Below, piece after piece: positions 1 to 45,764 of a DNA stretch of 45,764 nt. Location: the NCBI GenBank assembly GCA_003136575.1, contig PLEX01000171.1, forward strand, positions 1 through 45,764. Reading direction: 5' to 3'. The DNA is from Bryobacterales bacterium (lineage in GTDB: Bacteria; Acidobacteriota; Terriglobia; Bryobacterales; Bryobacteraceae). Position 1 is the first letter of the stretch; each line of letters opens with the position of its first letter. A program made the translations under genes and the position numbers. Below the pieces are notes generated by a model. The model was not told the DNA's origin. It ran no database searches and worked only from the letters and a program-made list of their open reading frames with translations.

Positions 1-206
1 TTGGTCTGCTTTCCCGCCAACGGCTTCTGTGCGACGCCCGCCGCAACCGAAGTAGCGGACCAGTCGCCAGGCTTGCCAAAATCGCCCGACGATACCCAAC
101 CGCCGGTCGGCTCCATCTGCGGCTGCAGGAGTCCGTCCTGCTGAGCGACAACAACTCCGGCGGCAAATGCCGCCACTATCAGGCAAAGTGAGATACGACG
201 TGACAT
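1..206 (-). CDS. Secreted hypothetical protein, N-terminal part only
   Basis: The gene runs off the left edge of the window; only about 68 residues are visible. The ATG at 206 opens a protein beginning MSRRISLCLIVAAFAAG, a basic n-region followed by a hydrophobic core and a probable signal-peptidase site near VVVAQQ, so the product is probably exported. The mature part starts with a Gln/Pro/Gly-rich stretch (QPQMEPTGGWVSSGDFG). No domain can be named from this fragment. It is transcribed leftward, divergent from the methyltransferase gene. The reading frame is open throughout and the signal peptide is convincing; the function is unknown. Confidence 0.6.
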   Translation of the reverse strand, partial: MSRRISLCLIVAAFAAGVVVAQQDGLLQPQMEPTGGWVSSGDFGKPGDWSATSVAAGVAQKPLAGKQT

Positions 207-331
207 AAAATTTTTGGATCCTCGATGGAATTCCAGCAGCTTCTGGCCTCTGAGTTGTATAGCCGCATTTGTCAAGTAGTGCCATACCGCAACGCGCGAC
301 CGAACGCTCCTCATCCGTTAAACTCGGACGA

Positions 332-1105
332 ATGCTTCTCTGTACGGTGCGCGGCTGCGGTCGGGCCATGACGCGCGACTGCAACCGTCTCGTATGCGGC
401 GCGGGTCACTCCTTCGACGTCGCCCGCAGCGGCTATATCAATCTACTCCAGCCTCAGGATCGCCGTTCGAAACAGCCCGGCGACACTCCGGAAGCGGTCG
501 CGGCGCGACGAAGACTCCATGACCTGGGCGTCAGCGAGCCGCTGTTCCGGGCCATCCTTGACTTTCTCCAACCCGTGTCCGCCGGCGCGGTTCTCGACGC
601 GGGATGCGGCGACGGCTTCTACCTCGGCAGCCTGAAGCGACAGGCGGGCGTGGAAGCTCATGGAGTCGATATCTCGATTCCCGCCGTGGATGCGGCCGCG
701 CGGCGATATCCGTCCTGCGAGTGGATCGTCGCCAATGCGGATCGGTTCGTTCCTTACCCGGATCGTTCGTTCTCGCTCGTCATGTCGATAACCGCGCGCA
801 TGAATCCGCCGGAGTTCCGCCGCGTTCTGCGCGACGATGGACGCCTCCTGGTCGCGCTTCCATCGCCGGAGGATCTTGCCGAACTGCGCGGCGCGGGCCG
901 GGACCGTGCGGCTCGCACCGCCGAAGCGTTCGCAGCGGAGTTCGATCTTGTGCATCGGGGACGCGTAGCCACAACAGCCGACCTGGACGCGTTCGGTGTC
1001 AATGACGTCCTGCATTCGATCTACCGCCCGATGCGGACACGCCCGCCCGAGGGTATGCGGGTGACTTTCAGCCTTGATTTACTGCTGTTCAGGCCGAGAA
1101 CGTGA
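332..1105 (+). CDS. RlmA-like 23S rRNA (guanine-N1)-methyltransferase
   Basis: SAM-dependent methyltransferase of the RlmA type, which methylates a guanine N1 in helix 35 of 23S rRNA. From the ATG at 332 the protein has 257 residues. An N-terminal zinc-finger-like module carries C4, C9, C22 and H26, followed by the family signature FDVARSGYINLL. The first cysteine pair is spaced CTVRGC rather than CxxC as in E. coli RlmA. A Rossmann SAM-binding motif VLDAGCGDGFY follows near residue 87. The frame is open upstream to a TTG at 269, but the ATG puts the cysteine cluster at the very N-terminus, as in the family, so I prefer it. The exact target base is inferred from family resemblance. Confidence 0.8.
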   Translation: MLLCTVRGCGRAMTRDCNRLVCGAGHSFDVARSGYINLLQPQDRRSKQPGDTPEAVAARRRLHDLGVSEPLFRAILDFLQPVSAGAVLDAGCGDGFYLGSLKRQAGVEAHGVDISIPAVDAAARRYPSCEWIVANADRFVPYPDRSFSLVMSITARMNPPEFRRVLRDDGRLLVALPSPEDLAELRGAGRDRAARTAEAFAAEFDLVHRGRVATTADLDAFGVNDVLHSIYRPMRTRPPEGMRVTFSLDLLLFRPRT

Positions 1106-1192
1106 AATTATGCGTCGGCCCGTGTACGGCCAGCTTGGCAGTATCCGTTCGTACCGGCGACGTCTTGCGCCTGGCTGCCGGCCGCTGCCCGC

Positions 1193-2125
1193 TCATGCAC
1201 GCTCGTCCCATCTGTAAAATGCGTGGGCGTTTTTCGAGAAGAACTTCTCGGCGGCCACCGCGCCTTTGGGTTGGACATATTGTTTGACCACGTTCAGTAC
1301 CGTCGCGTAGGGCGCCATGTGATCGCTCTTCGGCCAGTTGCTGCCGTACATGACGCGGTCCGGTCCGAACAACGCCCAAAGCTGGTCGAGGGCTGCTTTG
1401 TAGCTGCCGGCGTCGGTCGGAACCCTGTCGCCCACCATCTTCAGCACGCCCGAAACCTTGCAATGCACCTGAGGGTGCGCAGCCAGCGCGCGGATCTGTT
1501 CGACTTTCCACGCCGGAGGCTCTTCGGGCATGTGATTGATCACGATGCGCAGATTTGGAAGTTTCTCCGCCACGGTGAGCAGAGGCGGGAACCACTTCGT
1601 ATCGGTTTCGCCGATGGCGTCGAGCGAAAGATCGGCATCGGCAAGTCGTTTCAGGTCGTCAACGAACGCGGGCTTTGAAACACCTGCGACGAACTTCTCG
1701 TCGAAGATGCGGATACCGCGCACCAGGTTGTTCTTGCGGAAGCGCTCAAGATTCGCGCCGAACCCCGCCGCACCGGCTTCCAGATTGGCCACATAGGCCA
1801 CGATCATCGGATTGCCCTTCACCAGATCGAGAACCCACTGGTTATCTTCGAGGCGCGGACTGGCTTCGATCACAACCGCGCCTGTGACGCCGACGGGGCC
1901 GGCCGTCGAAGCGAATAAAGGCGGGAGCACAGGTTTGTACAGGACCTCATCGGTGCTGGGCGGCCATGGGATTCCCTCTTTGCGGCGCGGGTCGTAAAAA
2001 TGGATGTGGGTATCGATCAATGGCACGGCAGCGGACGCGGCCGATGCGGTCTTCTCCATGGAAAGGGTCATGAGCGTCGCGCCGGCTCCGCCAAGGAAAT
2101 TCCGCCGGTTCAGATTTGTAGACAC
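1193..2125 (-). CDS. Exported TIM-barrel amidohydrolase (Amidohydro_2 type)
   Basis: Metal-dependent hydrolase of the amidohydrolase-2/fuconolactonase-like group. From the GTG at 2125 it has 310 residues. The N-terminus STNLNRRNFLGGAG is a twin-arginine signal followed by a hydrophobic, Ala-rich stretch, so it should be folded in the cytoplasm and exported. The first strand carries the metal-binding HxH in DTHIHFYD; later motifs are INHMPEEP and MYGSNWPKSD, where Asn stands at the position that is Asp in many relatives, a common variant. An in-frame ATG at 2179 exists, but it would place 18 residues before the Tat motif. A TATAAT lies 7 bases before the GTG with no clear ribosome-binding site, so a leaderless start is possible. 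Substrate unknown. Confidence 0.8.
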   Translation of the reverse strand: MSTNLNRRNFLGGAGATLMTLSMEKTASAASAAVPLIDTHIHFYDPRRKEGIPWPPSTDEVLYKPVLPPLFASTAGPVGVTGAVVIEASPRLEDNQWVLDLVKGNPMIVAYVANLEAGAAGFGANLERFRKNNLVRGIRIFDEKFVAGVSKPAFVDDLKRLADADLSLDAIGETDTKWFPPLLTVAEKLPNLRIVINHMPEEPPAWKVEQIRALAAHPQVHCKVSGVLKMVGDRVPTDAGSYKAALDQLWALFGPDRVMYGSNWPKSDHMAPYATVLNVVKQYVQPKGAVAAEKFFSKNAHAFYRWDERA

Positions 2126-2132
2126 TGGAGAA

Positions 2133-2401
2133 TTATATGCCAGAAGGTTTCGGCAGCGCCCACGCGTGCCAGAGAGCATACTCCGGCATGCTCACCGCTA
2201 TACCCGCCTGATTCGTGCTTTGAAGTTCAATGTGCAGCAGAGTACCGTCCTCAGGTTCTCCGAGCATGTCGGCCCTTCATTCTGCACGGCGGGAAGTTCC
2301 ACGTTGTGCCAGCGCGTGACCGTAAATCCGGTCAGTTCCCTCAGGACGCTGCCGGCCGTCTGCCGCAGGACATTCTTCAGGACGATATCGTATTCGTTCA
2401 T
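2133..2401 (-). pseudogene. Rpn/PD-(D/E)XK-type nuclease family remnant, frameshifted
   Basis: Starting at the ATG at 2401 the frame reads MNEYDIVLKNVLRQTAG and VLRELTGFTVTRW, a start characteristic of the Rpn/DUF4351-like family of recombination-promoting nucleases. After NVELPAVQN the frame breaks. Shifting by one base restores RADMLGEPEDGTLLHIELQ and STNQ, the conserved continuation, which then ends at a TAA (2133-2135). A single-base deletion in an Arg codon near 2318 explains the break. Only about 88 residues remain of a family usually 200-300 long, so the C-terminus is lost too. The remnant fills the gap between the amidohydrolase and the kinase and overlaps the amidohydrolase promoter area. 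Confidence 0.7.
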
Positions 2402-2500
2402 GAAAACACTGTGCAGGAACATCAGTGGCGCGGGAGGAAGAATTTCCCGATAGCCGGCGGGCAGGCACTTACCAATGGGTGTTCGTTGTATTATCGGTTG

Positions 2501-5128
2501 ATGCAACTCGCCGCAGGTAGCCGCCTTGGCCCCTACGAAATCGTGGCTCCGCTTGGAGCGGGCGGCATGGGCGAGGTATACAAGGCCCGCGATACACGGC
2601 TCGATCGCATGGTTGCGGTCAAGGTGCTGCCACCGGGCAAGGTTGCGGACCCCGAGCGCAAGCAGCGTTTCATTCAGGAAGCTAAGGCGGCATCCGCACT
2701 CAATCACCCGAACATTGTTACGATTCACGACATCTCCGCCGACAACGGCATTGACTTCATCGTGATGGAGTACGTTCCCGGCAACGGGCTGGATCGCCTG
2801 ATTCCCACCAGGGGAATGCATGCGGCAGAAGCATTGAAATGCGCAATTCAGATTGCCGACGCTTTCGCCGCCGCCCATGCCGCCGGAATCGTCCATCGGG
2901 ATCTCAAGCCTGCGAACGTGATGATCACAGGCGGCGGTCAGGTCAAGGTGCTCGATTTCGGGCTGGCTAAACTCACGGGAGTTGCCAACAGCGTGATCGG
3001 CCCTGAAGACGCCACGCTTACCGCTCATCACGCGACACAGGAAGGCGCGATCGTGGGGACCATCGCCTACATGTCGCCCGAGCAGGCGGAGGGCAAGCCG
3101 GTCGACGCGCGATCGGATATCTTCAGTTTTGGCAGCGTTCTCTATGAGATGCTCGCCGGGCAAAAGGCGTTTTCGGGTGATTCGAAGATTTCGACCCTGA
3201 GCGCGATTTTGAGCCGGGAGCCGATGCCGCTCGCGGAGGTTATTCCCGGCATTCCAGGCGATCTCGAGAAAATTGTCCAGCGGTGTCTGCGCAAGGATCG
3301 CGATCGTCGCTTCCAGTCCATGGCGGATCTGAAGTCCGCATTGATGGACTCGAAGGCGGAATCGGAATCCGGTGTCACGCGAACCATTGCGCCTCTGGCA
3401 AAGCCACGCGCCTCTCGGTTTCCGATTTACGCCGCCGCGGCGGCAGTTCTCCTGCTTGCCGGGGGCGCCGCGTGGTGGAAGTTCGGGCGCAGTCAGATGC
3501 CTGCGTCCAAAGTGACACCGTTCACGAGCACCGGTGCGGCCTATTTTCCCGCCTTCTCGGCCGACGGCAAACTAATGGCGTTTTCCGCCGCCGGCCCGGA
3601 CGGGAACATAGATGTCTACGTGCAGCAGATCGGTGCGGGCAATCCCCTGCGGCTGACTACTGATCCGGCGCCCGATTGGAGTCCCGTCTTTTCTCCGGAC
3701 GGCCGGTATGTTGCATTCACGCGTAAAGGAACTCTCGTTCTGATCCCTTCGCTCGGCGGGGCGGAGCGCGAACTTGGCCCCCTGAGTGGTGTCGGAATGG
3801 ATTTCTCTCCTGATGGCAAGACCATTGCCATCGAAAGCCGGGATTCCTCCGCGGCAAAAACGTTCGGGATTTTTCTTGTTTCCGTGGAAACAGGCCAAAG
3901 GAGGCGAATCACGTCCGCTCCGGCGACCGCCGGCGACCACGATCCCCGATTTTCACCGGACGGCCGCTCCATCGCACTCGCCCGCTCTCTCAGCGCGCAG
4001 AGTGCCGAGCTGGATGTGGTACCCAGCGCTGGTGGAGACGTAAGACGAGTGGCAGGAGACAATCGGGCAATAGAGGGCCTCGCATGGACGTCCGATGGCG
4101 GTGAGATCGTGTATTCCACCAGACGCCTCGGGCGGCCAGAAGAGTTGTGGAGGGTCGCAGCTTCGGGCGGAGAGCCGCAGCCCGTTTCCGAGGCTGGCGA
4201 GAACGCCTTTTACCCTGCTGTCTCGCGAACGGAAAAGCGGCTCGCTTATGTCCGTCTTACCTACGATGAGAACATCTGGCAAGTAGATATGGCAGGGGGC
4301 AAAGCCACCGGAACCCCAACCAGGCTGATCGCGTCGACGTGGCAGGATAATGCGCCGCAGTATTCGCCCGACGGAAAAAAAGTTGCGTTTGACTCCGATC
4401 GCTCGGGAAGTTATGAAATCTGGGTCTGTAACGCGGATGGTTCCGGCGCGGTTCAGCTAACCTCTCAAGGCGCCCACTCCGGCACGCCTCGCTGGTCTCC
4501 GGATGGCCGCCGCATTGCGTTCGACGCCAGCGTAAATGGGAGCGCGGATATTTTCGTTATCGATGCCAGTGGCGGCGCTCCGCGGCTCATTACTACGAGC
4601 CCGGCAAACGGCTACGCTCGCAGCGTTCCCAGTTGGTCATCGGACGAAAAGTGGATCTATTTCACGTCCAACCGGAGCGGGAGGTATGAAATCTGGCGTG
4701 CGTCGTCGGATGGCGGGAAGGAGAGCCAGTTGACTCATCAGGGGGGCTTCGATCCGCGAGAATCGCCCGATGGCAAACAGCTGTATTACCTGAAACAGCG
4801 CAATGTCTCGGAAATCTGGAGTATTTCGCCGGATGGCGGAGCGGAGTCGCCGGTGCTGACAGATCCGGAGGCTCTGACGGACTTCGCGTGGTGGCAGCCG
4901 TTCGACGACGGCATTTATTTCGTGTCGCGCGTGTCTAAGTCCAGCCCGGTAGAAGAGCGAATTCAGTTTTTCAGCTTCGCGGCTAAGAAGATCGATCTGA
5001 TTGCACCCACCAGCAAACCGGTGAGCGGATATGGCGGATTCAGCGTCTCGCCGGATCGCCGGCACATCATCTTTGCTCAGATTGATCAGAATGAGAGCGA
5101 CATCATGCTGGTGGAGAATTTCCGGTGA
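2501..5128 (+). CDS. Membrane Ser/Thr protein kinase with C-terminal TolB-like beta-propeller repeats
   Basis: Hanks-type (PknB-like) kinase of 875 residues. The kinase domain covers about residues 12-275: glycine loop LGAGGMGEVY, ATP-anchoring K41 in VAVK, catalytic HRDLKPAN at 132-139, DFG at 152-154, and GTIAYMSPEQAEG in the activation segment. One membrane segment follows at about 308-326 (YAAAAAVLLLAGGAAWW). The remaining 550 residues consist of TolB/WD40-like PD40 repeats of the type FSPDGRYVAF, YSPDGKKVAFDSDRSG and WSPDGRRIAFD, which would lie outside the membrane and fold as a propeller, probably a sensor. The upstream in-frame extension to 2000 runs through the antisense amidohydrolase and the Rpn remnant, so I start at the ATG at 2501 just before the kinase fold. 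Substrates and ligand are unknown. Confidence 0.9.
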   Translation: MQLAAGSRLGPYEIVAPLGAGGMGEVYKARDTRLDRMVAVKVLPPGKVADPERKQRFIQEAKAASALNHPNIVTIHDISADNGIDFIVMEYVPGNGLDRLIPTRGMHAAEALKCAIQIADAFAAAHAAGIVHRDLKPANVMITGGGQVKVLDFGLAKLTGVANSVIGPEDATLTAHHATQEGAIVGTIAYMSPEQAEGKPVDARSDIFSFGSVLYEMLAGQKAFSGDSKISTLSAILSREPMPLAEVIPGIPGDLEKIVQRCLRKDRDRRFQSMADLKSALMDSKAESESGVTRTIAPLAKPRASRFPIYAAAAAVLLLAGGAAWWKFGRSQMPASKVTPFTSTGAAYFPAFSADGKLMAFSAAGPDGNIDVYVQQIGAGNPLRLTTDPAPDWSPVFSPDGRYVAFTRKGTLVLIPSLGGAERELGPLSGVGMDFSPDGKTIAIESRDSSAAKTFGIFLVSVETGQRRRITSAPATAGDHDPRFSPDGRSIALARSLSAQSAELDVVPSAGGDVRRVAGDNRAIEGLAWTSDGGEIVYSTRRLGRPEELWRVAASGGEPQPVSEAGENAFYPAVSRTEKRLAYVRLTYDENIWQVDMAGGKATGTPTRLIASTWQDNAPQYSPDGKKVAFDSDRSGSYEIWVCNADGSGAVQLTSQGAHSGTPRWSPDGRRIAFDASVNGSADIFVIDASGGAPRLITTSPANGYARSVPSWSSDEKWIYFTSNRSGRYEIWRASSDGGKESQLTHQGGFDPRESPDGKQLYYLKQRNVSEIWSISPDGGAESPVLTDPEALTDFAWWQPFDDGIYFVSRVSKSSPVEERIQFFSFAAKKIDLIAPTSKPVSGYGGFSVSPDRRHIIFAQIDQNESDIMLVENFR

Positions 5129-5149
5129 ACGTGGAGCGCGATCCGGTTG

Positions 5150-5347
5150 TTACGCGGCCTCCGTCGGCAGAACATCGCGTTCGGTTTTGAATTTGTCGAC
5201 GGATTCCAGGTCGAAACGATTCTGCATATACAGCCAGTACTGCGCCGAGGTTCCGAAGTACCAGGCAAGGCGAAGTTGCATCCGCGGTAATGCCGCGTTT
5301 CTCTCGGCAGAAATTTCAGGTCCAGCACCCGCTCCATCCAGTCGATC
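5150..5347 (-). pseudogene. HigA-type antitoxin C-terminal remnant
   Basis: Read on the minus strand down to the TAA at 5150-5152, one frame gives RLAWYFGTSAQYWLYMQNRF followed by DLESVDKFKTERDVLPTEAA and stop. This is the conserved end of HigA-family XRE antitoxins (LARYFGTSxQFWLNLQxxYDL). The upstream part, ISAERNAALPRMQ, is a corrupted version of the usual E-R-x-I-T-A-D-T stretch. No start codon, DNA-recognition helix or HigB toxin partner is visible, so the antitoxin is broken. It lies tail to tail with the kinase gene, 21 bases past its stop. Confidence 0.75.
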
Positions 5348-5393
5348 TGTTGTCAGGTTTATTCCACGGCCGTGAAGCCGGTGTCAGGTACGT

Positions 5394-5961
5394 TCATTCG
5401 ACGATGAACGCGATGGGATAGCGTTTGTCCCGCACCGTCCGCAGCATGTCGTAGATGTTCGCACACGTTCGCGCAGTTCTGTCGCAGCCCCGCCGCCGAT
5501 TTGTGTCGGCGATCAGGCCTCGCTTCTCGGTGTGCGACGGAATCGCCCATGGAAGCCGGGTTGAAGATTTTCGGATCGATCTGCGGGCGGTCGAAATACA
5601 AAGGCCTTGGGGACCCGTTGGCCTCCGGGACCACCAGAATCTCCCATTTCCCTGCTGCAAGTTCGATCAGGCGGCGGTTGTCCATTACAGCCGGAGGGCC
5701 GAGCGGCCCGTACCAACGAAACGAAACTGCGTCTTCCAACGCGATTTGTCGAGGAGCGCTTTGGTCCAACGGGACCCAGGACCGCCGAGGGAACGCTTCG
5801 ACCATCGGGGCCGAGTTCCCAATGCCGGAAAGATCGTGGGGATCGAATGCAGAGGCCATGCCGCCGCGTCCGCCGCCTCGACCACTACCCGAGGCTCGCG
5901 CCGCGGCGCGTCCCCCGCCGCCTTACGCGAGAACGAGCGAAGACACGGCAATAGCGGGCAT
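5394..5961 (-). pseudogene. Decayed secreted protein (DLSGIW...MGDSVGHWEGDTL family)
   Basis: The ATG at 5961 opens a signal peptide MPAIAVSSLVLA that is cut by TAA (5923-5925) exactly where Gln (CAA) of an AxAQ cleavage site would be expected. Behind the stop the frame continues with a Gly/Arg-rich linker and FDPHDLSGIGNSAPMVEAF, then PLYFDRPQIDPKIFNP and SMGDSVAH. A frameshift there moves the sequence to a frame reading LIADTN and ending at 5394. The pieces match a family of acidobacterial secreted proteins with DLSGIW near the N-terminus and MGDSxGHWEGDTLxxDT later. A nonsense mutation, a frameshift and truncation together make it a pseudogene. Its original function is not known. Confidence 0.65.
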
Positions 5962-6074
5962 GGCGCGGCATGCGTACCAAAGATTCACAAATCTCCCCTA
6001 TCCGATGCATCGCATTCGGACCTCGGGACTTCGGGCGCATTTGCCCGGGTTCGGTGATATCCTCGGCAGCAGTG

Positions 6075-7571
6075 ATGTTGCATCGGAGAGAATTCCTTCA
6101 GCTTGCAGGAGCCGCGGCCGGATCGGCGGCCTCCGCGTCCTTCGCCCAAACGAGTGCCAGACAACGTGTGCGTCCTCCCAACTTGCTGTTTATCCAGTGC
6201 GACGAATGGCGGGCGCAATCCACCGGCTACAACGGCGATACCAACTGCATCACTCCGGTGCTGGATCGATTCGCGGCCGAGAGCGTCAACTTTCAGACCG
6301 CGATTTCAGGCTGCCCGGTATGTTGTCCGGAACGCGCCAGCCTCCTTACGGGCCAGTACCCGCTCACGCACGGCGTCTTCGTCAACGATGTTGAACTGGT
6401 GCCCAAAGGCCCCACGCTTGGCGAGACCTTTCGCGACGCCGGATACAGCACGGGATTCATCGGCAAGTGGCACGTTTACGGCAGTCCCGATGGCAAGTAC
6501 GGTCGCCGCCTCGCGTTCATTCCGCCGGAAAAACATTTTGGCTTCGATTACTGGAAAGCGTGCGAGTGCACGCACGAATATAACCACTCGCTCTACTACG
6601 AAGGCAGCGATCCGACGCCGAGATACTGGCCGGGTTACGATGCGATCGCTCAAACCGACGATGCGTGCCAATTCATCGGGCGGCGTGCGGCCGAACCGTT
6701 CATGCTGGTGCTGTCTCTCGGGCCGCCGCATTTTCCGCTGACCACCGCCCCGGAAAATTACCAAGCGATCTATCGGAATCGCGACATCGAGCTTCGCCCG
6801 AACGTGCCGAAGGAATTGCGGAAAGTGGCGACTGACGATCTTCGCGGCTACTACGCCCACATGGCCGCGCTCGACGACTGCTTCGAAAGGCTTCTGAGAA
6901 CGCTTGCGGGCAACGGCCTCGTCGACGACACGATCGTCGTTTTTACCTCAGATCACGGCGATATGATGCGTTCGCAGGGACTTACCACCAAGCTTTACCC
7001 CTGGGATGAATCGATCCGCGTGCCGCTGCTCGTGCGCTATCCGAGAAAGTTTGGTAACAAAGGTCGGCACATTATGACTCCCGTGAATTCGCCCGATCTG
7101 ATGCCGACGTTGCTTGGCCTGTGCGGCATTGCTATTCCGGCTTCGGTTGAAGGCACGGATTTTTCGGGCGTGATGCTAGGTTCGAAGGCCGCGCCGCGCG
7201 ACGGCTCGGCGTTTATAAATCTGCCAGTGCCGATCACCGAGGCGCGGCGTTACGGTTTCGCGGAGTATCGTGGCCTGCGGACGGAGCGATACACTTACGT
7301 GCGTTCGATTAAGGGGCCGTGGTTGCTCTACGACAATCAAGCCGACCCGTATCAGATGCACAACCTCCTGGGCAAGAGCGAGCATCGCGACTTACAGTCG
7401 CGGCTTGATAAGGAGCTGGATGCGGCTCTGAAACGCCGTAAAGACGATTTTCTTCCCGCGGCGGAATATGCGAAGCGAGCGGGAGTGAGCCATTATCAGG
7501 AACTGAATGTGCCGATCGGCAAGCATCCAAGTCCGTGGGGCGACTGGGATTCGACGCTGTCACCGGGTTGA
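6075..7571 (+). CDS. Exported sulfatase (alkaline-phosphatase superfamily)
   Basis: Type I sulfatase of 498 residues that should cleave sulfate esters. The N-terminus MLHRREFLQLAGAAAG is a twin-arginine-like signal, so it probably acts in the periplasm or outside. The nucleophile motif is C83-C84-P85-E86-R87 in PVCCPERASLLTGQYP. It fits the C-x-P-x-R consensus in which C83 becomes formylglycine, though Glu replaces the usual Ser, a variant worth noting. Metal ligands are visible in QCDEWR and in TSDHGDMM. The ATG at 6075 is directly before the signal; the upstream frame to 5970 overlaps the decayed gene and is ignored. No anaerobic or FGE-type maturase is in the window. Substrate unknown. Confidence 0.9.
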   Translation: MLHRREFLQLAGAAAGSAASASFAQTSARQRVRPPNLLFIQCDEWRAQSTGYNGDTNCITPVLDRFAAESVNFQTAISGCPVCCPERASLLTGQYPLTHGVFVNDVELVPKGPTLGETFRDAGYSTGFIGKWHVYGSPDGKYGRRLAFIPPEKHFGFDYWKACECTHEYNHSLYYEGSDPTPRYWPGYDAIAQTDDACQFIGRRAAEPFMLVLSLGPPHFPLTTAPENYQAIYRNRDIELRPNVPKELRKVATDDLRGYYAHMAALDDCFERLLRTLAGNGLVDDTIVVFTSDHGDMMRSQGLTTKLYPWDESIRVPLLVRYPRKFGNKGRHIMTPVNSPDLMPTLLGLCGIAIPASVEGTDFSGVMLGSKAAPRDGSAFINLPVPITEARRYGFAEYRGLRTERYTYVRSIKGPWLLYDNQADPYQMHNLLGKSEHRDLQSRLDKELDAALKRRKDDFLPAAEYAKRAGVSHYQELNVPIGKHPSPWGDWDSTLSPG

Positions 7572-7775
7572 GAGTTTTTCCGCGACGAAGACCACGTGAA
7601 GGCGCGTTGCGAACGCGAAGTACCGATCGTTCGACGCGGACGTCAGCCAGGGGTTGAAGTTGACTGCGGCGGATGTTCAGGGCCTTCGGACTCGTCCTGC
7701 TGGAACCTGCTCATTAGGAATCTCGTGGCGGAATCGCTGCATGCTGACAGTTGCATCCGAGCCTGCCGCGATATC

Positions 7776-9623
7776 ATGGGGCGAACCCGCATGACTCCCT
7801 CTGTTCGCCTCCTGGCCAGTCTCGCCCTCTTTGCCGCGGCGATTCCCGCATTCGGCGCAGACGAGTGGATCAGGCTCTCCACGCCGAATTTCGAATTCTG
7901 TTCCCCGGCCGGCGTCAAGCCGGCAGAAAAAACCGCGCTCGAAAACAAAGGCCGGGACGCGCTCCTCACCCTCGAACAGGTTCGCGGCTTTATCCTGCAG
8001 GCGACACATACTAACCGGGATCAAATCATTCGTGTACGCCTGGTCTCGTTCCAGTCCGACAAACAGTTCAAGCCTTACTCCCCGAACAACGCATCCGGTT
8101 CCTGGTCCTCCAGCACCCAGGACCACGATTATTTCGTCATGGTGGAATCCGATCCCGAGCACTTGCCCATCGCCATCCACCAATACACGCACGTCGCGCT
8201 GCAGCACACCGGCCTGAAGCTTCCCACCTGGCTCACCGAAGGCTGGGCGGAGTTGTTCACTACTCTGAAACCGGCGGGCACGTCCGGGATGGTCGGCGGC
8301 GTGTTGAAGGACCACGTCGAAGAACTGAAATCGGTGAAGTGGATGGACTTCAACGCGCTTACATCGGTGAACGAAAATAGCCCGAGCTATAACGAGTCCA
8401 ACCGCGCGGGTCAGTTTTATGCGGAGAGCTGGGCGCTCGTGCACATGCTTTACCTCGGCCGCGACTATCGCGACAATTTCGGAAAGCTTCTCGGCGCTCT
8501 GAACGAGGGCAAGACGACGCCCGAAGCCTGGCAGATCGCTTATGGACGCACGGTGCCGCAGGTCTATGCCGACCTTCAGGCGTACGTGAAACAGAATTCA
8601 CTGGTCGCGACCGCTCTCCCCGCGGCTCCCGAAACATCCACGGCCAGTCCCGCCGTGTCATCGGTTTCCGAACTTGATTCAGGGGTGATGCTCGCGGACC
8701 TATTGGCAGCTGCTAACCAAAAAGTGCAGGCGAAAGCGGCTTACGACAAACTTGCGACGCAGTTTCCTGGCGCATGGCAGATCTCCGAATCCCTGGGTTA
8801 CTTCGCATGGCAGGCCGGCGACGACGAATCGGCACGCGCGTATTTCGAACAGGCATTGCCGGGCACGACCGATCCGCAGATGTGCTATCACCTGGCGGGC
8901 CTTTATCACGACGCGGGAATAGGCGGCGATAAACTCGTCGCAACGCTGACGCGCGCCGTCAGTCTGAAGCCGGACTTTTCCGAAGCCCGCCTGCAGCTTG
9001 GAATCCTGTATTTCAACAAGAGCAACTACACCGAGAGTATCAAGACCATGGCGCCAATTGAGCGAAGCTCGCCCGCGCACGCGGCCACGCTCTACGGCGC
9101 GCTCGCGTATGCCTACGCACAAACCGGCGATTACGCCAACGCGCGAAAGAACCTGGATCTCGGCCGCAAGTGGAACAGGACCGATGCCGAGAAACGCAAG
9201 GCCGACGATCTGGCCGAGTTCCTGGATAATTCCCAGACTAAACCGCGGCAGTCGCTGCCCACGGAAATCCCGGCGGAGCGGCCAATGTTGAGCCGCGCCG
9301 ATGGCTCCTCGCCGCCTGCCAATGCTGGCCAGGGTAAATCCGTCGAGATAAAGAAGATTCCGGGGGGGCTAAGTCAACTTGAAGGTGAAGCCGACGCGCT
9401 CGAATGCGATGGTCCGCATCCACGACTGGTAGTTTTGACCGTCGCAGGCGAAATGACCTTTGAAGTCACCGACCCAAGCCAGGTAACCGTGAAGCACGAA
9501 GGCGGCGGACAGTTTCAGTTCGTCTGCGGCCCCATGAAAAGGTTCCACGTGGTTATCGACTATTTGCCCGCGGCGAACCCCGCGCAGGGCGTCGCCGGAA
9601 CCCTCAGAACCATAGGATTCTGA
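7776..9623 (+). CDS. Secreted gluzincin-like TPR protein with a substituted active site (HQxxH)
   Basis: A 615-residue exported protein with a signal peptide around [18 protein letters not shown] (an ATG at 7791 is an equally good start). Residues about 110-200 align with Peptidase_MA-like gluzincins: [14 protein letters not shown] then [10 protein letters not shown]. The zinc-binding histidines 135 and 139 and the third ligand Glu in TEGWAE are present, but the catalytic Glu of HExxH is Gln136. Its paralogue downstream has a normal HEYFH. The middle part holds TPR-like repeats (for example [20 protein letters not shown]), and a beta-rich C-terminal domain follows. It sits before the AtuA pair in the same direction. 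It may be a non-catalytic or regulatory paralogue; the role is unknown. Confidence 0.75.
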
Positions 9624-9654
9624 ATGCGCAAATCAACGAAACACGGCCCTGTGG

Positions 9655-9674
9655 GGCAGCCGGTTCCGCCTGCC
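9655..9674. repeat. Palindrome GGCAGCCGG-tt-CCGCCTGCC
   Basis: A 9-bp stem with one mismatch and a TT loop lies 31 bases after the preceding stop codon. It resembles the perfect palindrome at 23231-23252 (core AGGCGGAACCGCCT), so both may belong to one REP-like family or act as transcript-end hairpins. No T-run follows. Confidence 0.4.
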
Positions 9675-9754
9675 GGCATTCGTGGCGCACGCATCGCCTC
9701 TGGCGGCCCAACGCCGTCCGCAGCGGCTCTGGACGGCGCGGGATCCGCCGCATC

Positions 9755-11110
9755 ATGATACGAATTGCCAACGGACAGGGCTTCTGGGGCGATTCGCCCG
9801 ACGCTCCGATCGATCAGGTGCGCGACGGCCCCATCGATTATCTGACGCTCGATTACCTGGCTGAAGTGACGATGTCGATCCTGCAAAAACAGCGGTCGCG
9901 CGATCCCGAAGCGGGTTATGCGCGGGATTTTATCGATGTCGTGGATCGCGTTTTGCCCGACCTGCTCGCGAAAAACATCCGTCTGGTGGCCAATGCGGGC
10001 GGCCTGAATCCGGAAGCTTGCCGGCGCGCCGTGCAGGCAGTCGCAAAGCGCCAGGGTTTTGATCTTCCGGTCGCCACCGTGTCGGGAGACGACATCACCG
10101 GCCGTATCGACGAACTGTTGTCGCGCGGCATTGAATTCCGGAATATGGATACCGGCGAGCCGCTCTCCACGATCCGGGATCGGGTGCGCAGCGCGAGCGT
10201 ATATTTTGGCGCCTTTCCCATCGCGCAGGCGCTGGCTGGCGGCGCGCGGATCGTCATCACCGGACGATGCGCCGACGCAGCGCTGGTCCTCGGGCCGATG
10301 ATACACGAGTTTGGCTGGAAGGCCGGCGATTGGGACCATCTGGCGGCGGGAATAGTGGCCGGTCACGCCATCGAATGCGGAGCGCAGGGCAGCGGCGGCA
10401 ACTGCCAGGACGAATGGCAGACGATTCCCGCACTGGCCGACGTCGGTTACCCGATTGTTGAAGCCGACGCCGACGGATCGTTCGTGGTCACAAAACATAC
10501 CGGCACCGGAGGCCGCGTGACGGTTGCTTCCGTGACGGAACAACTCGTTTACGAAATCGGCGATCCGCGCGCATATCTCACGCCCGATTGCGGCGCGGAC
10601 TTTACATCCTTCCATCTCTCGCAGGATGGGCCGGACCGCGTCCGCTGTACAGGTGTTCGGGGCCTGCCGGCGACGCCGAATTACAAAGTATCGATCAGCT
10701 TTGCGGCAGGGTACCGGGCGATCGGCTCGGTGGCATATGCCTGGCCGGATGCGTACAGGAAGGCGCAGGCCGGGGCGCGAATTCTGCGCGAGCGGGTTGC
10801 GCGCCTTGGTTTCGAGTTCGATGCCGTTCACAGCGAATTGCTCGGCGCGAACGCCTGTCACGGCATACGGACGGCGGAACCGTCACCCGAACTGGCCGCG
10901 CAGTTACCGGAAGTCGTACTGAGGTTCGGTGTGCGATCGCAGAACCGCGCGGCGGTGGACCGATTTACGAAGGAAATCGCGCCGCTGGTGCTGAGCGGAC
11001 CGCCTTCGGTGACAGGTTTAGGCGCGGGGCGTCCGAAGGTCGAAGAAGTCATGGCGTATTGGCCGGCTCTGATACCGAAGAGCGAGGTTATGCCGGTGGT
11101 GTCCTTATGA
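9755..11110 (+). CDS. AtuA-family (DUF1446) acyclic terpene utilization-like protein
   Basis: A 451-residue cytoplasmic protein of the AtuA/DUF1446 family (PF07287 type), whose members accompany acyclic terpene and related acyl-CoA catabolism. The start [18 protein letters not shown], the motifs [26 protein letters not shown] and the [14 protein letters not shown] block are typical. No signal or membrane segment is seen. Its TGA overlaps the ATG of the next gene, which encodes the domain that forms the C-terminal part of longer AtuA proteins, so the two should form one complex. None of the atu/liu carboxylase or acyl-CoA dehydrogenase genes are nearby, so terpene breakdown is not supported by context. 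Confidence 0.85.
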
Positions 11111-11430
11111 AGGTCCGCCTGTTAGATATTGCCCACGCGCGTTCCGGCGACAAAGGCAACACGAGCAACATCGGGCTGATCGCGCGCAGGCCCGAATATT
11201 ACGACACTTTGGTCAAACAGGTCACGGCGGAGCGGGTAAGGGAACATTTTGCGGGCGTTTGTCTGGGCAAGGTGGAACGGTTTGAGTTGCCGAATCTGAA
11301 CGCTCTGAATTTCCTGCTCTATGACGCTCTCGACGGAGGCGGAACGCTGTCTCTGCGCGCCGATCCGCAGGGCAAGACCCTGAGCACGGCATTGCTGCGA
11401 ATGGAAATCGACGCGGAGTTGCCGGAGTGA
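11107..11430 (+). CDS. AtuA C-terminal-domain-like protein
   Basis: A 107-residue protein beginning [20 protein letters not shown], the signature of the small AtuA-like domain (ARSGDKG is its hallmark). It also has [20 protein letters not shown] and a C-terminal [12 protein letters not shown]. In many bacteria this domain is fused to DUF1446; here it is a separate gene whose ATG overlaps the upstream TGA (ATGA), which implies translational coupling and a heteromer. Its own TGA overlaps the GTG of the following gluzincin-like gene, so three genes are tightly linked. Biochemical role unknown. Confidence 0.85.
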
Positions 11431-13229
11431 CTGGAAGGGCGGGCGTTGGGTCAGTCGCGCCAGCCAGGCCCCGCAACCGCGCCGCGCGAATCGCGCTGTT
11501 ACTGGCCGCACTCTCCGCTCTCCCCGCATTTTCGGCCGAGCGCTGGATTCGCCTCACAACGTCTCATTTCGAGATGTACACTACATCCGACGAAAAAAAA
11601 GCGAGAGAGACCATCCTGAACTTCGAACGCGTGCGTGGATTCTTTCTCCGGGCGTCGCCGGTTAAGCCGCCAGGCGAATTCCCGGTGCGCATCGTCGCTT
11701 TCAAAGATGCCGACGAGTTCCACAAATACGCGCCCAACCCGCAAATCACCGCCTGGTACGCGCCGGGACCCGTCAGAGACTCCATCGTAATGGAAGATCC
11801 CTCTTCACAGAATTATCCGATCGCTATCCACGAGTATTTCCATTTAGTGGTGCGGCACAGCGGGCTGCGGATTCCGGTCTGGCTGAACGAAGGCTGGGCC
11901 GAAGTTTACTCGACACTCAGGCCGGTAAAAGACGGTGTCGCCGTGGGAGACCTGATTTCCCGCCACATCGACTGGCTGGAAAAAGGCTCGTGGTTCGGGC
12001 TGGACGAACTGGGCGCGGTGAACAATCAGTCCCGCGTATATAACGAATCGGATCGGACCGGCCTGTTCTACGCGGAAAGCTGGGCGCTCGCCCACATGTT
12101 GTATCTTTCGCCCGAGTACAAGGATCAGTTCGGAAAGTTTGTCGGCGCGCTGCATAACGGCCGGAGCATGAACGAGGCGTTGCAGGCCGCATTCGGACGA
12201 AACGAGAAACAGGTATTTGCCGATCTGGAGAACTATCTCTCGCGGAAGAAGCTGTATGGCAGAATCTATCTGACTCCGTTCGGGAAGCCGGACGAAACAC
12301 CGGTGGTGACGGCGGTTGCGCCTTATGACGCCGACCTGATGCTGGCGGATCTTTACGCCGCGTCCGGCCAGTCGGGCGAAGCGAGCGCGGCTTACAAAAC
12401 TCTGGAGGAACGGGATCCGACAAGGCCCGAGGCCTTTGAATCCGCGGGCTACCTCGGCCTTCGCAACAAAGACAAGGAAGCGGCCCGCGGAGAGTTCGAA
12501 AAGGCGTTCGGGTTGGGAAGCAACGACCCGCAAATGTGCATGCAACTCGCGGCGCTGGACCGGGAGGCAAGGCAACCGCCGGCCACGATAGTTGCGGCGC
12601 TGGAGCGCGCCGTGAAGCTTCGACCCGACTTCGCCGAGGCCGCGTTCGAGTTGGGAATGGTCCGGTTTGCAATGAGGGATTTTGACGCCTCAATTGACCT
12701 GCTGAGCCGGGTTCACGCGGTTGCGCCCGAACGGGCGGCGATCTTCTATTCGGCTCTCGCTTACGCCAACCTGCAAAAAGGAAATCCGGATGCGGCGCGC
12801 CGTGACGCGGATCGCTTCCGCAAGGCTGCGAATTCGCCGGAGGAAACCGAGCGAGCGGATAAGTTGAACAAGCTCATTGAGGCGCGCGCCAAAGGCCCGG
12901 CAGCGGCGCTACCAGGCGAAAAGCTGATAAATAAGGAAGGGACGGCGCTGGGGTTCCGCTGCGCCCCGCCGGGTTCCGGCGCTATGTCGAAGATGGGTAT
13001 TACTGTAGGCGGCCGGCAGGAACTGTTCGACATGCCGGACGCCGCTGCCGTGGAAATCGCCAAACGCCCCGGCACGACTGCGGAATTGAAATGCGGACCG
13101 CTCCCGCCATTCCCATTGGTTGTGGAATACACGCCTCGCGGTGCCAGTGTTGCCCCGGCGCCCGATTCCGGTGCCACGACCATTCTCGATCAGCCTTCCG
13201 TTGGAATCATTCGTCGGCTGGAGTTTTGA
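11427..13229 (+). CDS. Secreted gluzincin (HEYFH) protein with TPR repeats
   Basis: A 600-residue exported protein, translationally coupled to the preceding gene through GTGA. A signal peptide lies at about residues 20-37 (IALLLAALSALPAFSAE). The probable metallopeptidase motif is H135-E-Y-F-H139, followed by WLNEGWAEVYSTL, in which E155 would be the third zinc ligand, matching Peptidase_MA-like gluzincins. TPR-like repeats occupy about residues 300-470 and a small beta-rich domain ends the protein. It is a full-length paralogue of the 7776-9623 product, with the same order of domains and H135 at the same residue number. It is the member of the pair likely to be catalytic. Substrate unknown. 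Confidence 0.8.
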   Translation: MTGRAGVGSVAPARPRNRAARIALLLAALSALPAFSAERWIRLTTSHFEMYTTSDEKKARETILNFERVRGFFLRASPVKPPGEFPVRIVAFKDADEFHKYAPNPQITAWYAPGPVRDSIVMEDPSSQNYPIAIHEYFHLVVRHSGLRIPVWLNEGWAEVYSTLRPVKDGVAVGDLISRHIDWLEKGSWFGLDELGAVNNQSRVYNESDRTGLFYAESWALAHMLYLSPEYKDQFGKFVGALHNGRSMNEALQAAFGRNEKQVFADLENYLSRKKLYGRIYLTPFGKPDETPVVTAVAPYDADLMLADLYAASGQSGEASAAYKTLEERDPTRPEAFESAGYLGLRNKDKEAARGEFEKAFGLGSNDPQMCMQLAALDREARQPPATIVAALERAVKLRPDFAEAAFELGMVRFAMRDFDASIDLLSRVHAVAPERAAIFYSALAYANLQKGNPDAARRDADRFRKAANSPEETERADKLNKLIEARAKGPAAALPGEKLINKEGTALGFRCAPPGSGAMSKMGITVGGRQELFDMPDAAAVEIAKRPGTTAELKCGPLPPFPLVVEYTPRGASVAPAPDSGATTILDQPSVGIIRRLEF

Positions 13230-13270
13230 TTCCCGAGGGTAGTATCATCGGCGCCAGCGACCGCGCCGCG

Positions 13271-13882
13271 TCATTCGGCATCTTCTTCCCGAATGATGGC
13301 CCGCCGTCCCTGCAACTTGATCCGCCGCTCCACCATCAGCTGAATCGCTTTAGGATAGATCACATGCTCCTGAAGCAGAATTCGGGCCGACAACGTCTCT
13401 ACCGTGTCGTCATCTACCACCGGCACAGCGGACTGCACAAGAATCGGCCCCGAATCCAGAAACTCATCGACCAGATGGACCGTGCAGCCCGTGATCTTCA
13501 CACCAAATTCGAGCGCCTGCCGCTGCGCGTCGAGGCCCGGAAAGGCCGGCAGCAAAGACGGGTGAATGTTCATCACACGATTCGGAAAAGCTTCGATGAA
13601 AGACGCGCTCAAAAGCCGCATGAATCCCGCGAGGCAGACCAGGTCGACCTCATGGATTCGCAGTTCCTGGATCACCAGTTTGTCGTATGCCTCGCGTTCC
13701 ATGCCTCGCGATTCGATCACCCGAAGGGGGATTCCGCGCATCCGGGCGATATCCAATCCGCCGGCCGTCGCGCGATTACTGATGACGATGGCGATTTCCG
13801 CTTCCAGCTTGCGCCGCGCAATTGCATTGGCAATTGCTTCGAAGTTAGAACCACGGCCGGAGATGAGAATACCCAGCCGCAC
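13271..13882 (-). CDS. purN: Phosphoribosylglycinamide formyltransferase
   Basis: GAR transformylase, which transfers a formyl group from 10-formyl-THF to GAR in step 3 of purine synthesis. The 203-residue length is normal for PurN. Visible motifs: N-terminal GILISGRGSNFEAI, LAGFMRLL, the catalytic Asn-His pair in NIHPSLLPAFPG, and the Asp in HLVDEFLDSGPIL. It starts with GTG at 13882, one base after the purM stop, so purM and purN form an operon. It ends convergently with the gluzincin gene, about 40 bases away. Confidence 0.95.
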   Translation of the reverse strand: MRLGILISGRGSNFEAIANAIARRKLEAEIAIVISNRATAGGLDIARMRGIPLRVIESRGMEREAYDKLVIQELRIHEVDLVCLAGFMRLLSASFIEAFPNRVMNIHPSLLPAFPGLDAQRQALEFGVKITGCTVHLVDEFLDSGPILVQSAVPVVDDDTVETLSARILLQEHVIYPKAIQLMVERRIKLQGRRAIIREEDAE

Positions 13883-13883
13883 G

Positions 13884-14921
13884 CTACCGATACTCCACGC
13901 GGCGCTTGCCCCGTCGCTGCGCGGCGACCTCGCCGATGACCCAGGCTTTGTCCGTGCCGCGCGCCAGCGTTCGCAGAGCCTTATCGGCCTTCTTCTCCGG
14001 CACGACGAAAATCATGCCCACGCCGAGGTTGAAGGTTCGCCGCCAGTCTTCTTCGGGAACCGAGCCGATCCGACGGAGCATCTCGAACAGCGGCGGAACC
14101 TGCCACGATCCGGTATCGATCACGGCGGCAAGACCTTTGGGCAGGACGCGGGGAAGATTATCGGTAACTCCTCCGCCGGTAATATGCGCAGCGGCGGAAA
14201 GGGCGTCGATCTTCACCAGCGATTTGAGCGGCTTCAGGTAACTGCGATGGACCTGCAGCAGCGCATCGGCCAGAACGGAAGCAAGCTCAGGAACGTGGGA
14301 TTCGGGCTTGAGGCCGGCAACTTCGAACAAGAGCTTGCGGGCGAGGGAGTAACCGTTGGTATGCAGTCCGGCGGACGCCATAGCCAGGAGCACGTCCCCT
14401 TTTCGTACTTTGGCGCCAGTCAGGATTTCCGACTTCTCGACTACCCCGACAATCGACCCGGCCAGATCGTATTCGCCTTCGGAATACATACCGGGCATCT
14501 CCGCAGTCTCACCGCCGATCAGGGCGCAGCCGTTGGCCGAACATCCGCGCGCGATTCCGGAAACCACCTGGGCGGCTACTCCCGCTTCGAGTTTGCCAAC
14601 CGCAAGATAGTCGAGAAAGAACAGGGGCTTCGCACCCTGGACGGCGATGTCATTCACACAGTGGTTGACCAGATCTTCGCCCACTGTGTCGTGGCGCCCT
14701 GTCGCGAAAGCAATCTTGAGTTTCGTCCCGACGCCATCGACCGAACTGACCAGCACTGGACGCCGCATTTTCGGCAGCGCAAAGCACGCGCCAAAGGAAC
14801 CGATTTCGGTTAGTACGCCCTTCGTGAAGGTAGCGCGCGCCATCTTGCGGATAGCCCCGACGGCGCGATCCGCTTCGTCGATATCGACGCCGGCGTCGCG
14901 GTAGGAAACAGTTTTAGCCAT
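13884..14921 (-). CDS. purM: Phosphoribosylformylglycinamidine cyclo-ligase (AIR synthetase)
   Basis: AIR synthetase, the ATP-dependent ring closure of FGAM to AIR in purine synthesis; 345 residues, normal length. Motifs: MAKTVSYRDAGVDIDEAD at the start, VLVSSVDGVGTKLKIA, GEDLVNHCVNDIAVQGAKPL, ALIGGETAEMPGMY and ITGGGVTDNLPR. It lies directly upstream of purN with a 1-base gap and 69 bases downstream of dtd. The long ORF on the opposite strand (13566-14813) is a shadow. Confidence 0.96.
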   Translation of the reverse strand: MAKTVSYRDAGVDIDEADRAVGAIRKMARATFTKGVLTEIGSFGACFALPKMRRPVLVSSVDGVGTKLKIAFATGRHDTVGEDLVNHCVNDIAVQGAKPLFFLDYLAVGKLEAGVAAQVVSGIARGCSANGCALIGGETAEMPGMYSEGEYDLAGSIVGVVEKSEILTGAKVRKGDVLLAMASAGLHTNGYSLARKLLFEVAGLKPESHVPELASVLADALLQVHRSYLKPLKSLVKIDALSAAAHITGGGVTDNLPRVLPKGLAAVIDTGSWQVPPLFEMLRRIGSVPEEDWRRTFNLGVGMIFVVPEKKADKALRTLARGTDKAWVIGEVAAQRRGKRRVEYR

Positions 14922-14990
14922 GAGGAATCCCCAGTATATCGGGCCGCGTATCTTGCATTGCGCCCTCTCCTTGTCTCTGTCCTGGACAAC

Positions 14991-15437
14991 TCAGCCCGGA
15001 GGTGACTCCAGAAGAAGGGTAACCGGGCCGTCGTTAGTCAGGTCGACCTCCATATGCGACTGGAAAACCCCGGTTTGGGTTAACAATCCACTCTGGCGAA
15101 CCTTGCCGGCGAAATAGTCATATAGCTCCCGAGCGCGATCGGGAGGCGCTGCCGAGTCAAATGCCGGGCGCCTCCCTCTGCGACAGTCCCCGTATAGCGT
15201 AAATTGGGATACAAGAAGCAGGCTGCCGCGGACATCTATGGCGCTCAGATTCATCTTGCCCTGGGTATCCGGGAAGATGCGCAGATGGACGAGTTTGTCG
15301 GCGAGGTAATCGGCGTCTTTCGTGGTGTCGGCCGCCGCAATTCCGACGAACGCCAAAATGCCGCGGCTAATGCGCCCTGCAACCGTATTTCCCACGCGAA
15401 CCTCGGCCCGACTCACGCGTTGTATCAGAAGTCTCAT
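14991..15437 (-). CDS. dtd: D-aminoacyl-tRNA deacylase
   Basis: Hydrolyses D-amino acids (and achiral glycine mischarges) from tRNA. The 148 residues match the family length. It starts MRLLIQRVSRAEV and carries the two active-site motifs, LVSQFTLYGD and, near the C-terminus, NDGPVTLLLE in place of the usual NxGPVT. It is transcribed leftward toward purM and could share a transcript with purMN. Its 5' region is shared with the divergent small gene at 15502. Confidence 0.95.
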   Translation of the reverse strand: MRLLIQRVSRAEVRVGNTVAGRISRGILAFVGIAAADTTKDADYLADKLVHLRIFPDTQGKMNLSAIDVRGSLLLVSQFTLYGDCRRGRRPAFDSAAPPDRARELYDYFAGKVRQSGLLTQTGVFQSHMEVDLTNDGPVTLLLESPPG

Positions 15438-15452
15438 CTGTTATTTTTGGAC

Positions 15453-15480
15453 TTGACTTTGTCCTGTATATTCCTATGAT
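15453..15480 (+). promoter_or_regulatory. Sigma-70-like promoter for the small gene at 15502
   Basis: TTGACT at 15453-15458 and TATGAT at 15475-15480 are separated by 16 bp. The start codon is 22 bases further, preceded by a GGGGG ribosome-binding stretch at about 15492-15496. It lies in the 64-bp divergent gap with dtd, an AT-rich island in otherwise GC-rich DNA. Confidence 0.6.
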
Positions 15481-15501
15481 ATAGTCATACGTGGGGGTAG
15501 T

Positions 15502-15777
15502 ATGCCAACAACTAAATCGAGTACAAATGCAGATATATTGCGGTACGCGCTGGCTCACCTTGAGCAGGAACGCGATCACATTCAGACGAGAATCGACCAC
15601 ATCCACGGCCAGTTAGGAGAGAAGGTAAGTGCTCCTGCCGCTGCGGTGGCCGATGGCGAGGTGCCGAGAAAGAAGCGCGTTTTGAGCGCCTCGGCCCGCA
15701 AACGGATCGCGGCCGCCCAGAAAAAGCGCTGGGCCGAGCACAGGAAAGCGCAAGCCAAGGCTGCCAAGGCGGAGTAG
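15502..15777 (+). CDS. Small basic coiled-coil protein, possible nucleic-acid binder
   Basis: A 91-residue protein with no domain I can name. Residues about 9-40 (ADILRYALAHLEQERDHIQ and following) form a likely amphipathic helix or coiled coil. An Ala-rich linker follows, and the tail is strongly basic: RKKRVLSASARKRIAAAQ, KKRWAEHRKAQAKAAKAE. Similar LSAxARKRIAxAQxKRW tails occur at the C-terminus of small proteins in Acidobacteriota (from memory). The gene has its own promoter, ribosome-binding site and terminator, which suggests a well-expressed monocistronic gene. A DNA- or RNA-binding role is an inference from charge. Confidence 0.7.
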   Translation: MPTTKSSTNADILRYALAHLEQERDHIQTRIDHIHGQLGEKVSAPAAAVADGEVPRKKRVLSASARKRIAAAQKKRWAEHRKAQAKAAKAE

Positions 15778-15781
15778 TCCG

Positions 15782-15801
15782 GGCCGGGGGGACGGCCTTT
15801 T
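15782..15801 (+). terminator. Rho-independent terminator-like hairpin
   Basis: GGCCG (15782-15786), a 6-base loop, and CGGCC (15793-15797) followed by TTTT; it begins 4 bases after the stop of the small basic gene. Confidence 0.6.
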
Positions 15802-15815
15802 GGGAACCCGGATAC

Positions 15816-15884
15816 ACAAGGGCCGCCGGACGGGCGCCAGAAAGCGGAGGGATACCGCTTTCTGGCTCGGTCGGCGGCCTTTGT
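15816..15884. repeat. Large nested hairpin element, copy A
   Basis: Outer arms ACAAGGGCCGCCG (from 15816) and CGGCGGCCTTTGT (to 15884) enclose an inner perfect stem GCCAGAAAGCGG / CCGCTTTCTGGC (15836-15847 and 15855-15866) with a 7-base loop AGGGATA. The left arm GCCGCCGGACGGGCGCC recurs at 45704 in another hairpin of almost the same length. It lies between a terminator and the end of a convergent gene. It could be a REP-like element, a bidirectional terminator or a structured RNA. Confidence 0.5.
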
Positions 15885-15994
15885 CGTGTGTGTTGGTTGG
15901 ACGCGCACGAGGCACCACGGGGGCGTCCGGACCACAGCATATGTTCCTGAAACCGGATTTGGAGCGCCCTGACCGGACTCGTCAAGCCGGCAGC

Positions 15995-16588
15995 CTACGC
16001 GTCGCCCAGCCGTCTTGTCTCTTCCCACGTGTAAATCATACGGCTCACCACGGTGATGTTGGAGAGCACTGCAATGACCCACAGCACCGGGGCCATGCGG
16101 TTGGCGAGCGCGCCGATGATAATCAGGACGACTCTTTCGGGCCGTTCCAGGAATCCGACCTTGCATTTGGGAATCGTGTTTTCGGCGCGCGCCCGGGTAT
16201 AGCTGATCAGCACCGTGCCGGTCATCACGATCGCGGTCAAAACCACGTAAAAAAACCGGTTGATCGAGGCGTAATAGACCAGAAGACCAACCAGCAGAGC
16301 GAGGTCGGAATAGCGATCGAGAACGGAATCAAAGAACCCGCCGAACAGGGTCACGCGATTGGTTTCCCGCGCCACCCGTCCGTCCACCATGTCGAACAGT
16401 CCGGCGCCGATGACGACCAGGCCGGCCCTCTGGAAGTGGTTCGTGGCGAATAAAATCGCCGCCCAGATGTTAATCAGGAGGCCTATGAAGGTGAGCACGT
16501 TCGGGTGCACCCTTGACAGAGCCAGCGCGTTGACAATAGCCTGTATGATGCGGCCAAAAAAGAGGCCTATGCCTCTTGTCAGGGTCAT
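15995..16588 (-). CDS. CDP-alcohol phosphatidyltransferase
   Basis: Integral membrane enzyme of phospholipid synthesis that joins a CDP-activated lipid to an alcohol. In 197 residues it shows the complete CDP-AP motif: DG-RV-AR-(8)-G-GFF-D-SVL-D, within DMVDGRVARETNRVTLFGGF. Several hydrophobic segments (five to six) surround it. The sequence LERPERVVLIIIGA resembles archaeal/actinobacterial inositol-phosphate-lipid synthases more than PgsA, but the alcohol substrate cannot be fixed from sequence alone. Its ATG overlaps the greA TGA (ATGA), so the two are translationally coupled. Confidence 0.88.
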   Translation of the reverse strand: MTLTRGIGLFFGRIIQAIVNALALSRVHPNVLTFIGLLINIWAAILFATNHFQRAGLVVIGAGLFDMVDGRVARETNRVTLFGGFFDSVLDRYSDLALLVGLLVYYASINRFFYVVLTAIVMTGTVLISYTRARAENTIPKCKVGFLERPERVVLIIIGALANRMAPVLWVIAVLSNITVVSRMIYTWEETRRLGDA

Positions 16589-17091
16589 GATCCCTGCTGT
16601 TCACCGGAGGGTTTTTCGGTGACGGCGATGAATTCGTGAATCGTCTGGAGAGACAGGATCTCGAGTTCCCTTGTGCCGCCCGGAGTCACGAGTTTCACCG
16701 TGTCGCCGACTTCCTTGCCGAGCAGCGACTTGCCTATCGGCGAGCTTGTGGAAACGCGGCCCTGAGTGACGTCGGCATCCTCGCTGGTGACCAGGTGGTA
16801 AGCGATCTCTTCGTCCTTGCTGCTGTCGAGAATGACAACGCGGGAACCCAGACCGACGCGGTCATGCGGGATCTTAGTGACGTCGATCATAGCGACTTCG
16901 CCCATCCGCTTCTTCAGTTGCCCGAGCCGGGCGTTGACGAAACCCTGACGCTCTTTGGCGGCGTGATATTCGGCGTTTTCGCTCAGATCGCCGTGGGCGC
17001 GGGCTTTCAGAATTTCTTTGGGAAGTTCGTTGCGCAGTTCGTACTCCAGCGCGGCGATTTCCTCTTCCAGCTTTTTTCGGACATCCAGCAT
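16585..17091 (-). CDS. greA: Transcription elongation factor GreA
   Basis: Rescues backtracked RNA polymerase by stimulating transcript cleavage. The 168-residue protein has the N-terminal antiparallel coiled coil with the acidic tip (ARAHGDLSENAEYHAAKERQ) and the C-terminal FKBP-like domain (SPIGKSLLGKEVGDTVKLVT). It is followed by the CDP-alcohol phosphotransferase with a 4-base overlap. A TATAAT box lies about 25 bases upstream of the ATG. Confidence 0.96.
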   Translation of the reverse strand: MLDVRKKLEEEIAALEYELRNELPKEILKARAHGDLSENAEYHAAKERQGFVNARLGQLKKRMGEVAMIDVTKIPHDRVGLGSRVVILDSSKDEEIAYHLVTSEDADVTQGRVSTSSPIGKSLLGKEVGDTVKLVTPGGTRELEILSLQTIHEFIAVTEKPSGEQQGS

Positions 17092-17115
17092 GTAGACTCG
17101 GAGCTTCTGGGGTCT

Positions 17116-17121
17116 ATTATA
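17116..17121 (-). promoter_or_regulatory. Putative -10 box (TATAAT) for greA
   Basis: On the minus strand a perfect TATAAT lies 24 bases before the greA ATG (17091). No convincing -35 is seen; TGCCAC at about 18 bp upstream is the nearest candidate. A tandem CCGCACGGA repeat (17153-17170) lies further upstream. Confidence 0.4.
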
Positions 17122-17213
17122 GCGGGACTACAGTACCCAGTGGCAGGACAGGCCGCACGGACCGCACGGACGCAGAGAACGACCGTTGGCTCCCTGGACG
17201 CGTGGGCGAGGGG

Positions 17214-19220
17214 CTATCTGGCGGCGGACTTGCCCAGGCGCGGAAGGACTTTCCCGCGTGCCGCTGGTTTTGCTTCGGGCGAGGCACCTGCAACTGCGGC
17301 CGCAGTGCCCTCGCTGATCGGTATCGTCGCCTCGAAAGTGTACGAATCCGGCCCCGCGATTCCGATCGAGTTGTCGCCAATGTTCATACACGCCGTGGTT
17401 GTAGATGGGCAGAACGGTCCGTTCGGCACGGTAAAGTTGATCTGGTACAGGCCAGCCAGTTCCGGAGCAAGGCCCGCATAAGCAGGCGCCGCCGCCGCCA
17501 CGCCGTTCACGTCTACGCTGATCGCTTGCGCCAGGAAGTCCTTGACGCCAAGCGCGCCGTCCGGATTTGCAGGAAGTGGAGCGCCCAAACCGGTAAGGAA
17601 CGCGACCACGGTGTCGCCGGGCTGCGCGGGATTGTTCTCGTTGATGAAGTATGGGGTTCCACCACCGAACGGGTAATCGATCAGGGCCGCGTCGCCGATA
17701 CCGGTGTCGTATGTGAAAACGCCCGGCGTAGTCAGATTGACGTACGTCGTGACTGGAGTCGAAGTCGACCCATTATTGTTGACCTCGATCGAGGCAATAG
17801 GGAATATGCTGGCTTCAAAGGGCACGAGGAATGAAATCTGCGTCGGGCTGACGTAGTAGAGTGTCGCCTGGAAGATGCTATCAATGGTGACAGTAACCCC
17901 TCCGAGGCTGGTCGGGAACGCCCCCGGGGGAGCGAAAACAGTGGAGTTGGCCAGGTTGACGCCATTGTAAAGTGTGATGAAGTCGCCGGGTGAAACGCCA
18001 GCCGTGTAGGGAGCGGAGCTCGCCGTGTTCACGACGCCAGTGGGGTCGACGTAGACGCCGCCCGTGGGGGCCGGGGGGCTGTACGGGAGACCGACTTCGA
18101 TCGAAGGATAGTAGAACGCCGTTCCGTCGATGGTGGCGCTGATGCCAAAGCCAATGCGAATGCCGTCCTGGCCGATGGTGTACTGTACTGTACTCGACGG
18201 GTCCGTGTACGTACCGCTGATGGCCGCCGGGTAACTGCCGGAGTACGTAACGCCGGTCCCGGTGCTGTTGCCAGCGTATAGGATCCGCTTGTGGCCGACG
18301 AGGTTATTTTGGTATGCATTAAACGTTCCGTAATAGGAGTCGAGACCTCCTCCTATGTCGTCGAAGCCCGCTTCGTAGTAGAGACCCGAGAGTGGAGTGC
18401 TCGTCCCGCTTGAGACGTTGCGGACACCAACGAAAATGTCAACTCCGAGCGCCGAGCCGCCGAAAACGAAGTTTGAGTCCGGCGACATGTACAGGAAAAC
18501 CGGCCCGCTGTCGCCATTTGTATTCGTTATCGAGCCACCCTGATAGAACGGAGCCGAGTTATTGGTAGGGAAGGTGATCGAGTATGCCCCATTTGAGAAG
18601 GTGTACTTGACCCCCGACGAATTCTGCGGGCTGATCGAGCCAGATGGGGAAAATCCCGAAATGCTTACGGACCCAAGGCTGCCGCCGTTTGGGTTCAGCT
18701 GGAATGTAGCGTCAGCGCCGGGGAACATGGCCGCAACCGTATATAAGCCCGAGAAACTGGAGAGGCTTATGTTCGTGCTGTATGGAGCTGCGACGAACAT
18801 GTCGTTAAGAAAGCCACCCTGGATCGCGCCGTTTTCGGTTTGGCTGCCGACCAGTATTCCGTTGGAGAGCAGGAACTCAACGTTTGCTCCGGACAGGACT
18901 GGGCTTGACATGAATCCGAAGCCGCTGGCTGAAACTGAATAGGTACCAGCGGTCCCGGTGAGGCTCTCAACCCCGCCTCCAAACTGCACAAACGTGCCGC
19001 TGGTAACGGTGTAGGTGCCCGACCCGCTAAAAGAAATATTGCCGTAGTCTGAGAAAGCGGTAGTGATTGCTCCACTCGTGTTCGTCTCGTACAGCACTTG
19101 GCGAAAGTAGTACGTGCCGTTCAGCTGACTGTTCCCGGTGGAGTCCCAAGCCGGCCCTGCAGCGAAAGCCGGGGCGACGGCGGCGGCTAAAATGAGCAAA
19201 AAACTGCTGGCGGTCTTCAT
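17214..19220 (-). CDS. Secreted protein with Solibacter-type C-terminal domain (TIGR03437-like)
   Basis: A 668-residue exported protein with a clear signal peptide (MKTASSFLLILAAAVAPAFA). The first 380 residues are Gly/Ser/Thr-rich beta repeats (for example LNGTYYFRQVLYET), and the last 270 match the Solibacter uncharacterised C-terminal domain: VVNTASSAPYTAGVSPGDFI, LYYVSPTQISFLVPFEAS, GLAPELAGLYQINFTVPN. The very C-terminus is Ala/Arg-rich (PAARGKVLPRLGKSAAR). It is a full-length paralogue of the upstream gene at 19288-21285. It is likely a cell-surface or extracellular protein; molecular function unknown. Confidence 0.85.
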   Translation of the reverse strand: MKTASSFLLILAAAVAPAFAAGPAWDSTGNSQLNGTYYFRQVLYETNTSGAITTAFSDYGNISFSGSGTYTVTSGTFVQFGGGVESLTGTAGTYSVSASGFGFMSSPVLSGANVEFLLSNGILVGSQTENGAIQGGFLNDMFVAAPYSTNISLSSFSGLYTVAAMFPGADATFQLNPNGGSLGSVSISGFSPSGSISPQNSSGVKYTFSNGAYSITFPTNNSAPFYQGGSITNTNGDSGPVFLYMSPDSNFVFGGSALGVDIFVGVRNVSSGTSTPLSGLYYEAGFDDIGGGLDSYYGTFNAYQNNLVGHKRILYAGNSTGTGVTYSGSYPAAISGTYTDPSSTVQYTIGQDGIRIGFGISATIDGTAFYYPSIEVGLPYSPPAPTGGVYVDPTGVVNTASSAPYTAGVSPGDFITLYNGVNLANSTVFAPPGAFPTSLGGVTVTIDSIFQATLYYVSPTQISFLVPFEASIFPIASIEVNNNGSTSTPVTTYVNLTTPGVFTYDTGIGDAALIDYPFGGGTPYFINENNPAQPGDTVVAFLTGLGAPLPANPDGALGVKDFLAQAISVDVNGVAAAAPAYAGLAPELAGLYQINFTVPNGPFCPSTTTACMNIGDNSIGIAGPDSYTFEATIPISEGTAAAVAGASPEAKPAARGKVLPRLGKSAAR

Positions 19221-19287
19221 AAGGGCTGTCTAAGGTGACGAAGTATACGGTTATTGCGTTTCAAGACCGAATGGTTCCTGTGTTGCA

Positions 19288-21285
19288 TCAGGGTGCGGCG
19301 TCCCGGTGCGGAGTCGCAGATCGATTCAGCCGAGGCAAATGTGAATGGTAATCCGCGCTTCCACGCCGACTCGCGGGCGAATTCGCGATGGCTGCGGCTG
19401 CGCCTGCGCCTGATCCGACCGGCAACACGGCCTGCGACGAATACGACCCAGGTCCGACAATCGCGAGAGCATCCGAACCCGCAGGGGCAGTCAGCGGGAC
19501 CTGGAAGTTGATCTGATAAAGGCCGGCGTCTCCCGGCGTCAGGCCCGCGTACACGACGGACGTCGAACCGAATCCCGCAACATCAACTTCGATCTCGCTC
19601 ACGGCGTTGTCCCCTTTGGGACCAGTTGCCGCACCGTCGACCGGGGCCACGCCATTCACCGGAAAAACCGTGCCGAGTCCTGTCAGATAGACGGCAATCG
19701 TCTCGCCGGGCAGGGCGGGGTGGGCTGCCGTGATCAACGAATAATCGCCGTGTTCCGCCGCCGCGAGTCCCAAGCCGCCCGAAGGTATGGTGAAGACGCC
19801 CGGAGTCGTCTTGTAGACAAAAGTCGTCACCGTATTCGAACTCACGTTGTTGTTGACGACCTGAATCGAAGCGATCGGCGCGGCGCTCGTCTCGTATGGA
19901 ACGATGAAAGTGATCGTGGGGCCGACGCAATAAATCGGCGCCGCCGAACCATTCACGAGCACTTGAACGCCCGCCAGAGTCGTGGGAAACGGCGGGCCAG
20001 CGGTCCAGCATTGCGACGATCCGGCGAGATTGACGCCATTGTAGAGCGTGGCGAATTCACCGGGAGAGATACCGGCGGTAAATGGCGCTGAACTGGCCGT
20101 GTTGACCACACCGGTGGGATCGACAAACGCCGGCCCGAAGGGTGTCGGAAACGGAGTTGGGAACGCTATCTCGATTCCGAGCCATGGACCGACGCCGAAC
20201 CCGATGCGGATGCCACCGGCGCCCACCGTATATTGCACTGTCGCCGATGGGTCCAACTGACCCACGTTGGCGGGACCTGAGTATGAACCCGTCGGGTACG
20301 TGGTGGTGTACGCGACGCCTTCAGCGGACGATCCAGCGTAAAGCAGGCGTTCGTGGCCGATCACCGTTCCAGCGCCGCTGCTCAGGAATGCATTGAACAC
20401 GCCGTAATAAGTATCGATGTTGGCGGTTCCGTCCGACGCGAACTGGGATTCGTCCTCGTCGACGCCGATCTCGTAATAGAAACCCGGCGTCAGCGATGGC
20501 GTGACACCAACGACGTTACGAACGCCGACGAACACATCGTAACCGTTCGGCGATCCGCCGAATACGAAATTCGTGTCGGGGGACATATACAGATTTTCCT
20601 GGCCGTAAAACGTGACACCGGTCTGTGGATTGACCGCGGTGGTACCGAAATTCAGGGTGCCAACGCCGCCGGAAAACAAGTAGGAGTTTGGTGTAACGGT
20701 GCCAAATATGCTTCCGCCGGCCGAATAGCCCGACCTGTTGACCGTACCCAGGTTTCCGGCGCCATCGGGATTCAACAGAGATGACAGGTCCTGGCCCGGC
20801 AAAAACTCCGCGACGGTGTATGCGCCGCTGAAGCTGGCATTGGTGAAGGCCGGCGTTGCCGGCGCGGCGATAAAGAGATCGTTGACGAAGGAACCATTCG
20901 AGCCTCCGCTTTCTGTCGAGCTCCCGATCAGGATGTGGTTCGACACGAGAAAGTACACGGCCGCTCCTGCAACCAGGGGATCGGAGAGAAACCCGTAGCC
21001 GCTGCCCGCAACCGAATACGTGCCCGATGAAGGAATGCCAACAGGCCCTATCGAACTCACCACTGTGTTACTTCCGGACAGCGTGTACGCGCCGGTCCCG
21101 TTAAAGCTGATGCTTCCGAAGTAGGCAATCTCGCCCGTGATGTCGCCGGTGCCATCGGAAGTGTACCGGACCTGACGGAAGTTATACTCGCCGCTGAGCT
21201 GACCGTTGCCCTCGGTGTCCCACGTCTGGCCGATGGTGAGTCCAGGCACAGCGACGGCCAAAACAAGCAAAGACAGACTCTTCAT
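19288..21285 (-). CDS. Secreted protein with Solibacter-type C-terminal domain, paralogue of the next gene
   Basis: A 665-residue exported protein starting MKSLSLLVLAVAVPGLTIGQ, a signal peptide. The layout equals the neighbour at 17214: an N-terminal beta-rich part opening with WDTEGNGQLSGEYNFRQVRY and the C-terminal domain with VVNTASSAPFTAGISPGEFA, ITFIVPYETSAAPIASIQV and GLTPGDAGLYQINFQVPL. The ATG at 21285 overlaps the pncA stop (ATGA), so it is translationally coupled to the NAD-salvage genes, an unexpected partner. The longer frame to 21471 only runs into pncA. The C-terminal tail is basic and low-complexity. Function unknown. Confidence 0.83.
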   Translation of the reverse strand: MKSLSLLVLAVAVPGLTIGQTWDTEGNGQLSGEYNFRQVRYTSDGTGDITGEIAYFGSISFNGTGAYTLSGSNTVVSSIGPVGIPSSGTYSVAGSGYGFLSDPLVAGAAVYFLVSNHILIGSSTESGGSNGSFVNDLFIAAPATPAFTNASFSGAYTVAEFLPGQDLSSLLNPDGAGNLGTVNRSGYSAGGSIFGTVTPNSYLFSGGVGTLNFGTTAVNPQTGVTFYGQENLYMSPDTNFVFGGSPNGYDVFVGVRNVVGVTPSLTPGFYYEIGVDEDESQFASDGTANIDTYYGVFNAFLSSGAGTVIGHERLLYAGSSAEGVAYTTTYPTGSYSGPANVGQLDPSATVQYTVGAGGIRIGFGVGPWLGIEIAFPTPFPTPFGPAFVDPTGVVNTASSAPFTAGISPGEFATLYNGVNLAGSSQCWTAGPPFPTTLAGVQVLVNGSAAPIYCVGPTITFIVPYETSAAPIASIQVVNNNVSSNTVTTFVYKTTPGVFTIPSGGLGLAAAEHGDYSLITAAHPALPGETIAVYLTGLGTVFPVNGVAPVDGAATGPKGDNAVSEIEVDVAGFGSTSVVYAGLTPGDAGLYQINFQVPLTAPAGSDALAIVGPGSYSSQAVLPVGSGAGAAAAIANSPASRRGSADYHSHLPRLNRSATPHRDAAP

Positions 21286-21866
21286 CGTACGTCTGCGAGA
21301 GCAATTAAATGGCCACCGGCGGCCGAAAACTCGCGAATCACCTGCTCGCCGGCAGTGGCCGATATCGAAGCCGACGCATCGGTAACCAAAGAAACCCGGA
21401 AACCGGATCGCAGCAGCCCCATGATCGCGAACTTGACGCAGTAATCGATGAAAACGCCGTAAACGAAGCATTCCGTCACGCCAAGCTTCGTCAACAATGC
21501 AGGGACGTGGGGGTTGCTGAACGCATCCAGGTCGTCCTTCTCAACGACGATTTGACTGGCTGTCGTGTCCAGCGTCGCGATGTCGAAGTCCGGGGCGTAC
21601 GGAAGGACCGCGCGTTTTTCGAGAAGCGTGGCAACCGGCTTTTGTTGGCCAAACGTGCCAATGACGCAGTGCGGAGGCCAGATGCGGAACTCGACGGCGT
21701 TTTCCGGATGAGCGTCGGTGGTCGAGATCAACGGAATCGCGTGGTCACCCGCGTAGCGATTGAGCGTGGCAACCGCTGGAATCAGGCGTTCGGCTCCCGC
21801 GCCGTATAACGCTCCGCCGGGAGTGACGAAATCCAGCTGTGTATCGATATCGAAGAAGGCTTTCAT
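21282..21866 (-). CDS. pncA: Nicotinamidase (isochorismatase-fold amidohydrolase)
   Basis: Converts nicotinamide to nicotinate in NAD salvage. The 194-residue protein has the catalytic triad of the family: D8 in FDIDTQLDF, K110 in IVVEKDDLDAF and C143 in GVFIDYCVKFA. Metal-site residues are visible in TTDAHPENAVEF and WPPHCVIGT. Its ATG overlaps the pncB stop (ATGA), and the enzyme's product is the PncB substrate, which strongly supports the assignment over other isochorismatase-fold hydrolases. Confidence 0.9.
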   Translation of the reverse strand: MKAFFDIDTQLDFVTPGGALYGAGAERLIPAVATLNRYAGDHAIPLISTTDAHPENAVEFRIWPPHCVIGTFGQQKPVATLLEKRAVLPYAPDFDIATLDTTASQIVVEKDDLDAFSNPHVPALLTKLGVTECFVYGVFIDYCVKFAIMGLLRSGFRVSLVTDASASISATAGEQVIREFSAAGGHLIALADVR

Positions 21867-23185
21867 ATTGTGACTGCCGGCTGGGCATGCTCAGTGTGAA
21901 CGTAGACGCCGCGGACTGAATCGTTGAGCGCCTTCAGTTTCGGCGACAGGACTGTCCGGCGGGTTGCCTTCGGCCACTCTCGCAGCGCGGCATCGGCGCG
22001 AACCCGAATCTGATTCGCGTCGGGAAGGTCCTGCAAAACCCTGCCACCCAGAATCACCGGCTGGAGTAGGGCTTCCGAACCGGTGATGCACTCCGTGGAA
22101 AGACCCAGCACATCGTGATCGGGCAGCCGGAAGAGCTGTTTTGCGCCTGGAATGGTATGTTTTTCCGGGCTGGATTTCACCGGGTAGCGCACGTTACCGA
22201 TGTTACCGATTGCGACAACCTTGTAGACCGCGCCGATCGATGGCGCGTCGGCCGAGGTCGTCAATTCCGTGCCGACTCCGAATGCGTCAATCGGCGCACC
22301 CGCCGCAACCAGTGCTTCTATCTTCGATTCGTCAAGATCTCCGCTGACCATGATTTTCGCGTCGGTCAGACCCGCGGCATCGAGGATTTTCCTTACCTCG
22401 CGTGAGAGTTGCGCCAAATCGCCGCTGTCGATGCGGACGCCCCACAAGGGGCGGCCCAGGCGGGCGGCGTTACGCGCGCCTTCGAGCGTGTCGTAGGTGT
22501 CGATGAGGTGAACGGTCCGACTGCCCAGCAGCCGCTGAAGGCGCTCAAAGGCGTCGGACTCCGAGGCGAACGCCATCACCCAGGAATGCGCGGCGGTGCC
22601 GAGGACGGGGATGCCATAGCGGTATCCGGCGAGCGTGTTGCTTGTGCCCGCGCAGCCTCCGATATAAGCGGCGCGCGCGCCGAGTACGCCCGCTTCCGGC
22701 GTGTGAGCGCGGCGGGTGCCGAATTCCACGATGTCCCGACCGGCCGCGGCGTGGACGATGCGTGCGGCCTTGGTCGCCACCAGGGTTTCGTAGCCGATGG
22801 CGGCGAGCAGATAGGTTTCCGGGATCTGGCCTTCGATGATCGGCGCGCGCACGTTCATTACGGGTTGCCCCTCGTAAAGTACCGTGCCTTCGGGAACGGC
22901 AAAGACGTCTCCCGTGAACCGAAAAGCGGCAAGATAGTCCCAGAAGCCCTGGGATGCGTTCTTCAGACTGGGAAGTCCGCGGAGATAGGCAATTTCATTG
23001 GCCGTGAAGCGAAGATTTTCGAGGTACTCGATGGCCCGATGAAGCCCGGCGGCAATGACGAAATCCCGATTGCGAGGAAGACGGCGAATGGAGAGTTCGA
23101 AGGTTGCGGTTTCTTCGTGCTTACCGGCGGCGAAGTAACCGGCCGCCATGGTGAGTTCGTAGAGATCTGTGAGGAGGCCGTTCAT
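21863..23185 (-). CDS. pncB: Nicotinate phosphoribosyltransferase
   Basis: Makes nicotinate mononucleotide from nicotinate and PRPP, feeding NAD synthesis. The 440-residue protein starts MNGLLTDLYELTMAAGYFA, typical of the family. It carries EFGTRRAHTPEAG, IGGCAGTSNTLAGYRYGIPV, GTAAHSWVMAF (with the phosphorylatable His region), and the PRPP-site strands GVRIDSGDL and KIMVSGDLDE. The C-terminus has a typical SPEKHTIPGAKQLFR block. It is followed directly by pncA in a coupled pair. Confidence 0.95.
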   Translation of the reverse strand: MNGLLTDLYELTMAAGYFAAGKHEETATFELSIRRLPRNRDFVIAAGLHRAIEYLENLRFTANEIAYLRGLPSLKNASQGFWDYLAAFRFTGDVFAVPEGTVLYEGQPVMNVRAPIIEGQIPETYLLAAIGYETLVATKAARIVHAAAGRDIVEFGTRRAHTPEAGVLGARAAYIGGCAGTSNTLAGYRYGIPVLGTAAHSWVMAFASESDAFERLQRLLGSRTVHLIDTYDTLEGARNAARLGRPLWGVRIDSGDLAQLSREVRKILDAAGLTDAKIMVSGDLDESKIEALVAAGAPIDAFGVGTELTTSADAPSIGAVYKVVAIGNIGNVRYPVKSSPEKHTIPGAKQLFRLPDHDVLGLSTECITGSEALLQPVILGGRVLQDLPDANQIRVRADAALREWPKATRRTVLSPKLKALNDSVRGVYVHTEHAQPAVTI

Positions 23186-23230
23186 CGGGTGGCTTCCGCC
23201 GGTTCATGGTGCCGAGCGGCCAAGGCGGAT

Positions 23231-23252
23231 GCGCAGGCGGAACCGCCTGCGC
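23231..23252. repeat. Perfect palindrome GCGCAGGCGG-aa-CCGCCTGCGC
   Basis: A 10-bp perfect stem with an AA loop in the 86-bp gap between the DUF4340 gene and pncB. It resembles the palindrome at 9655-9674. It could be a REP-like element or a processing/termination hairpin between the transporter cassette and the NAD genes; no T-run follows. Confidence 0.5.
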
Positions 23253-23271
23253 CACAGAGTGCATGCACCAT

Positions 23272-24585
23272 CTACTTCTTATTTGTAGCAGCCTTGGGAG
23301 CCTGGAACGGCTTGATATCCGCGATGGCCTTCTGAAGTTCGTCGAACGACTTCGCCTCGATGCCATAAGCCGTGGCGTCGCCGTCGCGGGCTGCAATGTA
23401 ATCTTCGCCGCTCTTGTTGAAGGTGACTTTATCGACTCTGCTCTTATCGCCCCACGTGACGGAAACAGCGAGCGCCGCGGTTCCGGAGATCTTATCGGGG
23501 AACTTTGCCGCCGCCAGATCGCGCAGTTTATCCACCACGTTCTGGATCGACGCCGAATCGATCTGCGTGGACCCGTTGAACCACTTGTCGCCGTTCTTTT
23601 CGAAGAGCTTGCCACCGAGATCGATCTTCGACGGATCGGTGAAGCCGAAATCGAAGAGCTTCTTATTGCGGAAGTCGTCGACTCCCTTGTCGATCGCGGT
23701 GCCCACATCGGCGGCAACCTTGTAAATTCCCTCAACTGCGGTGGACTTCGCGTAATACGTGTTATCTTTCGCCTTGCGGACCTCGATCGATTGCGGACCC
23801 TTGTCGTCGACGAACGTGGCAGTGCCAACCTTCGTCGCGGAATCGAAGTCCGATGCCGAGGGGGTGGAACTCAGGTCCATCTTCGAGTCCTTCAGCTTGC
23901 TGACGAGGTCATCCACCGATGACGCGTCGGCTCGAAGGGGCTTCGGCTTCGTGATTTGCCACTCGCCGCCGGAATTCTTGCTGAACTCGACCGGCGCGCC
24001 TTTCGCGGCCAGGGTAACTGAAGTGATCTTGTCCGAATTCAGCGTCAAAAGGCGCTTATCGCGCAGGTCGTTGACCGATTTATCGAAAGCCGATTTCGTG
24101 GAGGATGCGATCGTATACACCTTGGGATCGCCATCGAGCTTCGCGTACGTATCGCTGCCCGATACGGTGTCGGAGCCGAGAAGCAGCTTCTGCGTCTTGC
24201 CATCCTTCATCGTGAAGTCGATCTCCTCGGTCGGTGCATCGAGGCCGAAAGCCGTAAGGCTTGGCGGATGCTCGTCTATCAGCCGGTCGGAATTCAGCGG
24301 AGAGACCGCGCTGCTGAGGCTGTTGATGGCATCGGTATCGGCGGCAAGCAGTTTCGGTCCGGCGAGTTGCCACTTGTCGCCCGTTCTTTCGATCACGATG
24401 GGATCGGCGCCAGTCTTTGCAAGACGGAAGGACTGAATCTGGTCCGCCGCCAGAGACAGGATCTTCGGAGCGGCGGGCGTGGTCGACGCCGTGTCGGCCA
24501 CCGGGTGTTTATTGGCCCACCAGGCATAGCCGCCGAGGATGGCCAGAACGCCGAGAGCTGCAATCAGCCCGTGAGGTTTTATCAT
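23272..24585 (-). CDS. DUF4340-like membrane-anchored protein of an ABC cassette
   Basis: A 437-residue protein with one N-terminal membrane anchor (LIAALGVLAILGGYAWWANK) and a long extracytoplasmic part. It contains repeated DUF4340-type units: SLAADQIQSFRLAKTG and KWQLAGPKLLAADTDAINSL, then FGLDAPTEEIDFTMKDGKTQ, KVYTIASSTKSAFDKSVNDL and RDKRLL. DUF4340 proteins typically follow GldG-like and ABC-2 genes, as here. The C-terminus (FQAPKAATNKK) is short and basic. It is probably the periplasmic partner of the transporter; the substrate is unknown. Confidence 0.85.
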   Translation of the reverse strand: MIKPHGLIAALGVLAILGGYAWWANKHPVADTASTTPAAPKILSLAADQIQSFRLAKTGADPIVIERTGDKWQLAGPKLLAADTDAINSLSSAVSPLNSDRLIDEHPPSLTAFGLDAPTEEIDFTMKDGKTQKLLLGSDTVSGSDTYAKLDGDPKVYTIASSTKSAFDKSVNDLRDKRLLTLNSDKITSVTLAAKGAPVEFSKNSGGEWQITKPKPLRADASSVDDLVSKLKDSKMDLSSTPSASDFDSATKVGTATFVDDKGPQSIEVRKAKDNTYYAKSTAVEGIYKVAADVGTAIDKGVDDFRNKKLFDFGFTDPSKIDLGGKLFEKNGDKWFNGSTQIDSASIQNVVDKLRDLAAAKFPDKISGTAALAVSVTWGDKSRVDKVTFNKSGEDYIAARDGDATAYGIEAKSFDELQKAIADIKPFQAPKAATNKK

Positions 24586-24649
24586 GGCCGGACTCCTGGC
24601 GCGAGACGTCCCGCGCGGGCAGCCTTGATCGGATCGGGTTTTCGCACAA

Positions 24650-26014
24650 TTACCTCCGCTTCCACCAAACGGAAACGCCCGACAGGATCACGATCAACGG
24701 CAGGCCGATCACGCTCGTGAAGAAAAGAACGCGCACGCCGCTGCCGGTAATATTGAGGCGGCGATCTTCCGGCTCCTTCGGGCGAATCGAAATCAGATCT
24801 TCGTCGGAAGTCAGCCAGTTCATCATGTTGAGCGCCAGATCGCGATTGGCGATCGGAGCGCTGAGAATGAAGTTGGACATCCAGTCTGAACTGCCGACGA
24901 CCACCACGCGGCCGGCCTTGTCGCCCGTGCCGATGGTCGCCGCTGCGCCGAGAACGAACGGTCCTTTGGGGCTCTTTTCGATATCGGCCTCATGGATCGG
25001 CAGCTTCGGATTCGTCATCGCATAGCTGTCGCCGGTCGACGAGAAAAGCGTTTCCGCCGGGGACTTTACTTCAATGCTTCGCGCAAGCGGCATGACGGAA
25101 GCGTTGTCCTGCATCACGCGGACGATGGGGTGCGAACCATAAGTGCCTACCACCGGTGACAACTGGCCGAACATCTGGCTGGCGGCGCTCATATCGAGAA
25201 CCACATCGCCTTTGGCAGTAACGCCCCAGGTCGCCACCATTGCCGCTATGTTGGGCGTATCGCCCAGCGTGCCTTCAGGTGGCGGCAGGTTCAGGACCGG
25301 ATCCAGATTCACGATCAGGCGTCCGCCGCCCGCGACGAAAGTCTTCAGCGCTTCAATCGCCGGGGGAAGATAGTCGCGCTTCGGGCCACCAACCACGACG
25401 ATGGTGCATTCCTTCGGGACTTCGGGTTTCTCGATCAACGAAATGGCCTGCGTCTTGTAATTGTTTTTCTCGAGCGCGCTCTTAACGGTGGAGTACCCGT
25501 CGCGGCCGGTATCTTCGATGCTGTGCTCGCCCGAGCCTTTGACGAAGCAGGCCATGCGTTCGCCATTCTTGATGACGCGGATGATCGCGCCGGTCAGTTC
25601 CTCTTCGGTCAGAGCTTTGGCGGTTTCTTTCTTGATGCCGTTGTCGACAATCACATCGCCCATGGCGCGCGCGCCTTCGACGCGGGCGACATCGGGCTTC
25701 TTGTCCGGATCGACGTAGCTGATTTTCAGCTTCGGCGAGAGATTGGCGTACCGATCCAGAATGTCGCGGGCGCGATCGTAGCCCGCGGACTGGTCGAAGT
25801 AGTAGAGGTTGATGTCGGACTTCAGGTTGCCGAGCACCTTTTTCGTCTGATCCGACAGCGTGTACTGCTTATTCGTGGTGACGTCAACCGATTTGTTGTG
25901 GCCGTTCGCCAGCCAGTTGCCCACGGCGAGAACGGCGATTACAACGAGCGTGTAGACAAAGGCGTAAGCGCCGTAGCGCGTCTGGCGCGCTTTCATCCAG
26001 GAAGTTTCGGCCAT
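24650..26014 (-). CDS. GldG-like auxiliary protein of an ABC-2 transporter
   Basis: A 454-residue membrane protein with an N-terminal membrane segment (YAFVYTLVVIAVLAVGNWLA), a large extracytoplasmic region of the ABC_transp_aux type, and a second membrane segment at the end (VLFFTSVIGLPLIVILSGVS). Typical family stretches are TTNKQYTLSDQTKKVLGNL, VVVGGPKRDYLPPAIEALK and GRVVVVGSSDWMSNFIL. The ATG at 26014 overlaps the permease TAA (TAATG), which I prefer over the in-frame codon at 26026. The GldF/GldG-type pair is known from gliding motility in Bacteroidota, but here it is part of a generic acidobacterial cassette and gliding is not implied. Confidence 0.85.
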   Translation of the reverse strand: MAETSWMKARQTRYGAYAFVYTLVVIAVLAVGNWLANGHNKSVDVTTNKQYTLSDQTKKVLGNLKSDINLYYFDQSAGYDRARDILDRYANLSPKLKISYVDPDKKPDVARVEGARAMGDVIVDNGIKKETAKALTEEELTGAIIRVIKNGERMACFVKGSGEHSIEDTGRDGYSTVKSALEKNNYKTQAISLIEKPEVPKECTIVVVGGPKRDYLPPAIEALKTFVAGGGRLIVNLDPVLNLPPPEGTLGDTPNIAAMVATWGVTAKGDVVLDMSAASQMFGQLSPVVGTYGSHPIVRVMQDNASVMPLARSIEVKSPAETLFSSTGDSYAMTNPKLPIHEADIEKSPKGPFVLGAAATIGTGDKAGRVVVVGSSDWMSNFILSAPIANRDLALNMMNWLTSDEDLISIRPKEPEDRRLNITGSGVRVLFFTSVIGLPLIVILSGVSVWWKRR

Positions 26015-26784
26015 TACGCTCTCCACCTCAGCGATTCAAGAGACCGGGCCGTCAGGAACAGGCCCAGGAAAATTGCGGACAGATAGAAAATCACGTCTTT
26101 GGTGTCGATGATGCCTTTTGAGAAAGGCTCGAAGTGAACCAGAATCGAGCAATAAGCAATGGCTTTTCCGTACCAGGTGTCGCTGTAGTTGCTTACCCAG
26201 GACAGCACCCAGAGCAGCAGGCATATGGCAAACGACGAACCGCCGGCGATGATCTGATTTTTTGTGGTGGTGGAAATAAAAGTGCCGATCGCAAGGACGG
26301 TCGCGCCCTGAAGAATCAGGCCGAGGTAGCCGGTCAGAATCGGACGCCAGTCGGGAGTGCCCCAGGCGAACAGCAGCCCGACATTGATGGCCGACATGCC
26401 GATGACCGCAAGATACATCACCATCGCGCCGAGCCACTTGCCGAGGATGATTTCCCAATCGCTGATCGGCGACGTGAGAAGAAGCTCGATAGTGCCGGAT
26501 CGCTTTTCCTCCGCGAACAGCCGCATGGAAATCAGCGGCACCAGGAACAGGCCGATGACGCCGGCGTTGCCGAGCAGGGGGGCGATCACGTAATCGTTGA
26601 TGCTCATGGCGCCGCCCTGTCCCGACATCTGTTGCTGTGTGCCGGCGTTGATGAAGTAGACGGTAGCGCTGTAGAACATGAAGCCGGTGATCAGGCCGAA
26701 GAGACCCATCAGCAGATAAGCGATGGGCGAAGTAAAGTAGGCGCGGACTTCTTTGCCGCAAATGGTGGATATATTTCGCATCAT
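26014..26784 (-). CDS. ABC-2 type transporter permease (GldF-like)
   Basis: A 256-residue integral membrane protein with about six hydrophobic segments. The N-terminus ICGKEVRAYFTSPIAYLLMG and the loop RLFAEEKRSGTIELLLTSPI are hallmarks of ABC-2 permeases in GldF/NosY-like systems. Its first ATG overlaps the stop of the ATPase gene (ATGA), and its TAA overlaps the ATG of the GldG-like gene. It should form the membrane channel with the preceding ATPase. Confidence 0.9.
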   Translation of the reverse strand: MMRNISTICGKEVRAYFTSPIAYLLMGLFGLITGFMFYSATVYFINAGTQQQMSGQGGAMSINDYVIAPLLGNAGVIGLFLVPLISMRLFAEEKRSGTIELLLTSPISDWEIILGKWLGAMVMYLAVIGMSAINVGLLFAWGTPDWRPILTGYLGLILQGATVLAIGTFISTTTKNQIIAGGSSFAICLLLWVLSWVSNYSDTWYGKAIAYCSILVHFEPFSKGIIDTKDVIFYLSAIFLGLFLTARSLESLRWRA

Positions 26785-27761
26785 GATGTCGCTCCCGTGG
26801 TGGCCGGAGCCGCGTCGGCAGGCTTGACTTCGGACTTAGTCAGATCGAGGAAGATCTCTTCGAGCGATTCGCCGACCGTGCGGAGTTCGTTCAGATCCCA
26901 GCCGGATTGGACGATGGCGCGCGCCAGATCGGGACGCACGGTGTATTGCTCCAGTGCCTCGATCTCAAATGCCACGGAGCCTTCGGGCGCGTCGCGGCCG
27001 ATCACTTTGGCGACGCCCGGAACCAATTCGAGCCGCTGGCGGACTTCCGGTTCCGGCGCGCCGGCAACCTGAACGGCCACCATTTCCCCGCCCTGCCGCC
27101 GCCGATGCAGATTGGCTACGGAATCGACCGCTACGATCTGGCCGTCATTAATAATGATGACTTTGCTGCAGGACTGCTCGACTTCCGACAGAATGTGCGT
27201 GCTGAGGATGATCGTGTGATCGCCCGCAAGGCTGGCGATCAACTGCCGGGCCTCGCGCTGCTGCTCGGGATCGAGGCCCGAGGTGGGTTCGTCGAGGATC
27301 AGCACCGGCGGATTGTGAATAATGGCTTGAGCGATGCCGACGCGCTGCCTGTAGCCCTTCGAGAGCTTGCCGATAATGGTATTCGCGACGCTGCCGAGGG
27401 CGGTGCGCTCGATCACTTCGCCCACGCGCTTAGCGACGTCGGGAGAAGCGATGCCCTTCAGTTTCGCGACGAACGTGAGATAGCCAGATACCTCCATTTC
27501 CGGGTAAAGCGGCGGGGTTTCCGGAAGGTAGCCGATGTGCTTCCGCACATCGAGAGACTGGTCAACGACATCGAAACCGGCGACGCTGGCTTTGCCCGAA
27601 GTGGGGGGCAAAAAGCAGGTGAGGACGCGCATCGTGGTGGTTTTCCCGGCGCCGTTCTTGCCGAGGAAACCAACGATTTCGCCCTTGCCGACTTCGAAGG
27701 AAATATTATTGACCGCAACGTGGCGAGCGTATCGCTTGGTCAGGCCTTCGACTTTGATCAT
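26781..27761 (-). CDS. ABC transporter ATP-binding protein (GldA/CcmA-like)
   Basis: A 326-residue ATPase. Walker A GKNGAGKTTTMR, Q-loop YLPETPPLYPEM, signature KLSKGYRQRVGIAQ, Walker B VLILDEPTSGLDP and H-loop ILSTHILSEVE are all present, so it should be active. A C-terminal extension of about 90 residues is of the kind found in GldA-like ATPases. The longer frame to 27836 has no support; the ATG at 27761 gives the canonical start MIKVEGLTKRYARH. First gene of the four-gene cassette that runs to 23272. Confidence 0.93.
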   Translation of the reverse strand: MIKVEGLTKRYARHVAVNNISFEVGKGEIVGFLGKNGAGKTTTMRVLTCFLPPTSGKASVAGFDVVDQSLDVRKHIGYLPETPPLYPEMEVSGYLTFVAKLKGIASPDVAKRVGEVIERTALGSVANTIIGKLSKGYRQRVGIAQAIIHNPPVLILDEPTSGLDPEQQREARQLIASLAGDHTIILSTHILSEVEQSCSKVIIINDGQIVAVDSVANLHRRRQGGEMVAVQVAGAPEPEVRQRLELVPGVAKVIGRDAPEGSVAFEIEALEQYTVRPDLARAIVQSGWDLNELRTVGESLEEIFLDLTKSEVKPADAAPATTGATS

Positions 27762-27952
27762 AGAAGTATGTATTGACGGATAAACCGCGCCAGGGTTACG
27801 GATTTTAAGATCCGGAACACCGGCGCAAACCATCATACCAGGGGGGGTGCGTTGGGCGGGAGAGCGGTCGGCGGGGAGCTGGAACCGGTTCGCGACGGGT
27901 GCCGCGCCGTTGTGATTTATTCAGACGGATTCGGCTTCGGACCGTCCGTAGC

Positions 27953-28621
27953 TCAGGCGGCGCTTCGGGCGGAAGAAGCGCGCTGCCGTAAGGCCGCAAG
28001 ATGACAGAGCCGCGGTGTTTCGATTCCACACTCGCATTGATCTTTCACGATCTCAGCCGAAAGGCCGGTCGGCCGACCGTCCACCATTAACCTGCCCGCG
28101 TGGACTTCCGCCCGTTCGGTGGCCGAGTCGAGGTGAAGGCCGTCGTGCACTTCGCATTCCCGCGCCACGACTCGGCCATCCCATCCGCATAGCTGCTCAA
28201 AGAGTGGAAGGCCAAAGGCTCTCCACAGCAGATCCCTGTCGGGGGATGCGAGCGGCAGGTCGACGGGTGAGTCGAGAGACGAAAGCACGACTATCGCAAG
28301 TTTCAGGCTGGGCAAATCGAGATGGCCGCGCAGCTTTCGTTCGGCAAACGCCAAAACCGTGCTCGCCGGGAGCGCCAATGCATCGGGCGCATAGTTTCGA
28401 AGGCCGGAAAAGTCGCCAGGCTCGAAGATTTTCGTGTTAGGGCCGGCATGGAAGGCCACGTCGATCACCGCGAGGCGCGCGGGCACGGAGAGGGGAAAGC
28501 GCAAGGTCTCCCTGCCGCGGCGGCCAGGGATGTCAAAGGCGTCAGCGGACGGACGCTGCCGGAGCCGGAAAGAAGGAAATGTCACGGTGAGCGTTATTGG
28601 GATAGTGCGACGGCGGCCCAC
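27953..28621 (-). CDS. Hypothetical protein, possible AMP-ligase-associated
   Basis: A 222-residue protein with protein-like composition but no domain I can place with confidence. Readable stretches include FDIPGRRGRETLRFPLSVP, NTKIFEPGDFSGLRNYAPDA and SPDRDLLWRAFGLPLFEQL followed by CGWDGRVVARECEVHDGLH. The C-terminal CECGIETPRL looks like the Cys-rich end seen in acyl-adenylate ligase relatives. A GTG at 28585 is an alternative start. It is alone, divergent from the BrnTA pair. The conserved-looking FGLPLFEQL...CGWDG and CxCG pattern makes it more likely real than a shadow. Confidence 0.55.
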   Translation of the reverse strand: MGRRRTIPITLTVTFPSFRLRQRPSADAFDIPGRRGRETLRFPLSVPARLAVIDVAFHAGPNTKIFEPGDFSGLRNYAPDALALPASTVLAFAERKLRGHLDLPSLKLAIVVLSSLDSPVDLPLASPDRDLLWRAFGLPLFEQLCGWDGRVVARECEVHDGLHLDSATERAEVHAGRLMVDGRPTGLSAEIVKDQCECGIETPRLCHLAALRQRASSARSAA

Positions 28622-28760
28622 GATTTCTCAACTATCTTGTGGACTTCAGGTAGCGTTCGCGGATTGACTCAAACCCGGGTACCTCGGGCTGAATACATAT
28701 CTACCCGGCTCTGGCGTGCGGGCCGGAGTGACTGCGTCTGTCATGGCTGGGACACGTTAG

Positions 28761-28783
28761 GCGTGATACGATGCGTGATACGG
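28761..28783 (+). promoter_or_regulatory. Tandem 10-bp repeat before brnT, candidate operator
   Basis: GCGTGATACG occurs at 28761-28770 and again at 28773-28782, ending one base before the brnT ATG (28784). The first unit also contains an extended -10-like TGaTACGAT. BrnA antitoxins repress their own operons through DNA binding near the promoter, so this repeat is a reasonable operator candidate. Position and spacing are seen; the role is inferred. Confidence 0.5.
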
Positions 28784-29074
28784 ATGTTGTTTGAATGGGA
28801 CGCTGGCAAGGACCGCTCGAACCGGAGAAAGCACAGCGGACTCGATTTTGAGACTGCCGCATTGGTATTCGCGGATTCCAATTGCCGCTCCAGGATCGAA
28901 CGCATCGTCGGCCACGAAGTCCGCTGGCAGACCGTTGGACTGGTAGGTGGCCAGTTGCTGATCGTTGCTCATACGTGGGAGGAACAAAATGGAGAAGAAA
29001 TCGTACGCATCATTTCGGCCCGCAAAGCTAGTAAGAGTGAAGGCCGCGGATATTTTCAACAAGTCTCTGAGTAA
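28784..29074 (+). CDS. brnT: BrnT-family ribonuclease toxin
   Basis: A 96-residue RelE-fold RNase toxin of type II systems. It starts MLFEWDAGKDRSNRRKHSGL, matching the family FEWDxxKxxxNxxKHG. The middle VFADSNCRSRIERIVGHEVR corresponds to the usual F-D-P-...-R core, and IVRIISARKASKSEGRGY is the RIISAR motif near the C-terminus. The partner antitoxin follows and overlaps by 86 bases in another frame, longer than the few bases I would expect for brnTA. The gene looks intact, unlike the other toxin-antitoxin genes here. ATG at 28784 chosen because it starts the family motif. Confidence 0.85.
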   Translation: MLFEWDAGKDRSNRRKHSGLDFETAALVFADSNCRSRIERIVGHEVRWQTVGLVGGQLLIVAHTWEEQNGEEIVRIISARKASKSEGRGYFQQVSE

Positions 29075-29336
29075 ACGGCAGATGGCGCTCATAGCCCGAT
29101 TGAAGGAAATGCCCGATGCGGAAATCGACTATTCCGACATTCCCCAGCTTACCGATGCGCAGCTGGATGAGATGGTGCGCGGAAAGTCTCATCGCTCGCC
29201 GAAGCAGCTTATCAGCGTGCGTCTGGAGCCGGAAGTGCTGCAGTGGCTGCGCGATTTCGGCCCCGGGTATCTGACCCGGGTGAACGATATTTTACGTACT
29301 GTCATGCAGCAGGCGCGAAAGCGGAAGTCGCGTTGA
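28989..29336 (+). CDS. brnA: BrnA-family antitoxin
   Basis: A 115-residue partner of BrnT. The C-terminal half is the ribbon-helix-helix-like BrnA domain: KQLISVRLEPEVLQWLRDFG then GYLTRVNDILRTVMQQARKR. The linker EIDYSDIPQLTDAQLDEMV is also family-like. The ATG at 28989 has an excellent ribosome-binding site, GGGAGG, ending 5 bases upstream and inside the brnT coding region; this favours it over the upstream in-frame start at 28965. It should neutralise BrnT and repress the operon. Confidence 0.85.
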   Translation: MEKKSYASFRPAKLVRVKAADIFNKSLSKRQMALIARLKEMPDAEIDYSDIPQLTDAQLDEMVRGKSHRSPKQLISVRLEPEVLQWLRDFGPGYLTRVNDILRTVMQQARKRKSR

Positions 29337-29382
29337 ATTGCGCACGTTGCAGGTGCCCGACACCCATCCGCTAAATTAAGCC

Positions 29383-30090
29383 TTGGCGCAATTCATCACT
29401 CTTCCTCCCGTTTATCCGATTCTCGATACCGCGACACTCGACCGGCTCGGCCTCGACTGGGTTAGCGCGGCCGAAGCGCTGATAGAGGGCGGCGCGCAGA
29501 TCCTCCAGATTCGGCATAAGAGCTTCTGGTCGCGCGACGCGTTCTCTCTCGCGGAGAAGATCACCGGGCTATGTCGATCGGGCGAGTTGCTGTTCGTCAT
29601 TAACGATCGGGCGGTTTACGCGGCGCTGCTGGGCGCGGCTTTGCATGTCGGACAAGAGGATTTGACGCCGGCCGACGCGCGGCGCGTCATCGGTGAGGCG
29701 GCGATTCTGGGGCATTCCACGCACAGCCCGGAGCAGATGAAGGAGGCCGAGATCTGGGTGGCCGCTGCCGGATCAACAAACCCCGCTAGGGGGCAAGGCG
29801 GACGTTCCAGCCTTATAGACTATCTTGCCTTCGGCCCCGTCTTCCCGACTGTCTCCAAAGAACGCCCCGATCCAACCGTGGGAATCGCCGGCCTGAAGGC
29901 CGTCCGAGCTCTCACCAGGAAGCCTCTTGTTGCTATTGGCGGCATCACGCGCGACAATGCTTTCACCTGCTGGAATGCTGGTGCGGACTCGGTCGCGGTG
30001 ATAGCCGACCTGTATCCCAACCCGTGTACGAAAATAACGCTTCGAGATCGGATGACTGAATGGCAAAGGCTGGCGGCATCGAAAAAGTGA
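29383..30090 (+). CDS. thiE: Thiamine-phosphate synthase, with an inserted segment (thiE copy 1)
   Basis: Joins HMP-PP and HET-P to thiamine phosphate. The 235-residue TIM barrel has IQIRHKSF-type substrate residues, VINDRAVYAALLGAALHVGQ, GHSTHSPEQM, AFGPVFPTVSKERPDPTVG and VAIGGITRDNAF. A stretch of about 14 residues (29773-29814, STNPARGQGGRSSL) interrupts the region before the DYLAFGPVF strand; the decayed second copy at 37019 lacks it, so it is likely a later insertion. The start is TTG at 29383; no ATG lies nearby, and the second copy keeps the same TTG context (CTAAATTA upstream). The 3' 245 bp are about 97 percent identical to the second copy. Confidence 0.85.
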   Translation: MAQFITLPPVYPILDTATLDRLGLDWVSAAEALIEGGAQILQIRHKSFWSRDAFSLAEKITGLCRSGELLFVINDRAVYAALLGAALHVGQEDLTPADARRVIGEAAILGHSTHSPEQMKEAEIWVAAAGSTNPARGQGGRSSLIDYLAFGPVFPTVSKERPDPTVGIAGLKAVRALTRKPLVAIGGITRDNAFTCWNAGADSVAVIADLYPNPCTKITLRDRMTEWQRLAASKK

Positions 30091-30160
30091 ACGCCACTTG
30101 TGGTGGGTTCCGTGACCGGCTCCGCGATATTCATCCTGAGCGTCGATCCTTTGCCCGGCT
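30061..30160 (+). pseudogene. 5' remnant of an APC permease gene (copy 1)
   Basis: Immediately after thiE the DNA still resembles the start of the permease at 37499. ATGGCAAAGGCTGGCGGCAT (30061) is identical to that gene's start. After a gap, the sequence around 30097-30152 (CCGGCTCCGCGATATTCATC, GAGCGTCGAT) aligns to the permease segment encoding MIGSGIFIVSAD. The middle of the N-terminus is deleted and the rest of the gene is missing. In this copy thiE survives and the permease is lost. Confidence 0.7.
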
Positions 30161-30190
30161 GGTGTGTCCCTGCCCACTGCGCCCCGGGGG

Positions 30191-30796
30191 CTATCGCGCC
30201 GCCGCGTCCACCCCGAAACAGTATGCGGTAGGCTGCTGGTCCTTCGACTGGATCGCGAACGCGTATTCGCCGGGGGCGAGCGGAGCCGTCGGCGTAATCT
30301 TCAGCGAAGCCTGACCATACTTCGTAAACGACATTTCCAGTTGCTTGCTCTGCAGGTCGCTCTTGCTCCGCGATCCCATGAAGCCGACACCGGTAATCAG
30401 CAATTGCCGCTTTCCTTTATCGACCTTCAGCGGATACAGCAGCACAAGTGTCGCGGGATCCACATCGTGATTCTCCAGTCTCACAACGGCTTCAATCCGC
30501 GCACCAGCCACAACCCGAATCGGCGAGCGATCCTTCTGAATCTCGTACGACACACCCATACCTCCGAGCCCCATCAGCCTGGTGTGCGCGCCCACCCCTA
30601 CAGGCTGGCGTTCCAGCGGCTCAAGGCTTCCGGCTGGGTCGAGCAGAAAGAAAGAATTTACATATTCCGGTTCCGTGGATTTGGCCGCTTCCTGTGCCAC
30701 TGCCGCGCCCACATATGCCAACGCCAAAACGACGCTGGCCGATAAAATCCACCACGCCGCCGTTCCGCGCGGCCCGATCCTTATTTGTCTTGTCAT
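30191..30796 (-). CDS. Secreted or membrane-anchored hypothetical protein
   Basis: A 201-residue protein with an N-terminal hydrophobic segment (AAWWILSASVVLALAYVGAA) that is either a signal peptide or an anchor, then AQEAAKST. The mature part is beta-rich (SYEIQKDRSPIRVVAGARIE, GKRQLLITGVGFMGSRSKSD) and ends with LAPGEYAFAIQSKDQQP, like beta-sandwich proteins of unknown role. A strong AGGAGG ribosome-binding site precedes the ATG at 30796. No family recognised. Confidence 0.75.
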   Translation of the reverse strand: MTRQIRIGPRGTAAWWILSASVVLALAYVGAAVAQEAAKSTEPEYVNSFFLLDPAGSLEPLERQPVGVGAHTRLMGLGGMGVSYEIQKDRSPIRVVAGARIEAVVRLENHDVDPATLVLLYPLKVDKGKRQLLITGVGFMGSRSKSDLQSKQLEMSFTKYGQASLKITPTAPLAPGEYAFAIQSKDQQPTAYCFGVDAAAR

Positions 30797-30808
30797 ATAA
30801 ACCTCCTC

Positions 30809-30830
30809 TTCAATTCCCGTTCAATTCCCG
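30809..30830 (-). repeat. Tandem TTCAATTCCCG repeat upstream of the 30191-30796 gene
   Basis: An 11-bp unit occurs twice in direct tandem (30809-30819 and 30820-30830), just upstream of the ribosome-binding site of the minus-strand gene and within the divergent promoter region of the ECF sigma gene. It could be a regulator-binding site; position only. Confidence 0.35.
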
Positions 30831-30973
30831 AAATTCAACGCTCCACCGCTGGGCGGACGTGATAAAATTCGACCATGCCAAAGGGCCGTAACGGCCTTAA
30901 TTAACTTCGCGTCCCCATACTCGGCATGCAAGGCCTTTATGGATAATTGCGCGAACCGTCCCGAAAAACCGTC

Positions 30974-31621
30974 ATGGCCGATTCGACTGAAGCAACGGCA
31001 ACGCGTCCCGCGCCGGTAAATCGCGCGGCCAGGCGCCTGATCGACGATGCGTTCAGTCTTGCCTACGAGGAACTGCGCCGCATTGCGTCTTCCGTCCGCA
31101 GTCGGGAAGCGAGCTTTACCCTCAACTCCACGGCTCTCGTCAACGAGGCGTGGATAAAGCTCAAGGATTCTCCGCAACTCGCCGGCATCCCGACGCCGCA
31201 CTTCAAGGCGATCGTCGCCCGCGCCATGCGCCAGATTCTCGTCGACGCCGCACGTCGCAGGAACGCCCGGAAGCGAGGTGATGGAGAAGGCGCCGCTCTC
31301 GTGCCGATGGAATTCATCGCCGCCGCTCCCGATTTTTCCGATGTGGAACTTCTCTCCCTGGATTCCGCGATCGCCGAATTGGAGCAAATGAGTCCCCGCC
31401 AGGTGCAGGTTGTCGATTGCATCTCGTTTGCGGGTTTCAGCGTTTCGGAAACCGCCGAACTTCTCCAGGTTTCCGAATCTTCGGTGGATCGGGACAATCG
31501 CTCCGCAAGAGCCTGGTTGAAGAGCCGGATTCAACCCAACCTGACTCAACCCACACTGGCTCAACCCGGCCCCTCGCAGCCCAAGCCTACCCAGCCCCCC
31601 TTGCAATCCGCCGACGACTAA
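30974..31621 (+). CDS. ECF-type RNA polymerase sigma factor (TIGR02999-like)
   Basis: A 215-residue sigma-70-like factor of the group found next to Ser/Thr kinases in Acidobacteriota and Planctomycetota. The region-2 core is visible in YEELRRIASSVRSREASF, STALVNEAWIKLKDSPQ and HFKAIVARAMRQILVDAARR. Region 4 is in LEQMSPRQVQVVDCISFAGF and SVSETAELLQVSESSVDRD. The last 30 residues form a Pro/Gln-rich tail with four xQP repeats (LTQP, LAQP, PSQP, PTQP), unusual for the group. Start at ATG 30974 rather than a TTG at 30947. The kinase starts 4 bases after its stop, so the two are co-transcribed. Confidence 0.88.
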   Translation: MADSTEATATRPAPVNRAARRLIDDAFSLAYEELRRIASSVRSREASFTLNSTALVNEAWIKLKDSPQLAGIPTPHFKAIVARAMRQILVDAARRRNARKRGDGEGAALVPMEFIAAAPDFSDVELLSLDSAIAELEQMSPRQVQVVDCISFAGFSVSETAELLQVSESSVDRDNRSARAWLKSRIQPNLTQPTLAQPGPSQPKPTQPPLQSADD

Positions 31622-31625
31622 TCCC

Positions 31626-34235
31626 ATGGACCGAGCGCGCTGGGAGCAAATACAATCCGTCTTTCACGAAGCGCTCGCGCATCCGCCCGACGAGCGCATG
31701 GTCTGGCTCGAATCCGCCTGCCGCGAAGATCGCCAGTTGAAGACCGAAGTGCTGGCGATGCTGGAGGCGGACGCCGGCGGCGGCTCCCTTCTGGATCGAG
31801 GCCTGTCCGACATGGTTTACAAGACGGTTGCCACGCCTTTCGATCCGGTCGCTTCGCGCGAGTTTGGACCTTATCGCCTGCGCAGGATTCTGGGCGAGGG
31901 CGGAATGGGTGTCGTATGGCTCGCCGAACGCAAGGATGCGGGGAATCCCGTGGCGATCAAATTCCTGCCACACGCGACTCTTTCACCTTCGCGGCTGGAG
32001 CGCTTCGCGCAGGAAATCCGGATGTTGGCGAAGCTCAAACACCCCTGTATCGCGCGGCTGTACGATGCGGGCACTCTGCCCGATGGAACACCCTGGTTCG
32101 TCATGGAATACGTGGAAGGTGTGGGGCTCACGGCGTACTGCCGCGAACGGAAGCCCACGCTCGACGGACATCTGCGCCTCTTTCGCTCCATCTGCGAAGC
32201 GGTTCGCTACGCTCAGGATCACGGTATCACCCATCGCGATCTGAAACCGTCAAACATCGTGGTCGAAGCCGATGGCACACCCCGCCTGCTCGATTTCGGA
32301 ATCGCGCGGGAACTGCGGGATTCCGACGAATCCACCGAGCGTACGCAGCCGGGTCTGCGGTTCCTGTCGCCCGGATATGCGGCGCCGGAATGGTCGCGCG
32401 ATGGCATCGTCGGAACCTATACGGACGTGTATTCCCTCGGGGTAATCCTCTACGAGATGCTCGCCGGGCGACTCCCGTCCGCGCGCGAAGGAAGTACGCC
32501 GGAAAGACCATCGGTTGCCGGGAGTCGGAACCTGAGGAGAGTTTCCCCGGCCGCATGGAACGAGCTCGACGTTCTTTGCCTGAAGGCACTTGAGGAGGAC
32601 CCCGCCAGGCGATATCGCTCGGCCGAAGCGCTGCTGCGGGACGTCGATCATTATGTGAACGGCGAGCCTCTCGAAGCGAAGCCCGACACGTGGCGCTATC
32701 GCGGCGGCAAATTCGTCGGCCGGCATCGCGCCGCCGTCCTGTCGTCCTGCGCCGCTCTCGCGCTGATCGTCTGCCTTACCATAGTTTTCACCGTCCGCCT
32801 GGCGAAAGAGCGCAACGCGGCAGTTGCCGCGGCCGTGCGCACCCAGCGGATCCAGCGGTTCATGCTGAACCTCTTTCAGGGTGACGACAAGGAGGCCGGC
32901 CCCGCAGGCGATCTCCGCGTGGTGACCCTGATCGACCGCGGCGTCACCGACGCGCGCGGCCTCGGCAACGAGCCCGCCGTGCAGGCCGAACTCTACCAGA
33001 CGCTTGGGACCATGTATCAGCGGCTCGGCAAACTGGATCGCGCCGAGTCCCTGCTCCAGTCGGCGCTGAAGGAGCGCAGATCGCTCGCCGAACCCGATTA
33101 CGCGGGGCTTGCGGAAAACCTGATCGCACTCGGCCTGCTGCGGTCCGATCAGGGCAAATCGGACGATGCCACAAAACTGGTGCATGAGGCTTTGGCTGTG
33201 ATTGGCACACATGAATCCGGTGACAGGCCATTGCAGGCAACGGCAAACAGCGCGCTCGGCGAAGTGCTGGCGGAAAGCGGCAAATACGCCGAGGCCGCGG
33301 CAATCCTCAACCGGGTTCTTGCATCTCAGTCGGCGACCGCTCCCAATTCACCCGAACTTTCCGAGACACTCTCCAGCCTTGCCGACGCACAGCTTTATCT
33401 CGGGCATTACGAACTCTCCGATTCCCTGAACCGGCGTGCGCTGGCGATCGACCGGCGGATCTTCGGGGACAACCACCCGCACGTCAGCGACGATCTGGGA
33501 AATATGGCCCAACTGCAGGAAAACTGGGGCCATTATGCGGAGGCCGAACGATACGAACGTCAGGCGCTCGCCGTCACCGAAGCATGGTACGGCAAGGACC
33601 ACCCCGATACGGCGAGGAAAATGACCACCCTGGCAAGCACTCTGATTTACGAGGGGAAGAATCCGGAAGCGGACGATCTTCTCACGCAAGCGCTCGCCAC
33701 GCAGGTAAGGGTATACGGGAACAATAGTCACTGGGTCGCTTACGTCGTGAATCTGCTGGGTGGCATGGCACAACAGCGAAAGGATTTCCCGGCCGCGGAA
33801 ACGGATTTCCGCCGCGCCGCGGACATTTATCGCGCCGCCTATGGCGATGGCAATTACAAAGTTGCCGTCGCGATGGGAAACATTGCCAGTTTGTATTTCA
33901 GTGAAAAACGATACCCGGAGGCGGAACAAATCTTCAGGGAAGTGGTTCAAAGATTCACAAAGATCTATTCTCCCGGCAACATAAATACGGGGCAGCTTGA
34001 AATAAAGCTCGGACGAACCCTGCTTGCCGAAAAACGCTACCGGGAAGCGGAAGCGCAAACGCGAGCCGGCTACGAGGTTCTCATCAAACAGACCAGCCCA
34101 TCGACAAGCTATATCGTCGGTGCCCGCAAGGATCTGGTCGCCATCTACGAGGCCCTCGGCCGGCCGGAGGACGCCCGGAAGTTCCGCGGGGATCTGGCCA
34201 ACGCGCCCGACGCAAAGACCGCCGGCCCAAAGTAA
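31626..34235 (+). CDS. Membrane Ser/Thr protein kinase with TPR repeats
   Basis: An 869-residue kinase co-transcribed with the ECF sigma factor. After a helical N-terminal 80 residues (RARWEQIQSVFHEALAHPPD) the kinase domain starts at about 83: LGEGGMGVVWLAER, VAIKFLP, H203-R-D-L-K-P-S-N, DFGIARE and YAAPEW. One membrane segment lies at about 369-391 (SCAALALIVCLTIVFTV). The remaining half consists of TPR units such as YQTLGTMYQRLGKLDRAESL and LNRRALAIDRRIFGDNHPHV, which should be extracytoplasmic. In such pairs the kinase is thought to control the linked sigma factor (family knowledge). The opposing long ORF 33348-35090 is a shadow. Confidence 0.92.
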   Translation: MDRARWEQIQSVFHEALAHPPDERMVWLESACREDRQLKTEVLAMLEADAGGGSLLDRGLSDMVYKTVATPFDPVASREFGPYRLRRILGEGGMGVVWLAERKDAGNPVAIKFLPHATLSPSRLERFAQEIRMLAKLKHPCIARLYDAGTLPDGTPWFVMEYVEGVGLTAYCRERKPTLDGHLRLFRSICEAVRYAQDHGITHRDLKPSNIVVEADGTPRLLDFGIARELRDSDESTERTQPGLRFLSPGYAAPEWSRDGIVGTYTDVYSLGVILYEMLAGRLPSAREGSTPERPSVAGSRNLRRVSPAAWNELDVLCLKALEEDPARRYRSAEALLRDVDHYVNGEPLEAKPDTWRYRGGKFVGRHRAAVLSSCAALALIVCLTIVFTVRLAKERNAAVAAAVRTQRIQRFMLNLFQGDDKEAGPAGDLRVVTLIDRGVTDARGLGNEPAVQAELYQTLGTMYQRLGKLDRAESLLQSALKERRSLAEPDYAGLAENLIALGLLRSDQGKSDDATKLVHEALAVIGTHESGDRPLQATANSALGEVLAESGKYAEAAAILNRVLASQSATAPNSPELSETLSSLADAQLYLGHYELSDSLNRRALAIDRRIFGDNHPHVSDDLGNMAQLQENWGHYAEAERYERQALAVTEAWYGKDHPDTARKMTTLASTLIYEGKNPEADDLLTQALATQVRVYGNNSHWVAYVVNLLGGMAQQRKDFPAAETDFRRAADIYRAAYGDGNYKVAVAMGNIASLYFSEKRYPEAEQIFREVVQRFTKIYSPGNINTGQLEIKLGRTLLAEKRYREAEAQTRAGYEVLIKQTSPSTSYIVGARKDLVAIYEALGRPEDARKFRGDLANAPDAKTAGPK

Positions 34236-34301
34236 TTCTCCCCTGCCGAAGCGGCCGCCGGCCCTTTCCGTACAAATCTCCGGAATAATCTGACGCCTTT
34301 T

Positions 34302-34318
34302 CTGCGCGGTTTGCGCAG
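34302..34318 (+). other. Hairpin CTGCGC-ggttt-GCGCAG after the kinase gene
   Basis: A 6-bp stem with a 5-base loop, preceded by TTTT and followed by TTTGAGG, in the 120-bp gap between the kinase and the next secreted-protein gene. It may be a weak terminator or part of a promoter read by the linked sigma factor. Confidence 0.35.
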
Positions 34319-34355
34319 TTTGAGGTGAAGAGCAGAAAAAAGGAGAGCACATCGA

Positions 34356-35072
34356 ATGAACAATCGAAGAAATCTGAACCTGAAACGTCGCGCGGCGTGG
34401 GTCGCGCCGTTCCTTATGATCCTGGTCGCAGGAGTCATTGCCGTGCGCGCACAGTCGACAGCGGCGCCCTACGCGGAATTCCAGTATTCCACGCTGACCG
34501 GCTCGGGCAACACGATCACCGCAACTCAGGTCCCCGTTGTTACATCTACCGGCGTGACCGTCTATGAAAACCTTTCCCTCCAGTTCAACGTCGATGCCAA
34601 CGGCAACCTGTCCATCGCGACCGGCTACCCGCAGGTTGTTCCGGCCCCCGCTCTGCTGGCTTCCGGCTTCCTGGCGGGCACATATATCGGCCCGCCCACA
34701 GTGAACAGCGGCGGCATGATTATCAGCGTGGCCGGCCCTGGAGTTACGAGCGGCGGCGCGACAGAGTGGACTCTCAGCAGCGCCAGCGGCGCCAATGCCT
34801 GCACCTTCCCCTACAGCGCCACGTGGTATGTCGGACCAATCTCCAGCAGCCCGCTGGCGGCGCGACTCAAGTCCAATGGAATCACTTCGACGGCCTGGAG
34901 CTACGGCATCGGCACCGCTTCTCAATGCAGCGGAGCGAACAATGCGTGGTACCTCAACCCACTGATTGGAGTCAGCCAGGTGGGCAATACCATCACCTTT
35001 GCAAGCTTCACTTTTCAAAACAGCGACTACAGCACTCCACAGGCTCAAATCACCTACACGCTCAAGCAATAG
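34356..35072 (+). CDS. Secreted hypothetical protein
   Basis: A 238-residue protein with a long signal peptide or anchor (AAWVAPFLMILVAGVIAVRA, then QSTAAPY). The mature part is Ser/Thr/Gly-rich beta structure (ATSWYVG-like repeats, SLQFNVDANGNLSIATGYPQ) ending in PQAQITYTLKQ. Two cysteines are visible (ACTFPYS and SQCSGAN). Ribosome-binding site AAGGAGAG lies about 10 bases before the ATG. No family recognised. Its position behind the ECF/kinase pair and before a Solibacter-domain protein suggests an extracellular target regulated by them, but this is inference. Confidence 0.75.
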   Translation: MNNRRNLNLKRRAAWVAPFLMILVAGVIAVRAQSTAAPYAEFQYSTLTGSGNTITATQVPVVTSTGVTVYENLSLQFNVDANGNLSIATGYPQVVPAPALLASGFLAGTYIGPPTVNSGGMIISVAGPGVTSGGATEWTLSSASGANACTFPYSATWYVGPISSSPLAARLKSNGITSTAWSYGIGTASQCSGANNAWYLNPLIGVSQVGNTITFASFTFQNSDYSTPQAQITYTLKQ

Positions 35073-35101
35073 GTGATTTCCGGCCGACACAGGCGCCTCT
35101 T

Positions 35102-36928
35102 ATGACCCGCACTATCCCGAAACCAATCGTCTGCCTGCTCGGCCTTTTCGCCGCATTCGCTCCTGCGGTCTGCTGGGCGCAAACCTATACGATCAGCACA
35201 GCCGCCGGTGGCGCGAATCCGTATTTTTATAGCGGCACGGGCGACGGCGGTCCGGCCACCAGCGCGGGCCTCGCCACGCTCTGCTATGACGTCGCGCTCG
35301 ACGGCGCGGGCAATCTCTACATCGTCGCCGGCACTCTGGTTCGCAAAGTGACACCCGGCGGCGTCATCTCCACCGTTGCAGGCGGCGGTTCCATAGTCGA
35401 CGATGATGTCCCGGCCACTCAAGCCGAAATCGCGCCTCTCGCCATCGCAGCCGACGCGGCGGGCGACCTCTTCATTGCCGACACCGAATTCGGCGATTCC
35501 CGTATTCGCAAGGTGGACACAACCGGCAACATCACGACTGTCGCCGGAGGCGCGGCCTGTTGCACTCTGGGTGACGGGGGTCCGGCGACAAGCGCATACA
35601 TCGGCATTCCGTACGGCCTCGCCATCGACGCGGCGGGCGACATCTATATCGCACAGACGGACCTTACCAACAATCGCGTCCGCAAAGTGTCCGCCGCCAC
35701 CGGCGTCATCTCGACCGTTGCCGGAGGCGGCGCAGTTTCCGGAGACGGAGGCCAAGCCACGGCGGTTTTGCTTGCAAGTCCCACCGGCGTGGCTGTCGAC
35801 AACGCCGGAAATCTCTACATCGCCGAATCCGCTGGAAATCGAATCCGGATGGTGAACGGCACCGGCGTGATCTCCACGGTCGCAGGTAGCGGTGTCGGCA
35901 GCAGCGCAGGCGATGGCGGCCCTGCACTATCGGCTGGTGTCGACAATCCCTGGCATGTGGCGGTGGATTCCGGCGGCAACCTCTACATTTCTCAGATTAA
36001 CGACGCGCGGGTTCGCCTCGTGGCCTCAACCGGCACGATAACGACAATCGCGGGAACCGGCGTGCACGGCTTCTCCGGCGACAACGGCCCTGCGACGAGC
36101 GCTGCTCTGGATCGCCCGGCCGGACTCGTAGTCGGCCTGTGCACCGGTTCCGTCTACGTCGCCGACGCAACGTACGGCACCGCGCGAGTGCGCCTCCTGA
36201 GTCCGCCGGTTTCGATCAACGCAAACGGCGTCGTTCCGGTCTACAGTTCGGCCACGACGATCCAGCCGGGTTCATGGGTCTCCATCTACGGCACGGGCCT
36301 GGCCTCCACAACCTCCGTGTGGAATGGCGATTTCCCCATCTCTCTGGCTAATACCAGCGTTACGATCGACTCCAAACCTGCGTACCTGTGGTTCGTGAGT
36401 CCGACGCAGATCAATCTTCAGCCACCCGACGACGCCACAACGGGAACGGTCAACGTGCAGGTGACCACTGGTGCCGGAAGCGCGTCCTGCCCGGTCACGC
36501 TCGGTCCCTACGGACCTTCGCTCAGTCTGTTCAGCGGCAACTACCCCGCGGCGATTGTCTTGACGCCGGGTAGTCCGGGCAATAGCGGCGCGGGCTACGA
36601 CTATATCGGGCCAGTGGGCGCGTTTTCGTTCCCAACGCGACCGGCGAAAGCCGGCGAGACACTGGTGCTCTACGGCGTCGGATTCGGACCGACCAGCCCG
36701 GTGGTGATGGCGGGGAAATTGTATTCGGGTGCCGCGCCCAGCCTGACGACGCCGCAGATCACCATAGGAGGCGTCACGGCAGCGGTGGGTTTCGCCGGCA
36801 TCGTGGAGGCAGGGCTATTCCAATTCAACGTCACCGTTCCCGGCGGACTCGGCACGGGAGACAAGGTGCTGCAGGCCAGCGTCAACGGTGTCCCGGCGCC
36901 GGCGGGCGTGTTTATCACGCTCCAGTGA
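35102..36928 (+). CDS. Secreted NHL-repeat protein with Solibacter-type C-terminal domain
   Basis: A 608-residue exported protein; signal peptide VCLLGLFAAFAPAVCWAQ. At least five NHL propeller repeats are readable, each of the form GDGGPATSA...PxGLAxDxxGxxYIA (for example GIPYGLAIDAAGDIYIAQ, VAVDNAGNLYIAESAGNRIR). The C-terminal 220 residues match the Solibacter C-terminal domain: IQPGSWVSIYGTGLASTTSV, LWFVSPTQINLQPPDDATTG and VLYGVGFGPTSPVVMAGKL. A 30-base gap separates it from the preceding gene. The propeller may bind a surface ligand or polymer; function unknown. Confidence 0.9.
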   Translation: MTRTIPKPIVCLLGLFAAFAPAVCWAQTYTISTAAGGANPYFYSGTGDGGPATSAGLATLCYDVALDGAGNLYIVAGTLVRKVTPGGVISTVAGGGSIVDDDVPATQAEIAPLAIAADAAGDLFIADTEFGDSRIRKVDTTGNITTVAGGAACCTLGDGGPATSAYIGIPYGLAIDAAGDIYIAQTDLTNNRVRKVSAATGVISTVAGGGAVSGDGGQATAVLLASPTGVAVDNAGNLYIAESAGNRIRMVNGTGVISTVAGSGVGSSAGDGGPALSAGVDNPWHVAVDSGGNLYISQINDARVRLVASTGTITTIAGTGVHGFSGDNGPATSAALDRPAGLVVGLCTGSVYVADATYGTARVRLLSPPVSINANGVVPVYSSATTIQPGSWVSIYGTGLASTTSVWNGDFPISLANTSVTIDSKPAYLWFVSPTQINLQPPDDATTGTVNVQVTTGAGSASCPVTLGPYGPSLSLFSGNYPAAIVLTPGSPGNSGAGYDYIGPVGAFSFPTRPAKAGETLVLYGVGFGPTSPVVMAGKLYSGAAPSLTTPQITIGGVTAAVGFAGIVEAGLFQFNVTVPGGLGTGDKVLQASVNGVPAPAGVFITLQ

Positions 36929-37018
36929 AACCCGATCATTGAACGGCTCACCTGCTACCGGGCGGCGTGGCCAACCAGGTCTGCCCGTATGACGCGCGAC
37001 CGGATACTAAATTAGTTC

Positions 37019-37528
37019 TTGGCGCGATTCGCTCTTCCTTCCGTCTATCCAATTCCCGACACCACAACGGTCGATCGCTTCGCTGTCGTTGAGGCGCCGA
37101 TCGAAGGCGGCGCGGGGATGCATGGGATCCGGCATCAGGCGCTCCGGTCACGCGAGACGTTTGTCCCGGCCGATGCGCGTCGGGTTGCCTGCACCGACGC
37201 CATTGTTGGATTTTCCACGCATAACCCCGGGCAACTGACGGCGGCCAAAGCCGGTCGATTATGTCGCGCGCGGCCCCGTTTTCCCGACTGTCTCCAAAGA
37301 ACGCCCCGATCCAACCGTGGGAATCGCCGGCCTGAAGGCCGTCCGAGCTCTCACAAAGAAGCCCCTTGTTGCTATTGGCGGCATCACGCGCGACAATGCA
37401 TTCACCTGTTGGAATGCTGGCGCGGATTCGGTCGCGGTGATAGCCGACCTGTATCCCAACCCGTGTACGAAAATAACGCTTCGAGATCGGATGACTGAAT
37501 GGCAAAGGCTGGCGGCATCGAAAAAGAC
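37019..37528 (+). pseudogene. Second thiE copy, broken and internally deleted
   Basis: Same TTG start context (CTAAATTA-GTTC-TTGGCGCG) and same N-terminal reading as thiE copy 1: FALPSVYPIPDTTTVDRF. About 40 residues corresponding to the AEKI...VGQED part of the barrel are missing (RETFV runs straight into PADARRV), and a frameshift near 37253 moves the rest to another frame. In that frame VGIAGLKAVRALTKKPLVAI and the rest match copy 1 almost perfectly. From about 37280 to 37526 the DNA is about 97 percent identical to 29842-30087. The permease ATG at 37499 lies inside this 3' end. Confidence 0.85.
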
Positions 37529-38929
37529 GGATTAGCAACAGGCGGGGCAGCCAAAGACGGGTTTGTAAAAGGCCTCGGCCTGCTGGACGCCACGACGCTC
37601 GTGATGGGGTCCATGATCGGCTCCGGCATTTTCATCGTGAGCGCCGATGTCGCGCGTCAGGTGAAGTCGCCGGGACTTCTTATTGTTTGCTGGCTGCTGG
37701 CGGCGGCGCTCACCATCGTCGCCGCGCTGAGTTACGGCGAACTCGCGGCGGCCATGCCGCAGGCGGGCGGCCAATACGTCTACCTGCGCGAGGCCTTCGG
37801 ACGTCTCTGGGGTTTCCTGTTCGGCTGGACGATGTTCGTGGTCATTCAGACGGGCACGATCGCGGCGGTCGCGGTCGCGTTCGCCAAGTACACCGGCGTG
37901 TTTCTGCCTTCGGTATCGGCGTCGAACTATCTTGTAGGTTCCGGAAAAGTCGGCCTGACGACGCAACAGCTGCTTGCGATCGCTATCGTGCTGGTACTCA
38001 CCTTTGTGAACACGCGCGGCATCCGCACCGGCGCAATAGTTCAAAACATCTTTACTGTGACAAAGGTCGTGTCGCTGCTGGGCCTGGCGGGACTGGGCTT
38101 CCTGCTTGGCCGAAACCCGGTTGCCATGGCAGCTAATTTTCACGATTTCTGGCGCGGGGCATCGTGGAGCTGGAGCGTCGTGGCGATGGTGGGAACGGCG
38201 ATGGTGGGGCCGTTGTTCGCTTCGGACGCATGGAACAATGTCACCTTCACCGCCGGCGAGGTGCGGAATCCGAAGCGCGATCTTCCCTTGTCACTCGGAA
38301 TCGGCACGGGGGTCGTTTCCGGCCTTTTTATCGCCTGCAATTTCGTCTACCTGTCGGTTTTGACGCTGCGTCAGATACAAACGGCGCCGGAAGACCGGGT
38401 TGCGACGGCCGTGGTGACCGTCATGTTCGGGGCGGTTGCCTCGAAGATCATGGCGGCGGCCATCATGATCTCGACGTTCGGATGCGTGAACGGCCTTATC
38501 CTGTCTGGCGCGCGCGTCTATCACACGATGGCGCACGACAATCTCTTCTTCCGCCGCGCGGGCGAATTGAACCCAAAAACTCATGCGCCGGATTTCGCAC
38601 TGTACATCCAATGCGGCTGGACGATTCTGCTCACACTGAGCGGGCAGTACAGCGATCTGCTCGACTATGTTATCTTTGCAGTTCTGCTGTTTTACGTCCT
38701 GACCATCGGCGGATTGTTCCGGCTCCGCCGCACGCGCCCGGATATGGAGCGGCCCTACCGAGCCGTAGGCTACCCCTTCCTGCCTGCCCTGTACATCGTC
38801 GTCGCGGGCGTGATTGAAGTCCTGCTGTTGGTGAACAAACCCGCGTTTACAGTGCGCGGGCTGATTCTGGTTCTGCTGGGGGCGCCGGTTTATTTCCTTT
38901 GGCAGCGGAAAGAAGGTCCAAACAAGTGA
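37499..38929 (+). CDS. APC-superfamily amino-acid permease
   Basis: A 476-residue integral membrane transporter with about 12 hydrophobic segments. The first helix has the APC glycine motif SMIGSGIFIVSADVARQV, followed by GELAAAMPQAGGQYVYLREA and AFKE-like GEVRNPKRDLPLSLGIGTG. The first ten residues (MAKAGGIEKD) are encoded by DNA that is also the 3' end of the broken thiE copy, so the permease start overlaps an older gene. It is followed by a second permease whose GTG overlaps its TGA. Substrate is probably an amino acid but cannot be fixed. Confidence 0.9.
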   Translation: MAKAGGIEKDGLATGGAAKDGFVKGLGLLDATTLVMGSMIGSGIFIVSADVARQVKSPGLLIVCWLLAAALTIVAALSYGELAAAMPQAGGQYVYLREAFGRLWGFLFGWTMFVVIQTGTIAAVAVAFAKYTGVFLPSVSASNYLVGSGKVGLTTQQLLAIAIVLVLTFVNTRGIRTGAIVQNIFTVTKVVSLLGLAGLGFLLGRNPVAMAANFHDFWRGASWSWSVVAMVGTAMVGPLFASDAWNNVTFTAGEVRNPKRDLPLSLGIGTGVVSGLFIACNFVYLSVLTLRQIQTAPEDRVATAVVTVMFGAVASKIMAAAIMISTFGCVNGLILSGARVYHTMAHDNLFFRRAGELNPKTHAPDFALYIQCGWTILLTLSGQYSDLLDYVIFAVLLFYVLTIGGLFRLRRTRPDMERPYRAVGYPFLPALYIVVAGVIEVLLLVNKPAFTVRGLILVLLGAPVYFLWQRKEGPNK

Positions 38930-40344
38930 GTCTTTTCGCAGTTAAGCCTTTATCGCGGATCATGGCCGAGAGCGAGGGCGGTGAGCACTCGCTGAAGCGG
39001 TCCCTGGGACCGTTCCAGTTGGTGGCGCTCGGCATTGGCGCCATCATCGGCGCCGGTCTGTTTGCGCTGACGCCGATCGCCGCACACGATCTGGCGGGGC
39101 CGGCGGTAGTATTCTCGTTCATTATTGCGGGACTCGGCTGCGCCTTCGCCGGAATGTGCTACAGCGAATTCGCCACCATGATTCCGGTGGCGGGCAGCGC
39201 CTACACGTACGCCTATGCGACGATGGGCGAGTTGCTGGCCTGGATAATCGGCTGGGATCTGGTCCTGGAATACGCGGTCGGCGCGGCGACGGTGTCGGTG
39301 AGCTGGTCGAAATATCTGATACGGCTGTTCGCGCATTACGGCGTGACACTGCCGGCCAGTCTGACTGCGTCTCCATTCGAAGGCGGCACTGTGAACCTTG
39401 CGGCGATCTTCATCGTTTGCGTCGTGTCCTGGGTTTTGATCATTGGAATCTCGGAATCGGCGAAGGCGAATGCCGTAATTGTGGTGCTGAAGGTGACGAT
39501 TGTCGCCCTGGTCATCGGACTTGGGTACGCATACGTGAATCGGGCCAACTATGTGCCGTTTATTCCGCCGAATACCGGCGAGTTCGGGCACTTCGGCTGG
39601 AGCGGAATCGTACGCGCGGCCGGCGTGATCTTCTTCGCCTATATCGGGTTCGACGCCGTGTCCACGGCCGCGCAGGAGGCTCGCAAGCCGCAGCGCGACA
39701 TGCCGATCGGCATCATCGGATCCCTCGTTGTCTGTACGATTCTCTACGTGCTGTTCGCCCGGGTGCTGACCGGCATCGTGAACTATAAGGACATGACGCC
39801 GACGGCGGTCTACGACGCCATTAACGCGACAAAGTATGCGTGGCTGTCGACCGGCGTGATTATCGGCATCCTGGCTGGATACACCTCCGTGATTCTGGTG
39901 ATGCTGCTGGGACAGAGCCGTGTATTCTTTTCCATGTCGCGCGACGGGCTGCTGCCGAAGCTGTTCTCCGACGTTCACCCGAAATTCAAGACACCGTGGA
40001 AATCCAATCTGCTCCTGATGATTTTCGTCAGCCTGTTTTCCGGCTTCCTCCCGATTTCAAAACTGGGCGAGATGACAAGTATCGGGACGCTGCTGGCTTT
40101 CGTAATCGTCTGCGGGGGAGTCATGATCATGCGCAAGACGAACCCGAACCTGCCGAGACCTTACAGAACGCCCCTGGTGCCACTGGTGCCCATTCTGGGA
40201 ATTCTGGTCTGCCTTTCCATGATGGTGGCTCTCGATATCGCCACCTGGATTCGTCTCGTGGTTTGGCTGGTGATCGGACTGGCGATCTATTTCGGCTACA
40301 GCCGCCAACGAAGCACACTGAGGCTGAGCGGCGAAGGGAAGTAG
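38926..40344 (+). CDS. Cationic-amino-acid-type APC permease
   Basis: A 472-residue integral membrane transporter. From the GTG at 38926 it reads SLFAVKPLSRIMAESEGG, the cytoplasmic leader typical of the CAT/YfnA-like group, then LKRSLGPFQLVALGIGAIIG and AGLFALTPIA. Later motifs are YSEFATMIPVAGSAYTYAYA, FFAYIGFDAVSTAAQEARKP and QSRVFFSMSRDGLLPKLF. The frame continues upstream to a TTG at 38899, but the GTG overlaps the previous TGA (GTGA) and has an AGAAGG ribosome-binding site. Probably co-translated with the first permease. Precise substrate unknown. Confidence 0.9.
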   Translation: MSLFAVKPLSRIMAESEGGEHSLKRSLGPFQLVALGIGAIIGAGLFALTPIAAHDLAGPAVVFSFIIAGLGCAFAGMCYSEFATMIPVAGSAYTYAYATMGELLAWIIGWDLVLEYAVGAATVSVSWSKYLIRLFAHYGVTLPASLTASPFEGGTVNLAAIFIVCVVSWVLIIGISESAKANAVIVVLKVTIVALVIGLGYAYVNRANYVPFIPPNTGEFGHFGWSGIVRAAGVIFFAYIGFDAVSTAAQEARKPQRDMPIGIIGSLVVCTILYVLFARVLTGIVNYKDMTPTAVYDAINATKYAWLSTGVIIGILAGYTSVILVMLLGQSRVFFSMSRDGLLPKLFSDVHPKFKTPWKSNLLLMIFVSLFSGFLPISKLGEMTSIGTLLAFVIVCGGVMIMRKTNPNLPRPYRTPLVPLVPILGILVCLSMMVALDIATWIRLVVWLVIGLAIYFGYSRQRSTLRLSGEGK

Positions 40345-40362
40345 AGTAGAGAGGGAAGATAA

Positions 40363-40379
40363 GCTCGCACGAAGCGAGC
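40363..40379. terminator. Hairpin GCTCGC-acgaa-GCGAGC after the permease pair
   Basis: A perfect 6-bp stem 18 bases past the second permease stop, without a T-run; a plausible transcript-end or processing hairpin. Confidence 0.4.
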
Positions 40380-40420
40380 GTCGGCGCGACAAGCGGGCCG
40401 AGGTCTCTGCTCACTAAGTC

Positions 40421-41611
40421 ATGAACGCCCGAAGCAGCCGTCTGACGTTTGCACTCTTTGCTGCGGCGGCTCTCCCTGGGACCGCGCGGGCGCAGGCGAT
40501 ACCGGCGGGTCCGGCGATCGACGCGGAAGTTCGCGGCATCCTGTCGCGCACCCACGCCAACGGGATGGCCGTCGCGGTAATCGACCAGGGCAAGGTCGCT
40601 TACGTCCAGGCCTATGGCATCCGCGACGCAAAGGGAGAACCCCTCACCGCCGACACGATCATGTACGGAGCGTCGCTTACCAAGACCCTGTTTGCCTATA
40701 CGGTGATGCAGTTGGTCGACCAGGGCAGGATCAAACTCGACACGCCCATCATGGACGATCTCGACGCTCCGCTTCCGTCCTACGGCCCCGACCCCGTGTT
40801 TCCGGACAAGTACGGTCCATACAAAGACCTGGCTGACGATCCTCGCTGGAAGCGGATCACGCCGCGCATGTGCCTTGCGCACTCCACCGGCTTCAGCAAC
40901 TTCTGGTTCATCGAGCCCGATCAGAAACTGCACATTCACTTCGATCCCGGCACGGCGTTCAGTTATTCCGGTGAGGGCTTTATCCTGCTGCAGTTCGTAG
41001 TCGAACACGGACGAAAGGCGCAGCGACTGGGTCTCGACGTAGGAGACCTGGCGAACGCCAACTTCGCGAGGCTGGGCATGGCCCGCACCAGTCTGGTGTT
41101 TGCGAACGGATCCGATTCCAATGTCGCCGACGGATGGAACGATCAGGGCGAGCCGCAGCCGCACGAGAAGCGCAGCAAAGTTCGCGCCGCCGGCTCGATG
41201 AACACCACCATTTCGGACTTCGCGAAGTTCACGGCGGCGCTGGTGCGGGGAGAGGGATTGAGCGCGGCTTCACGGGCTGAAATCGCGAAACCTTCGCTGC
41301 ACATCGCCACGGCCGGTCTGTTCCCGCTTTTCCAGCCCGCTTTGCCACCCGCTTCCCGGCGCAGAGATCTGGCGTCGGGGCTGGGTGTCACCGTTTTCGA
41401 CGGGCCGCAGGGCCACGGCTTCTACAAGGGCGGGCACGACGGCCAGACGGCCAACACGATGGTCTGCATCGAGTCCCGAAAACGGTGCGTGGTGATGCTT
41501 TCGAACGACGTACGGGCGGAGGCGGGTTTCGCCGAGTTGGTGGAACTTATCCTCGGTGAAACCGGTGTGCCGTATGACTGGGAATACGGGGACCACGCCG
41601 GGAAGTCGTAG
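40421..41611 (+). CDS. Exported beta-lactamase-fold serine hydrolase
   Basis: A 396-residue class C/penicillin-binding-protein-like hydrolase (esterase or peptidase rather than proven beta-lactamase). Signal peptide: RLTFALFAAAALPGTARAQA. The nucleophile motif is S-L-T-K in YGASLTKTLFAYTVMQ. The second motif is Y-S-G in FSYSGEGF in place of YxN, and the third is probably HDG in KGGHDGQTANTM. Motif 2 ends in Gly rather than Asn, common among esterase-like members. Follows the permeases in the same direction after a 76-base gap. Confidence 0.85.
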   Translation: MNARSSRLTFALFAAAALPGTARAQAIPAGPAIDAEVRGILSRTHANGMAVAVIDQGKVAYVQAYGIRDAKGEPLTADTIMYGASLTKTLFAYTVMQLVDQGRIKLDTPIMDDLDAPLPSYGPDPVFPDKYGPYKDLADDPRWKRITPRMCLAHSTGFSNFWFIEPDQKLHIHFDPGTAFSYSGEGFILLQFVVEHGRKAQRLGLDVGDLANANFARLGMARTSLVFANGSDSNVADGWNDQGEPQPHEKRSKVRAAGSMNTTISDFAKFTAALVRGEGLSAASRAEIAKPSLHIATAGLFPLFQPALPPASRRRDLASGLGVTVFDGPQGHGFYKGGHDGQTANTMVCIESRKRCVVMLSNDVRAEAGFAELVELILGETGVPYDWEYGDHAGKS

Positions 41612-41680
41612 GCGTGCGGCGATTCTCATCCGCCCACTGCGGCGGAGCCAACAGCCATTATTCTGAGCGATGATAGAGAC

Positions 41681-42045
41681 ATGCAGATAGCGTTGCCAGA
41701 GCAGACCTTTTTCGGCCACACTGATACTCGACCGGGAACATCCTCTTTCGGACGACGCTATTTTGCTTTCTGCGCCCGAAAACCCTGACATTAACCTGGA
41801 ACGTATGCCGGGAGGGGAGATAGTCATCCTGCCACCTTTCGGGGCCGAGTCGGGTTTTCGTGCCGTTGAGGCGGCTGCGACGCTCCACACGTGGGCCAAA
41901 GCAAACAAGCGTGGAAACGCGTTCGGATCCAGCGTGCAGTTCTTTCTCCCCGACGGCGCGGCTCTCTCTCCCGATGCGGCGGGGGTATCTAACGAGCGCC
42001 TCGCCACGGTGTCGAAGCACGAACGGCGGAAATTTCCGCACTTAA
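41681..42045 (+). pseudogene. Uma2/DUF820-type endonuclease remnant
   Basis: The ATG at 41681 begins MQIALPEQ and breaks within ten codons; shifting frame near 41700 gives RPFSATLILDREHPLSDDA, then NPDINLERMPGGEIVILPPF, AAATLHTWAKANKRGNAFGS and ALSPDAAGVSNERLATVSKH. This is the N-terminal half of Uma2 (DUF820) PD-(D/E)XK nucleases. The frame then runs out at ERRKFPHL; the C-terminal core with the rest of the nuclease residues is missing and the sequence passes into the start of the small module at 42063. A frameshift plus truncation make it non-functional. Confidence 0.8.
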
Positions 42046-42062
42046 CTAAACCGGGGAAGGAG

Positions 42063-42205
42063 ATGGCAAGTCCAGCCCCGATTCCGCTCACCGACTACTC
42101 ACCGGATGGCGTGGACCTCACCCTGACGCCCGCGCGATGTCTCGAATTCCACGAGCGCCGATGGAAGATATTCTGGCGATCCGGAAACTGAATGCCCGAG
42201 GGTAA
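42063..42205 (+). pseudogene. Small DVDLTLIRxxLSLTPxxRL-type protein, copy 1 (broken)
   Basis: Homologous to the intact small gene at 43091. From the ATG at 42063 it reads MASPAPIPLTDYSPDGVDLT, then lacks 21 bp (the IRWFLSL part) and has a one-base deletion near 42165. The frame therefore ends as RWKIFWRSGN. Restoring the frame recovers DILAIRKLNARG and a TAA at 42203-42205, overlapping the next gene's ATG (42192), the same overlap as in copy 2. Probably the antitoxin-like half of a two-gene module. Confidence 0.75.
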
Positions 42206-42497
42206 CCTCCGGGCAGCCCTGCGGTTGTTGAGCGGGCATCGCATCGATTGCGTCCTTGTGGGCGGGCTCGCAGCGGTTCTGCACGGGGTTCCGGTTAATA
42301 CCTGCTATATCGATATCGCGCACTGCCGCGAACCCGCAAACTTACAACGGCTTCTCTCGTTGCTTGAGACGCTGGACGCGATCTTTCGAATCCAGGCCGA
42401 ACAGCGGCGGTTGGGGCACCAGCGAATTCAAGCCATTCAGACCCCGAACGTTGGGCGCGGAGCAGACGTCTCGCCGCCGCGGCTTCGGGGAATCTGA
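42192..42497 (+). pseudogene. Nucleotidyltransferase-like gene, copy 1 (truncated)
   Basis: Starts MPEGNLRAALRLLSGHRIDC, then VLVGGLAAVLHGVPVNTCYI and LQRLLSLLETLDAIFRIQAE, which match the N-terminal half of the AbiEii/MNT-like nucleotidyltransferase-fold proteins found behind such small genes (GG...D-I-D core). After QRRL the homology to copy 2 stops and the DNA jumps to the sequence found downstream of copy 2 (TTCAAGCCATTC, GAGCAGACG). The 3' half is therefore deleted; the remaining frame to 42497 is non-coding flank. Duplicated flank homology continues for about 110 bp. Confidence 0.7.
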
Positions 42498-42602
42498 GCT
42501 GATGCCCTGCCGTCGCTTGTCCTTTCCTCAAAGAAGGGGACTCATCCAGCAATCTTGTCCCAATTGAACTTCGTCTGAAACGAAGGACAGGTGATCGCCG
42601 GG

Positions 42603-42915
42603 CTACGAATTCGCCACCCGATAGCGCGTCGAGCGGCACACCTCGATCAAGCCGGCTACGTACCTCGCGGGCCTCGCCCCGTTGATCGTTTTCCGCGCGA
42701 TCTGCTCGGCGTTCAGTGCCGCCCTTGGGCGAACTTCACACCCCGCGCTGCGGTCGAGACGGTCCAGCTTCCAAACTATCAGCGTGTCGCCTTGCTCCAG
42801 TTCCTTAAGGCGACAGAGAAGGCCCGAGCGTTTGGCGTGTGCGTCGGTCAGTTCCCAGTCCTCGCAGGTGCGCCGGGCGCGTTTGAGCGCAGCAAGTAAC
42901 TCAGATTCGGTGTTT
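42603..42915 (-). pseudogene. Serine recombinase/resolvase remnant
   Basis: One minus-strand frame ending at TAG (42603-42605) reads ELLAALKRARRTCEDWELTD, GLLCRLKELEQGDTLIVWKL and DRLDRS, matching the Tn3-type resolvase motif GDxLxVWKLDRLGRS. After a deletion it continues with ALNAEQIARKTINGARPARY and CRSTRYRVA, the C-terminal Hin-like helix-turn-helix (xxRSTLYRAL). The N-terminal catalytic Ser part and most of the central domain are gone. It lies between the two copies of the small module, so a former mobile element may have been involved in their duplication or decay. Confidence 0.7.
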
Positions 42916-43090
42916 CGTTACCGACTCCCTTTCGATCGCGGCCCAGCAAACAGTGCTCGTCTGCGAGAGTCCCTTGTCTGTGGCTGGATCTCGACCCTGA
43001 CATTGACGTGCGTCAAGTGGACGGTTGGCAGCGAGTTCCGAGACAGGTAAAGCTTGTCTCGGGGTTCAGCGCGCTAAACTGGAAGCGGAA

Positions 43091-43255
43091 ATGGCAAGTC
43101 CTGCCCCGATTCCGCTCACCGACTATTCGCCCGATGGCGTGGACCTCACCCTGATCCGCTGGTTTCTCAGTCTGACGCCGGCGCAACGGCTCGAACTCCA
43201 CGAGCGTCAGATAGGAGATATTCTGGCGATCCGGCAATTAAATGCCCGAGGGTAA
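43091..43255 (+). CDS. Small antitoxin-like protein, copy 2 (intact)
   Basis: A 54-residue protein reading MASPAPIPLTDYSPDGVDLT, then LIRWFLSLTPAQRLELHERQ and IGDILAIRQLNARG. The VDLTLIR-x3-LSLTPxxRL motif is known to me from small ORFs directly before nucleotidyltransferase-fold genes, where the small protein probably acts as partner or antitoxin. Its stop overlaps the ATG of the next gene by 14 bases. The gene is open, but its partner is broken by two frameshifts, so it may be an orphan on its way to loss. Function is inferred only from arrangement. Confidence 0.55.
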   Translation: MASPAPIPLTDYSPDGVDLTLIRWFLSLTPAQRLELHERQIGDILAIRQLNARG

Positions 43256-43733
43256 CCTCCGGGCAACCCTGCGTTTGTTGAGCGGACATCACATCGATTT
43301 CGTCCTTGTGGACGGGATCGCGGCGGTGTTGCATGGGGTTCCGGTTAATACCTAACGATATCGACATCACGCACTCCCGCGACTCCGCAAATATACAACG
43401 GCTTCTCTTGTTGCTCGAGACAATGGACGCGATCTTTCGAATCCAGCCCGACCGGCGGCTGAAACCGAACTCCAGCCACCTGTCCGGGCAAGGACACGTC
43501 AATCTCATCACCCGCTTCGGGCACCTCGATCTGCTCTGCACCATCGGCGATGGGTTCTCCTACGAGCAGCTTCTTCCATACTCCGAAAGCTGGATCTGGA
43601 CGAAGGCCTTTCCATCAGGATACTGTCTCTGGAGAAGCTGATCGAATTGAAGGAACAATCGGCGAGCCAGAAGGACGTGGCGATGCTCCCCCTTTTGCGC
43701 CGGGCGCTCGAGGAAAGGCGTTTCGGTCAATAG
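43242..43733 (+). pseudogene. Nucleotidyltransferase-like gene, copy 2 (two frameshifts)
   Basis: Starts MPEGNLRATLRLLSGHHIDF, VLVDGIAAVLHGVPVNT, then a stop caused by an extra A (CCTAACGAT instead of CCTACGAT near 43356). In the next frame it continues YDIDITHSRDSANIQRLLLL, HLSGQGHVNLITRFGHLDLL and YEQLLPYSESW; a second shift near 43596 leads to LDLDEGLSIRILSLEKLIEL and ends LPLLRRALEERRFGQ at 43733. All pieces together give a complete protein of about 160 residues of the family, including the D-x-D pattern in YDIDI. Non-functional as it stands. Confidence 0.8.
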
Positions 43734-43881
43734 CGAGTTCAAGCCATTCCAACACCACCTGGCCGCGAGCAGACGAAGTTCGTCGTTCGTCCTTACCTCA
43801 GGAACGAGGACTTGCGACAGGCGCTACCGCCGGCCTCACACAGAGAAAGAAGGCGCAGGCCAAAGGCCTACGCCCCAAGGT

Positions 43882-45009
43882 TTACGGGCGGCCACCGGCA
43901 GGATGGATCACATCGTCGATCGGGGCGCCGCTCGCCGGAACCGTCGCGTGGTAGTCCTCGCCCAACAGCGCGGTCAACGTCGCCGCGATTTGGCTTTGCT
44001 TAACGGGCGCGATGTTGGCGCGTTCGCCCAGCGCGGGAGTGTCGGGGCCGAGGAATGCCATCCAGATGTATTTCGACTCAGGTATCTTCTGCCCGTGGCT
44101 CCGCCACTCCGAGCCCACGCCCCGGCCGTGATCGGGTGAAAAGATCAGAGCCGTTACGCCGCGATACTCCGCCATCGATTGCAATGTTTCCCAAAGTGTT
44201 TTCAGATACTGGTCGGCACGCTGCGTGGAGCGCAGATACTCGCCGTACTTACCGGCGTGAGCCCAGTCGTCCGTCTCGCCTAAGGACAGATACATCAAGC
44301 GCGGACGGCGTTGTTTCAGGTATTCGAGGGCGGTATGGAAGGTGAGGTTATCGAAGGGTTCGTCATCCCAGTCGCGCGGCGAATCGGCCTTGAGATCGTT
44401 CAGGGTTTTCATCACCGGGTTTCCCGCAAAGCCTTCCATCGGATCGTATCCGGCGTTGACCGGGAAGCCGGCGCGGGGAGCGTTGAAGATGAACGGGAAG
44501 ACGTCCCATGCGCCGAATGCGGCCACCTTGCCTTTGAAACTCGGCTTGCCGTGGAGCCATTCGAGAACGGTCACGTTGGGGTTGTATTTCTTGTCGTTGC
44601 TGTCGATGCGGGGATCGGCGGCGCCCGTGAGGCTTTCGTTGTAGCCCGGGTAGGAGAAGTTGAGGCCGTTGGTGACGGAGGCCTCCGAACCGAGCATGCG
44701 GTTGCCATAGAGCTGGCCGTCTTTCGCTACCTTCGTCCACAGGAAAGGCATAAGGGCTTTGCGGCGGTCTTCGGCCGATTCGCGCCAGAAGTCTTTCTTC
44801 AGGGCCTCGGGATTCGAGACGCCGTTTTCCTTGTTCATGAGCGCCGGTTCGGCACCCTGAAAGACTTCCTGCCAGCGGAGTCCATCAGTCATCACCCAGA
44901 TGACGCGCTGCGTCTTGTGGGCCGCAAGCGATTGACCGTGAAGCGACAAGGACGCGACGCAGGCGAGCGCGGCAATCGCCCGGATGGTTCGGTTTCGTTG
45001 ATTTCTCAC
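43882..45009 (-). CDS. Exported alkaline-phosphatase-superfamily (phosphodiesterase-like) protein
   Basis: A 375-residue exported protein of the type I phosphodiesterase/nucleotide pyrophosphatase kind. The start MRNQRNRTIRAIAALACVAS with LSLHGQ is a signal peptide. The conserved core is visible as VIWVMTDGLRWQEVFQGAE (first metal Asp), the nucleophile region SEASVTNGLNFSYPGYNESL, LSLGETDDWAHAGKYGEY and LIFSPDHGRG (DHG metal site). GTG at 45009 has an AGGA site 5 bases upstream and is preferred over a TTG at 45045. Substrate unknown. Confidence 0.85.
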   Translation of the reverse strand: MRNQRNRTIRAIAALACVASLSLHGQSLAAHKTQRVIWVMTDGLRWQEVFQGAEPALMNKENGVSNPEALKKDFWRESAEDRRKALMPFLWTKVAKDGQLYGNRMLGSEASVTNGLNFSYPGYNESLTGAADPRIDSNDKKYNPNVTVLEWLHGKPSFKGKVAAFGAWDVFPFIFNAPRAGFPVNAGYDPMEGFAGNPVMKTLNDLKADSPRDWDDEPFDNLTFHTALEYLKQRRPRLMYLSLGETDDWAHAGKYGEYLRSTQRADQYLKTLWETLQSMAEYRGVTALIFSPDHGRGVGSEWRSHGQKIPESKYIWMAFLGPDTPALGERANIAPVKQSQIAATLTALLGEDYHATVPASGAPIDDVIHPAGGRP

Positions 45010-45057
45010 TCGTCCTATCGTAGGGTAGCGACGGTCAATTCGCAATGTAAAATATAT

Positions 45058-45086
45058 TTGACATTTAGTATATTCTAGCTTACTCT
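45058..45086 (+). promoter_or_regulatory. Sigma-70-like promoter for the membrane protein/XRE pair
   Basis: TTGACA (45058-45063), 17-bp spacer, TACTCT (45081-45086), in an AT-rich gap; the GAGGAG ribosome-binding site (45094-45099) and ATG (45105) follow. Confidence 0.65.
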
Positions 45087-45104
45087 GTGTATGAGGAGAT
45101 CATC

Positions 45105-45461
45105 ATGAACCTGTCATATCAGGAAAAAAGCACTTGGGGATCGTTGGTGGCTACGCTGGCCGTCTATGGCGTGTATTTCGGGTCGGGAGCGCGGGGCAGT
45201 CTGATCGGGACGATTATCTTGCTGGTGATCGTTCAGATCGTCTGCCAGATCGCCATTGCAGTGGTTGCGAGGCCGGAACCGAGAGATGAGCGCGACCGGG
45301 CGATTGAGAGCAAAGGATGGAGAAACGGCTACGTGTTATTAGTAACCGGGACGCTCGTTTGCATGTTGGCGCCGACGGCGCGATCGCTTTTGCTCGCGCT
45401 GGTGGTTTCGGAAGTGGCTAAGTCCGCGTCGCAGCTTTACTACTACCGGCGGGGTTTATAG
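45105..45461 (+). CDS. Small integral membrane protein linked to an XRE regulator
   Basis: A 118-residue protein with about four hydrophobic segments: [54 protein letters not shown] and [15 protein letters not shown]. The loop [20 protein letters not shown] is typical of DUF2178-like proteins that sit before YozG-like XRE regulators. The ATG at 45105 has GAGGAG 5 bases upstream, which I prefer over the GTG at 45087. Its TAG overlaps the GTG of the regulator gene (TAGTG), so they are co-translated. Confidence 0.85.
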
Positions 45462-45685
45462 TGTCCGGCGGCGCGATTCGCAACAGGATCCGCGCGCTGC
45501 GCTTCCATGCGTCGGAGATGACCCAGCAGGGTCTGGCCGAACGGATCGGCGTGACGCGGCAGACTGTCATCGCGATCGAGCAGGGCAAGTATTCGCCGTC
45601 GCTCGAAGTGGCGTTCCGGATAGCGGCCGTTTTCGGTGTACCGTTGGATGAGGTCTTCCAGTATGAGCCGCCCGTCACGACGTAG
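45461..45685 (+). CDS. XRE-family (YozG-like) transcriptional regulator
   Basis: A 74-residue single helix-turn-helix protein: [40 protein letters not shown] (recognition helix) and [20 protein letters not shown]. Length and arrangement fit the small YozG-like group. It starts with GTG overlapping the stop of the membrane-protein gene; the pair likely senses a membrane condition and autoregulates, but this is inference. A palindrome sits 19 bases after its stop. Confidence 0.9.
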
Positions 45686-45703
45686 CACGATAGAAGAGCA
45701 AGA

Positions 45704-45761
45704 GCCGCCGGACGGGGCGCCTGACATCGGAGGAATCACCTGTTCAGCCGGGTCCGGCGGC
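45704..45761. repeat. Large hairpin element, copy B
   Basis: Arms GCCGCCGGAC (45704-45713) and GTCCGGCGGC (45752-45761) are perfectly complementary, with a 38-base interior that can form an inner CTGA/TCAG stem. The left side GCCGCCGGACGGGGCGCC and the interior CGGAGGAAT match copy A at 15822-15878 (GCCGCCGGACGGGCGCC, CGGAGGGAT), and the total span is 58 versus 57 bases. A dispersed palindromic element is likely; it ends near the window edge. Confidence 0.5.
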
Positions 45762-45764
45762 GTA

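Follow-up and report, generated by a model that had tools for sequence, protein, structure and literature searches.

The genome of a soil acidobacterium (6.6 Mb, 242 contigs, completeness 83%) carries two related copies of a thiE-permA segment on one contig, with complementary damage and a mosaic pattern of identity between them. Both the thiE-permA order and an overlap between the two genes recur in relatives. This contig, 45.8 kb long, was analysed in its entirety and is called the window. Copy 1 holds an open thiE and a stub of permA, and copy 2 a broken thiE followed by permA and permB (Table 1). The locus probably results from the presence of two copies, their uneven loss and a later conversion of their shared end. 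The genomes of genus and family relatives used for comparison are labelled G001, G003, G004, G006, G007, G012 and so on.

Table 1. Positions of the features discussed in the text, numbered along the window
Feature	Position	Strand	Remarks
thiE copy 1 (TMP synthase), open, 235 aa	29383..30090	+	Pfam TMP-TENI E 5.2e-44
18-codon in-frame insertion in thiE copy 1	29752..29805 (about)	+	placement alignment-dependent
high-identity tract, copy 1	29832..30087	+	248/256 identical (96.9%) to 37271-37526
decayed permA remnant, 57 bp (permA nt 94-150), after thiE stop	30091..30147	+	79% identity, blastn E 1.8e-8
inter-copy block, ~7 kb: uncharacterised ORF (-), ECF sigma factor, Ser/Thr kinase-TPR, uncharacterised ORF, NHL-repeat protein	30191..36928	.	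Pfam
decayed 5' part of thiE copy 2	37019..37257	+	68% to copy 1
high-identity tract, copy 2	37271..37526	+	same 248/256 match
permA, intact amino-acid permease, start within thiE end	37499..38929	+	AA_permease_2 E 2.8e-56
permB, second amino-acid permease of cluster	38962..40344	+	AA_permease_2 E 1.4e-53; after permA in relatives too

Two copies with complementary damage

As claimed in a first, sequence-only reading of the window, copy 1 comprises an intact thiE followed by the degraded start of a permease gene. The product is similar to the ThiE family (TIGR00693, TMP-TENI) in that it matches TMP-TENI over its length, with 150 bits versus a cut-off of 27 bits, and has conserved Q42, R44, K46, D75, D93, S112, T156 and K159, which we take to be the residues with catalytic roles in ThiE. 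It departs from the family by its 18-codon insertion, by a Val at a site where 18 other compared sequences have Asp, and by a TIGR00693 score of 141.8 bits, slightly below the cut-off of 145.1 (162.7 for the ThiE of G012). The Val is not unusual, since the other sequences carry between 0 and 4 such odd sites (G017 was left out of this count). Copy 1 thiE is probably functional. A mobile repeat was rejected as the origin of the insertion, which is found in one place in the window and has no other copy in the genome, where only chance-level matches of 14 to 22 bases were detected.

Behind copy 1 thiE, nucleotides 29-93 of permA are absent. What is left of permA there consists of pieces from its first ~150 bp, and no permB was detectable at this copy. 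Copy 1 may thus have been born truncated.

Copy 2 also conforms to its first description as a broken thiE followed by an intact permease gene. When aligned with either copy 1 or G007, its thiE 5' part shows gaps of 15 and 120 nt, and its frame changes before position 37257; the ORF at 37019-37498 and the thiE-frame ORF at 37317-37535 are in different frames. The frame-shifted ORF ends with a TGA stop immediately 5' of the permA ATG, and permA itself is open. In a five-sequence comparison of the 5' part, the changes unique to copy 2 number 14, 9 and 0 at codon positions 1, 2 and 3, respectively, with corresponding values of 1/5/1 for copy 1, 2/0/6 for G012, 2/4/2 for G007 and 1/1/10 for G001. 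With 23 unique changes at positions 1 and 2, copy 2 thiE has thus lost constraint.

A genome-wide nucleotide search identified no third place in the same genome matching the duplicated thiE-permA DNA. A distant relative of the ThiE family is encoded on another contig. A search for rpoB gave no match in this incomplete genome.

The thiE-permA junction in related genomes

Among 80 loci found by permA, thiE is directly upstream of permA in 69. Four of the others are cut by a contig end, and the last seven have no thiE despite sufficient room. The ancestral order was thus correctly anticipated in the sequence-only reading. In 13 of 16 genus or family relatives, a candidate permA start overlaps the end of thiE. 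Our script found no such start in G006, G007 and G018, but that of G007 is visible by eye. As this order and overlap are common in relatives, copy 2 is in the usual context, and copy 1 is an additional thiE that carries a stub of permA.

Both copies contain the start context CTAAATTA-TTGG along with the first permA codons, as had been noticed. Nevertheless, orthologues also have this context (CTAAATTAGTCCTTGG in G012, and similar in G007 and G001), which makes it ancestral rather than a mark of this duplication. The CTAAATTA context resembles a -10 box just 5' of a TTG start. A sigma-70 consensus scan of the copy 2 region (36900-37560) detected no promoter-like site, and hence this suggestion draws on the conservation of the context.

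Loss of permA beside a retained thiE has occurred elsewhere too, as judged from G001, in which pieces of the 3' part of permA are found between thiE and permB (nt 1150-1205, 86% identity; nt 1355-1431, 79% identity; E 7e-15). In G004, the best permA match (53% identity) is on a different contig from thiE, and the gap contains no significant permA piece (best E 0.02).

Four genomes in a 200-genome family search yielded two thiE matches at E<=1e-35. In G001 and G003, these correspond to neighbouring pieces of one gene, and G051 was not resolved. Among the resolved cases, two close thiE places thus occur in the present genome only, and no whole duplicate of the thiE-permA segment was seen in any genome examined. 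Nine stretches of DNA from relatives share thiE, permA and permB with the window and otherwise show only weak generic matches, so the pre-duplication state was not seen. Synteny with relatives, expected in the first reading, therefore extends to the thiE-permA order; the flanks and the 7-kb block were not found in the relatives examined.

The near-identical tract

The sequence-only reading reported about 97% identity over the 3' 245 bp of the two thiE copies, and the matching stretch proved slightly longer, with 248 of 256 bases identical. It extends 28 bases (9 codons) into permA and has the lowest E-value of all repeats in a self-comparison of the window. In the 5' parts, 173 of 256 alignable bases are identical (68%). 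The divergence between the copies is therefore not uniform, and the strong difference of the 5' halves noted at first sight is real. In copy 1, the tract is bordered by the insertion shortly upstream and by the missing permA nucleotides directly downstream, a placement that fits recombination proceeding up to the points where homology gave out.

Third-position identity between copies 1 and 2 rises from 46/84 in the 5' part to 72/79 in the tract. The corresponding values are 44/84 and 43/79 for copy 1 and G007, and 36/84 and 50/79 for copy 1 and G012. None of 20,000 permutations reached the run of agreement between the two copies (p = 5e-5), and the smallest permutation p among nine other sequence pairs was 0.019 (copy 1 and G012). 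These data support the later homogenisation of the thiE 3' end that had been proposed.

In a tree of the tract, the two copies are sisters (support 86), with an almost nil branch for copy 1 and a branch of 0.03 for copy 2. In the 5' tree, copy 1 groups with G001 (58) and copy 2 is placed outside copy 1, G001 and G007, the four forming one clade (93). When the tree was restricted to the 5' columns that copy 2 holds, copy 1 was outermost instead, and these four sequences again formed a clade (92). Supports within the 5' clade are weak (58-87). As the 5' trees disagree on the order of the two copies and show them as sisters in neither case, the second copy may stem from a related strain and not from an in-place duplication. 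Phylogenetic conflict between tract and flank and excess identity at neutral sites, both expected of conversion between paralogues, were thus found, and the tract is best read, from these sequence comparisons, as the product of recombination.

The eight differences between the copies within the tract do not fit this reading well. Third codon positions account for seven of them (binomial p 0.0026), and a 73-bp stretch contains seven (simulated p 0.016). Had copy 2 drifted freely after a single conversion, more changes at first and second positions would be expected; the third-position bias is thus at odds with a dead copy that drifts without codon bias once converted. Repeated events, or the import of another strain's live allele, would explain it.

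We also scanned synonymous sites in 19 thiE genes, leaving out G017, which is near-identical to G014. The window coding for GGITRDN, inside the tract, ranks first in the gene for conservation at synonymous sites (excess 0.155 vs a mean of 0.036, sd 0.040). No such excess is seen in most windows of the tract. The idea that the junction is protected because it encodes the permease N-terminus can apply only to about the last 30-60 bp, where permA starts within thiE; the remaining ~200 bp are mostly without synonymous excess, and recombination is needed there.

Possible histories of the locus

From these patterns, we infer the following mechanism, direction and order of events, a history that we favour with some reserve. 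The genome would have gained its two copies of thiE-permA either through an old segmental duplication or by taking up the segment from a related strain. Copy 1 would have retained thiE and the permA stub only, and copy 2, in the usual cluster, would have lost thiE and kept permA and permB. Later homologous recombination between the copies would have overwritten approximately the last 256 bp of thiE, by gene conversion, possibly in more than one event or with alleles of other strains. Overwriting would have stopped where indels or heavy divergence break homology. The tract would be the sole part useful on both sides, since it codes for the C-terminus of ThiE on the copy 1 side and, via the overlap, for the PermA start in copy 2. 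Because of the gene overlap, the last ~30 bp had to survive; the rest of the tract is not covered by it.

Both gene-pseudogene conversion and the unequal loss of genes from a duplicated operon are familiar events. As in conversion between paralogues or between a gene and a pseudogene, a short high-identity tract links diverged copies and is bounded by heterologies. Unlike in those cases, the tract here also forms the beginning of another gene. Differential loss from a duplicated operon segment is likewise indicated by the ancestral linked order and by the traces that each copy bears of the gene it lost, the two copies having retained different genes of the pair. Nevertheless, copy 1 may never have held a whole permA. 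The twist relative to these known kinds is the overlapping gene junction; otherwise, this is ordinary genome wear, neatly preserved. Our literature search found nothing on this locus. Many old paralogues have been described in Solibacter (PMC3174227), and the phrase 'gene conversion' is absent from that text.

The locus offers a natural example of how an overlapping junction can shape the decay of duplicates, in which the shared end survives twice, the rest rots and recombination refreshes the end. It also calls for caution in annotation: an old pseudogene may include a piece that matches a live gene at 97%, and the identity of one part therefore does not date the duplication.

A duplication with complementary loss, as first proposed, agrees with the two related copies and their complementary damage. 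The possible truncation of copy 1 at birth and a crossover involving a relic are nonetheless other ways to obtain this arrangement. In the latter case, copy 1 thiE and the intact permA would have formed one operon until recently. A single crossover within the shared stretch would then have brought in a DNA piece with a dead thiE-permA relic and the 7-kb block, so that the two live halves were separated and the two dead halves came to lie between them. Such a split operon is the main rival and is possible, if somewhat unlikely. It would yield the observed order of live thiE, dead permA, block, dead thiE and live permA, with no need for complementary loss. The scarcity of block genes in the genus also fits. 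We searched 19 genus genomes for three of the five genes of the block (the kinase and the two uncharacterised ORFs) and found them nearly absent at the thresholds used. In the 18 other genomes, a single relative of the kinase reached E<=1e-150, the ORF at 34356 has one relative and that at 30191 has three, at 31-38% identity. On the other hand, the block GC content (0.617) is close to that of the contig (0.603), and the tract of the relic would need refreshing anyway because its flanks are 68-79% identical. None of the five likely block genes has a recombinase domain according to Pfam searches, although a homologous crossover needs none. Integration at the 3' end of a gene with provision of a replacement end is known for phage 21 and e14 at icd. 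The resemblance lies in near-identical 3' gene ends that flank an accessory block and differ mostly at synonymous sites. In contrast to those elements, no integrase domain was found in the present block, and a decayed thiE 5' part and a decayed permA start lie inside.

An assembly chimaera of a metagenome bin, with two loci cross-joined within the repeat, is an improbable explanation. The number of contigs, the incompleteness and the location of the junctions inside the repeat would be in line with it. However, it would require two misjoins in one contig, the copies differ at eight sites of the repeat, and there is matching decay of the missing partner on both sides of each copy.

Finally, selection alone, with the tract as an embedded coding or regulatory element retained twice and never converted, is highly improbable: the permA start inside thiE, the third-position bias of the differences, as if ThiE coding were constrained, and the top rank of the GGITRDN window in the genus would agree with it, but within the tract G012, G007 and G001 diverge from copy 1 (16-28% of all sites, 37-68% of third positions), and the little synonymous constraint that the 19-gene scan detected over most of the tract makes selection a poor explanation and led us to reject it as the main cause.

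A broader proposal is that the gene overlap turns the 3' half of thiE and permA into a recombination unit genus-wide. This is speculative, and we think it unlikely. Mid-thiE would be a recurrent breakpoint, with permA swapped or repaired together with the thiE 3' half; in the present genome, the unit would have homogenised the live and the dead thiE, with the end of the dead gene retained as the beginning of a live gene. A scan of sequence triplets identified 108 of up to 1,365 with p<=0.005 (the floor with 200 shuffles), 51 of which break in columns 420-539 of the 780-column alignment. The scan left out copy 2, G017, G019, G020, G021 and G024, and as the triplets are non-independent and the p values uncorrected, this clustering is a lead only.

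The thiE of G012 is itself mosaic: it resembles G006 and G015 up to alignment column 488 and copy 1 from there on, close to the tract start at column 477. With copy 1 and either G006 or G015 as parents, this switch has a p of 0.0002, the floor with 5,000 shuffles. When G007 replaced copy 1, the break was at column 554 (p 0.0002, with G006) or 518 (p 0.03, with G015), and some G012 breakpoints are located elsewhere, in columns 518-584. The first 450 bp of G012 permA show no clear preference among the candidates. Over its whole length, in a comparison that left out G017, G012 permA is 82% identical to that of the present genome, 78% to that of G006 and 75% to that of G015, in accord with the 3' half of its thiE.

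Histories of permA and permB

The amino-acid permease gene permB of the window (38962-40344) is 74-79% identical to the permB genes of the related genomes G003, G004, G005, G009 and G018, and only ~55-56% identical to those of four other relatives, G001, G007, G012 and G015. Unlike permB, the permA and thiE sequences of the window are nearest to those of G012 and G007. Based on these sequence comparisons, permB thus seems to have a history different from that of permA and thiE. In G001, 3' pieces of permA were found between thiE and permB (see table). In this relative, permA was lost next to a retained thiE, which is an independent event.

Coordinates of the features in the window and in loci of relatives
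Feature	Position	Details
permA 3' pieces, G001	L116 9437-9719	86% and 79% identity, E 7e-15
20-mer AAATCAGCAGAGGAATTTTT at thiE end	L054 7764-7783; 19 further loci of L054-L104	
Frame-shifted thiE remnant, copy 2	37019-37499	Open ORF, 159 codons
thiE upstream context	29367-29383 (copy 1); 37003-37019 (copy 2)	TAAATT ~8 nt ahead of TTG start
In-frame insertion, open thiE copy 1	29752-29805	18 codons; contains small palindrome CCCCGCTAGGGG
BrnT toxin and BrnA antitoxin pair	28322-29336	Pfam BrnT E 8.5e-20, BrnA E 1.6e-12
Second duplicated stretch	42046-42408; 43074-43459	82% identical

Both ends of thiE

The TAAATT motif ahead of a TTG start is shared by both thiE copies of the window, G012 and G001, with TACATT in G007, which suggests a leaderless thiE transcript. 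At the other end of the gene, an identical 20-mer, AAATCAGCAGAGGAATTTTT, is present in many Acidobacteriales-type loci, 20 of 174 loci compared, and is absent from the window. It lies immediately 5' of permA in all 20, and synonymous conservation is maximal at its site (excess 0.265, z 4.4; 48 sequences). This 20-mer may be an embedded regulatory element. The TGA stop of the ORF of the copy 2 remnant immediately abuts the permA ATG, and this ORF might represent a translated leader.

Copy 1 insertion and other features of the contig

Alignment to 1g4t placed the copy 1 insertion between the SxHxxxQxKxAE and DYxxxGP stretches; a genome-wide search detected no further copy of it. The BrnT/BrnA pair is located directly 5' of thiE copy 1. 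The same contig harbours a second duplicated stretch, in which two ORFs gave no match to a Pfam family. The likeness between its copies is highest mid-stretch (55/60) and declines toward both ends.
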